NCBI GenBank assembly: GCA_035079385.1
Contig: JAVHKY010000040.1
Location: 1,426,001-1,490,000, forward strand
DNA length: 64,000 nucleotides
From: Aspidiotus rigidus
Lineage: Eukaryota; Arthropoda; Insecta; Hemiptera; Diaspididae
Direction: 5' to 3'
The notes beneath the pieces were generated by a model that saw nothing but the letters and a program-made list of their open reading frames with translations, was not told where the DNA came from and ran no database searches. Shown one piece after another: positions 1 to 64,000 of the stretch. The position numbers were made by a program, and so were the translations under genes. Each line of letters opens with the position of its first letter. Position 1 is the first letter of the stretch.

Positions 1-29
1 GTGGTTCATATAGTCTGTACAATAATATA

Positions 30-202
30 TATATATATGTGATGCGCTCTGCGATATTGGGTATTAAGTCGGAAAAATGAGTCGACTTGGAAATGGTCTT
101 AAAATGTTCCTCTGAGTCAGAAAAACATTTTAAGACCATTTCCAAGTCGACTCACTTTTCTGACTTAATACCCAATATCGCAGAGCGCATCACATATATG
201 TG
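30..202. repeat. Foldback (MITE-like) hairpin
   Basis: Arms at 41-108 and 124-191 are near-perfect reverse complements of 68 bases each, with a 15-base loop. The pairing continues outward through the flanking AT/TG tracts. No open frame of interest lies inside. This is typical of a non-autonomous foldback DNA element; no target-site duplication was resolved. Confidence 0.85.
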
Positions 203-1297
203 TATATGTATATGAGTGTACCCTACGTACGCACACATTTCTTCCTCGTTCATAATAATTATTAGTTAACCGTAAGACGCAATTAATTCTAATTTACTAC
301 AACACAGTAAGGAACACAGACGAGTAAAACTGAAAATTTACTTCGTTTTTGTATGTACGACGCATCTTGGGCAAGTCGTCGCAGTAATTTGTCACATACC
401 TTTCATGACGTATGGTGTAAAACAAAGAAGGATTAAATTGTTTTTTTACGAGTGGGTATTGAAAGAACAATTATAACGAACGCGATAACGCGATGTTTGC
501 ACCATTGAAAGGATTTGGGTGAACACATTCATTACCATCTGTTTGAGTATATCTTCTTTTGAGAATTATTGAAATCTTGAGGTTTCGGTCTCACTGCAAG
601 AAAAAGGACAGAAAGTGATTTTTTTCCTTTAACCTTCTCGGTCTCAGGGAGAAGAACGAGAATATTTAATTTTAATGATGACCTCTTTCCGCAAAGAATG
701 TTGAAGTACAATTATTTGTCGAGTTTCAAACTCATGTCATTCAGTGCAGTGCGAGCTGTAAGATATCGACATCATTTGTATACTGGAGTATTGTGGCAAT
801 TCGGAGTTGACAAGGCCGCAAACCTGTTTTCATTAGCTCAGCCTAAACTCGATTTACAAAATAGCTTCATAGGAAGAGATGGAGAGGGTGCTTCGAGATG
901 AGAATTTTTACTTGTTATATTATGGGCTCATACAAACATAGGAAAGTTCTCTACCCTTCATCGAGGGCTCAGATTTATAGCTTCAAAGTTGAAATTGCTT
1001 CAAATACAAAAGCTCATTAATTTACATCTCCAGAGTTTCAATTTGTTCCTACTTTTCATTAGTTTTCTTGTGATAACAGGTATGTGCTTCTTCTTTCGCA
1101 GACTAATAGGGATCTCATGGTCTCAAACACTGATATCAACTGATTCTTGAGATATACGTCAACAATTCCATCTCGTCATTCATTGTTCTCAATTGAAATT
1201 CACTCGTCAGTAAAATAGTGAGATAATTGAAAGAGATTGTTTCCAGAATGAATCTGAAAGTTTCAAGGTACCTACAAGTATAAGTAACGTCATCGCT

Positions 1298-1331
<34 letters not shown>

Positions 1332-1633
1332 CTTTTCATCTGTACCTAATAAAGCTATTATTATTCACCCAAAAATAGACGCCAACGCGAGTATTCTTAA
1401 ATTTTCGTGTTTCATAAAAATGTTACCTTTACGTAACGTAATCCTCTGGTAATGTCCTGTTCGTTCGTTGATAGGTTCATTCTGAAAGGTTTTATTGGAC
1501 TGCTCAATAATTTGTTTACCACTTCCGTATTTTATTCTTCCCACTTTGTATGTACCTGTTATTCTAGAAGTATAACCTATTGGTATTATGGTTCAGAAAA
1601 TACTAACAAAAATTTGTTTTCATTTTGTTTCAG
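203..1633. other. Gene-free stretch upstream of first recovered FBXO exon
   Basis: Expected to be intron or 5' flank of the FBXO25/32-like gene. I searched for the conserved N-terminal start of the family and did not find it. It holds a run of 33 T at 1299-1331. No other supported feature was seen. Confidence 0.5.
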
Positions 1634-3660
1634 GTTTTCTGATGACGACAGTCCTTGCGAAGACGGCCTCTCAGACCAATGGTAATAATTATATTATATA
1701 TCTGCTATTGGGATGTAATAAAGAACTAATTGATCTGAAATAACATTGGAGGACCTTTCTGTCAAAAGGGCGTCCGCTCAATGTATTTCTTTATGGGACG
1801 GACGCCCTTTTGACCGAAAGGTCTTCATTTGTTGGTGGGTTGATACTACTCGCGACGCGTCCAACCAGTTCTGTAATCTATGCACTGGTGAAAACATGTC
1901 ACAGTGTGATCTACTGCCCCTATACTAACGTATGCAATTGATGCTCTATACCTGTAAGCCTATTAGTGTAGCCAAGAAGACAACATAAGAAGGTCGGTTT
2001 ACTTGTCGTTTGTGCGTGAGTCGTACACGACTTTTCTTCTCACAATTCAAAACTCATCAAGTGAGTCGTTTAGATTAAATACCAATCACCTATCAATCAA
2101 GCCAAACATTTGTAGAATAATTGGTAAAACTCAGTTTATTAAGTATCACCATGACGTCACATCAACTATAACAGATTAAAAGTACCATAATCCAATAAGG
2201 AAACCTAAACTTCATTTCATTTTAGGTTAGGAGTGATCTAAAACCTACAAAACGTCCCAAGAAAATTTATTTCCCCCTCCTCCAGTCCACATTGCTGCGT
2301 AGCTATAACAGTTGTCTTTGCCGTCTTTGCATATTTATATTTTCATTACTCCTCCGAGTATTCTTATTTCAATATCATCAACCGTAACCTACAGAATCTT
2401 TTCAATTCAAGCATTGATGAATTACTACAAATTCAGCTCATCCAATCCTCAAACAAATTGCAGGTACACATCTTCAGATATGGGACTATAACTTGTTCAA
2501 GTCTCGAAAAGATTCATTCAATAGTTTTGGAGAAAATCCGCGGCCAACCTAATCTTATAAGCCTAAAATAAATATACAGTAAGGAAACTTGAGATTTTTC
2601 AGGTTACAAGTGATCTAGGACCTCAAAGACATCGAGAAAGTTCACTGCTTCCTCCCGCTTGCAAACTTGCTGCGTATGTAAGACCTCACTTTTCGTCTTT
2701 TCGGGCTAGAAAAGTCGTTATAAGGAAGAGTCGTTATAAGGAAGAGCTTCACAGTCACTTTTTTCTACCCGTCATTCTAAGCCTAGTTTTGGTCTAGTAT
2801 ACTGTAATGGCTGGGTGACTCTATTCTTTCTGATCTCCAATTCTTGGCATCATTTGATGCTGTCTCCAGCCGCTCTTCTCTTCATCCACTCATAAATTGT
2901 ATTCACGTTCTCATCAACACCTATGCAAACTCCGCCCAAACTACAAGTCTAAATTTTTCTTGACTTCCGAGCTGTATTATGATGAGAAGGGCACTTGGAA
3001 AAATTTCAACCTCCGAGCTGTAACTTGAAAAAAGGACGTCATCAGTGACCTGGACCTATTTTAGGGACTTCGAAATATAGCCCGAGAGTCGAAATTTTTC
3101 CAAGTTTTTTGCCGGACGGCACACGACGCTCGGCGATTTTCTCAAATGCCCCCTCCCCATAAAACAGGTTTCCTGTGAACAAGCAACCTACATTGATGTA
3201 TATAGATTTTCAACTATTGAGCATGACTAATACCTAATAAGAAAAATCTTAACGAAAGAAAAAAACATCAAATGGTTCTTCATCTTAATAAGTACTGATA
3301 ACACTCTGTGAGCCGCTCAGGGTTGCCTTCATTAACCTTGTTAGTTGTATGGGAGTCACTATTGTGTATTCTCATTCCTAAATAGCTTGAGCCTTTGTTA
3401 TACTAGAAATTTCGAACTTCAGCCTTCATCATACTGCGCCTAATATACTATACTTCTAGGCCTGTAATACGTGGCCTGGAAAATGTCTAACAATAGTCTT
3501 CATCATACTAAGCCTAATATACCATACTAGACTTATAATAAGTAGCCTAAAAAATTTCAAACTTTAGCCTTCATTATATTGGGCCTAATATACTACACTA
3601 GGCCTATAATGAGTAGCCTGAAAGTATAACTAGGCTTAAACTAACTAGGCTAAGTGTACA

Positions 3661-3700
<40 letters not shown>

Positions 3701-6700
3701 CTCGGAGGAAGAAATTTTTCCAAGTTCTTCTCCTATCATACCTAGCCTGGAGGTAAAAATTTTTCCAAGTCCCACGTTTTGTCTCCCAGCGCCCGTCATT
3801 TTCCTTCAAAATACCCTCCGATAAAAAATTTTACCAGGGAACCTGTTTTATGGGGGGCTTTTTGAGAAATTTGCCGTGCCGTGCGCCGGGGGACTTGGAA
3901 AAAATTCAACTCTCGAGCCATGTATGGTAGGAGAGGAACTTAGAGAAAATTTCGACTCTCGAGCTATATGTATATGATGGGAAAGGGATTTGGAAAAATT
4001 TCAATTCTCGAGTTATCATATATAGCTCGAGATTCGAGAAAAATTTAGACTATGAAACTATATTATACTAGGCTTATAGTAGGTCTAGGCCTTCTTTAAC
4101 TAGCTTTATCTAGGTCTAGGCTTCCTTGAATTTTCAATACCAAATCCCATTTGATTCATAAAACAGGTTCCCTGCGTTCCTCGTTTAACTTCGTTAAGGA
4201 AGCCGTCGTTTTCTGGCATAGCCAAATAAACTTGTATTTTATCAGTCGTCTTGAAATATTTTAGTCTAGGCTTATACTAGGTCAAGTGTTCGTGAGATAT
4301 TACTCGTTTGCCCCCTTACCTTTCTCGGCATCGTATAAGTCTTATATGAGAAATATTTTGAGGTATCGCCTTTCGTAGGGCTCACTCGCTCCGCTCGTTC
4401 CCCCTTCCTTGATGTTGTATGAATCTAATATGAGAAATATTTTTTCAGCTATCAGCTTTTGTGGGGCTTACTCGCTCCGCTCGTTCGCCGTCTTTTTTGG
4501 TCCCTGTCTCGCTTTAGCATAAGTCTGATATAAAATCGCAATATTTTGAGCTATCGCACAATTGGTTCCTTAAAATTGTAGAACATATTTTTTACGATTT
4601 AGAAGACTCCCGAATTCTAAATGTGTTATTCTTCTGAAACTTGCTGCTTGAATAATACATTCAGTGTGGTGTGTAAGAGTTGCTTGTTTTGTACCTCTCT
4701 CGATGGGTACCACTTACATGATCTGGAAAATAAGCCTCTTGTCTTTGTGAAAGATTAGTAATATGTGACGGTACAGCATCTTTATTTTCTAGACATGCGT
4801 TCACTTTTGTTTGTGATTTAACTGGTTGTAAATGGTATGAGAAATATTATTTTAATTCACATGTAAGAAGTAGTTCTTTGGTCGAATGTTGCGTCCTAAT
4901 ATCTGTACCTGGCGCCTAAACGTTATGTTTGTCCCTACCTAGTGCGACGTTGTGTAAACAAGTTGTCATAAAGTGGTTTTGAAATTTAAAAGTTAGTAAA
5001 ATTTTGTTTTCACAATAGCACACGATGACCTTATTTCAAATTTTTCTGACTCGCCGTTCCAATTCGTTCCTTGCACTTACTATCCGCAGGATATTGGATA
5101 ATCATTTCATTACTCTATTTTTACTATTGATATATATGCATGCATAGGGTCTAGCACTACCAGATTCTACGAACAGCCATAAACTTCATACCCTCGTTAT
5201 CTGTCATTAATACAGTGAAACGCAATTAATGAACCAGGCGATTATACCTTAATTATTATCATCTTTTACGCAGTAAGATAATATGTGGCGCGATGTGTAA
5301 GACATACGTACCGGTAGACTTCTTAATAATCTGCAGCAATTTGCATCGTGCAAAATACAAAAATACAATCTTGCACCGATGACGAGTTAGGTTCAGTGAA
5401 CCAGCTGTTTTTAAACCAATGAGTCATCATTATAAATTTGTGATGTACGAGTACAAGTATTCAATGTGCATTAATGTGCATACGGATACCTGGCAACACG
5501 GATTATTCTTTTACCATATACCCATAATCTCTCTCATCCGTCTTTTGGCGTTATTTATGGACGAACTCTACCGACATACCGGAATTTTAGATACCTAATA
5601 CACGCAGGGTGACCCAACTTATAAATATGGACCCGCGTCAAAGAACAGATGATTCTACGGTTTTTTTTCTCGCGATATTTTTCAACATATAAATACGCTG
5701 ACTATACGTGATCATCTATAATTTATTATGTCTCTTTTTGTTTCAGGATTGAAGGAAGTTGCATGAAGGAGACAGAAGACGACGAGTCTAACAAAGAAAA
5801 TAAAATAGATTGCTTCAAAGCTCGACGAACAAGAGAGGATACACTAGGTAAATCTGGTCATCAATGATTTGTAAGCAATTGTGGGAAAAAATAATTTTTC
5901 ATTATACATGATAGCAAATTTAATGCAATTTTCAAGCGCGAAGCGACGTATGCTGGAATAGTGCAAAAAAAGCGCGAAGAGTACAGAAATGTACTGTTTG
6001 CCATCGTGTATATTGAAAAATAGCATACAACACGCGTTCGCAAAGTGACCGTAAATCACAAACTTTGTGTACTTGTATCGTACTATTTTGGTCTTTCGAG
6101 TGAAAATGGTCATCGCAGATACCACTTACTAATCGTCGTTCCGAGGAAGGATTTCTTGCAATCAAATTGATTTACCAAGGTTGAGGATCGATTTCATGAG
6201 TAAGGTGTGGAGAAGAGAAAAGCTTCTATAAGAAATGGTGCTTGTACCCTTCTTCTTGGTTTTCTGTGATAGAAAAACAACTAGCTTCTAAATTTTTATC
6301 AAAGGCTTATTTTTTATTTTATTATTATTATTTTTTTTTAATTTCTCAGCTTATGAAATTCTTCATCTGAACCTGAATAATTATAGCTTAAGAGTAGATG
6401 AAGAGTCGAAATTATGTTACAGATTTCGAATCAGAAAGAAAAATTGATTGCAATACTCGACATAGAATAAAGAAAAACTAGTTGGTAAAGTATACGAAGG
6501 ATAACTGAAGATTCGTATTAAGAATAACTTTTTCAATACGATGCAGGATTTCAAACGATATAATTCAGTAGCACTTCCATTCAACTATAATTTATCCCCT
6601 CCTTACACCTGCAAGTACAGATACTCCCAAATTAGAAACGGGCATTATATTAAAAGTTAAAATAAAGGAATGTTCCTCCCATGTGTACGGTCTGGACTCG

Positions 6701-9700
6701 AAGCATGTTAAAATAAAACTTGCAGTGAAGAGACTAAGGTGTGATGTCTGAAATTACAATCAATAACGGAAGTCTCGGAAAAACACTATTTTCATTGAAT
6801 TGGAGATATAGTGCTTCTAATAAATATAGGCTGAAAAAACTCGGAATTATTATTTTTCCCCTTTTTTCTTTTTTGTACAAAATCGCTATAGTAAGTGTGA
6901 AGTTACATACATAGGTAGTCCATTTATCTATTGGTATAGAACTATTGTAATCTACATTTCGTTGTCTTTATTAGAGTAATACGAGTAATTAGGATGTAAT
7001 CCACGCCGAGATCAAGAGTTATCATTATATGTGATGTAATTTCTTGTCGTACGCACGCCACGCTGCCTTCATCACCAATTTACGAGAAGAATCGTTCGTT
7101 TGTAATTGGTGTGGAGTCTATTTAATTAACGAATTCGAGAGAAACGTGAATCGCGTAAGACGCATTAGGCCTACGTCTTTCCGCTACTATACGCTAATAT
7201 TTTCCATGAACGTTCTATGAGGTTAGCGTGATGGAATTACATCATCAATTTTGTGCCTATCAGTGCCCTTCTTCGCGGAATGCCTTCTTACCTAAACGAT
7301 GGAACAGGTAATACAATGTTCTCAAACTTCACTACCAATACGAGTAACTGCAATTCGGTTGGTGAGAAAGCTTTTCCGAGATCAGAGTATACAATTTTCG
7401 TGATGTAATTCGGTTTGCTGCGTTTACTGGAGACGTTAAAGTAGCGCTTACGTACTTCACATCTCTATGGAACTCGGAAGCTGTAAGATTTCTCGCCGTT
7501 GTTCAACCCTTTCTTCGCTTTGAACTTTTTTATTTGGTGCACCAACAGAACGAGACATTATTTTAGTAGATTGAAATAGCTATGCGAAATATACTCGGTT
7601 ATGCACAATACGGCACGACTTTGTGTCATATAAGAAGAACGAGATGTGGGCGCAGTATAGCTGTTTGGTTGCCATCAGTTGTTTTTCTTCTCCAGTTCAA
7701 TTGCCGACTAGAGCGATTAAAGATTCTCTTTTTGCAGTATATCTGTTAAACGTTATTATTGACGGTCCTTGCGTGACCAGAAAATTCCATTAGTATTTCT
7801 AGGGAAACATTGTAGTAGGTCAGTGTGTTTGGTTGCCATTACACTGTACTGAAAGCTTAGACGGGCGAATGCATTATCGGCGCTTCCTTAATCTGAGTAT
7901 CATTGTGCCAGCATTGTAAGTCAGCGTGTTTGGTTGCCATCACGCTGTATTATGACGTCAGGACAGCCGAGCGTAATTAATCGGCCCTTCCTATATTGGC
8001 TAAAGTGTGCTACCCTATCTGGAGGAGAAAGGTGGTGGTTGGTGGGACTTTCTGGGGATAGCTAAACCCCTTCCCCGGCGTCGTCAATCGCGCCGTGAGA
8101 ATCGAAAAGAATATGGTCATAACACGTCCTTTCTATATTTTATATCGATCTTTAAATTAAGAGACAGGGCCGTCGAGAGCTCCAGTCGGGTCGGAAACAA
8201 GGAACACAGCGGGGCCCTAAAAATTTTCTTCGACCCCTCCCCTTGAAAACTAGAGGTCCTGCGGGCCCCTAGCAGAGCTGGGCCCGGGGACAAAGTCCCA
8301 GTTGCCTCCCCCCCTCTCGTCAGGCCTGTTAAGAGAGTCAATTCAGAATCACCTACTGTATGCCCGATCCTATGCTCTGAAATGAGATTATTTTCTATTT
8401 TATATCGTCTATCTTTTCTATTCACGAAAAGCGATAGTGACGATCTAAAGCTCGTTTTTCTGTAGAGAAATATAGAATAACAACACGACTACTCAGTGGA
8501 GCAGATGAGGGTGTTTCCACGTACGAATGATTTTCCTTAAATCCCCCCCTTCAAAGTAATTTTCTTCAGTCAGTTACAAAAGACTTTTTTGAATTCAAAT
8601 TCTTGTTCTATTCTTTTCAACTCAGTTATGGTGATAAGGATTTTTCATTTTCAGTCAATCAATTTTGTCAATAATATTGATTTTTTTTTCTTCCTAAAAA
8701 AATGTTTTATATTCAACTTATTATTTTCTCACTAGGAGCTTTATACCATAACTCCTATGATTCAAAATGAATCAAAATAGATTGCAGTCGCAAGCTCCTC
8801 CACCAGCTATACAATTCTCCAATCCACTCTCAACTGAACCATGCACCTAGGGTAAAACTTAAGGCAGCAGGATAGTGATTTTAGAGAGGATTTGTTAGCC
8901 TATCTGTAGGTTGGAGACCTGTAGTGCAGTTGAGAGTGGATCAGAGAATTGTATAGCTGAAGGAGGAGCTTGCGACTGTAATGTAGTGCGAGCGTTGGGA
9001 TAGATATTTGAGTACATTCAGTGAGTTTGGGCATTTGGCTTTTTGCTTATGAATAATGATGAGTAATACTGACGGTGTCCTCAAAGGTACGAGCCATGTT
9101 ATGAGGTTGAGTGGTATTTCCTCTCAAAATCTAACTTTTAGATGAGAAAAATTTTGTTCTTTTTGAAGTCGAGCTAGAATGAGTAACTAAAATTAAAAGA
9201 GATGCAAATGAAAGCTAGTAAAATCTCAGTGCGAGCTCTTGAAATCGTATGAGTATGGTCTAATTTTGAAGTTGCAAATCGTACTTATTTAATTTCTGTT
9301 CTTGATACTTATTCGCAATAATTTCACCAAATCGAATTTCAAAATTTATAGATAATTTACATCCTCTAAGGAGGATAGAAAGAAACTTCCTGCTTAGGAG
9401 TTATTTTGTATCATGAACTTACAATAATGGTACGTTGTACGAAAGAAATTGAACCTTTTTCTGTAAATTTTCATGGTGGTCATTTTTGCGCTGATGTATT
9501 TTTCTCCTTGGTCCAAGCATTCTCGATCCCAGTTATTGATGAAATACGGATTCTAGGGTGCCGTTTTGGAATTTCTCCCTCTATCCTTGATGAAAATTTT
9601 TCGTGGTATGCCTTCGAAATATCTTCAGACTTGAGAATAATTACCATCGTTCGAAGTTTCACTGCATCAACAAATTTTGCCGTATCGTATCACTATAATG

Positions 9701-12700
9701 GCTGGAACTAGTAATGACAATATTTTTCGTACTATGTTTTTTACTTTCTGAAGCTGATGTACAACGTTATCGTGTCATCTTGATGCTGCAAGAACTCACC
9801 ATTCAAGCGCAAATTCTAAGGGGATGAAAAAGATGAAAGTACATGGAATGATATGTGGTCTATAAAATGAAGGCAGTGTACGTCACTATTGTCCACTCTG
9901 TCGTTCGCCTCGAATCTGAATTATTCATTCACAGGTGCTTGACTTATGTTCACTCATTATTATCGATGGGAATAAGATTTTTCGCGTAAGTTACAGAGTG
10001 AAAGACGAGCTACAACGTTAAAGAAAGAGAATCGATAGAACTAATTTTTTGCACGAGGATCCAGAGATCCCCTCTCTAGATTTGGATGATTCATCGATTA
10101 AGACGTCTAGTTTTACGAAGTGACGATGAATTCACTGTTCACACTTGCACCTGAGTGAAACCGTATCGGCAAAAGTGTAGCCTGACAAGATGAAAAATAA
10201 TTTGGCAAAAATGAGTGTCGTACACTGCAAACCTATTTTATTTCTTTGTTTCGTCTTCATTTAAAACTCGCGCTTGTAGACGACACCTTACTTCTTGAAT
10301 TTCACAAGTCGAGTTCTGCGCGAAATTAGGCCACCTTTGTGATATACCGTTCAAAACTTTCATCACTCGTCCGCATCTGACATTGGTTCTTTCATTGGTA
10401 ACATTATGTTTCTTTAGGTAGGTAGTTACTCTACTCGTACCGTAGCAGCAACTAGAACGCATCATGGTATCAATTTAATGGATGCCGTAAAATGTTGTAT
10501 TACCATTCTGCAAGATTAAAAAATGTTTTTCTCCTGTTACAAGTGTGTGCGAACTCATGTGTACAACTATCATGCGACATTGAGAGCGAGTATAGCTATC
10601 TGAACGAGAGATTCTGATACAAAACGGGAAATCATATTTCCCAAGGAATAGAGACATCTTCTATTTAAATTTCCTATACTGTGTGTGGAAATAACAAATC
10701 TAAATATGGCTATTTGATGACTGCGATTGAGAGATTGAAGAATTTTGAGTTTCATGATGACGAAAGATAAAAAGTTTTCCAATAGGTACCTATTCCAGTT
10801 TCATTATTATTGTTTAGAATCATTAATGTAGCACTTTCTACATTAATCGAAGATCTTTGTGATCTTCAGTGACTAAGGAAAGGATTTTGAACTGACAATC
10901 GCTCAACTTAGAAGAGGTCGTGGAAGAACTGTGCTTCATTTTATCATTTCTTGACCGCGAAGGCGGATTTGAGGCTTCAAAGAGGCAAAGAGACCAGGTA
11001 TTGTTTTTGTTTATGCTTGGAAAAGTGCGTACTTCAAACTTTTGAGACGAGAGAGGACTTGAAAGAATTCTCTGTGGATTAGAGGAAAGCTAATTTGCCA
11101 GTCAATTCTCTGTTCCTCTACACATATTTCAGAAGCCCTTAATTTTTCAATCTGTATTTCATTCTTTCTTTAATCATTTCATTTGTCCAACAAATTTTGT
11201 CTTTCAGTTTTAAATGACAATTTTTTTGATTCACGTCACATTGACGATGTTGAAAATTGAATTAGGTACATCTGTTACCGTATTTATCGAGAGATTTAAG
11301 AAATTGCAATCCTGGAAGTAATGTTCTACATTAAATATGTGTTACAGGAGATAGCACCATTCAACCACATTGCCAAATCACAATAAAATGTACCAAAGAA
11401 GTGAGTAACATTGTTTTTCTTATAATTTTGATAAAACTATAGAATTATTATAAAATTACAATTACAAGGATGGTTTTCCATTCATTGCCTTAGTGTTTCT
11501 TTTCGAGATCCGACTCCTTCCCCTCCCCACCCCTCCTATTGATGAGATATACAATCCTTTCCATTCTGATAGTTTGCACTTTACTCATGTAGGTATCAAG
11601 TTCTCTTCAATTTGATATTCAAGTTCACTCTACGCCAGAAGAATCATGGCGTCGCGTTTCTGCTGTAATTTTATTATGCGAGAATATTTGCTTATGAATC
11701 GTTTGAACATTACTTGTGTATGTTCAGATCATTCGTTGCTCTCACTCATAATATAATAATAACTAATAAGCTTACGATTCAATTGAAAAGAAAAGCTTTT
11801 TGCTTTAGAGAACCCCCCGCTCCCGCCTGTGAGTACTTACCTATCAAAATGGTTTGTGCATTGCTCGTGCGCGGTAGTATGAATTTTAAATTCCGTCGTT
11901 CATGTTTCTGTTTGATCCTTTATGTACTAGAGATAGTGTCTTTGTAGACGACAGACTCACATCAGAAGTTCTCCGCGTTTACATTCGAGAACTGTGAACA
12001 AATTTCCAATAGGACTTCTGTCGCAAAATGTTGCGCTTTCAACCATACAGCATTCTGATGAAGGAAGCAACTTGCGAATGGATTTTCATTTTTTTCTCCA
12101 CACCAACGATATAATCAGTTGGACCAAGAAATGAAACCAGAAAAAGAGGGTCTACCTGGACACGATGAATACAGAGCTGATTTTTTCATGGAATGTTCAG
12201 AACCTTTCCCCGAAGGTATCCTCAAAAATCCCCGCGAATCCTAACGAGGCTATCCTTTTTACAGGGGGGCAAAGGGGGAGAAATTGAGTTTTTTGTTAAT
12301 AACTCAATAACGAGTGATCCTACAAAAAAAAAGTTTCAAATAAAAATTGTTCTACGCCCAATTTCCTACAAAGATTGGAAAGAATGATTATATTCTCACA
12401 ACGTTCTTCAATCAGCTTGTACTCACCATACCTACAAGTCGCGTGTGCGTGTAACACTCCTACACGTAAGATATACGCGTGTAGCACATGCATGACGCGT
12501 ATTGTGCGTAGCATGACAAGAAGACGGGTAGGTGTGACGCTCTCTTGCGGCTTAAGTATGAACTTGACCGAAAAAGTCAAAGAACACATTTTTTTGTAGG
12601 AAATTGGGCGTAGAACAATTTTTATATGACACTTTTTTCTGTAGGATCACTCGTTATCGTGTTATTGATGAAAAACTCAATTTCCTTCCCTTTAACCCCC

Positions 12701-14619
12701 TGTAAAAAGGAAAGCCCAACTTGGATTCGCGGGGATTTTTGAAGACACCCTTCAGGGGAGGCTTCCGAACATTCAATGAAAAAAATCAGCTCTGTACTCT
12801 TTGTGTCCAGGTAGATGTTTTCCTTTCTTGGTCTAAATATACAATGACGATTTACCTGTTGATTAAAACACATACTCATAGCAGTAGTTTACTTCGCAGA
12901 TTGCTGGTTTCAATGGCCTAAGCGACGCTTTTAAACGATTGGATTTCAAATCGGCTGTGCACGATGTTCGTAGATTTAATTACATTTGTAAATTGTTAGA
13001 CTTACTGATTACCTATAAACTACCCGCTCTTTCTGGATGCGCCCAAAAAGTGCTCTTTAAAATGTTGGAAGAAGTTGCACAACAAGGTGAGTTGAACCCA
13101 ATCATAGTTTGTATGTTGAGCAGAGTTTGATGCGATTGTACTAGATGGAGGTATGAAGTCTCCATCGGTTTTCGTTACAAACTCGCTAGAAATTGATTTT
13201 ATTATTACTCATAGTTAGTTCTTGTGTATTTAACTTTGCTTTTACCCTCTTCGCTCTGAATACTCTCAGTCTCTTGACCTAATTTTCTCTTAAATTTTTT
13301 CTTAGTTTCTACCAGTCAACAGAATATTCATTTACTTAACAAACTGTTGGACCAATTACGTGTGATGATCGATTGTGCTTGTTGGGGATATCCTTTGGGT
13401 TCGACTCAGCTATGGGAGAACCATTTGAACACGATAAACAGAATCGTGGATATCGCGAACAATATACAAATTAGCGAAGTAGGTACAAATAGAATTTTCT
13501 GTGTCACCTCTACTTCAATCTGATTATCCGTCTATAGTATGGCTGATTGGAAGCTCTTCAACGTGAACGGGAGACTGCAACCTTATATTCAAGTTTAGAT
13601 AGTATGGAGTGTCGTTTATATGTCTGTAACTGTAAGACTTATTCGTTTACCTACGGTATTGTAACGAAGACTTTGTCTTACATGATAAAGCCTATGAAAT
13701 TTTAGGAAGTAATTAATTCTCACATTAATTTCATAGTTCCATGTTATTTTTCTATCAGAAGTAAAACCTTATTTTATGACGGAGATCGAGATGAAAAGTT
13801 CATGATACCTTGAGGCTTGAGGTAGGGCTAGCCCGTTTGCGTATCACCATAATGTAAAGGTATTTCAACAAAGATACGTGAGCATGTACTACATATCGGA
13901 GTATTGAATCTACTTTTCTGGAAAGGTCAATGAATTCTATTTGATATTCTTCAACACAGCGTGCTTGTTTAGTTATGTTCCACCCGAATAAATTTACACT
14001 ACTGACTGAATAACTTCAAATCCCGCACTTAATGTCATCTACCTAGGTACGTCGTATTGAAAGCGTTGCCAAACTTTTTATTTTCAGCCAAGTGATGATG
14101 TATTTCCTAAGCTCGAGAATCTGCCCGAAGAGTGTATTCGCGAAGTCCTGTTGAGGCTGGCAGATCATAAAGATCTGGATGCAAGTAGTAAAGCCTACTC
14201 GGTAATGGCGCGACTGTGCGACGAACAGCGCATCTGGAAAGAGTTGTGTCGATTTCATTTTAGTCAACAGCAAATTAATTTCGTGCTCGAGTCGAATCAG
14301 CCACGTAATTCTACCGACTGGCAACGTGTTTACCATAAATTAAGAAAGTAAAGTGTTTCCCTTTGCGTTTAATAGAAGAGATGATCCTTCGCCAATTTAT
14401 TAATTTTGTCCGTTAAATAGAGCTTTTGGTCTGCGAGAAGAATACGCAGAAATAATTCAGCTGTGTAGAAACTGTCGGTGTTTGTTTTGGAAAAGTATCG
14501 GACATCCTTGCATCGTAGAAAAGGATCCAAATTTTATGGAAAAGATTCAAGATATTGATAAGAATTCGCTTCACGTACCTATTCCTCCGCAAGCTTTCCT
14601 AACGTTTTTTTCATTATGA
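1634..14619 (+). CDS. F-box only protein 25/32 family (atrogin-1-like), 5' partial
   Basis: Substrate-recognition subunit of an SCF (Skp1-Cul1-F-box) E3 ubiquitin ligase. In animals the FBXO32 branch targets muscle proteins for degradation. Seven coding exons join in phase: 1634-1681, 5747-5847, 11348-11400, 12900-13086, 13306-13478, 14088-14347 and 14421-14619 (TGA), giving about 339 residues. The signature block RLDFKSAVHDVRRFNYI in exon 4 matches the family. The F-box (LPEECIREVLLRLADHKDL, then RIWKELCRFHF) is in exon 6, followed by WQRVYHKLRK. The last exon has the family C-terminus with QLCRNC, FWKSIGHPC and PPQAFLTFF. The acidic N-terminal exons are insect-like linker sequence. The starting Met exon was not found and probably lies left of the window or in undetected sequence. 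Introns are large and filled with repeats. Confidence 0.9.
1752..1823. repeat. Short hairpin element, copy 1
   Basis: Arms 1752-1775 and 1800-1823 pair with one mismatch. The arm core AAGGGCGTCC and loop word AATGTATTTCT recur in inverse orientation at 44665-44723. This implies a small dispersed foldback family. Confidence 0.7.
3424..3640 (+). repeat. Degenerate tandem repeat, about 71-74 bp unit, three copies
   Basis: Units begin near 3424, 3498 and 3569, each with CTTCAT, then GCCTAATATAC, then a TAGGCCT-like core and a TAGCCT/TGGCCT segment. The period is judged by eye. Confidence 0.65.
3661..3700. repeat. AT dinucleotide microsatellite
   Basis: Uninterrupted alternating TA run of about 38 bases following the 3.4-3.6 kb tandem repeat. 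Confidence 0.9.
8220..8330. repeat. Dispersed GC-rich repeat fragment
   Basis: Shares words such as CCCCCCTCTCGTC with segments at 17685-17775 and 22560-22640, in both orientations. All three sit in an otherwise AT-rich background, suggesting fragments of one dispersed repeat. Confidence 0.5.
8785..8978. repeat. Foldback hairpin element
   Basis: Arms about 8785-8836 and 8927-8978 are reverse complements with few mismatches (CAGTCGCAAGCTCCTCC against GGAGGAGCTTGCGACTG). The 90-base centre is non-coding. Confidence 0.8.
12119..12841. repeat. Large foldback inside FBXO intron
   Basis: Arms of roughly 250 bases (about 12119-12372 and 12592-12841) are inverted, diverged copies: GGTCTACCTGGACAC on the left against GTGTCCAGGTAGATG on the right, and TTGTTCTACGCCCAATTTCC against its complement. 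The right edge ends about 60 bases before the exon at 12900. Open frames in the arms are artefacts of the symmetry. Confidence 0.8.
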
Positions 14620-16099
14620 GTAAATTTTATTTATTTTTCTAAAACGTGCATCGTAGGTGTACACAAATTAAATTCCATTTTAAATTTCTATTTTGCACTC
14701 CGTTTTTCTAGGCTGGAAAACTTTCAATGAATTTGAACAATAATTCTGGATTCTTGCAGCTCGTCTTCTACAGTTGTTTGTTTTCTCTACTTTTTTTTTC
14801 TCTCTCTTTCTTTTTTGTTTGTTTTATGGTGAATTTCTGTTAATATTCGTGTCGTACTGGTGACAAAGGCACTCGTTTTTGTTTTATATGTATATTTTTT
14901 GTTTTTTTAGTCAGCGACTATCTACCTACTTTTCGTTCTTTGTTTTTCTTTGTTTGTCTTTCTTTTTTTATTTGTATACGATTGACCCGGTAACATTTTT
15001 TATGAACGGTAAGCTAATAAGTACAACTAAGTTGAATTTCACAAAAAGTTCACATTTTTGATCTGAAAATTTATCTAGTGAATGTACACTGATTCTTGAG
15101 GAAGATGTACTCGAATTGTATATTTACAAGAATAATATAAATGATCTAGAAGTGGTAACAATGGATCGTGTGGATTTTTGTTTTCCCTTTTGTAGCTTGT
15201 GGATGCTTTTCTTACTTGAGTATTACTACCACTTGTATTATTTTGGAATTACGCGAAATACACCCGAATTCATGTAACGTCATTGTTGATTATCTTCATA
15301 TTTTTCTTACGATTAATAGGTACATATACCGGTCTTCTTTTCTTTTTTGAGTGACGGAAAAATGAAGATTTGTTCTGAACAGTTATTAATTGTTATTGTT
15401 CACTTATAAACCTCCATTCTTTCCTTCACTTTAGTATTTTCCTAAAATCTTTTGAATATTTCATTGTTCGATTGGCGGGCTGATCAGGAAAAGTTGAAGC
15501 GCCCCCCCCCCCCGGTGCCGCCAAATTGCGACCCCAAAAAATTGACGGGACAACCAAATTGCGTCCTAAAAAATTAAGACTAGTATATTATGACCGATTA
15601 CATTACCTATTGTGCATCAACATGATTACAATTTCTTAGGTAAACATTTACGCGATAAGTCGTCGGGCTTTCCTTTTGCATGCGTTGGAGATTACGTTTC
15701 GTAACAACTTTCTCTCCGGAACACGGGGATGATTGTGTTGCAGTACCGAATCGATGGTGTGACCTGCTTCAACCTTAAAATATGCAGTACAAGATTTTCG
15801 AGTACAAGCCCATTTCTGAACCTCATTCGCGAAGAAATTCTAAAATCGAAACTTATACCCGTCAATCACTTTCAAATCCGCACCACGTTCACTGAGCATT
15901 TTAAACGAAGACATGGTCACTCACGAAACAAAACTAGTATGATTGTACGTGAAATTATTTTGTCGGAAGGTTGTAAGCAATCAGGAAAATTAAGAACCTT
16001 GAGTCATTCCAAGCTGAAAGAGTGGTATATACGTCTTTCTCGTTCTAGGGCTGAAGTTGAAATGTTCAATTCCATTTCTGTGGCCGCAATTGGGATGTA

Positions 16100-16475
16100 C
16101 CGTATTTTTCCGAGTATAAGTCGCACTTTAAAATAGGTTTTGAGAGCTTGAAAAACGGGGTGCGACTTATATGCGAGTATAAAAATGAAGAAAAAAAAAT
16201 AAAGAGCTTACGCTTTATTAATTTTTGTGAAAATATCTAGAAGGTAATAAAATTGTACTTTTTTAATTTTATTGTAACGATTGTATACCGCGACATTTAT
16301 TCAAAAATGGAATATTTGAGAAAAACCTTCATTTTTTTCATGTTCGGCATATTTTTTGTGAATTAATATACATTTTTCGTTTCATCCTACGGTGCGAATT
16401 ATATGCGGGCAAAATAAAAATTTCAAAATTTTTATCTTCAAAACTGGGGTGCGACTTATACTTGGTAAAATACGG
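16100..16475. mobile_element. MITE with TA flanks
   Basis: Termini are inverted: CCGTATTTTTCCGAGTATAA on the left against the complement of TTATACTTGGTAAAATACGG on the right, followed by GTCGCAC and its complement. A TA dinucleotide flanks each end (16098-16099 and 16476-16477), as in Tc1/mariner-type insertions. No transposase is inside. Confidence 0.75.
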
Positions 16476-17684
16476 TATAATTTTTTTTCCCAGCCGCAAT
16501 CGGGATGTCATATTTGGCCGCAATTCGGATGTAGCCCCCCGCCCCCCTCTGTATAAAAACAGAATACGAACTAAATAGAACGGAATTAGAGGAAAAGAAG
16601 AAGTTGAAAAAAGAAAGAATGATAAATAAAAGTGAAAAAAAGAAAGAAAGATTTAAGAAAAGCCCAGGTGAATTTATGGATCTCGCGAAAGCGAGCTAAA
16701 AAATGGAATTCTTGGAAAAGGGATTGGAGGAAAATTGTCTCTCTTTTTTCAATCGTAGATATGTTACGTCAGCTAATGAGAATGATAAAATATAGATAGC
16801 ATCATTGGATGACTTTGTACACTGTTGAGCTCAAAAATTTATGAAGTCTGCCAACTACTGGAATAATTGGAAGAAAATTTTAATTTCTTCATAATTTGGC
16901 ATCTAGTGAAATTTATTTCCACCTCTAATATTAAACATATTTGCTAACTGATGACATTCTTGCCCGATTTGCTCTGAACATCAGCTTCTTAGCGACGAGC
17001 TACGCCTCGGGAAAGTTATCGAGTGATTTTCAACTTTTTGATTTGTTATAACAAAAGAAAGTTTCCACAGAAGTGTCTGTCTTGACCAAAGCTGAGTGTA
17101 TTACTTCTCGTGTTCATTCATTGGAATTATTGCGTTCTTTCGCTTGTTTTGTAACTTTTTGACACTCATTGTGAACCTATTTTCTTTATGGAACTTCATT
17201 ATTCTTATTTCATCATTTACCGGTTAAGATTCTGTAGGTCAAACGAAAAACAATTCTCAAAACAAAAAAGAAAGAAAAAACGTAGGTAGGTAACGATGAT
17301 CGAAGTTACGGTTCCTATGCTCTAGGAATTCATGGAAAGAATCAGAAAATTGATATCGTCACAGTAGTTTTCCATTTTTTTTCCTGTGAAATTTACCCTC
17401 TTCTTTTGAAAGTCTCCTAATTTTTAAGCTTTCCAATTTTCCTCTAGTTCTGAGCACTTTGGAAAAAATTTGATAGTTATTTATACCGGTGTTTTGAGTC
17501 CAGAGATAGTGGATGTCTTCAACGACTGCTGGTACAAAGGAGTTGAAAGACTAACCAAAAATATGGCTTTATTATTCAAAGTTGTGTTCAAATGACCTGA
17601 ACAGAGAAAACTGTATACACTTTTATTTTTGAAGCAGTTATTATTGAGTGGTTTCGACGAGAGGAGTGAGGATCCGGTCACGTT

Positions 17685-17775
17685 TTCTCAAGGCTCGAAC
17701 TTTTTCAGTCCCAACAAGAGAGGGGGGGATCCGATGACATCTTTTACCGGGCCCGGTTTTTCTCTCGGCGGGGCT
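17685..17775. repeat. Dispersed GC-rich repeat fragment
   Basis: Second of three related fragments (see 8220-8330 and 22560-22640), with GAGAGGGGGGGATC and GGCGGGGCTG words. Confidence 0.45.
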
Positions 17776-18637
17776 GTTACTTAGATTAATTCATATTGAT
17801 TTTTGTATCAATAACCGAGTGTCCTGAACAGTGGCAAATAATAGTCTAAATGAACTACGAGTACAGCCTACGACAATAGCATTGAAGTGGCATGCCTATG
17901 AGCACCACTGAAATTTTCCAGATCCCTCTCCGCCACCATCATCTCTACAGTGACGTATTCCATTTAGTCTATTGAGCCAGAAAAGATAAATCCACCTCTG
18001 GTCGTGGAGACCCGTTCTATGCACTAATTGTCCCTTCAGCAATCTCACGGTCTTTACGGATGTCACATTGCTCTTCCAACTATGAGCAAATCACATTCCG
18101 GTTTGGGTGTCGAGATAGGAAGCTAGACATTTGATTTATTGTAGGAACTACTGTTGATGTATTATCTAAAGAACTGACTCCGTTCTAAGCTTACTAGCGC
18201 CCACCTTTCGTACCTCCTCTTTCTTCGCAAACTTCGATGTTTGAGAGGATCCTAACCGCAAAGCGGAGTGAATACTATTAGGTGGATACCTACTAGGTAT
18301 GTGTTGTAATAATGACATCAAAAGTGTACCTGTGTACAAGCCAAAAAAGAGCGGGTACATCACAAATTGTTTCTGACATATATTAGAATAAGTTTAACGC
18401 TGTACATTGTATCGTTTCATTGCATAATATACCACCGTTAGGGGCTTTTCATATGCGAGACAAAATTTGATTATAGGTAGTTTGTCTTCTGTACAATTCA
18501 TCACATTAAAACTAAACATCAATATTCTTGGTACCGAAATTATTCAATTAATTTGAAGACGAGATCAGTTACGGTATAATACTATGTAGGTACAAGTACG
18601 ATTTTTTTTTTGTACTATTGAAGTGGAAAATCGTTCG

Positions 18638-21600
18638 TCAAGGTATCAAACCTATTATGCAGATACAGAATATTAAACAATGTACATGAGAAGAACGATG
18701 ATGAGCTTGTCCTCCATGTTGTATAGCCGCTGGATGCTCTCCTACGAACAGAAAAGAAAAATACTGAGAAAACGACAAATCATTTGATTTTTACTGACAA
18801 GGAAGCCGTTTCATGGGAATTTATTTAATGGCGAAAAACACCCCGTCGAGCTGTCGTTTTGTCGTCGCTGTCCGCCTGATGAATCATAGCTCTAACCTTG
18901 TTTAAGGATTTTATAGTCACCTGGTCATCCCTATAGATTAATTTATGCTGGTATTTAATGACTGTGTCTATTTACCATTTAAAACGTGTACTTGGATAGA
19001 TTTCGGTTGTCCACTCGATGGATTACATTGGTATTTACCGCTATCGGAATCATTTGCTCGTTGTATCAACAAATAACTTGTTGTCACATCTCCTTTTTCT
19101 GTTATCACATTTACACCCCCTCTTGGTGAGTCGTAAGTAATCATCTGAAAAACATTAAAATATCAAAACATAATTGTGGTCAATATATTTTATTTCATTC
19201 AGCCCCCCCCCCCCTATCTGTCCTTCTATAGGTAAGTATTCTAGAAAGTATTAGGCCTACACATTGAACTGAAAGTTAAAATGATACTTATGACTTCTTG
19301 TATAAATTACTTACCACATCATCATGATTCCAGAGAATGTACGCTGGGGGTTCTGGACTGTATCGTATGACGCAAGTCAAATTAATAGTACTTCCTTTAT
19401 CAATAAAAATATCGGGTCCTCCGAGGATTTCTGTGTAAGGTTCTGAAACGATATTCTTATGATATGTTAGAGGAAAGAGAAAAAAAAAAAAAAACACGCC
19501 AAAAAATAAGGATCCCGAGAGCGATGGATCAATTGTAACAAAATAAATAACGTGGCAAGTGTACAAATTTTGCCTCGGTTTTGTGTGTTTACGCAGAATC
19601 ATTCAAATCTTGAAATTTAATTGGTAATCGGCCGATCGTTTCAAGATTCACGCGCGAAGTTTTACACGAGTGTAAACTATTTGAATTACTTACACCTAAA
19701 TGATTATAAATTATACTGTAATTAAGTAATTTTACCTAGTACCCAAAGATGTACAAAATGACTGAGATGCGGTGTAGTGCTAATCTGGCACTCGTAAATT
19801 CCTGTATCTCGCGTTTGCGGGTATTTGATCATCAATGTCCAATTTTCGGAAGACTGTGGATCATTAACAGCTTTAAATCTTTGATCATTTGTGTAAGTAT
19901 ATCGACCAGCTGTTAACAAGTGAATATCACGATGTCGAACCCATGAAACCTAACAATGAAAAAACAATAAAAAATTTTGTACCGTTAAAGGCATACTGGG
20001 AGATGAATTGACTAAACGTTTAATTGAAGGCGGTTTGATTTTAGGCGAATAGTGTAAATCCGGAAGAATTTTTATATGATTAGCTGTATTCAACTTAAAT
20101 GCCTAGACATTCGATTGAATGTCGACCTAAATCTTGATTGAGAAGCAAGTATGAGGGCACTAAGTTACAACGTGGTGAACTTTTCGGGTTTTGAGTGTTT
20201 GAAACAACAGGAATTGTTTGCAACCATCTGTACGGGAAATGAAGGAATTTATCTAGGTGTATTATTTTGGGGAGTGGTGAATCGTGTGTCTCAATTATCT
20301 CTTAGCAGTACACATTAGTAACGTACGACCCTTAATTGTCAAAAACTCATGTCTTGAAGTCAGTTCCTCATAAACGTGATGCCTATATATAGGCCTATAT
20401 AAATAGTATATTACGTTACAAGGGAACAAAGTAAGCGATATCCAAACGAGCGCTTTGGCGACCCAAGCCATGCAGCGCGAGTTCGTCGCGTACTTTGTTC
20501 TCATGTGGCGTACGCTATTTTTTGGTTCACACGAAAAATGTTTGTCGCGCATACGCATTGCATGCGCAACGCGATCCAATTCCCTAGTAAAAAACCCAAC
20601 GCGTTTTTCTTCCCTGTGAACGAAAACCGCGACCTCGCGCCCGGTTTAAACCTGCACTAGATGGCGCTGCAAAATTAACTGCGCGGGTGAAATCCTGGGA
20701 TGAATGATAGTGGATAGTTTCAAACGGAAATACTGTCAACTTCAGGAGGGCACAAAATGATGGAAAACAGTTTTTGATTATAATTTGATTTTTTAACGAC
20801 AGTGCAATAATATGTAGGATGAGTTTTCTTCTAAGATGAAGTTCTAGTTGATTAAAAAAGGTTTAAATTTTGCCGTAGGCTAATGGTATAATCATTATGA
20901 TCACTCACTCAGTAATCGATAACACCCAGGGTGCCAACCTTTGAAACTCTAAGTTTAAATCCCACGTTAAGTACGTGTTTTCGTTCGTGTGAATCAAAAA
21001 ATTCATTGAAGTTATTTTTTTGAAATATTCTTTAACCATATAAAAATATGCATACCGTTTTATTTCCAAGATTTTTCACTTTACAGTTGAGATAAGCGGT
21101 TTTCCCAACTGATGTCGTCACATTAGGCGATAATGACTTATCAAAATAAGGTTGGTGAAAAGGTTTTCCGGATAAAGCAGTAATAACATTTGAACTTCCG
21201 TCCGTATCCTTTTGAATAGCAGTGACTGAAAAATTAAGTGAATTATTATGCGGAAGACTGCGAACTAAATCTTATAATCGTATAAATATAAGTGAATTCT
21301 TACAAAGGCTACAAATATGACGAAAAAATTCTGTTTCATTTGCAATAAATGCGAACACGTATCTTCGAAATTTTTCGGATGAAATAAATTAATACTTTGC
21401 AGAGACGTGCGTCGATCGTAAATTTTCAAGAAAAATTTGTCGAACGCACCATACACTTTGCTTATTGTCCTCAAATAAGTTTTTTTTTCTTGCTATAAAT
21501 GCGCAACGCGTTTTACGACCACAATAATCGTAACCCTGTTAGAAACGTAAAACGTTGCCGTATATTTTTGAACTACTAAAGCCCAGTATTATTTAGATAA

Positions 21601-22404
21601 ACATTCCAAGTTCACATTTGGCTTGATATTATTTCTGCCGCAGTTACCATCCCTCCTGCTGAATCTTTGTCTCTTCTGAGCCACTCTTCACTATTGGAAT
21701 TCTGAAGAAGAAAAAAGGTTACGAGCCTTCTCCGACTCAAATGTCCTTTCGTTTAGATGGCCGCCATATTATCAATTTCACGGTTCATAATCGTTGAGAG
21801 AAAAAAAGAATGTTTCAAGTATCACTACTTCTCAATTCATCCACGAATACGTCATTCTGGGGTCAAAAAAAATGTTCGCACATTCAACTTGAACTAAACA
21901 AACGTTTTAGTATTTATTGGTTTAGCTGAATTTGAAAATGCTATTTTTCTATTTGTAGCGGTCTCCACGTCATTTCTTTCAGCAATTTATGGAACGCATG
22001 ATACGTATTTTACTGTTGGATAAATATACTGTACATACAATTTTTCTTTTCAGTAAAAATTCAATATGATTTCATAATCATGTACAAGAAAAATTGATTT
22101 AAAATTTATATACACAGAGACCTCACACTTCCTCTTGTACGAAAAGATTCAAAAATTTTCATTTCAAATCTCTTTTTTTCATCTTGAAGACAGTCCACAT
22201 TATTCTCCGGGGTTATCTTCAAGCTTTTTGATCGAATCAAATAACGAACTAAACTTTCGTATATGATGGTGGATTTGTTTTTTAGAGAATCGTTGAAAAT
22301 TCGGGAAATTACTTACCAAGTCGAAACACGTGAGCATGCCAAAGAGTCATCAAAACAATTTGCGCTACATTCCTCTCGAAAGTTTTGCGTTCAATCAGTT
22401 TCAT
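18638..22404 (-). CDS. Dpr family immunoglobulin cell-surface protein
   Basis: Defective-proboscis-extension-response family: a neuronal surface protein with two Ig domains that in insects binds DIP partners and helps specify synapses. Exons in transcript order: 22404-22317, 21225-21056, 19949-19736, 19442-19315, 19144-18976 and 18741-18638 (TGA). They total 873 nt, or 290 residues, and every junction is GT-AG and in phase. Ig1 begins at PYFDKSLSPNVTTSVGKTAY and LNCKVKNLGNKT, continues with VSWVRHRDIHLLTAGRYTYT, and closes with IYECQISTTPHLSHFVHL. Ig2 has INLTCVIRYSPEPPAYILWN and SGKYQCNPS. After LNGEHPAAIQHGG comes a short hydrophobic C-terminus (CLIFCICIIGLIP), suited to a GPI signal or tail anchor. 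The start ATG at 22404 is the most local choice, giving a modest hydrophobic leader. The frame stays open upstream, so an additional 5' coding exon near 26351-26393 is possible. Confidence 0.93.
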
Positions 22405-22559
22405 ACCTCCGTTAGAAACTGTTGTGCGAACGAAGAGATCTGTGATGGTTGCTTTTCCAGATTCACTTTCTGTCCCTGTCACAAACGGATTAAATTATAG
22501 GTTTAACCGAATTATACATTGTTAATTGATTAACGGGTGAACATACGTTGTTTCAAAAA

Positions 22560-22640
22560 AAAAACGACCAGCCCCGCCGAGTGGAATGGTGATCACCGGA
22601 AAAATGTTCCTGGATCTCTCCCCCCCTCTCGTCGGGGCTG
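22560..22640. repeat. Dispersed GC-rich repeat fragment
   Basis: Third related fragment, with CAGCCCCGCCGAG and CCCCCCTCTCGTCGGGGCTG, the inverse of the 17685-17775 copy. Confidence 0.5.
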
Positions 22641-23639
22641 AAAATGATCTCCTGTAAAAGCATCATAGAAGGTTCTGTACAACGATACTTTATCCTTGCT
22701 ACCTCACTTTTTTCCTTCTAAAATGATACTTTCAAAATTCCGTTTCATTGTTCACAGCTTCACTCGATTTCTTTTCATTTTATACTGATTACGATATTGT
22801 TTCGGAAGAAATAAGATGATGAAGTTATAAGGAACTATATCGGGGGAAGCAAAATAATATTACCGCTTTTCTAAGTTACTAGCTCTTACGGAAAAATGGT
22901 ACCTAACATCAATGATATAGGATAGGTATGCGCAAATAGTAGGTAAGACGAGAACTGTCGTAATGTTGATACAGTCGAAAGAAGAGCAGTTTCAGGAGGT
23001 TTCAAGAGTGCCACGAGAGATGTAGAAAATATACCAAACAGTAAACTTCGATTAATTAGAAAGATACCGATAAAAACGAATAAATCAATGAGTTCTCCTT
23101 TATTTTTTGCAGTTAGATGAAGCTTGATGTTTCAAATCCTCTTAGAATATCACTTGGATTGCTCTTCCTCAGGGGTGCCGTGAGGCCATTTTTTCTATGA
23201 AGACGATTATTAATAATTGTGTTTTTTTTTTGGTTGGGGGCGGGGGGTGGGAGCATATCCCAAAATTCATGGTGTGAGAAATTTATATAGCTTAGAAACT
23301 CGTCGCGCTGAAATTCTCCACATAAAAATTATTAGCGTAAAAAATTCTTCGAACGAATAATTTGTTGGAAAAATTACTTGCGCGCCAAAAATTTTTCATT
23401 CGTTCATCGACGATGTTTTGATATCATCGTACTTTCGCGACTATCATTACTTTTCAGGACGAGTTAGTACACGATGAACCGCAATACAATTGAGGAAGGT
23501 GAATCGACAAAGTAGTAGTGTTATTATATTGTTCTTAACGTTTAATTATGCCGCAGTTGAGTTCTTAAGAAGTGGTCGGAATCGACTGATGCTGAGTGAA
23601 AATGGTCACTTTCATTAGGTATACCGAGACAGAAGAACG

Positions 23640-23954
23640 TCTGCAGCTACACATTGGAAATATCAATATGCAGAGAAAAGATAAGGACTTTGTAAAGCGA
23701 GGTTGACAACTGGGCGGTGGACAGATCATATGTGTAACCACACTGGAAATGCAGCATCAGTAAAGGTGGAGAAAATAAAGATCGACTCAGAAACGATTCG
23801 TCTCGCACCCCATGACATCATCTCGAAGAACTTGGAAACAGCAAGTCAAAGAGCAGTAGCCGCTCTACCGAAAATTCGGCACAATAAAACGCGATATAGC
23901 CTACGTCATATGCGGAACAGAAACCGACCACGCGGTCCAACCGAAAAGCCGTAA
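23640..23954 (+). pseudogene. Possible FLYWCH/MULE-type transposase remnant
   Basis: A frame of about 80 residues has TDHMCNHTG, then a helical Arg-rich part with AVAALPKIRHNKTRYSLRH and NRNRPRGP. It is vaguely like the segment after FLYWCH fingers in MULE elements. Only a fragment is present, and frames shift at both ends. The assignment is a weak memory-based resemblance. Confidence 0.2.
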
Positions 23955-26350
23955 ATGATGTTACTTTCGCGGACGGGATTTTGACAACTGCAAAAGAAGG
24001 CAACTTCTTACTTCACGATACCGGCGAGGATGATGAGGATCGTATTCTTAGTTTTGGTACTTCAAAAAATATGACTAAATTGAGTTATTTAGAACAGTGG
24101 TTTACGGATCTCAAATAATTTTTCGAACAATGACATTTTTCAAGAATTTTAAGTTTTACAATGAATTTCTCGACTACAATTTGAATATTCTTCGATAAAT
24201 TAATGTGTTCAACTTTCATATCATTTTTCAATCAACAATATATTTTTTTTTCTAATTTTTTTCAAATTTCACAAAGTATTTCTTAGATTAAGAATTTCTC
24301 ACGCTAAGAATTTTTATGCGAAGAGTTTCCTAAGCTATAAATTTCTCACGTTACGAATTTCACGCGAAAAATTGTTCTAGCCCTAATCTTATCATTTTTG
24401 CGCATGCCTATCTTATACACGCGCGCGAGGTAAAAAGATGTTACCCCTTTCCCAGTTCGCCTCACCCGGTATAGTTCCTTATACTTCCATCTTTTCTGCT
24501 TATCAAAAGTTTTTTTCCTTCTATATACAAATTGGCCACGCGAACAGATGATAAAAAACTGACTAGGTATAGCTTGGCAATGAACCGTTCCTTTATTCTA
24601 ATGAACAATGATGGTTGCTTTCATTCAGACGGTACCTCTGTACATAAAATCATAAAAAGCTTGGCTTACCTTTTGCTTACTCAAGATGAAGACAATTATG
24701 CAGTTTTGAGAAAGTATGTTCGTTTGAAAAACTAAAAACGTATGATATCCACCTTGATGTCATTGAAGTAGTTCTCCAGTGATAGTAGAATACATTTAAC
24801 AACATTAATCAATGACTGTCGTTGCGGTAGGATTTTTTTTTGAAAGAAGAATACATTTTGTGGGCGCATCTGAAACCAATTACATTCATATATTAGTACC
24901 GGTACGTAGGGGGTTGTGGAGCACATCAAACTTATTAGACTGCATCTTCCAGTTTATGTTTCACAAAGAGATAAGTATTCGAGATACACTAGATATTGTT
25001 CGTATTGCTCGTTTTAAATAGCTTCCTATCTGCTTAGGCAGATAAGTACGCTCATCAGTCGAGTTTATCATAAATCGGAATGTCAAAGCCGCATAATCTT
25101 AATTTCTGAAGCTAAAACTAGAAAATCTTTGCAACATTGCACAGTTCTTCCAAAATCTCTGAGGCAATTTCTAATCAGAATATCTTTTAAGCACATTCAA
25201 CATCCTTTTTTCACGTTATTTTTCCGGCGCAGTTCCAAAAAAAAAAAAAATGTGCTAGGTATGTATCAAATCAGCGTCTCCCAATTTTTTATCTTTTGTT
25301 GAAAAAGTTGCTTTCATATTGATTCGTTCCGTAGCAAATATATATATTTAGAATATCACCTCAAACAAATTACGGAAAAGAGACAACTCTTTAGAAAGTC
25401 AGTTATATTGAAATTTAGCTTGGAGGCCAATTGACCCTTGGAACTCTTCTCTGTTGAATTTTTGGACTAGAATATAATTTTTACGAGATACAAGCCAGCA
25501 AGAAACGGAGTGCTTGAAGTACCGGTATTATAAGGCTATTTTCTATTGCGATAACCTTAGTTACTACAAGTACCATTTACTTAGCCAGGATTCAAGAAAG
25601 AGGAAGGCCAAGTACTTTTTTTCTTATTCAATATTTTTCGGTAAATTTTGCATTACGTAATTATTCCGATGCAGAGAGAAGTTGAAAAAGGAATTAATTT
25701 CTTCAATCCTCCCCGGCTTTGCCTCTGATGAACCCCGGAAGAGAGAAAAAGAAAAATGGAGGAACTGCCTTGCCACTATACAGAAGCGGGTGTGGTGAGG
25801 ACCACGATCACCAAGAAAATTTTCTGACAGCCAAATAGATAAAGATTATGTTTCATGTCTGTATACGTCGCTCTGCTCGTTCGTCCTCATTTTTGGTCTA
25901 GTAAATCTAATATTATACTGTTCTTTAAGGTGAGCAGCTCTCAGGGACTTACTCACTCTGCTCGTTCACCTCCTTTCTTAGTCTATATATTATATTGAAG
26001 GCGTACACTGTATAACAAGCTAACTAGCACTCAGGGTTGTCTAATGTAAGTCTCGTATATTGTACTCGTATGCTAAGTTAATTAGCTCACAGATTAAACT
26101 TAATGCTAGGGTAGGTAACTAGTACAACAAAGCCCTCTTTTCTCTTTCTCTCTCTGAGGTATCGCAAGCTTTCATTATACGAGCCCTAATATGCGATATT
26201 GAAATTATGTTTTAAGAATTGATCCGTGGAGGCTTACAGTATGAAATACATCTTGACTGAACATGCCCTCATACGAGCAAGTTACATAGCAAAAAATAAA
26301 GAAGCAAATACAACCGAGAGAAAGAGAAACTTACCACTAGGTATACTTAC

Positions 26351-26393
26351 CCAGAGTTAGACTCAACGAATATTTTGGGCTAACGTTCATCAT
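26351..26393 (-). CDS. Candidate alternative 5' coding exon of the dpr gene
   Basis: On the minus strand a double ATG begins a 43-nt frame (MMNVSPKYSLSLTLG) ending at a good donor (G|GTAAGT) in phase 1. An acceptor upstream of the annotated first dpr exon (exon start 22475, TGTGACAG) is compatible and leaves the frame open through to the Ig domains. The joined leader would be about 37 residues longer and less signal-peptide-like. It may equally be a 5' UTR exon or chance. Confidence 0.3.
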
Positions 26394-29300
26394 CTTCTCC
26401 GGAGCCCATAGTGAACTATAACGAGTAAGCCCACGGTATCAACCAGCACAGTTGACAGTTTGCATTATGGGAGTGCTTGCAAAAACAGGTACAAAAATCG
26501 TAAGAACGAATCGTAAAGTAGGTAGGTACTAATTGAATAAAACGAAAAGTTATATGTACACGACTAACTTATACGAGAACGGTGGGTAAAAATGACGCGA
26601 TATTAAAAAGTTTCGCTTTTTGTCGTATTCGTGCGAGTACACGCCAACTTCGAACGATCTGCACCAAAATTTGATAGTCACGAGCTCAAGAGCGACTATA
26701 ATAATGTTCAATTAATACTGCGAGCTCTCTACTAATGCACTGTATACTATACCTAATACAGTTTCAATTTTAGCCTGTACACCTACGAACACAACGCACT
26801 TGTCTGTTCATTTCAGATTTGGGCGCTACTCCACCGCACCGCTAATCGAATGTCTGGGAGCATGCGTTTTCTCAACCGGGCATTGCGCATGGTTTTTTGA
26901 AGTCGAGCTCGTACTTGTATAACTGCACGATGGTCATTTCAGTTTCGCATGTACATGACTGTCGTGTCCACAATCTTCACTTACTGTCACCTCTTGTACC
27001 TACCTTAGTAATTCCTTGCTTTTACAACAGCTATCGTCATACTGCCAAGACTCTGCTTTACACAGAATACTATTCTCCTATTCGGCTCACTAACCGTATT
27101 TTGCAGCTTATGTGGCCGTGGCAGTTATGATGGCTATATTATTTCAAAGCACGATGTCTAAAAAAAAATTGTTTTACGAATGAATGATGTTCTTTCCTAC
27201 CGTATTCAAGATGACGATAATGATGAAACAATCGAATGCCAGAATTGGAGAAAACGAGATACGACGACGCGTCGCGCGCCTATTAAAAAAGCCTGTCGAC
27301 TAAAACTCATTGGGTAGGCTACTTGGATTTTGGGTTTGTGGTGTACGAAAATTTCCCGGATAATCTGTATAGATAACCAGTGAATCCTGTACATTGCAAT
27401 ACCTAAAACGTTGACGTTTCTATTCTAGATAAACGACCTATAGACACTTACCTACCTATTTTAGATTCTATAGCTTCCGTTGAATTGAATTCATGCTTCT
27501 CAATATCATTGTTGTTTACGCACGCAAAGTCAACTGATTGTAGTTAAAGGAAAACATTTAATTTGATCTAGTGAATTGAATTCAAATGTCGGACTTCGGA
27601 AATTTCGTAATTCACTTGAACAGAAATGAAAAGAGTCAAGATTCGCAAAATGTTGTTTGAAATCGTCAAGATCTACCTGCGAGTGTAGATTTTTAAATTC
27701 AAGCTTTATTAAAGTTCTCAAGTATTAACAATTTTCTTAGAGAACAATGATGGTTCGTGAAGAGTTTATCTAACGAAGGGTACAAAAAATATGAATAAGA
27801 ATTCAAAAAATCGTAAAGTTCGCGTGAAAAAGTAGGTACCTAGGTACCTATTTACCGTGTGATATTTCCATGCTTATTTGTAAACTGGTCTTTGCGCGTT
27901 TTATGTTGACAAATTTATACACTAAAAAACCCTACTTAATTTTCTATCTTTAATTCGAAACTCAAAATTTTTCCTAACGAAGCGGACACTTTTAATTATA
28001 TGGATCAATAATAATCAAAAAATAGTAAATTTCAAATTAATCAATTGAAAGGAAGAATCCATTTGGTAAAACGGTCCTTAGAAGTCAGTTTTTCAAGAAA
28101 TTGTACCAAGAAGTGTGGATTGGAGAAAGGTTACTCCTGACAGCCGCACTGTCTGCGTCTAACTACTGGTGATTAGGTAGTTAAAAACTTGTATATAGGA
28201 ATTTTCAGCGCTGTAGTGCTTCCACAAGGTCAAATGCGATCAAGAATACCATAAGATACAGATATCTTGCTTGATAATAATAAAAGGTGGAAAAGTATAT
28301 CTATGAGATAAGTGATTGGATCTCCTAAAAATAAATTTATTGCTCTCATATAAGCCTTTATTTGAACTACTTATTATTTGCTAATAATATTTATTCCCAG
28401 AACGGAAGAAAGCTGTTCTCAGCCTTTGCCATTCAGATCTACCCTGCACCACCTGGAGAAACATTCTGTGCGCAAATAATTGGTACGAATCATCAACCCA
28501 TCTGATTTTCAGTTTCCTTCTATTTCTTTTTTTATGACTTCACTACCAGGATGTCCCTCGGGTAACACAGTCATTAGGCTGTCGATGTCGACAATTCAAT
28601 CGAAAATTTCATCGACAACTTGAATTCCAAAATTTTGAGCTTGGGAATTATTTTAACTGATGTCCTCAGGCAGCATGAGAAATAACAAGTGAGAACTTGT
28701 ATTTGAGTAAAAGGTTTGTTCATTCCTTGCTTATAATTGGCCTGGGATATTATAATATCGACGTCCGCCCGTTTTTGATACGGGTACCTACTGTAAATAG
28801 GTCGACATCGACAGTCGAGCTTATTTTCGACTTACTTAGGCGACAGAAAAAAGTGTCTTTATAATTTGTTGCCACGAACATCTATAAATGCCTCCACATG
28901 TCGACCCCTGTTGATGTTCAGTCGAGTCGACTTTGATATCGACATCAACCTGCTTGTACGTATCAAAAACGGACGGATGTCGACCTCAGATTTGGGTCGA
29001 CTGTGCTGCGAGGGGTGCTTTCAGTTACCTATCCAGTTGTCACCGTTCTGTGCTGAATAAACCGCTCGGCCTCATTTTCTATTTCTAGACGTAGGTACCT
29101 ACCTATTTTGACAATGTTAAGTATAATTGTTCGAAAGTGTATGATTTACCTATATTTTTAATCAGTACGTTTATAATAAAAATTATCACCGCGATGAACC
29201 TGATATTTCTCGTTTCCTTGATAAGATAGATACTCAATTTTGAGAGGCACTTACCACGCCGTTATCAAGAAATATCAATTACTTCGAATTCTGTTTAAAG

Positions 29301-29438
29301 TGCGTAGCCTATAGCGTTGTATTTTTCAGACTATTGTGATGTCAAAAAATTCTCAATTCCGTTTAGTTTTATCAAAAGGTCTTGTTATTATACTGGGAAG
29401 TAAGTACTAGGTACATCTGAAAAGCTGATTATTTCAGT

Positions 29439-29942
29439 TTGATTTGAATAGGTACCTAATCACTTTTTTCATCCATATTGACGAAACAGATTTGTGCCTT
29501 GCGCAGAGTAATGCAACTCAACCAAACTCCGGTGGAGTAATTCAGTCGTCAGATAACAATTCTTCTACTGATTCATTGCCACAACCTAATTTAAACCCAG
29601 ACCCCGAACAAAGTAGGTTCAAAATAGCACCTCCGGTTGAATCTGTTTATGTGACATTGATGAAGAGCCTATTTAATTGTCGTTGTTGTAGCTAAAAAAG
29701 CTGTCGAAACTATCCACACGTCAAATCGCAAAGATATTCTTGTATGGCGCTCGGAATTACTGGAAACACAAAAGTACTTTAACAAGTTGAAAATACAAAA
29801 CCATAACGAAGAAATGATGACGAAGACGCAAGACACCGTTTTTCAACAATGGGTGGACAAAACTGAAAATAGACTTTCTCTTCTTTTGAATGCTATGACG
29901 AGTCGATTGGATAAATTAGATAGAGAAACTGATTCTACATAA
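29439..29942 (+). CDS. Unidentified coiled-coil protein, 3' exons
   Basis: Two exons join in phase: about 29439-29612 and 29692-29942 (TAA). The acceptor of the first is uncertain (TTTCAG before 29439, or ACAG/GCAG within 29482-29505). The first exon encodes a Ser/Asn/Pro-rich linker ending PQPNLNPDPEQ. The second begins with KKAVETIHTSNRKDILVWRS and continues as a charged helical segment (FNKLKIQNHNEEMMTK, QQWVDKTENRLSLLLNAM) likely to form a coiled coil. The intron is only 79 bases with clear GT-AG ends. I do not recognise the family, and the N-terminal exons were not located. Confidence 0.6.
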
Positions 29943-29994
29943 ATCACAACAGACTGTAATTAGTTTGCGTCGTATAGGTACTCACCTATTGAAT

Positions 29995-30560
29995 AGGTAC
30001 CCTAATAGTAGATATATCATGTATGTTCTGGCGCACTTAGCTTTTCTCCCTCGTGCGAGCTACTTTTTCATCATTTCTAACTAACCTTAAAAATCCTGAA
30101 AATACTGTAATTTCTACACTGAATATTTTGATGTTTTCATAGTAAATAATGAACAATTTCACTCTTTTTTCATCTCCACTAGTTCAAAAATTTAAGAACT
30201 TTTATGTATCATTTTTGTACCATTTTTTCTCTAATGTCACACCGTTGAGCTACACATCACTCATTTCCTGATCAACTTCCATTCTAGCACACTTGATAAT
30301 TTCTCTAGCGCAAGGGGTACCTATATTTTTTCTCATTTTCAACCTCTCAATAAAATCCTAGAAATCCTCCAATTTTTCTCACTATATATTTAGCTGTTTT
30401 TATACCAAATATGAATCATTTCACCCTATTTTTCTTCCTTGCTAGTTCAAAAATTTCAGTTTTTGTATAAATTCTGCATCAATTTTCTATCTTTTTACCG
30501 TCAATAAATCTCTCGTGAGAGCTACATTCCAGCACTCCTAAAATACAATAAATTTAAATT
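29995..30560 (-). repeat. Diverged dispersed repeat, inverse copy of 41690-42220
   Basis: The left end (ATATATCATGTATGTTCTGG then CGCACTTAGC) is the reverse complement of the end of the 41690-42220 segment (GTGCGCTAGAACATACATG). The interior shares the same AAAAATGAGAGAAAT-like subrepeats in complement. It is non-coding. Confidence 0.6.
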
Positions 30561-31447
30561 TTTTGTTCTAGCGCATTGAGCAAACGAAATTTTCTGCACT
30601 ATTGAACGTAAGTCGATCGGAATTTTTCATCGTCTCGGTCAGAAGTTGAGAATAAATGAATGGGGACGAATGGATTGAAATTGAATCGATCCCAAACCCT
30701 GATTATTGAACAATTCCTTGATAGTAAATTGTACATTTCCATTTTTAACGGAACCTAATCAATTATGAGCTTATGACTGAAATTTCATACTCTTCAATTT
30801 TTATTGTTACATTTTTCTTCTAGAAACGCGTACTTATCGAGTAACTTCTTCCAAATTTCAACTCGTTAATCATAGCGAACATAAATATTTATAATAATTT
30901 TATATATTTATTAAGGGAAGAAACATGAGAAAAATCTTTGCAGTCAGTAGTTGCATTCAACGCAACAGCAATTTTCGGTCATCAATCATAGCACGCGTAT
31001 AATTTTGTTAAAATTGACGGCAAATTCGATAGAAAGTGTTCCAATAATTATAAATGATTGTTTCATATAAGTAGGTAAGTAGGTGGGTGATTGGTAAGCA
31101 TAAATACTATTCACAACTTGAAATACAAATATGTATAAAAATAACTAACTCCTAATAACGTTCCCATCGTGAGAAAGGCTAGTTCGCTGTAGTGGTAAAT
31201 TGAACACGAACACTCGTAAGCCGAACAGGTTCTCACATAAAGAAACGGTATCATTTTATAAAAGTGAGCAATAAAACATTTTTCGGTACCGACGTGATGT
31301 TCACAATATTACGATTTCTATTTATAAGTCAACTTCCTCAAAGTAAGTAGAAATGTTCCTGATGACTGATCGAAAACTTCCTATGTAGAACATATTGCAC
31401 AAGCGTAATGTACCAAATATAATCATATTAGTGCAGCAGAACTGAAA

Positions 31448-32429
31448 TCATCCAAGATACACGCAGCCTGGACTACAACTCCCGGTGCTGCCAGCGGATG
31501 ACGTACGGCTGGGTGTAATGGATTTGCCTGCATCCAATTTATCTAATCTGAAACAATACGTGAGGTTAGATCGCGGTAATGATTATTGTTGATACACATT
31601 TAAATAAGGGAAAATACGTGAAAAATTTTCTGATCTCCAATTGGGCTCTCGCTGGGCGGATGCCTTCCCAATTACGCCATAGAGTAGGAACAATTTTTCA
31701 CTGCATCTTCGCCTATTCAAATTAAAACGGCTTATATTTCTAAGACTATGACAGAAGACAGTTCATCTTGAACAGCAATGACCAATGTGTCTATCAATTC
31801 ACGACTACTTACATATTCTTAGAAAAAACGTTATTAATAGAAGTCAGAGAATCGCTTATAAGCTTTACTCGAACAAGTTCATCGTCAAAGAGTTCAGGTT
31901 CTGGAATTCGGTCCAGCTCAATTATTATGGACGCAATACGTGATTTAGTCTGTAGAAATAGAAAATATTAGACGCAATATTTTTGTACTAACGTTCTAAT
32001 AAATAACAAAGCATTATACTTCACTCACGATAAGTTGAACGTCCACTACGTTGAAAATCGTTTGTAACTGGAATTCTAGCAGTATGGTCACTGCAGTGCC
32101 GGCTCGAACGTGTTTCATAACAAATGTGTTTTTCGATATCGTAAACGGTTCAATTTGGATGTTTTCCTTCATGGAGATAAGGCTCCAGTAAACATATTTT
32201 ATCAGGTCCAGTTTCGTACAATCTTTGTGCGATTGAAAGGAGTAGGAATTCAGTAACCGTGTGACATTTGGGTGCAGGGGTGTCAGGTTCATGGCAATTG
32301 AATCTGCGGGGGTAGCAGGATATCAATAGAGATGATAATGAGTCTCAGTTGACAGAATATATTTAATAACTTACGCTTGGTGACTAGTATGGAGAATATT
32401 TCTCGTCGTAGATCGTTACACTCGTCCAT
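31448..32429 (-). CDS. Unrecognised 188-residue protein, four exons
   Basis: A complete small gene: exons 32429-32375, 32303-32029, 31949-31813 and 31547-31448 (TGA). They total 567 nt, and all junctions are GT-AG and in phase. The start MDECNDLRREIF follows a short leader, and exon 2 opens with HSIAMNLTPLHPNVTRLL. The middle is a mixed alpha/beta stretch (LIKYVYWSLISMKENIQIEP, FVMKHVRAGTAVTILLEF, IASIIIELDRIPEPELFDDE). The last exon is a Ser/Thr/Gly-rich tail with SRTSSAGSTGSCSPG. There is no signal peptide, membrane segment or catalytic motif that I can name. The consistent splicing across four short exons is strong evidence that it is real. It ends about 0.8 kb before the AT-rich element begins. 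Confidence 0.78.
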
Positions 32430-33189
32430 TATGTTCTATTTATAAAGGAGATCAAACCAAATCACTTAAATGTACCTAAAATGTAAAGGTGAACTATTAA
32501 TTTGTCAGAAATAACAAACACAGGTAACATCAGTAACACTAGGAAACACGGGAAAACTGATAGATGAGGTATCTAGTTCAAAACTCTAAACGCACAGACT
32601 AACGTCTAAATTCCAGACAGTTCACTATATTGTCGGAGTGTGAACTTTTTTTTACTTGCGTAATGTTTACATTTGTACATTACATTTACATGTACCACAA
32701 CGGAACAATTCAAATTTCTTCTTATTGGCTTCCAGGTTTTCGTTTGAAATTTCGACGCTGTATGCAATGTTACCAACAACGTGTGGGAAAAATTATTCAC
32801 TTCTGTAGCACCATTTCTCCTGACATTTTCATTATTCGCGATTCATTTTCGAAATATGTATGATAATTCCATATGTAGGACATAATTATTTATATAAAAC
32901 TAATTAATCATTGAAATTTTGTAATTAATGCGCGTAAATGCAATCTACATGGCAGACACTCCTTGAAGTAGTAAGAGAAATATTTTATTTGTATCACGTG
33001 ATCAATTTCAACCAATCCTGGCTGTACCACACTACCTTATAGACAGAGGCGAAAAGAGCAGGCTGCCATCTTCACTGGATTTGTTTGTTGTTCCCTCAAA
33101 AGAGGCACACGTCTAAAATGACTGTCAAAGCGCTAGTGTAGCTCAAAGAGCAACTTCTCCCTATTATTATCTTTTTGTAGAATACTCAT
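32430..33189. other. Gene-free boundary segment
   Basis: Upstream flank of the 188-residue gene and left border of the AT-rich block. Base composition changes near 33190. I saw no clear terminal inverted repeat or target duplication here. Confidence 0.45.
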
Positions 33190-33226
33190 TATCAACACTC
33201 ACACATTTGTATATAAAAATGAATTA

Positions 33227-33598
33227 TTAATTTTTATTTTTATAATTCTTCTTATCTGACTCATTTAAATTAATTGTTTCCCACTCATCACCTATATCTG
33301 GAGGGTTTTCTGGAAAGTTATTATTTTTAGAAATATTACTGACTCTACCTTTACTAGGTTTTATGTAATTTGTACTAGTAGCTATTGGCCTATTAACCTG
33401 ATTTGATAAACAAAATTGTCCTAATCTATTTCTAGGAGTGAGAATATGTCTGTTCTTTGTCCCATGGGGAATATTCCAAAGTTTCATTTTTTTACGTACA
33501 AAAGAATCAGACACATGATATTTTTTTATAAACTCAGATACTGGATTTTTTATAAAATCGAAACTGATCATCAATTCTTTTATTTTTTCTAATTCCAT
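33227..33598 (-). CDS. Small helix-turn-helix-like protein of the PolB element
   Basis: An intact 123-residue ORF, transcribed divergently from the coiled-coil ORF at 33784. The N-terminal 45 residues read as a helix-turn-helix of the resolvase/Psq sort (EFIKKYHVSDSFVRKKMKLW, then NIPHGTK). The remainder is an Asn/Lys/Ser-rich tail ending DIGDEWETINLNESDKK. It could bind DNA as a regulator or in element maintenance, but that is inference from fold-like pattern and position only. Composition matches the element, not the host. Confidence 0.55.
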   Translation of the reverse strand: MELEKIKELMISFDFIKNPVSEFIKKYHVSDSFVRKKMKLWNIPHGTKNRHILTPRNRLGQFCLSNQVNRPIATSTNYIKPSKGRVSNISKNNNFPENPPDIGDEWETINLNESDKKNYKNKN

Positions 33599-33783
33599 TA
33601 TGTTACCTAGCTGAGTTTGTATTTATAAATAAAAAATTTCTATATATTATGGTATACTGTATATAGTATATGGTCCATGGTTTGGTATATTGTATATAGT
33701 ACAGTATGCGGTCTGGTACATAGTTTGGTATACAGTTTGGTACATGGTGTCAAAAAATGAAATTTTTTTATAATAAATAAAAA
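33599..33783. promoter_or_regulatory. Divergent intergenic region with iterated GGTATA/GGTACA words
   Basis: Between two divergent ORFs. The words TTTGGTATATTG, TCTGGTACATAG, TTTGGTATACAG and TTTGGTACATGG repeat about every 15-40 bases at 33650-33750, with TGTATATAGTA twice. The pattern fits a bidirectional promoter or an iteron-like origin; neither is shown. Confidence 0.45.
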
Positions 33784-34494
33784 ATGATTTTCTCAGTAAT
33801 TAGTAACTACTCAATTTCAAAAGAAGAAATGGATTATGTCAATTTACTAGTTTCAAAGTATCCTGAAATAAAGGAATTGAAAGGTACAATTAAATCATCG
33901 AGTCAAACTATAATTAATCAATTACATGAAGTTTATAAGAAAAATAATCTCGATTTGATGGAATTTGAAAATGAGAAAATATGTATTTTGAAAGTTACAA
34001 ATTTATTTTTCTGTTTTAGGGTATTAATGGCTGCAGTTAATAAAGCAGGAGGCCAATTAAAGAGATTATCCCAAGCTAATAATCAAGTAATGAAACAAAA
34101 AGATAATATAATTGAAGAAAATAATAAAAGAATGAAACAATTGAATAAAGAATTGGAAGAAATGAAGAAGGAATTGAGTGAAAAAGGTAAAAAACAAGTA
34201 GAGTCTATGCAGCTAAAAAATAAAAAAATCATTGACTTGAAAAATCAAATTGTTGTAACTCCAATGAATTTTGGTAAGACTAAGGCTAATAGCATTGCAG
34301 AATTTACTGAAAATTTAGGACTTTGTTTTTCTGATTTTAATATTGAAGATGGATACATTAATGTTGATAATTCACAAATAATAGTAAATGGAAAGTACAT
34401 TAATGAAAAGAAAAAAGAATTTGGCTTGAATGGAAGAGATGCACCAAGAGGAGTTAAGGATAATGATGAAATAATTATTAAAAATAAAAAATAA
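33784..34494 (+). CDS. Coiled-coil protein of the PolB element
   Basis: An intact 236-residue ORF starting at ATG 33784. Residues about 85-155 are a long Lys/Glu/Asn-rich coiled coil (NNKRMKQLNKELEEMKKELS). The C-terminal 70 residues form a compact segment (EFTENLGLCFSDFNIEDGYI) closing with DNDEIIIKNKK. No catalytic motif was recognised. A segment near 33980-34019 ending TTTCTGTTTTAG resembles an intron end, so the true product might be spliced or may start at the ATG at 34026. It lies first on the rightward strand and could be structural or a replication accessory. Function is unknown. Confidence 0.65.
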   Translation: MIFSVISNYSISKEEMDYVNLLVSKYPEIKELKGTIKSSSQTIINQLHEVYKKNNLDLMEFENEKICILKVTNLFFCFRVLMAAVNKAGGQLKRLSQANNQVMKQKDNIIEENNKRMKQLNKELEEMKKELSEKGKKQVESMQLKNKKIIDLKNQIVVTPMNFGKTKANSIAEFTENLGLCFSDFNIEDGYINVDNSQIIVNGKYINEKKKEFGLNGRDAPRGVKDNDEIIIKNKK

Positions 34495-34519
34495 TCAAGT
34501 TACTTGTATTTTTATAATA

Positions 34520-34790
34520 TATCTATACTTTAGGAATGATTTGATGTCTTGGAAGTTTTTGGAAGGTTTTTGTTAGGTTTTGAGAAGGTTTTTATGTCTT
34601 AGAAGGTTTTTGGAAGGTTTTGAGAGGATTTTTATGTCTATTTTTCCTGTCTATTTTTTTGTCTTTTTTCATGTCTATTTTTTATGTCTATTTTTATGTC
34701 TAGTTTTCATGTCCATTTTTTCCTTATTAAATTATTGGAAGGTTTTTTCCTTATTAAATTTTCATTAGAAATTTATTTCTCTTTAAATAC
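34520..34790 (+). repeat. Low-complexity GGAAGGTTTT / ATGTCTATTTTT region
   Basis: Two short words repeat in series: GAAGGTTTTTGGAAGGTTTT-like units up to 34630, then ATGTCTATTTTT-like units to 34720. TTTCCTTATTAAATT follows twice. The 62-residue frame across it is a repeat artefact. Confidence 0.7.
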
Positions 34791-34800
34791 TCAGTTATAT
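34725..34800 (+). promoter_or_regulatory. Putative element promoter motifs before zinc-finger ORF
   Basis: TTTTTTCCTTATTAAATT occurs twice and TTTCTCTTTAAATACTC once, 25-95 bases before the ATG at 34822. The same motif precedes the polymerase (35260-35275), and a variant precedes the ORF at 39906 (39838-39855). That recurrence suggests a shared element promoter. Confidence 0.4.
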
Positions 34801-34821
34801 TTTTATTAGTTAAAGTTCAAG

Positions 34822-35238
34822 ATGGAATTTATTGATAAACACACTTCAACTTTGTTAGATTTAGAGAATAGTAAAGCTATTGACAAAATGTTGATGAAAT
34901 AAGGATCAACTTTTAAAGAATATGATGTTGATGAATTTTTACAAAAGTTAATGTTTACAATACATTTACTTGAAAATGGAAAATATTGCACTAAATGTAA
35001 GAAAAATAAAAATATAGAAGAATTTGCTAGAAATCAAAACTGATGTAAAGCATGTAAGAATACACCATTTAAAGAATACTATAACAGAAATCAAGAAAAA
35101 ATGAAAGAAAATTTGAAAAAAGATTATGAAAAAAGAAAAAATCTAATGATATGTACTTGTGGTAAAGTCATAAATTCTGTATCTTACAAAGCACATTTAA
35201 AAACAAAATCTCATTATAATCTTCTCAATGAAAAATAA
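34822..35238 (+). pseudogene. Broken zinc-finger ORF of the PolB element
   Basis: One frame of 139 codons runs from ATG to TAA with two in-frame stops: TAA at 34900 and TGA at 35041. Between and after the stops the sequence is clearly protein-like. A first Cys4 finger has CTKCKKNKNIEEF on one side and CKACKN just after the TGA. A second finger is ICTCGK, ending in AHLKTKSHY. The TGA falls where related fingers usually carry an aromatic residue before the cysteine, as expected of a point mutation. Such fingers occur in small proteins of large DNA viruses; the role here is unknown. Confidence 0.7.
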
Positions 35239-35286
35239 AAAAAATTCTTATTTAATTTTTTTTCCTTATTAAATATAATAATAAAA

Positions 35287-38200
35287 ATGAATTCAAAAAA
35301 TCAAGTCTCAATAAGTGTTATCAGAAATGAGAGTGGAAAAAGAGATACAAGTATTGCTCAATGGATTCAGTTTTTTAAAGTTCATAATTTCTATGCAAAT
35401 AGAACAACAAAGCAAATAGAAAACTATTTAAGAAAGTATAGAGTTTATATAGCTTTTGGAGGAAGAAGAGTAGTAGAAAAATTAAATGAATTATATTTCA
35501 TATTATTACAAAAATTAACTCAATCAAGATTAACTCAACCAAATAAATGGCAAATTACTTTTACATTAACAAAGGCAGAAATAAATACATGGCTTACAGG
35601 AACTCCATTCAAGTTTGATAAAAATATTTTTAGTACCGATAAGATCAAAGATTTAATCAATTCAAATTTCATAAAAATATTTTTAGTACTGATAAACCAG
35701 ATCAAAGATATAATCAATTCAAATTTCATAAAGATGTATTTAGCTCAAGTAATGAGAATGAAGAAGATATATTTGGAGTAAATGAGTTTAAAATTAAACC
35801 TAAATTTGTAGCTGCAAATTTTGCTAGCAGACAGACACAATTTGAAATTCAAAATGAATGGGGAATTCAAGACTTGGAAGAGTTTTTAGATATTATGAAA
35901 AAATCTACTTTCGGACTTCTTAAAAAATGGATACATTTACATGATGGAATTAGAGCTAATTTTTGTGTAAGTGCAACCTATGAAAGAAGAGGACATACAG
36001 AAACCATTGAGACTGATACAATGCATTTACAAACTACAAATTACATATTTCTTCGTGAATCTAACTTGGATGAGATGTATGATAATATTACTGACTATAT
36101 AATAGAAAGACATGAAAATATACAGGATAATTTAGAGGGTACTCAATGGGTTTTACTATCAATTAATAGTTTTAGAATTAATATAAATAGGTATGATCCG
36201 CTTAGAGCTGGTTCTTACATTGAGCTCCCCAAAATTTTAGCAAGTAAGAAAGCCATCATAAATATTAAAAATGAGGATGATAATAAATGTTATTTATGGT
36301 CCATTTTAAGTGGTCTATTTCCAGTAGATAAAGATCTACAAAGAGTAGCTAAATATAAAAAATATGAAAATATGTTTGATAAAGCTTTAGAAGGGATAGA
36401 ATTTCCAATAAAAGTTCAAAATAATGATAAATTTGTGAATAGAGTTAATAATCTCAATTTAATTGAAGGAGGATTATCAATTAATATATATCATCATAAT
36501 AATCAATATAAAATTCAACCTTTATCAGATATAACAAAGGATGAAAAGAAAAATCATATTGATTTACTATTTCTTAAAGATAATTCAGGAAATTCTCATT
36601 ATTGTCTAATTAAAGATTTATGGAAATTAGTAGGGAAACAAGTTACCCAAAATTGTAAGAAGAGATATCTTTGTAAAATGTGTTTAAATAGTTTTCCATG
36701 TGAAAAAATATTATCTGATCATAAAAATTATTGTGGATTGAATAAACCTGCTAAAGTAATTTTACCTAATAAAGCAGATAATATTGTTGAATTTAAAAAT
36801 TATAATCATTCAATGAAAGCCCCATTTGCTATATATGCTGATTTTGAGAGTCTTATAAAAAAGCTTAATCAAGCAAGAAAATTAAATGTTAAGATAGAAA
36901 AACTAAGTAAAAAATTGAATAAAACTAAAGAAGAAGTTGAAAAGTATGAATCTTATACAACAAAGCTTCAGAGACATTTTCCAATTAGTTTTGTCTATTA
37001 TATTAAGTATTCTAATGGAGAAATTAAAGAGAATCTATTTGAATATTTTGGATTAGATGCTCCAAAGAAATTATATGAAAAACTAAAAGAAGATGCAATT
37101 TTCATTGCTAAGGAATATTTAGATAAGAAAATAAAAATGAAAGAATTATCTGAGACACAAAAGATGGAATATAAATACTCTAAAACATGTCATATGTGTG
37201 AAAGAAAACTTGAAGATACTCCACCTCTTGTGGAAAAAGAAATTCGAGTATGGAATAAAAAAATTGATATTATTTGTAGTATTTTATTGAAGATTGAAGA
37301 TGAAGATAGAAAAAAAGAACTTAATGATGAACTTTCAAAATTAAAACAGTTAGTTGATACTACACGAGTGAATGAAGATTTCAACAAAATAAAAGTTAGG
37401 GATCATGATCATTTAACTGGAGAATTTAGAGGAGCAGCTCATAGTAATTGTAATCTTAATTATAAAGTTCCTAGATTTATTCCTATTTATTTTCATAATT
37501 TTTCTGGATATGATGCACATTTATTTGTTAGAGAATTTGGAGAGGATTATGATAACATTAAATTAATACCAAATAATGAAGAAAAATATATATCATTTTC
37601 TAAAATTGTAAAATATGATTCAGGTTTTACAAATAAAAAAGATGAAATAATAAACTTTAATATTGAGTTAAGATTTTTAGATTCCTATAAATTTCTATCA
37701 AGCTCACTATCTGAATTGGCTAAAAATTTAAAAAGATGTCACTTCAAAAATCTAAAGAGATGGTTTAATGAAAAAGTATCTAAAAACCTATCTGAAATGG
37801 AATGAAAGTATTTATTTAAATTATTAAGTAAAAAATTAGCTTATCCATATGATTATATGAATTCATTAGAAAAATATATTGAAACAGAATTACCCTCGAA
37901 AGAAAACTTTTATAATCTATTAAATGATGAACATGTTGATGCTGGAGAATATCATTATGCTCAAGAAATTTGGAAGTACTTTAATATTAAAAATATGAAA
38001 GAATTCACAATGTTATACAATACAATAGATGTACTCCTACTAATACTGATATTAAGGGAAAATTTTAGGGAAACGTCACTCAGAATATACAAATTGGACC
38101 CTGTTTGGTATTACACAACTCCTGGATTTGCTTGGGATTGTATGCTGAAAACAACTAAACAAAAGTTGGAATTATTAACTGATGTAGATATGTTATTAAT

Positions 38201-39535
38201 GTTAAAAAGGGCTAAACGAGGAGGAATTTCTCAGTGTTCAAATAGATATGCAAAGTCTAATAATAAATATATGGGAAAGAAATTTGATAAAACTGAAGAT
38301 TCTATATTTATTCAATATTTGGATGCAAATAATTTATATGGATGGGCTATGTGTAAATATTTACCTTATGGAGGATTTGAATGGAGAAATCCTGAATATT
38401 TTAATGAAGAAAGAATTATGAAAATGAAAGATGATCAGAAGTTTGGATATCTTTTTGAAGTTGATTTAAAAATCCTAAAAAATTACATGACAAACATTCT
38501 GATTTACCTTATTGTCCTGAAAATGTAATTGATGACAACCAACTTCCAAAATTATTTACAACATTGTATGATAAAAAGAAGTATATCTTGCATTACTTAA
38601 AGCTTAGACAAGCTCTTAAAGCTGGATTGAAATTAGAGAAAATACATAGGGTTATAAAATTTGATCAATCTGACTGGATGAAGATATATATTGAAAAGAA
38701 TACAAAATTAAGACAAGAAGCTAAGAATGACTTTGAAAAAGATTTCTTTAAGTTGATGAATAATTCTGTTTTTGGAAGAACAATGATGAATATTAGGAAG
38801 CATGTAGATATAAAATTAATTTCTGAAGGTAATAAATATACTAAGTATGTTTCAAAGCCTAATTTTGAGAAATCAACCTTTTTTGGAAGAAATCTTGCAG
38901 CTGTACAAATGAGAAGAACAATGATTAAATTCAACCAACCAATTTATGTAGGAGTAGCTATTTTAGATATTTCAAAAACATTGATGTATGATTTCTATTA
39001 TAGATTAAAAGGAAGATATGAGGATAGAATAAAATTATTATATACTGACACTGATTCATTAATTATATCTATAAAAACTAAAGACTTCTATGAAGATATG
39101 AAAGGAATGATTAATGAATTTGATACATCAGACTATAAGAAAGAAAATATTTATGGTTTACCACAAGTTAATAAAAAGGTATTAGGTAAGTTCAAACATG
39201 AGATGAATGGGAAAATTTTTGAGGAATTTATTGGACTAGCTTCAAAATTATATTCTAATAAAGTTTTTGCTTCAAATGATGAAATGAAGAAAGCTAAATG
39301 AGTAAAGAAAAATATTGTGAAAAATCAGATAACTCATAATGATTATAAGATATGTTTAGAAAAGAAAGTAACTAAGACTATTAAACAGAAGATGATAAGG
39401 AGTAGAAAACATATAATATTTATACCATTGAACAGAATAAAAAAGGATTAAGCTCATTTGATGATAAAAGACAAACTGATACATTACCATGGGGTATTAT
39501 AATACAATACCAAGAGATAAATTTATTCAACATTT
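35287..39535 (+). pseudogene. Family B DNA polymerase (Polinton/adintovirus type), broken
   Basis: A replicative polymerase of a self-synthesising DNA element, now interrupted. Coding segments: 35287-35643, a continuation in another frame to a TGA at 37803, 37806-38470, a shifted frame to a TGA at 39300, then a decayed tail to about 39535. In order: an N-terminal region; a C2H2-like finger (YLCKMCLNSF, near 36665); exonuclease motif I IYADFES (36830); a CxxC pair (CHMCERKL, 37190) with DHDHLTGEFRGAAHSNCN (37401), the zinc/endonuclease VII-like insert of this family; exonuclease II-like FHNFSGYDAH (37491); polymerase A LDANNLYGWAM (38320); B KLMNNSVFG (38752); C YTDTDSLI (39043). Breaks: a frame-changing small deletion inside a 57-bp tandem repeat near 35643, TGA 37803, a frameshift near 38470, TGA 39300, and another shift near 39420. 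Not functional as it stands. Confidence 0.88.
35612..35735 (+). repeat. Tandem repeat inside polymerase N-terminus
   Basis: A unit of about 57 bases (core AAATATTTTTAGTACYGATAA, then ATCAAAGAT and AATCAATTCAAATTT) is present twice, plus a partial third copy at 35722. The first copy lacks four bases relative to the second, which throws the reading frame. Confidence 0.8.
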
Positions 39536-39606
39536 GAAAAATCTTAATAAAAAGGAAGTTATTGAAAATTCAATATGAAACATTTAATAAATAACTATAA
39601 TTAAAT

Positions 39607-39811
39607 ATGGAAAACGTTGAAGATAGTGGTTTTATATATAATGAAATTTGTAGAGAAATTTTGAAGTAACTTGGAATTTTTTCAATAAATTACATCAATT
39701 TCAAACTGAACCTGATCTTGAATATGAATCTGGAAATGAATCTAATATAGAGATAATAAATGAACAAAAACTAATTCAGAAACTGAAGCTGATGAGATAC
39801 CTAGAAAATAA
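39607..39811 (+). pseudogene. Degraded short ORF of the PolB element
   Basis: ATG at 39607 opens 20 codons before a TAA at 39667. A second frame then continues with acidic protein-like sequence (EPDLEYESGNESNIEIIN) to a stop near 39811. It reads as one small acidic protein broken by a frameshift. No family recognised. Confidence 0.35.
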
Positions 39812-39905
39812 ATGAATACCTATTAAAAAGTTTCCCTAATTTTTTTCTCTTTAAATTTTTTTCTATAAATAAAGAGTTGAATATCTACTAATTTTTCCAG
39901 CTAAT

Positions 39906-40184
39906 ATGCCTTGTCATACATCTATTTCCAATAAAAGTGAACAAAAAGATAGATTGAAAAAGAAAAAATCATATATAATCAAACATATAAAAAGAAATGA
40001 TGACTTGCTTGAAGAACTTCAATCATTTAAAAATGATGATAATGAGGAGAAATTTCTCAAAAAATATTTAGAATTTAAACATGATGAAAATCTGTTAATT
40101 GATAGGATAAACAATTTTAGGGAAGAGTTAAAAAAATTAGGACAGAAAGTACCTCCTAAATTAGATGTGGGGTATGGCTTGTAA
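39906..40184 (+). CDS. Small coiled-coil protein of the PolB element
   Basis: An intact 92-residue ORF after a T-rich CTCTTTAAAT leader. It is highly charged and Lys-rich, with two predicted helices (LLEELQSFKNDDNEEKFLKK and RINNFREELKKLGQ). No motif was recognised. It lies 30 bases upstream of the zinc-ribbon ORF on the same strand, so the two may be co-transcribed. Confidence 0.5.
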   Translation: MPCHTSISNKSEQKDRLKKKKSYIIKHIKRNDDLLEELQSFKNDDNEEKFLKKYLEFKHDENLLIDRINNFREELKKLGQKVPPKLDVGYGL

Positions 40185-40213
40185 AAAGTGAAATAATAAT
40201 ATAAACTATTAAT

Positions 40214-40492
40214 ATGATTCACCAAGTAAACATAATGAGAACTTTGATAAGAAATTGTAGACTTTGTAGAAAATCAATTAAACATTCAATTATAGAAATA
40301 GAGGTTAGACCTTATTTAAATAAAGAAACAAGTACATGCTCTCAATGTGAAACTACTCTCATTAGATTTGTGGATACTTATGATGAAGATAAAATTGTAC
40401 TTATTTGTTATAAGTGTAAAGAAGAAACTAGACATTTTAAGAGTAATCCCCGGTATCATCAATGTACAATATGTGGTAAATTTAAAAAATGA
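40214..40492 (+). CDS. Zinc-ribbon protein of the PolB element
   Basis: An intact 92-residue ORF with four CxxC pairs: CRLCRK, CSQCETT, CYKCKEE and CTICGK. They would form two zinc ribbons. Starts are possible at 40214 or at the Met eight residues in (MRTLIRNC). Viral and element-encoded zinc ribbons often act in transcription or nucleic-acid binding, but nothing here fixes the role. It is the last ORF before composition returns to host-like. Confidence 0.6.
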   Translation: MIHQVNIMRTLIRNCRLCRKSIKHSIIEIEVRPYLNKETSTCSQCETTLIRFVDTYDEDKIVLICYKCKEETRHFKSNPRYHQCTICGKFKK

Positions 40493-40691
40493 ATTCACAT
40501 TTTTTTCTCATTTTCTAATACCCTTAATGAAAAGATTTTATTTACATGTGTCTTTTTTGCACGTGTTCATCCACAGTACTAGAGTGACTAATTCCTTTCT
40601 CTGTCATATACGTACTTACTCATTAGTCTTATGGAGCAACGAATCCATCATTCTGTGTAAATACGAATAATAGTAACTAAATTCATTGGAA

Positions 40692-40790
40692 GTCTATGTG
40701 GTCTAGTGGGTTAGCGTACTGCCTATAGTACACTAGAGTACTGCCAGTGAAACGAGAGTACCGCGGTTCGAATCTCACTGCCGATATGAA
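40692..40790 (+). repeat. tRNA-derived SINE-like head
   Basis: TGGTCTAGTGGGTTAGCG resembles a pol III A box and GGTTCGAATCT a B box, about 60 bases apart. Stems do not pair like a real tRNA (the T arm is poor), and an insert separates the arms. It is immediately followed by a CGCTCTAGCTTGGAGCG hairpin that also forms the tandem repeat at 41281. Confidence 0.5.
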
Positions 40791-40842
40791 GCGCTCTAGC
40801 TTGGAGCGCGAGATATGAAGTAGGCTAGATTCACTGTTGTAG

Positions 40843-41273
40843 GCAAAGTCGTATAGAACACCAAGTTGAGTAACTCGCGCAGTTTCATGTTGTTGCCACG
40901 GAACATGAATGTTGAGCGCTGGCGTAGCATTGATCACGAGTTTTTTGGAAATAGCTGGCTGACAATGGAGAAAACGTATTTTTCAAATTTTAATTTCTAA
41001 AATTCTAATGAACCGTTTATATTCATGTATGGCTTAAAAAAAAGCTGGAAGCCTCGTCTTTAATATTCAAAAGAAAAAATAGGTAGGTGTCGATCGATTT
41101 TTGGAGATAACACGCAGTTTCTAAACATACTTTTTAGGTGTATTTCTCCCATTAGAGCATAAGCAATGCGACGCTGCGCGCGTATAGTGATAAATTTTGT
41201 TACATTTTTTTGTATTCATTGCGTATATAGGAAGATGCACAACTTGTTACGTTAGTAATATATATGACTTTGG
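40843..41273. repeat. 430-bp dispersed repeat, inverted copy at 47898-48783
   Basis: Nearly identical in reverse complement to 47898-48112 plus 48561-48783. The right copy is split by a TTAA-flanked MITE, so this copy shows the uninterrupted sequence. Short open frames here are shared by both copies and not convincing genes. Confidence 0.85.
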
Positions 41274-41280
41274 TTGTAGG

Positions 41281-41463
41281 TATTTGAAAACGCTCTAGCT
41301 TAGAACGTGAGAATTTGATGACGAAGTATTCAGAAAACGCTCTACCTTCGAGCGCGAGAATTTGATGACGAAGTATTCAGAAAACGCTCTAGCTTGGAGT
41401 GCGAGAATTTGATGACGAAGTATTTGGAAAACGGTCTAGCTTGGAGCGCGAGAATTCTATGAC
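41281..41463 (+). repeat. 47-bp tandem repeat, four copies
   Basis: Each unit carries a small palindrome (CGCTCTAGCTTGGAGCG) followed by CGAGAATTTGATGACGAAG. A lone related unit lies at 40788-40820, on the other side of the 430-bp repeat. Confidence 0.9.
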
Positions 41464-41689
41464 AAAATAGATATGTTCGATACCAATCTACGTGCGTATA
41501 AATTAGATTCTCAAATCCCTATACCCCCACCTTGATATTCCCAAATCCCTGTACCCCTTTCGTATTCTCTTAGTACCTACCTTGCTTTTTTATTTACTAC
41601 CTCAAAACTTAATAAAATCCTTAAAAATTTTTAAATCTACCAAAAAATACATCCATCAAAAACTTTGAAAATCACTTATAAATAAGAGA

Positions 41690-42220
41690 AATTGATCCCT
41701 ACACTTCTTTTTGAGAAAATGTGAGAAATTAACTCCTACTCTTCATTATCTCGAATCATTAATGATATAAGAAAAACAACAAAAAATGAGAGAAATCGAT
41801 CCCTGTGCTTCTTTTTATTTTGTGGTTAAAATTGTTCATTATTTGCTCCAAAAATAGCTAAATATTCGGTATGAAAATTAAAGGATTTTCAAGATTTTTT
41901 AAGTTAGTTAAAAACGATGAAAAATGAGAGAAATTAGTCCCTGCGTTTAACTGCTCCAGAACATACATGTCTTAGATTTTTTAGGGTTAAAAAAAGAGAA
42001 AAATGATACGAATTTTATACAAAAGTGTTGAAATTTTCGAACTAGTAGAGAAGAAAAAATGGATAAAATAATTCATTATTTTCTTCAAAAACATAAAAAT
42101 ATAGAGTGATAAAATAGAGAAATTCAACGATTTTATTGAGAGGGTGAAAAATAGGAAAAATGGGCTCTGCGTTAGAGAAATTAGTAAGTGCGCTAGAACA
42201 TACATGTCATATCTACTCCT
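41690..42220 (+). repeat. Diverged dispersed repeat with internal subrepeats
   Basis: Subrepeats of the form AAAATGAGAGAAAT followed by TCCCTGYGYTT occur near 41725, 41785 and 41920. The end GCGCTAGAACATACATG matches, in complement, the segment at 30010-30050. Confidence 0.6.
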
Positions 42221-42409
42221 AATATTCTCGATAGGCTATGTAGGTATATCTTTGTATAGGTAATTAAATACATATTATGTTTCGATAAATGAGTTTTTCT
42301 CCAGCCCAGTCCCTCCAACTCAGAAAGTAAAGCTTTGAAACGTTTTCATGAATATTGTTATTGTAGGTTTATGTAGGTACTTTTTTTCAAATCGTTTTTT
42401 CCTTTGGTA

Positions 42410-42618
42410 GGGTCAGATGGGGCAAAAAGTGAACAAGGGGTAAAAAGTGAACGCCTATATCTTTTGTTCCATGCATTCTATCTGGTTCAAATTTGACGTC
42501 AAAATATTGGTCAACTGTCACTCTTTCATAGTAAAATTTGAACCAGATAGAATGCATGGAACAAAAGATATAAGCGTTCACTTTTTACCCCTTGTTCACT
42601 TTTTGCCTCATCTGACCC
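42410..42618. mobile_element. Near-perfect hairpin MITE with TA flanks
   Basis: Starts GGGTCAGATGGGGCAAAAAG and ends with its near-perfect complement. Arms of about 90 bases surround a short loop, and TA flanks both ends (42408-42409 and 42619-42620). Mirror-image open frames on both strands are artefacts. Confidence 0.9.
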
Positions 42619-42620
42619 TA

Positions 42621-44292
42621 ATTGATACATCGCCAGAACGATCAAAAAACACAATCCACGAGCACACGACCTACACAAATATTCGCTACCACGAGAAAAG
42701 TGGAAGTTCTTGTGAATAATAGTATATCGAACTGACTCTCAATTGAAACTACTTCATTACCGATTTACAAAGTTCACCGGCTAAGGTAACATCTTCCTCT
42801 ATTCTTCAGTCGAGATTTTTTAAAATTTCTTCCCTTTACATAAGCAGCTTAGGGTTTACATATAATCTGAAATTTTTTAAAAGCGATCAAAAATAGGTAC
42901 CCTGTTTTAATAATTCAAGATCTTTCAATTCGAGTCCCCTTTCTTTATATAGCTTGGGATTGACATCACACTCTGATAGGTACTCCTTATTGATGACGTG
43001 CCTTCTTTTAGGTTAGTCATCTCCCCAGTGCTCTTGAGTCTGGATTTTACAAGGGTCCTTGATGACGTCTCGTCCACTCTGCTAATCATATAGATTTGGG
43101 CCCAACATTTCTCCAAATCCCTACGTTAAGCTGGATTATGTTACATTTCGTGTGAACGCAGACACGGACCCGCGAGATTTATATAGTTAATTGGTTAAAT
43201 TTTTAAAGTCTTCATTTTCCTGTAGCATTTTTGTAAAAAGCTCAGTACTTATGAGGACCAAATGAACTGTACGAATCACAGGCCAATTTTCAACAATATA
43301 GAATGGTTGCAAAGCGCAATATTGCAGTCTTCTTACTTTTAATACTTTACAACGTTTTTTAACAAAGTATAACTAGAGTGAGAGGAAAGAATTTAGTGAA
43401 TGTATGGAGGAATCATCTAATAGTTTCAGCATTATTCGCGCATAACGAGAAATTGGCAGATGAAAAGGTGATTTACAGATAGGGAGTATATTATTGGCAG
43501 TGCGAGCCAGAGACAAGGAAGGAGAAATCTAGGAAAAGCTGGGAGTAAATGAGTCGAGTAAGACCGAATCTGCGGCGAGCAATAGTACAGTATCCTCTTC
43601 TTGCGCGAATATCAAAAAAATTAGTTGAAATAAGTACAAAAAGAGGGTTCAAAAGAAATCAAATATCAACGTAATTGTGGAAAGAGTAACTTGGAGGACA
43701 AGGAAAATTCACGTAAATTTCTCCTGCATTTTGGATCGTTCATTTTTACTTTATTTAAGAATCAGAAAGTTGGCCTCCTCGTCAGTCAGAGATCATTTGC
43801 CCTGAATTGGATATCTTTCAGGAAAACGCAGTGTGGAACAATTACTAAAGATTCTGAAAATATCCCACCTTTAATTTATTTATCACGGAGCTCGACCTGA
43901 AGATCCAAGGATGAGGAGAACTTGAAAAACTTACTAGCTGTAAACTATAGTCCACATAAATTTTGAGACCTTGATCATTTTTTTCTACATTCATACTACA
44001 ACATTGAAGGTTTGAAATAGCTACTTCTTGATCAAAATTCAAAACAACCAAAAATATCATTTCAGAAAATATACTTATGTATGTATAATAGGTATAGGTA
44101 CTGTCAATATTTAAACGCTGAAAATATGAGATACAGTAAATTACATTTACAGGAGTGAAACTGAACATTCACCAATTTTTTGATACTGTTTGATAACCAA
44201 TTTGTACTTTGCATACCCACAAGTTTATGATCCAAACTTTTTACGCAGTTAAATTTTGTACATTAGGTGCGCTAGATGGATCCAATTCATGT
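42621..44292. other. Unassigned region
   Basis: No gene supported. The 107-residue minus frame at 43845-44168 has no family signal. Short words such as TTGATGACGT repeat at 42990 and 43060. Confidence 0.4.
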
Positions 44293-44300
44293 TGCGTACA

Positions 44301-44574
44301 CTTTGACTATACTGTATAATTACCAGATAATTACCTCTTATGGACTGAGTTAAGACGACGTTTACCCGTGGAAAGATATTATAAGAAATAAGATGCGGAG
44401 GACTCAAGATAAGCGACGCAGTTGATTGCGGAGGGAGAAGAAGCTGTTACTCTTCCGCGCACTCACCCACGCTGCCTACGTTGGAGTTCTCCGCACGCTA
44501 TACATTATTTCCACGCTCGTTTAACATTGCAGTGTATGGACAAAGCTCAGTCCATAAGAGGTATATAGTCAAAG
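44301..44574. mobile_element. Non-autonomous hAT-like element, CTTTGACTATA family
   Basis: Termini CTTTGACTATA and TATAGTCAAAG. A perfect 8-bp duplication TGCGTACA flanks it at 44293-44300 and 44575-44582. The interior (TGGACTGAG...CTCAGTCCA) matches the element at 58135-58558. Confidence 0.88.
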
Positions 44575-44588
44575 TGCGTACATTTCAT

Positions 44589-45530
44589 GCAAGCACGGTA
44601 CAATACGGAGGTATTGACACTACACAAAATTCTTGTCACACAAAATAATGTAGTTGAGGAGGGTTCTGGCAGAAGGGCGCCCGTCCCATGAGAAATACAT
44701 TGTGCCGACGCCCTTTTGCCAGATACATCTTCAGTACATACAGAATTCCGTTGCGTTTGCTGCGCCATTGTGAATGCCTTCCGCACCTAACCAGCATTGT
44801 TACCTTAGTCCTTACCGGAGGTATAATAGTATTGACAAATTTCCAAGAGTTATAAGAAATTGAGAAATTTACACATGAGAATAATTTTTTTGAAATATGT
44901 AGAGCATAATGAGTAGTCTATTTGTACGAAGTTTCAGATTTGTTGGTTGATTAATGACTTTTCTACAATTTCTTCAAAAATGTGAATTTATATAAGACTC
45001 TATGTCACGGTCAATTAAGAGGTATCAGACACTTGCCTATATTCACCATTACTAATGCTGTCACGAGAAATAATGTACTTGAGTGTTTCACCATTATGTA
45101 GCGCCAATGATCAGTTCCCCGGTTATACATAGAGTCTTATATAAATTCACTATTTTTAAAAATTGTAGAAAAGTCTTTCAAAAAACAAAATTATTCTCAT
45201 GCGTAAATTTCTTGGTTTTTATAACCCTTGGAAATTTTTGAATACTATCGTACCTCCTGTAAGGTAACAACGCTGGCGGGATGCAGAAGGCATTCACAAC
45301 GGCACAGCAAACGCAGCAGAATTCTGTATGAACTACATTATTTTGTGTGACAAGAATTTTGTTTAGTGTCAATACCTCTTTATCGTATCATGCTCTATGT
45401 ATAACCAGGGAACTGATCATTGGCGCTTCATAGTGGCGAAATACTCAAGTACATTATTTTGCGTGACAACGTTGGTAATGGTGAACATAGGCAAGTGTCA
45501 ATACCTCTTTATTGTGCCGTGATACAAGTC
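44589..45530. repeat. Complex nested foldback
   Basis: The left half pairs with the right half over several hundred bases (GGTATTGACAC and TTTGTGTGACAAGAAT words in complement). An inner hairpin is ATTTATATAAGACTCTATGT at 44979-44999 against its complement at 45126. A small hairpin family member sits in the left arm at 44665-44723. Confidence 0.7.
44665..44723. repeat. Short hairpin element, copy 2
   Basis: Arms TCTGGCAGAAGGGCG and CGCCCTTTTGCCAGA around an AGAAATACATTGTG loop. It is related to the hairpin at 1752-1823. Confidence 0.65.
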
Positions 45531-46744
45531 ATGGAATTCTGTACTGTTATGCTGAAGACTGATTCTTGTACTTCTCTACAAAAATAATTTGGCAAAGTCA
45601 CTAAGCTTACTTCAGGTTACGCATTTGCCGCTCACTAAGAGCGCTTCATCACCATTAGATATGACATGACTGTATTACTTTCCCCCTATTGTAGCGCATC
45701 ACCGCTCTGCACCTTTACAATTTTATTAATGGAGATTGTGGCGCTTTAGGTGAGCAACAAACGCGTAACTTGAAGCTACTAGGAGTTAGCCTTAGCCATG
45801 ACCATCTCTTCTCCTTACACACCAGTAGATAAGAGATGTATGTTCTGCGCCATTAAGGTTTTTCATATGCGCCAACACCATTTTAATACTTTACAGAAAA
45901 TCCGAGCGTAGTAAAGACAATTCAACATTTCTGGACTCATGTCAAGTGGTATTTCACCTGGATCAATTTGGAGCAGTACTTGCAAACCCTAATTTTTTTC
46001 TTTGAAAATGGAACAAAACTTTTGACGTAGAATTCTTCCGCCCTCTTCCTTTCGCACAGCTTCCAGTTTTTCTTTCACAACTTTCAGTAAACAAAGCTGC
46101 TCAGCCATGGGCAGGTTCCAACCCTCGAGTGATGTCATCGTTGTTAGTAGGTGACTCGCGTGAGTTTTGATGAGTGCAAGCCCTTTTACTACCTTTTGGT
46201 TGTGCAGAACACTTTTGACCTAGTTTTAACCTTCACGAGGGTATTTGTAGCAGTTATTTTCCTCATCTGCAGACTTTCATGCATGAAGTGTTACATTCTT
46301 GACAAGAGTCTTCACTTTCATCCTTAATTCTTCTTCTTTCTCTTTGTTTCTCATATTCCGTTAGCAGTATTTCTCAAAACTAATGAAATTTTGGAAGGAA
46401 ATGACGGACGGCATTTTCAAAAAAATGCTAAAATGTGCAAAAACGTCAAAAAAGTGCAAAAACATATAACTTAAGATTTGGGGAGGGGGTCCCTATATGT
46501 GAGATCGATCTACATTTATTGTCAGATTGACTTCAACGGTTACCAAAAAAAAGATACAAAATCATGAACTTCCGGACCCTTACTGAATTCCTATACTTAT
46601 AGTGCCTTGACGTTAGAAGCCAGTATAGTACACTAAAACGACAAGAGTACGAGCCAGCACTTGATGCACAAAAATGGCACAGTACTAGGCAGTTCCACTT
46701 CTCACCACAACATGTAATTGAATGTACCGCGCGCTGTATGCGCT

Positions 46745-47240
46745 AGGCAACTGATTTTAACATTGCACTTATGGAGCGGAGCATATTCAAAATTTCAAAT
46801 AGAATATTGTTTTAATAAAAAAATTGAAAAGAAGAAAATTTATTTCCCTAGTAATTTCTGATTTTTTGAAGTTATTTTTGAGAAAAAAGAATTAAAAATA
46901 TTAAATTGTACCACTATAGGCTTTTCCATGTCGGCGCATTGCATATGTATTCTCCTTCGTGTTATCGAAATGGTAGTATTTCTAACATTGCTCTTATGGC
47001 AAACTACTCCACAATGAAAATGAGTATGCAATCCAGCAACACCCATAAGAGCAATGTTAGAAATACTACCATTTCGATAACAGTAGGAGAATATGCATGC
47101 AATGCGCCGACATAGAAAAGCCCTATTGGATAGGAAATTACAAGGGAAATAATTAATTTCTTCTCTTCAAATTTTTGATTGAAGCTATATTCTTTGAAAA
47201 ATTTTCAAAAGTTTGATCCCATCCCATAAAGCGCAATGTT
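46745..47240. repeat. Compound foldback with near-perfect core hairpin
   Basis: Core arms about 46918-46997 and 47044-47121 pair almost perfectly (TATTTCTAACATTGCTCTTA against its complement). Outer arms are more diverged (TTTTAACATTGCACTTATGG against the complement of CCATAAAGCGCAATGTTAAA's neighbourhood). Confidence 0.75.
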
Positions 47241-47448
47241 AAAGTTAGTAGGACCTTTGAAGAGTAGGAAACGTATATCTATACAGTCAACATGTATAGT
47301 TATAACGAGAATGTAAATGCAGTCGCGGTGTACGTCAAGTTGCCTGTAAAAAACGCCTTCATTCCTGGACAAGGATTTTATATTGCGTTTATGGAGGAGT
47401 ACTAGTCCATACCTACATAGTCAAAGCTAGCCCCTAGGTAGTACAAAC

Positions 47449-47846
47449 CTCTGACTATATATTATATGGACTGCGCTATAAGCGCCGCGTAATGCGGGAC
47501 GACAATCTCGTAGGTAAGACAACACGCGTTTGGATGTGAGCGGCAACGATCACGTCGTATGAAAATAGACCGATTTCCTGCCTACGTCATAGTTAGGAAT
47601 CAGTGTTGCCACGGTGGCTTAGGAGACTTTTGACTCCCATAAGAATAACATAGGGAGCAAAGATTGAAGTGTTACTATTTGGAAATAAGCCATTTCTTAA
47701 TAACCAAAAGTACATGAACACGTTCTAGGAACCATCTAAATTGAAAATACTAATTTTAACGTCAAGTTCAACAGCGGATGTATTTATGCCTGTGGTCCGC
47801 TCATTTTATACACGTTAGCGCAGTCCATACAATATTATAGTCAAAG
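47449..47846. mobile_element. Non-autonomous hAT-like element, CTTTGACTATA family
   Basis: Ends CTCTGACTATA and TATAGTCAAAG, with a perfect 8-bp duplication GTACAAAC at 47441-47448 and 47847-47854. The interior 47566-47772 is nearly identical, inverted, to 60446-60657. Confidence 0.85.
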
Positions 47847-47897
47847 GTACAAACAAATACAGGTAGCGGTAGCTGTCAGGGTCTGGCACTCTGGCGA

Positions 47898-48783
47898 CCA
47901 AAGTCATATATATTACTAACGTAACAAGTTGTGCATCTTCCTATATACGCAATGAATACAAAAAAAATGTAACGAAATTTATCACTATACGCGCGCAGCG
48001 TCGCATTGCTTATGCTCTTATGGGAGAAATACACGTAAAAAGTATGTTTAGAAACTGCATGTTATCTCCAAAAATCGATCGACACCTACCTATTTTTTCT
48101 TTTGAATATTAAGGGTATGCTCTACCTAGTCACTCACACGTAGACACACACAAAATATGTATCACATGTTGCGATTTTTGCCCCGAGATAACTGATTAAA
48201 TAAAGCATGAAATATCTTGAAACTTCGTATTTACGTAGACAAAACTTAGGAAAATACGGCTAATTGGTTCACACGAACTAATTTTGTTCATTAATTGGAA
48301 TTCAACGATTCAAAGATGGCCCCTTCAGACGTAAGTGTGGTTTAAACGTTTCTTGGAGATCATTCAGAATATTTCGCGATCTGTCAACTAATTAGCCGTA
48401 TTTTCCTCAACTTCAAGATTAAATTACACCACGTTCCGAATCATTTTGTACATTATTCGATATGTTATATGTGGGCAAAAATCACTACCCGCAACACACC
48501 ATTTTGTGTAATACACGTGTATTTTCTATGTGTGAGTGACTAGGTAGAGCATACCCTTAAAGACGAGGCTTCCAGCTTTTTTTTAAGCCATACATGAATA
48601 TAAACGGTTCATTAGGATTTTGGAAATTAAAATTTGAAAAATACGTTTTCTCCATTGTCAGCCAGCTATTTCCAAAAAAACTCGTGAGCAATGCTACGCC
48701 AGCGCTCAACATTCATGTTCCGTGGCAACAACATGAAACTGCGCGAGTTACTCAACTTGGTGTTCTATACGACTTTGCTGGCG
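47898..48783. repeat. Inverted copy of the 430-bp repeat, split by a MITE
   Basis: Matches 40843-41273 in complement on both sides of the insertion at 48113-48556. Confidence 0.85.
48113..48556. mobile_element. TTAA-flanked MITE (piggyBac-like)
   Basis: Inverted termini GGGTATGCTCTACCTAGTCA and its complement, flanked by TTAA at 48109-48112 and 48557-48560. The copy at 41061-41072 shows the same site without the insert and with a single TTAA, proving insertion. At 444 bp with no transposase it is non-autonomous. Confidence 0.9.
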
Positions 48784-49326
48784 ACTTCGATATTCCAACA
48801 CGACTAGTGTAGGCGTCTAGGCGAAACTGCGAAAGCAAAAAGAGATTAAGCTCGACTTTAGCACGGCTATGGATTAGGCTATTGTATTAAATTGATATTA
48901 AAGCTTAAATTTTCGTGAAGAAAAACAAAAAGTAATGAGCTTCTATAAATGAGTTACCCAAGCCAATTTATTCATTATCATTAGAACCGGGTTTCCACTC
49001 GAAGTGTTTTTTTTAATGTAAATCTTTACCTGAACTTCATATTTTTATTTTAGTGACGTTTGTATCGTTGCCTTTCCATCTAAAGATTATTAATCTTGAC
49101 GAAGTGCAAAGTGAAGTCGCCGAGCTTTCACCGTATTTACTTGATAAAGCACTTTTATCCAGACAATCATTTTAAAAAATTGGTCTGTAAACAGCATCAA
49201 TTGTTTCAAACATTCGACAATTGAGAGGGACTATATTTCTTATTCATATTCCGACTTGCGTTGGATGATTCTGTTGGTAAACTTCGCAGTTACGAACGTG
49301 TTCATTGAAATTTTCAAATATTCAAA

Positions 49327-51059
49327 ATGATGAATTTTCGAGATCGATCACCCAACACTATGAGCTCTGGAGGATTTGACAGTGACGGAGGTGGCGGTAG
49401 AGGTAGAGGAGGCCGTGGTGGTAGATTTCGCGGTGGAGGATTTCGAGGTAATAACTTCCGCCGAGGTGATGGCCGTAACTTGAATGAAAGACCTTCTCCT
49501 TGGAAGGATGCGAACGAAGACCGGTATGTAGTAATTTCGTCATTGATTTCCTCACTATCTTCAAAATGAAAGACATTTTCTCGTGGTATGGTATCAGATT
49601 TGACAACAAGAATGCCGGTAGTTTCCGCGGAGGTGGCCATTTTAGTGGTGGCGGTGGTTTCAATGATAATCGTGATATGAACAGAGACAACCGAGATATG
49701 AATAGAGATAACCGTGACATGAACAGAGATAATCGTGATTTTGGACCAAGTAGAGATTTGTAAGTCGGATGAATGAATATTATTCAAGGATTATATTGCA
49801 TACCATAAACCCTGATTTTTTTTCAAGGAATAGACCGTTTCAACGAGGGCCGAATTCTGAGGCCACTAAATGGAATGAGTCCCTGGCTCCTGTAAAACCC
49901 ACTCCTCCGGTAGTTTCGCCTGCCAATGTCCCAGCTAATTCAGCTCCAGCTCGGGCTCAAAGGACGAACGATCTTGAAATAATTGTCACGCATAAATCAT
50001 TAACGTAAGTATGATATTCTTAAAATCGAGGAAAGGTTTGCTTACATAACTTTTATGGTACATCCGAATGAGCGACTCAATAAATGTAAACAAATAATTA
50101 GGTGAAACACAAAAATTCAAACGTAATTAAAGTTTTGCGAATCCGTGCTGGTGCCATTTGAGTGAGCTACATTTACGACACAGAAATAAATTTTTAATTT
50201 CACTTGTGGATTTCAGAAATTACGCGGAATTCATCGAACATCGACTAAAATCGAACGGTTTCGACGTTGACATATTATACCCTAATGAGGAGGTACCTTT
50301 AGGCCGAGTTCTCGCCAATATCGCCAGTCGTGGTACTTTATATGCTCTCGTTGTTACGCAGTTGAGCGAAGAACATCGTAGCGTTACTATAAATGTTCTC
50401 TACGGACAAACTCAGGGTAAGTGGATTTATGAGTTGATTGATAAAATGTCCAGTGTCTGAAGATAATTAATTCTATTTAGAGCACCGCAATATGCCGCTG
50501 GACGACGCGTTGATATATCTAAAAAAAAACTTTGAAGCATTTGTAAAAAGCGAACGAGCGCCAGTGATTCCTCCTCTGGGTGCTATCCCAGTGACTCCTG
50601 CTGGTATACCTCTCGGAGAGAAGCATCCCGAACTCATACACTCCATTCTTAGCAATTTGATCGAAAATCGCCCGCTAAGCATATTGCAGTATGATAGACT
50701 TGTTGGTTATCTTCAAGAAAAGCGAGATCGATTGTACAAATCGGGTGAGTGTCTATGCATGGTCGATCAATAATTTCCTTCTATAGAATTTATCTACGAT
50801 TTTTAATAATGCTATTTTCATTCCAGATTCTGCTCCCCTAAAAATGAAAATCGATTTACAAAATCGTATACTAGGTATTTTAGCGTCATCCGAAAACAAG
50901 TTGCTTGATAATAAAACACCCGGATTGTTGCCACCGACACCTCAACCAAATCCTTCAATTTTGAATGATTCACCAACTCTTCAGGCGGTGAAGGATATAG
51001 TGCAAAATAAATTGAGAGGACAAATGAATTTATTAGGATCTTTGAAGCCGAGGAATTAA
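49327..51059 (+). CDS. NCOA5-like nuclear receptor coactivator / RNA-associated protein
   Basis: Relative of nuclear receptor coactivator 5, whose core is an anticodon-binding-like domain. It acts in the nucleus in transcription and RNA-linked regulation. Six exons: 49327-49523, 49598-49759, 49828-50004, 50217-50416, 50481-50744 and 50827-51059. They total 1,233 nt, or 410 residues, all GT-AG and in phase. The N-terminus is RGG-rich (GGGGRGRGGRGGRFRGGGF), followed by SFRGGGHFSGGGGF and a repeated NRDNRDM segment. The conserved domain begins NDLEIIVTHKSLTNYAEFIE, continues through RGTLYALVVTQLSEEHRS, and ends with NVLYGQTQEHRNMPLDDALI, close to the human VNIMFG-PQEHRNMP block. The C-terminus has HPELIHSILSNLIENRPLS and YDRLVGYLQEKRDRLYKS. 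ATG at 49327 is the first in the frame. It converges with ABCF1. Confidence 0.93.
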
Positions 51060-53146
51060 TTCCGAGTATCGTCTTATCTGGACTTCGTGTTATAACTTTT
51101 TTGTTCTTACTTCGAACTACGTGTCAAAAAACTTTTGCTTCTTACGAACACTAATCCAGTTGTTTTAAATTGGATGAAAGTATTAAACTGGAACGTAAAT
51201 CCATCAGCTTCATCGCCGTTTTTGTAAATAATTTCATTATACGACTGCAAACATATTCTCTCTTTTTCGAAAAAGGAGTTACTGTTTCATACAAGTGCAT
51301 AAATATTTAAATAAATGCATAAGACTCAATCAAATTGTTGTATTGATAATCACCTGAGATTTCTTTGTTCAGTAGAATAAAGTTTTCGACACAATTGAAA
51401 GGTGGCAAATGACATAGCAATACTGCACCACAAATGAATAGAAAAATGAAGGCGTAATTTTTTAAAAATTGATTTCGCAAACTAATCTATCAGCATTATA
51501 AAATCGCTGCCAAGTTTGCCTCGTTGCATTCTTATTGTGTCCAATGATTTCATTCCCACCGTCGGATTATGCTCCGCTATTCTTCGCTGCAGTTATCAAG
51601 TTAAAATGCTATTCATTTATTTCTAATGACATTTTATTCTGCCGAAAAAGTGATTGAACTCAAGTTCCAAGTGTTAATGCCTGCGCGTTATTCAGAGATG
51701 ATCGTGTACGATTAAGTACGAGACACATGAACCTTCGAAGTTATTTTGATCTATAGGAACATCGTAATAAGGGGAAGGTTACCCTGAATTTAATTAAAGT
51801 AGCACCGCAGAAATGGTCAGTGCTCTTTGAGTAATCTACGCTGCCAGTTGCTCGATTTTTGTTAGCAAGTTGCAGCTTTTTTGGATGAAATGTACTTGAT
51901 TTTTTTTTAAATGTACAATTCTATCAAAAATCAAAAAAGTCGTCCAGTAGACTGGAATAGGAGATGGTAAAATAGGAACGAAACTCATTACGAAAGTATA
52001 AACTCGGATTTTATCACAATAGCATATTAAGTAACGTTGGCTATGCATTTCATTGAGAGGTAAACTGCACATAAAGCAAATTCAAAATCATTAGCTAAGA
52101 ATATGAAATTTTTTCATTTCGAACGTTGATTCTCGAGAACGCTTTAATAGAAGGTTCATTACGAATATGCGATCTGTACTTCAGCTTAATCAAAATAAGA
52201 TCATATAAATTTAAAAAATCTGCTTTCCTTAGATTGTGAAAGTTATCAGGAAAAATATATCGCTTAAAATTTATCATTCTGACAATAAATTCTACCCGGG
52301 AACAAAAAGCCCGGAAAACAAGTAATTGACTACGGCTGGGCTGCCATGGTATGGAGTGAATAAAGTTGCGTACTTTAAGAAAGGGCAGGGTTGGACTGAT
52401 GGGTCGTGAATCGGGATTTTCAGTAGGCCGTGGGTTATTCTGGGCAAATCGACCGGCGAAGAAAAAAGAACCTAAAAATTGCACTTCCGCGCGACAACCG
52501 GTTCGGTACAAATAATTCCCGAACGCTATTTTACTGTCCGTCCAACCCTGAAAAAGGGTATAATTTATCCATATTTTTACAGGAGAGGTATACTACATCT
52601 GAGATCGTAGGAAGAGGAAGAGTTGAAAGCAATGAATGACATATTGGAGATTACATAGGGCAGTTATAGCTTGAAAATTAAAAAAAAAGAAGAAAAAAAA
52701 AAGATAGGACAGAAAAATTGTAAATTAACCTGTTAGCAAAAAATATGAATTTATAATGAGATAATAAATAGATGATTCAAGGTATTATTTTTAGAAAGGT
52801 GATGCAACTTTTGAATTGGAAAATTATAAGGTCGGTAGGGCTACGAGAAAAAAAAAATTCAACCTGATTAAGGTGTTGGATGACAAAAAGGTGTTGCGCG
52901 TTTCTCCTGAGTGCACGCATAATATTATGGGCACTACATGCTTCGTTGTACCTATGAAGAGAATGAGCTGAGTCAACACTTCCAACGCTCCTCCATCTCA
53001 ACTCGTACCGCGTCAACTTGCATTCTGGTCGAAGCTATCAAGTTATTCCTCCTTCTGAAACTTGAACGACTAGACTTCATCCATTCCTCACCATCTTCAT
53101 CTAAATTACATTCGATTTTGATTTGAGAAAAAATCTGAATTTTAAT
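51060..53146. other. Convergent intergenic region between NCOA5-like and ABCF1 genes
   Basis: AATAAA-type signals for the NCOA5-like transcript occur near 51308-51316 and 51375. Open frames up to 138 residues (52095-52511, minus) have no family signal. No RNA gene was seen. Confidence 0.5.
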
Positions 53147-56100
53147 TTATTGTTGCACAGCCATATTCGCAGCGATACTAGGATTGTTTATGATTTCGCC
53201 TAAACTATCCAATAATTCTTTTCGGTAGTCGTCGAAGTCACCATCCATTTCGTTGATAGTTTGATCTTCAATGACCCACAGTGAACATTCAGTTTCACGA
53301 ATCAATCTTTCGTCGTGAGAAACGATTATTACACCTGAAATTTAAACCAATTCACCTGACGATAATACGTACGAAGCAGAAAACTGATACCAATTTGAAG
53401 TATACCTACCTCCTTTGTATTCATTAATTGCTTCCGCTAATGCATCGATAGATTCGATATCAAGGTTATTTGTAGGTTCATCCTGGAGAGAAAAAAAATA
53501 AGTTGGTAAAAATGAAAAATCGAATACAGATTTGTGAAGATTAAAGGAAGAATGATTCAAACAAAGCGCGAACGTTTTATATTACCAAAATTATGACATC
53601 CGGAGCATTTAACGTAAGTTCGGCAAGAGCCACTCTTGCTTTTTGTCCTCCTGACAGATCTTTCATTTTGATAGTGTGAGCGTGACTAGCTAAACCAAAG
53701 GTGCCCAGTTGTTTACGCGCTTTCTCGTACGGCAAATCAAATAATCTCATTAAATACTCAGAGGGCGATTCTTCAGCGGTGAGATGTTCTCCCGAATGTT
53801 GATCAAACCGACCAATACGCTTTAAATACAATAGAAGAAAGGATAGCGATATGAAGTCGAGATGTTTCTTAGGAAAAGAAAAAAAAAACCTACCAATCTA
53901 TGATTTTTCTTTTGTTCTCCTCTCTGTGGTTCCAGATCTCCATTTAGTAGTTTTAGGAAAGTGGATTTGCCGACTCCATTCGGCCCAACGATAGCTACAC
54001 GGGAATTCAAATCGATACCAAATTCGACGTTGACAAACAGAGGTTTCTGATCCGGATATGCAAACGTTACATTATGCAAACCAAGAATGGGTGGCTGAAG
54101 AGGCGGTGGATCCGGAAAAGAAAATTTTACAATGTAATCTTTAGGACGTTGTAGTAACTCTACAGGTGCTTCGTCTTCTTCGGTCTTCTGTTGTTTACTA
54201 CCTCGGTTCTTCTCTTGTTTGCGAGTGAGCGTTTCTTTTTGTTTCTTCTCCTAAAACATCAGGTAAAATCGGATTCCAATAAGACAAGCTTTTCAAACTC
54301 CATGACATATCTATTTCCCAAAATTACGTACGTACCGCTGCCTTCTTTGACTGTCCGTGTTGCTTCATTTCTTTCAGTTTCTTCTCCTGTTTTTCGTACT
54401 CTTTTATGAATTCTTTACGTTTTTGAGCATACATCTTTTTGAACATACTGTAATTGCCTTTATAATAAAACAATTTACGTTGATCTAAATGAATAATTTC
54501 ATTACAAACGTTATCCAAGAAACTTTGGTCATGCGATACAACAAGCAAAGTTTTTTTCCACCCTTGTAAGTAGCTGTAAAATGTAATCAAATTTTCATCA
54601 GCATTTCATTATTCCATGGAGACGAATTTTTCTTTAAAAAAATACTATCTTACTTGTCCAGCCAGATGACGGCATTCAGGTCTAAATGGTTTGTAGGTTC
54701 ATCGAGTAACAACAAAGTGGGTTCGACAAATAACGCTCTGGCTAGTGACACTCTCATCCTCCATCCTCCAGAGAAATTCTTAGTCGCTCTATCTTGCATA
54801 GATTTTGAAAATCCGAGACCAGCTAAGATTCTACGAGCACGTGGTTCAGCAGAATCAGCTCCGATTGCTTTCAGTTCATCGTACACCTATAACAGGACGA
54901 GCAGAAGGTAAAAAGATGCTAACAGAAATTGAGACGAAAATCTTTTAAGATATGAACGCACTTCATTCAAACGATCTTGCTGCGATACGTCACCCTTATC
55001 TAGCGCAGATATCAATCTTTCACACTCCGCTTTTAGCTCGGTACGTTTGGTATCTGCTTTCAAAACTGATTCAACAGCAGTAAGATCATCGGCTACTACT
55101 TCTTGTTCGCAATACAAGATATCAATATTCGGAGGAATTGCGAATGCTCTGGACGCAATGTGCCGTAGCAAAGTTGTTTTACCGTGTCTGCAAAGAAAAT
55201 AAGAACGTCAAGTTCGTTTCTAAGCACTTAAATGACATATGTATTCTTGTAAATATTAAGAAGAGCTAAGCGAGGAAAAGGATGGTCAATCCGAGGAACA
55301 CTAGGCAATTTTATAAGAAGTTTGGAAAGTAAACAGAGAACGAGAATTTGTACAATCATGAGAAGAAATATATTCGGAAATATTCACAGTCCTATAATAC
55401 GATTCATTAGAAAAAGCCTAATAAAAGAAAAAATTCAAAAATCGTTGTTTCCAATGAACAATCTGATAGGTAATTTGTGAGTTTATTATTCGTTCTTTTT
55501 CTCAAAAATTCTTTATAAATGGAACGGGTCTGCCAATCAATTCTAAGAATTCATGATTGATATGAGTTAAAATGAGTTAAATCTGATGAAAAGTATTTTT
55601 ACCAAAAACTCCTGATGTATTAAGAAAACTTTAGATCTGAACAATTTCTGTTCCTCCCGGCACAAGCTCGATCCCCAAAAGGTAAACAATACTAGTATAT
55701 TAGAAAATCGAATATTACTCTGATAAATCGAAGAAGATGAAATTTTCTAACTCACCCATTCGGTCCCACAAGACCATATCTACGTCCTTGAGCAATCAAT
55801 AAATTGGCGTTCACAAATAAATCGTTCCCCTTGGCGGATATACTAAAATTTTCCACTTTAATATCAACAGCAAATTCCAAAGCTGCCATTTGACCGACAC
55901 TTCTCTGAGTTTGAGATACGGTGAAGTTTTCACCTAAATCGCTATGTCCCTGTCCTCCTTTTTTTGTCATCGTTTCCATTTGTTTCTCGTACTCCAACTA
56001 CAAGAATTTCGGAATCAATTTAGTTATTTGATACAGCACGGCAAGAGATGAATCAAAATAGTATCTAATTATAACTTACGGTTTTCTTCAATTTTTTTTT

Positions 56101-57553
56101 CTCCTTATGGGTCAGTTTTTTTGTTTCTATAAGAATAGAGCATTATTAGAATTAATTCAACATATCAACATCTCAGAGCAATTTCTGGCCAAAACTAAAA
56201 TTGCAAACCTGTTTCATTCTCTTGAGGTGGTTTCGTGGACGCCTTTTCAATTTCAATTGTTTCTTCTACTGTATTGGAAGAGCTTTCACTTTCATTGTCA
56301 TTTTGCGTAATTTCACCAGAAATAATTCTATCAAGTAACGATACTTTCAAAGGTTTCGATTTCTTTTTTTTAGACGATTCACTTTTTTCGCTTTTCTTCG
56401 ACTTTGAGCCAGTCTTTTTTTCGGATTTTTCATTTCTTTTCAAATCATTATTTTCGGTCATATTTTCTATTTCTGCATCAACTTTCTCAACAAATGATTC
56501 ATCTTTCTCATTTCTTTTGAGCTTCGAGTTTTCAACTTTTAAAATTTCTCCTTCGTTTTTCAATGCTGAATATTCTTCTCCTTTAGATTCTACGTCGTCT
56601 GTAATCGTTTCTTCAGCAACCCCTTCCTTTTCTACGTTCAACTCTTTCATTTCGTCACATAGTTCCAAGATCTGATCAGTCTCTGCGAAAGTCACTTTCT
56701 TACCATTATCATTGGGATTTTTTTTTTCCTCATGCTCGGCTTCTACGGATTCCACACGTGTGACAAATAGTTCTTCAGGCTGAGTCTCTTCAAACTCCTC
56801 GTCTGATTCTTGCTTTTTTCTTTTACTTTTTTTACTTTTCCGTTGCTCAACTTTAGGTTTGATTTTGTCCGTCACTTCTATCGTTTCTTCGACTTCTTCA
56901 GAAATTGAAATGTTTTCAACAACATCATCGTCCGAATCAGCTTTCTTTTTCTTCAACTTCTTTTTGTTCATTTTTGTAGGAGCTTCGTACTCATTATCTA
57001 ACTTACTTAATTTGCCTCTCTTCATCGATAGTTGGTCTTCATCATCGTCCTCAGAACCAAATTCATCTTTCTTGGTTTTACCTTTTTTTTGTTTCTGAAC
57101 CAAGATTTGTTTATCTTTCTGTTCATCAACGATTTCTTTTCCTTCCTCAGCCGCAGTTTCAACATCGTTCTCGTCTTCCAAATTTGCTAGTTTCTTCTTT
57201 ACTTTCCGGTTAGTTTTCGGAGGTGTTTCACGTTTATCAATATCTATGTTTCGCCCTTTCTTCTTCGACTGAAATTCTTCATCATCATTTTCAGATTCAG
57301 ATTCAAATTCATCTTTCTTAAATTTATTTTTCTTAGCTTTCTTTGATTTCTCGACTTTGGATTCAACTTCGTCGTTTTTGCTAGCAAAGTCGCTAGAACT
57401 ATTCTGATTTTTTTTATTTCTTTTCTTACTTTTGCTGGATTCTTCCAAATCCACAACCTTTCCTTTACCTTTCTTTTCAGCGAGCATTTTTTCATCTTCA
57501 TCGGAACTTTCGAAACCATCGTCTTTCTTACCCTTGTTTTTTTTCGGAGGCAT
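53147..57553 (-). CDS. ABCF1: ATP-binding cassette sub-family F member 1 (ABC50)
   Basis: Soluble twin-ATPase of the ABC-F class without membrane domains. ABC50 binds eIF2 and ribosomes and promotes translation initiation. Ten exons in transcript order: 57553-56209, 56126-56080, 55997-55756, 55187-54962, 54886-54654, 54573-54336, 54250-53894, 53819-53586, 53482-53410 and 53334-53147. They total 3,183 nt, or 1,060 residues, all in phase with GT-AG. Exon 1 encodes an unusually long Lys/Glu/Asp/Ser-rich N-terminus (about 448 residues). Cassette 1: Walker A GPNGHGKTT, split across exons 3/4; signature FSGGWRMRV; Walker [14 protein letters not shown]. Cassette 2: Walker [10 protein letters not shown]; signature LSGGQKARV; Walker [11 protein letters not shown], split across exons 8/9. 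The linker KKLKKTLEYEKQ and C-terminus LWVIEDQ...[12 protein letters not shown] match ABC50. The stop overlaps an AATAAA sequence. The start [10 protein letters not shown] at 57553 was preferred over an upstream in-frame ATG at 57580 because it matches the family start. Confidence 0.95.
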
Positions 57554-58015
57554 CGTAAGCAATTTAGCAATCAGCTTCACATAAAAAAGAATCAGGAATA
57601 TTGAGTAAACCTAATATCGTGCTTCAAAAAAGACCGACAGTTCACTCCCATAAAAATTTCCAGACGGTCAAGTATACAATACTAAATGAGTAGGGCTTAC
57701 CGTTACGTCTCAACGTCAACCATCAACCATAATATAGACGATCGGGTGAACTTCTAAATAATATACTCCAATCAAATGAAGCGGGAAGTCTAACGAAAAT
57801 CATAAAATAATGAAATGTTACAGAACTACAGGGAAGAGGCAAGGGAAACTCTTATGATTGCCATTGCATGAAACAAAAATAATAATACCTATATTAATAT
57901 TACATATTCCTGAAATATATTTCACCTGCTGCTTTCACGTGGAGTCCTATTATAGACTGATATAGGTAGACAAAAAATCGAGATATTAATTCCTCTGACG
58001 TCATACGGTCAATAC
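57554..58015. other. ABCF1 5' flank
   Basis: Promoter-side region of ABCF1. No further gene, and no TATA element at a convincing distance. Confidence 0.4.
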
Positions 58016-58630
58016 GCAGTGCTATAGGGGACAGGTATAACGGACAGCCATTTTGATTGCAAAAAAAGTAAACACGCGCCCAAACGCTTACTTACGTTTG
58101 TCGCTCGTTGCACGCGAATTGAAAGCGTTCGGGCCTTTGACTGTAATTATACCTCTCATGGACTGAGCTGAGACGACGTTTATACCCGTGGAAAGAGATG
58201 ATAAGAAAATAAGGTGCGGAGGACTCAACCTGGATGACGCGGTGCGGCCGTTGATAGCGGAGGGAGGAGAAGCTGTTACTCCTCTGCGCACTCAACCGCG
58301 CTACCTTTCGCACGCTATAAGGCGATATAAGAATGAAAATAGTCGAGATTTAGTAATATAGATTAAAATTTTCTTTCATTTGAGCCGAATCTTCTTTGTT
58401 GAAAATATTTTCTGATTATCATTTTATCATCCATAAATTAATGCATCGGACGGAGCCCCCAGTGAGCGTTCGCGGCAATGCCTCATACATGTTTCCACGC
58501 TCGTTTAACATTGCGGTATATGAACGAAGCTCAGTCCATAAGAGGTATATAGTCAAAGGTTCGAGCTCGTGTTTACTTTTTGTGCAATCAAAATGGCTGT
58601 CCGTTAAACCTCCCTCCCATAGCGCCTTAG
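58016..58630. repeat. Outer foldback hosting a hAT-like insertion
   Basis: Outer arms (AACGGACAGCCATTTTGATT at about 58038 and its complement at about 58587) flank the element at 58135-58558. A third related segment (GACCGCCATCTTGATTGCGG) lies at 59223-59250. Confidence 0.7.
58135..58558. mobile_element. Non-autonomous hAT-like element, CTTTGACTATA family
   Basis: Ends CTTTGACTGTA and TATAGTCAAAG. The flanking 8-mers GTTCGGGC (58127-58134) and GTTCGAGC (58559-58566) differ by one base. Sub-terminal sequence matches 44301-44574. Confidence 0.8.
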
Positions 58631-58783
58631 CAGGACCAGGGCTAGAGAGCTCGAGGACGGATACAAGGAATCGCCAACCAATACAAACAGTACAAAGATA
58701 ATGACGACATCATTGAGTATCTGAGAATTGTTAGTTTTAATGTAAGAATATCAGGAATATAACAAAATTAATAGTTTATCTTG

Positions 58784-58933
58784 TCAGGGGCATGGTTTTC
58801 AGGTAAAGGTTCGTCAGGTATTATGCAGTCAGGGCGAAATTTTTCAGGTTCATATCACTCAGGCATTTGACTGTCAGGGATTTTTAATTCAGGCAAACGA
58901 TTTTCAGGTTATCGTATTCAGGTAAATGTCAGG
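58784..58933 (+). repeat. Exact 15-bp periodic TCAGG array with variable 10-base spacers
   Basis: TCAGG begins at 58784, 58799, 58814, 58829, 58844, 58859, 58874, 58889 and 58904, exactly 15 bases apart, then at 58918 and 58929. The ten bases between copies differ every time. It is not a simple tandem duplication, because the spacers are unrelated. Confidence 0.9.
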
Positions 58934-59072
58934 GAATCAAGGTTTGTAACTTACTCTTTAGCTGATGGCTTCTCTACAGACTTTATATTTGGTAAGTGTT
59001 GGTAAGGCACTATACACAATGTGTACGTCCGACAAACATTTTGGTTCCAGAAGCTTAATTAATAAGGCGCTA

Positions 59073-59210
59073 TATGTGACCTGCGATGAGAAAAGGATGC
59101 TCATTGCCTATTGGCAACACAATTCCTCCCTGATTGGATATCTAATCAAAGAGAAATGGTGTTTCTGTCAGAGGTCAATGAGCATCCTTTTCTCATCGCA
59201 GGTCACATAT
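59073..59210. repeat. Hairpin with 34-base perfect arms
   Basis: TATGTGACCTGCGATGAGAA and the following GGATGCTCATTG on the left are exactly complementary to 59177-59210. The loop is about 70 bases. Confidence 0.85.
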
Positions 59211-59271
59211 GATGTAGGTATAATGGACCGCCATCTTGATTGCGGAAAATGTAAACACAAGAATAACGCCC

Positions 59272-60445
59272 CTCAGAGCCAATGTTGAATTTAAATAAAT
59301 TTGTGATTTTCAATTAAGGATAACTCGAGATCGGCTCGATAGATATTTTAGATATTACCTTTGTTGGAAAGGAAATTTTATGGACAACAAATCCTCTCCT
59401 CTTCAATTTTTTGCTAGAAGCAATTTTCGGAGTTTTCGATTAATAATTGAAACAAATACAGTCAGTAGAAAAGCTGTAAGCTGAAAAGTAAGTTACAAAC
59501 AAAATGATTGTCCATTTCACCCAGCCCCAAGCTCCTTGACGAGACCAGTAGAGAGAGTACCGATGTGAGATTCTCAAACAGTGACTCTTGTAGTCCCATC
59601 AGGTTAGGATAACAAACTATAAAAATCCACTGAGCTGTTCTCGAGTTATCCTTCATTGAAAAACAGAAATAAAATGGGCATGGCGTCTTATCCGGACTGG
59701 TCATATTGTAATTGCGCCAGCGTCAATTTACAAAAATTAATAAGCGGAGTATGTTGCAAAGTGGTTCCAAAGTAATAATCTGTAACACATACATATTATT
59801 ATACGTATATGGGGATTTTCAGGTTTTCTTCAAATAACTCATAACAAAGCAATTTTGAGGGAAAAAAACAATGAACCAAATTTAAAGAGCGTAAAATTTT
59901 CTATAAGGTTACTTGATTTTTAATTAAATCAGACCAATTTTTCATTTCCCATAAGAATGATATTGAAGAAACTGTCAACGCTGCGGTGGAGCCTGTGTAC
60001 AATATGCTCAGTCCAAATGGTGGAATGGTGAAAAAATCTTTTTGCACACAAAACGGCATCTGCAAATACCCATCAGATATAGAGCTCTACCTTAGTTACA
60101 AAACTATATCTTTCCCAGACTCCCAGTAGTATAGGTACAATACACGGTACAATCATTCTCTATTTTGGTGGCAAAAGTAACTTCTTGACATATAAGCCTA
60201 TGTGAAAATTACTCGAGAACGGCTGCATTTTCCTTGAATAGAGGCTTGTTAAAATTTTGAAAAACATTTCTTTGACATTGGCTTTTAATAGACAAATTTC
60301 CTCTGACGTCATATAGATGACAAGAATACCCGTTCCGGTGTTTATGATCTGACAAGAGTACCCGTTCTGGTGTTTTTGATTTGGTTGCTCGCATAAGAAT
60401 ACACGGGGAGCAAAGATCTAGGTATAAATATACAAAAAACTACAC
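59272..60445. other. Unassigned region
   Basis: No gene. It contains a two-copy 34-bp tandem repeat at 60318-60384 (ACAAGARTACCCGTTCYGGT core) and the word CCTCTGACGTCATA, shared with 57990. Confidence 0.45.
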
Positions 60446-60657
60446 GGTGAACTTGACGTTAAAATTAGTATTTTCAATTTAGATGGTTCCTAGAACGTGT
60501 TCATGTACTTTTGGTTATTAAGAAATGGCTTATTTCCAAATAGTAACACGTCAATCTTTGCTCTCTGTGTTATTCTTATGGGAGTCAAAAGTCTCCTAAG
60601 CCACCGTGGCAACACTGATTTCTAACTATGACGTAGGCGGGAAATCGGTCTATTATG
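60446..60657. repeat. Inverted dispersed copy of 47566-47772
   Basis: About 200 bases match the interior of the hAT-like element at 47449-47846 in reverse complement, e.g. CTAAGCCACCGTGGCAACAC. Its own terminal ends were not found. Confidence 0.8.
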
Positions 60658-60998
60658 GGGAAAAATTTTTTGCGCACAAAATGGAGGATGCAAATAGGAA
60701 ATACCCATACAATATTATAGAGATTTTTTAATTAGATCTTGATAATTAGATTTATCAACTGGAGGCTTTCAGCAATCTTTTAAGTCATAACACTTTGGTT
60801 ATTTTTGTACCTCTTATCAATCTTAGAAGTATAACAATACCTGGAGAACAACCAAACGTTATCACTATGTTGATTAAATGGGGGGAAAAGTTTTTCACAT
60901 TTTTGTAGTTCACTCAGACTATACAAATGTAGGGGCAACTGTAACTTGTAAGTTGTAAGGCATGACTTGTGACATCACAAAATTGGTCTATTTAATAT

Positions 60999-61146
60999 TT
61001 ATAGACAGGCTGGCCGCAAATATAGCTTGGTACACTATATAAACAAACCCACAAACTGTTTACCTCTCATTTCATTGTAATCAATTATTTTTAATGAAAG
61101 CGGGTTGCGGGTTTATAGTGTACCAATCTATTTGCAGACAGACTAT
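60999..61146. repeat. Foldback hairpin
   Basis: Arms TTGGTACACTATATAAAC and its near complement, with outer GCAAATA and AGACAG..CTGTCT words, around an about 60-base centre. Confidence 0.7.
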
Positions 61147-61247
61147 TTGCCAATGAGGGAGGAGTATGCGCTACTATGGAGTTCCTGCTAATGAACAATG
61201 AGCATCTCTTTCTTATATCTTATTTTTTTTAATTGATTGATCAAAAG

Positions 61248-61783
61248 CAGGGATGGGCACCAATCACGAAATATGAGTCGGATCACAAATTACAAATCAC
61301 TTGACTCATATTTGACACAAATCACAAATCACAAGTCCTGTTAAGAAAAAGATTTGGGTCACACTTCACCAAACATGACGAAGACGAACTAAAGAACGAG
61401 GCAAAAACGCCGTTTAATTTTCCAATTTTCCATAGGAACAAACAGATAACCGTTCGTTCACCCATAAGACCTGTGTTAAAGACCGTTCTTAGTTCGTCGT
61501 GTACGCAAATCACAAATCATTACTTCAATTTCTATGATTTTGCAAATCACAATTAATGATTTGTGATTTGTGATTTGTGAATTGTGATTCGTCAAATTAT
61601 GGCGAATTTCAACTCAATTTATACTCTGTTCACATTAAGGAAGGATAGAAATATGACCTCGAGAACGGAACGCTCCGGGTAATTTTAATCTACCGTTCCG
61701 TTCTCAAGGTCATATTTCTATCCTTCCTTAATGTGAACAGAGTATTATTTCTTTTTGATGTTGGAATTAAAAATTGCCGAGGC

Positions 61784-61835
<52 letters not shown>

Positions 61836-61973
61836 CGATTAAAAAAAAAAAAAGATTCGGAAAAGTTGATGAATCAAACAAAAGGATTGGAATCACAAAT
61901 CACGAGTCTTATCAGAAAAATGATCCAAATCACGAGCCACAAATCGCAAAACTGTAATTTGTGCCCATCCCTT
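61248..61973. mobile_element. hAT-like non-autonomous element with ATCACAAATCACA subrepeats
   Basis: Ends CAGGGATGGGCAC and GTGCCCATCCCTT, with a perfect 8-bp duplication ATCAAAAG at 61240-61247 and 61974-61981. Inside are AAATCACAAATC subrepeats at both ends, a perfect hairpin at 61624-61743 and a GA dinucleotide run at 61788-61830. No transposase frame. Confidence 0.9.
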
Positions 61974-62242
61974 ATCAAAAGTAGTGAGGAATATTAAAAA
62001 TCAATTCATTCCTGTGTTATTTAAAGTCTGTCCACAATAAGAATACCAAAAGCAACCCGCAATACACGGCCTTTTTTCTAGAGTGCGCGGGTCCTGAGGC
62101 GGGCGGCGGAAAGGCGACCTTGACACAAGAGCGCAGTATTTGTGCTGGTCAGCACTAGTTACGCGCTAGCTTATCACGCGCACACAAGTTCATGTACGCA
62201 CCACGCACGCAAGGCAGAAGGTGAACCTCCATATAATTTGTA

Positions 62243-62947
62243 GGGTGCGTCTACGGTTTGTGACACTTTAAGCATTGACTATATACACTTCGTAAGCAGA
62301 CGTACAAACCTATTGTTAAAATGTTGTCGGTTTTCGGACGCACGTTGGAAACAAATAACAGATCGCGCCAGATGTTAAGACGTGGGTGTAACAGAGAGGG
62401 ATGTATGTTCTCTCTCCTTTGCACCAACGGTTAACACCCAGCGCACTCAGGTAGCAGTTTCCAACGAAACGACAACTCTTTTAACAAAAGGTTTGTACGT
62501 CTGCTTACGAAGTGTATAGTCAATGCTTTAAGCGACTTGCTTTATTGGAATTAATTTTTAAAATTCAGGAAAGAATTGGGGACCTTACGTTCTCTTATTT
62601 TCTGTATCTTTGGTGTATGTTCTTATGTAGTAGCGCAATGAAAAGTTCTAATTTTCATCCAGAATTACGGAAAGCAACCTTGAAAATTGAAAATGCGTTG
62701 TCACGGTTTGTGACTCTGTTATCAGTTTACATGCGTTTATATGGGATTATACAGTTTGTGACACCCACATTTTTTTGAATAACTTTTTTTTTTTGGCATC
62801 AAGACTGAACCAAATGATACAATATTTTACACAGACTTGGTAGCCATCTAGCAGTAGCCACAGAAAAATCAGGACGTCTCAATCTTTCACTAGAACTAAG
62901 TTATCACAGATTTAGTGACCAAGGTGTCACAAACTGTAGACGCACCC
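62243..62947. mobile_element. Element with GGGTGCGTCTAC termini
   Basis: Ends GGGTGCGTCTACGGTTTGTG and the complement of CACAAACTGTAGACGCACCC. The GTTTGTGAC word recurs internally (62705, 62755). It is interrupted at 62273 by a MITE. No clean target duplication was found. Confidence 0.7.
62273..62525. mobile_element. MITE with CATTGACTATA termini
   Basis: Inverted ends of about 45 bases (CATTGACTATATACACTTCG and onward). CTTTAAG flanks both sides (62266-62272 and 62526-62532). A second copy begins at 63953 and runs off the window. Confidence 0.85.
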
Positions 62948-63238
62948 AATAGGAATGATTTTTCAACAATTCCTATAAAATTAAGAAAGATTTATAAAGG
63001 TTTGGTGGTTTTGGTCTCATATTTTAGAGGATTTGATTGTTCTATAGTACAAAAAGAAATCATTTTCAACGAGCCATTTCTGAAAAATTCTGTTTTGAAA
63101 ATTTCCCCCCACCCCGTGTTCAATATTTCATGGTTCACCCTCCGTCCTTTGATAACTTCGACCCGATAGTCGCGCTCTCTGACGGATGCACGGCCCAAAT
63201 TAACGGAATTGATACGATCACGCGCCCAGTGTTTTTGT

Positions 63239-63704
63239 TAGTGATGGGCAAAAACCGATAGTTTGAAACTACCGATAGTCCGATAGTCTTCCTTCTGACA
63301 CCATCTATTTATACGGTAGTTTTCCGGAAAACTATCGGTAGTAGTATCGATATACCAATAGTGTTTCCATTTGATCCATTTAGGGCAGTGGTGCGCTAGT
63401 GTTCAGAAGAAAATCACGCATACTTTCCCTCTGTCATTTCCGATTTTTATAGTCTACACAATTTTTTCTTATTTCTTGGTCCATTTAGAGTTTACAAAAT
63501 ATTTTTCTTCTTTCATCAATTTTTCTTACGTCAAGAATAGGAAAAAATAGTTACACGTATGACAGAATTTGTTGAAAAATACATACTACCGGTAGTGACG
63601 ATAGCGGTCATATTCTATGGATAGTTTTCCAGTTACCAATACTATCGGTAGTATCGATAGCTCAGCAGGAAAACTATCGGTAGTATCGATAGTGCCCAAC
63701 ACTA
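63239..63704. mobile_element. hAT-like non-autonomous element rich in ACTATCGGTAGT
   Basis: Ends TAGTGATGGGCA and TGCCCAACACTA. The flanking 8-mers GTTTTTGT and GCTTTTGT differ by one base. Many copies of CGATAGT/ACTATCG occur near both ends. Confidence 0.8.
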
Positions 63705-63952
63705 GCTTTTGTTGCATCGTGTAAATGGGTTTACATTTACAGGTGCCCTGTGAGATTTGGTATTCTTATTTTGGACAGACTTTATATACTACACACCACG
63801 GTATAAGATGAAGAGGTAATGACACAACGCTAAAATCGTGTCCGCAGTTCTGAAGTTGTACATACAAACTTCCGCTAGGTTTGCAGCGAACACTCGGGCT
63901 GTTTCCCTGTTCCTTCTACACCCCACCTGCGCCGAGACGTTACCGTTGGTAC

Positions 63953-64000
63953 CATTGACTATATACACTTCGTAAGCAGACGTACAAACCTATTGTTAAA
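63953..64000 (+). mobile_element. Truncated second copy of the CATTGACTATA MITE
   Basis: Identical over 48 bases to the start of the element at 62273; cut by the window edge. Confidence 0.8.

Follow-up and report, generated by a model that had tools for sequence, protein, structure and literature searches.

In Aspidiotus rigidus, a gene for a family B DNA polymerase (PolB) lies in a block of AT-rich DNA together with several small open reading frames (ORFs), and the question is whether it is the remnant of a Maverick/Polinton or a separate kind of polymerase-bearing element. The original prediction, made from the letters of the window (the whole stretch of 64,000 nucleotides analyzed here), had left both readings standing, namely a deleted Polinton and a distinct element without integrase, possibly of the linear-plasmid kind. 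The block is quite probably an endogenous Maverick/Polinton (adintovirus-like) of the insect genome that has been truncated and has decayed. Its features were located as follows.

33161..40544, strand not assigned: AT-rich element, with limits from composition only (segment score and GC profile); the true ends may differ
33227..33598, minus strand: 123-aa ORF with three predicted N-terminal helices, tentatively helix-turn-helix (HTH)-like (AF2 single-sequence model)
33784..34494, plus strand: 236-aa coiled-coil ORF, uninterrupted over its full length (relatives and AF2 model)
34716..35274, plus strand: 17-mer TTTTTTCCTTATTAAAT, three exact copies at 34716, 34743, and 35258, upstream of the cysteine-rich ORF and of PolB
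34822..35238, plus strand: small cysteine-rich, zinc-finger-like frame with two in-frame stops (TAA at 34900-34902 and TGA at 35041-35043)
35287..39537, plus strand: PolB pseudogene (tblastn of P0002, P0003, and P0005; profile matches; motif patterns)
35287-35781 (homology to 35643), 35643-37802, 37806-38525, 38465-39298, 39302-39451, and 39406-39537, plus strand: open pieces of PolB (tblastn)
35607..35743, plus strand: 57-nt tandem duplication of 2.5 copies inside PolB, at a frame change (repeat analysis and tblastn)
39906..40184, plus strand: 92-aa charged ORF with no family above the curated cutoff (Pfam and PHROG)
40214..40492, plus strand: 92-aa ORF with paired cysteines, zinc-ribbon-like, with no family above the curated cutoff (Pfam and PHROG)

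The GC content of the block was approximately 25%, compared with approximately 36% around it; per kilobase, the values were 23-29% from 33 to 40 kb and 31-42% in the remaining bins of the window. Under a dinucleotide log-odds model, 33161-40544 was the maximum-scoring AT-rich segment, and composition shifted abruptly at both limits. Eight ORFs that start with ATG and reach at least 90 aa were seen in the block; 500 random sequences matched to it in dinucleotide composition contained 0.13 on average. The gene content comprised PolB and five further small ORFs. The 164-aa ORF at 35287-35781, a small ORF in the original prediction, begins with the N-terminus of PolB and is not a separate gene. 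A domain scan covering 62 of the 76 window ORFs that reach 85 aa found domains of host type in the window, namely an ABC transporter, Elongin A, and, marginally below its cutoff, a weak anticodon-binding match. Nothing was returned when the whole window was scanned with Rfam and for tRNAs.

The polymerase was identified in six open pieces. A PolB profile matched the last five of them (E from 1.6e-174 to 1.3e-4), and the 164-aa ORF began with the PolB N-terminus, with 61% identity to residues 1-123 of P0002 by tblastn. Over long stretches, tblastn identities to P0003, P0005, and P0008 were 45-78%. The reading frame changed between 35643 and 35757, near 38468-38474, and near 39406-39421, and in-frame TGA stops were present at 37803 and 39299. 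Six exonuclease and polymerase motif patterns were looked for, and all were legible (DFE at 36840, NFSGYD at 37497, YNTIDV at 38016, DANNLYG at 38322, KLMNNSVFG at 38750, and YTDTDS at 39041); they were scattered across separate open pieces. The copy is therefore a pseudogene, and by its sequence the polymerase is assigned to the Maverick group of family B. Protein priming is a known property of Maverick PolBs. The best Pfam match in PolB was a sub-threshold endonuclease VII stretch (E 0.021), and such a stretch is also reported for insect Maverick PolBs (PMC5803895). When the C-terminal PolB piece was used as the query, no solved structure was retrieved, and no match was found in phage and plasmid collections. 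As TGA accounts for both PolB stops and for one of the two that interrupt the cysteine-rich frame, decoding of TGA as tryptophan (Spiroplasma code) was considered; it was dropped, as TGG encodes tryptophan in the PolB pieces and both PolB TGAs lay off the tryptophans of P0003 when compared by eye.

A large protein database was queried with three proteins (PolB, the coiled-coil protein, and an integrase). The PolB query, residues 200-719 of the longest piece, retrieved 3438 proteins at E ≤0.001 among 7990 scored, of which the best 120 were listed. The nearest PolBs among these listed matches were an ENA protein (85% identity), a protein labeled Spiroplasma ixodetis (78%), a Planococcus citri protein (52%), and aphid proteins, and relatives were annotated on long aphid and mealybug contigs. 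A tree was built by a quick method from 65 sequences of unequal length (the window and 64 matches taken from the listed 120) and rooted at the midpoint. The window grouped with P0001 and P0002 (SH-aLRT 100), and these three fell into a set of nine with Planococcus citri and Aphis (SH-aLRT 100). A wider set of 26 (SH-aLRT 100) also contained Uroleucon PolBs, other aphids, and a few metagenome sequences. The named insects in the set of 26 were scale insects and aphids only, and at its base, under midpoint rooting, stood three branches without a resolved order. The block PolB thus shares a set with those of aphid Mavericks (Uroleucon formosanum and Aphis) and of the mealybug Planococcus citri. 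By this grouping alone, the host would be a sternorrhynchan, probably a scale insect.

The relatives in this set are linked to integrases. In three Uroleucon gene models among the 26 (P0008, P0058, and P0070), an rve domain and PolB were present in one model, and the N-termini of P0008 and P0070 contained an adenain-like stretch, presumably a protease as judged by motif. Also in Uroleucon, an integrase (P0132, QTP88_001047) and a PolB (P0006, QTP88_001048) had consecutive locus tags, and the integrase of P0132 was followed by a C2H2-like finger. With the integrase part of a Uroleucon model as the query, 772 proteins were retrieved at E ≤0.001 among 933 candidates, and the best 120 were listed. 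Contigs of equal size and the same source label occurred in the PolB and integrase lists, with sizes of 20497 (P0016 and P0143, jgi) and 7084 (P0005 and P0229, ena); the agreement in size, which is not proof, suggests that the members of each pair lie on one metagenomic contig. Comparing sizes under 100 kb by eye revealed no further recurrence between the best 120 of each list. The PolBs P0016 and P0005 are both inside the set of 26, so integrase is apparently present in two of its three branches, one formed by the aphids with P0016 and the other by P0005.

Distant relatives carried further genes of this kind. The original prediction had proposed a search for viral copies, and a scan of viral contigs (IMG/VR) yielded one distant relative, L001 (36% PolB identity), and no close copy. 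Besides PolB, L001 has ORFs that are presumably, as judged by motif, ATPase- and capsid-like. A scan of genome contigs yielded another distant relative, L002 (34% PolB identity), in a metagenome-assembled genome (MAG), with what are presumably, again by motif, a PLA2-integrase, an adenain-like protease, and PolB in a row.

None of these partners was found in the block. A profile built from nine integrases gave a best E of 0.49 against the 2109 stop-to-stop pieces of at least 20 aa in the whole window, and when 122 queries were run by tblastn, the 12 best rows all lay outside the block. An integrase-like tblastn match at 28168-28365 (best E approximately 1e-4, 35% over 66 aa, one internal stop; six of the 122 queries at E 0.002 or better) was attributed to chance, as its position is 5 kb to the left of the AT-rich block and the integrase profile did not detect it. 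No Pfam family was above its cutoff in 10 pieces of the block, which applies to ATPase and capsid genes, a weaker test than the integrase profile, and to a parvovirus-type capsid and superfamily 3 helicase. The non-PolB ORFs of L001 and L002, both distant, had no match in the block. In the low-complexity-filtered search with their ORFs of at least 100 aa, PolB was the sole match and all others had E values of 0.27 or worse; for an FtsK-like ATPase, the comparison was with the ORFs of L001, a distant relative. Two short L001 frames matched the block without filtering (E 7e-5 and 0.001) and were gone among the filtered ORFs. For the adenain-like protease, the N-termini of P0008 and P0070 and the ORFs of L002 were unmatched in the block among the matches listed, a comparison of limited sensitivity. 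For a capsid or penton protein, no ORF of more than 236 aa was present in the block besides the PolB pieces, and the comparison sets were distant. The original prediction of an AT-rich PolB block in which integrase, ATPase, and capsid genes are not visible was thus borne out by the GC profile, the ORF statistics, and the PolB and integrase profiles, with the weaker test applying to ATPase and capsid.

Element ends were not recognized either. Near the limits, the best ungapped score for terminal inverted repeats was 12, inside the range of 8-15 obtained from 40 shuffles. Mavericks produce a short target-site duplication of 6 bp. At the composition limits, from which the true ends may differ, the longest common words were 11 and 9 bp, and these were not convincing as a duplication; an 11-mer was shared by 16 of 300 random pairs and a 9-mer by 129 of 300. 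Of the Maverick features, therefore, PolB is present, and the rve integrase and terminal inverted repeats were not found. With these two not found, and with protease, ATPase, and capsid genes sought by less sensitive comparisons, the block is not classed as a Maverick element; it is classed as a decayed remnant with a Maverick-group polymerase.

Since relatives in the set have an integrase in one gene model with PolB or adjacent to it, and two of the three branches apparently bear one, the genes not found here (integrase, protease, ATPase, and capsid) most likely disappeared from this copy through truncation or deletion. Of the two readings in the original prediction, the deleted or truncated Polinton is therefore favored, on the strength of integrase-linked members in the PolB set, the pseudogene, and ends that are not recognizable, whereas the positive evidence for a distinct integrase-less or linear-plasmid-like element was one contig pairing the coiled-coil gene with PolB. 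In intact Mavericks, replication depends on a protein-primed PolB and insertion on the integrase. By analogy with the relatives, DNA of the intact ancestor would have been copied by the protein-primed PolB and inserted by the rve integrase, and in the present copy neither enzyme could act in cis. The copy is probably inert, because integrase and the other genes are missing, the ends are unrecognizable, and PolB is broken. Decayed Maverick remnants are common, as two studies describe: MCP, protease, and ATPase were absent together from nine of 72 Polintons (PMC4028283), and the genome of Schlechtendalia chinensis, an aphid, holds 3899 Maverick copies, of which 218 (5008 to 14868 bp) were complete or little truncated; no copy retained the full set of 10 intact ORFs (PMC9783078). 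The block is thus most likely an ordinary kind of genomic fossil, in which a few small genes are unfamiliar.

These small genes bear on the second explanation. The AF2 model of the 123-aa ORF had a mean pLDDT of 49.5, with helices at 3-12, 20-27, and 31-39 falling in stretches where pLDDT was 67-83, and no Pfam or PHROG family was matched at E 1 or better; by this model, the protein is possibly DNA-binding. The model of the 236-aa ORF (mean pLDDT 62.8) contained a long helix at 58-155. Both AF2 models were too weak for a fold search. The cysteine-rich frame gave a weak PHROG endonuclease match (E 0.017). Allowing up to three mismatches, the 17-mer had eight matches in the window compared with 2.72 expected, and none of 100 shuffles reached eight; it may represent a candidate promoter of the ancestor element. 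Five relatives of the coiled-coil protein were retrieved (82-94% identity), two of which are also 236 aa long, and the cluster P0121 represents 27 sequences. On a 4868 bp contig of a Spiroplasma ixodetis MAG, the coiled-coil protein (P0125, 90% identity) and PolB (P0002, 78% identity) had neighboring tags (H9Q67_04820 and H9Q67_04825); the two entries came from contigs of equal size in the same Spiroplasma-labeled assembly. As the pairing recurs on this second contig and the ORF is open both here and in two full-length proteins, the arrangement is not a unique deletion product, and by sequence the pairing is common to at least two copies. In the aphid members of the set, PolB is accompanied by integrase, in the same model or adjacent, and in P0008 and P0070 also by a protease-like stretch; the block, unlike them, has coiled-coil and HTH-like ORFs upstream of PolB and no integrase that could be found. 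Among titles and the opening parts of abstracts, no description of a cassette of PolB with coiled-coil, HTH-like, and zinc-finger-like genes was found.

The block could accordingly belong to a Maverick-derived lineage of scale insects without integrase and capsid, a compact cassette of PolB with coiled-coil, HTH-like, and zinc-finger-like genes that would be moved in trans by full Mavericks or be episomal, the present copy being dead. We consider this unlikely. The second contig, the 27 sequences of the coiled-coil cluster, and the 17-mer repeated upstream of two genes agree with it. So does the integrase search: no scale-insect integrase occurred among the named rows, a minority, of the best 120 of 772, and none of the 120 had a longest-contig size equal to that of any contig carrying the closest PolBs or coiled-coil proteins (2939, 4868, 1455, 1035, 2090, and 12095). 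No copy of this very family with integrase was seen among the matches listed. However, the block has no terminal repeats, no convincing target duplication, and a broken PolB, no sign of mobility without integrase was obtained, and other branches of the PolB set are integrase-linked, so that a loss of integrase would be secondary. If true, the lineage would represent a Maverick turning into a polymerase-only satellite. In the favored reading of a truncated Maverick copy, the coiled-coil, HTH-like, and cysteine-rich ORFs would be accessory genes of this lineage, and the block is useful mainly for showing such genes traveling with hemipteran Mavericks.

An endogenized segment of a bidnavirus-like or other segmented PolB virus, or a linear-plasmid-like element, is highly improbable. 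Bidnaviruses and Vesanto virus, which infect insects, are small linear DNAs with a Polinton-derived or bidnavirus-like PolB; the segments of Bombyx mori bidensovirus measure 6.5 and 6 kb, its PolB deriving from Polintons (PMC4061559), and possible Vesanto virus segments measure 3.3-5.8 kb (PMC8363768). These viruses are described there with inverted terminal repeats and parvovirus-type genes (PMC4061559, PMC8363768), whereas no inverted terminal repeats were found in the block and the 10 pieces searched with Pfam revealed no parvovirus-type capsid or helicase. The PolB groups with integrase-linked hemipteran PolBs, in a tree without any sequence known as bidnaviral, and its C-terminal piece had no phage or plasmid match. 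The Drosophila-associated adintoviruses are likewise insect-associated elements with a Maverick-kind PolB; they measure 13.3-14.6 kb, and homologues of PolB, integrase, capsid, protease, and FtsK are encoded by the one described first (PMC8363768).

Least credible of all is a contaminant or virus contig misjoined into the insect contig, as the sharp composition change at both limits and the relatives on bacterial MAG contigs might suggest, but the decayed PolB and its relatives on long aphid and mealybug contigs are as expected for old insertions. The 4868 bp contig, labeled bacterial and, like the block, carrying PolB and the coiled-coil gene, most likely comes from an insect and was assigned to this bin on account of its low GC content, given that S. 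ixodetis MAGs from cochineal insects have 24.2-24.6% GC (PMC8025503). The H9Q67 tag prefix was not found in that report (PMC8025503). The block thereby also gives a warning that such AT-rich insect DNA can end up binned in Spiroplasma genomes.

The 4868-bp contig encoding P0002 and P0125, relatives of the PolB and the coiled-coil protein of the element, belongs to a bacterial Spiroplasma ixodetis MAG but most likely derives from a Maverick of an insect; it was probably placed there because of the similar GC contents (both ~24–25%). Positions 1–7163 of L002, a Muriicola MAG contig with a distant PolB relative, appear to encode PLA2-integrase, adenain-like protease, and PolB, presumptively named from motifs; we read this contig as a eukaryotic Maverick-like contaminant within a bacterial genome record.

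The 5′ part of the coiled-coil ORF in the element may be an optional exon, or Met82 may be a second start, because the database relatives P0123 and P0124 begin at the residue matching Met82. A splice-acceptor-like stretch (window 34000–34029), judged by eye, was located immediately upstream of Met82.

Strong strand asymmetry was observed at window 56000–58000, where the AT skew reached −0.32, and this region contained an open frame:

56198–57610, minus strand, open frame of 471 aa

The Pfam scan of this frame returned zero matches at E 0.01.

To the right of the element, window 40690–40795 was similar to a tRNA-derived SINE and contained GGTTCGAATCT, which we take to be B-box-like; ARAGORN retrieved no tRNA in the whole window. 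A tandem array (47-bp unit, 3.8 copies, 90% matches) was found at window 41286–41463, and a 25-nt piece akin to it was found at window 40789–40813, ~245 bp beyond the right limit of the element; together, they look like a host repeat family.
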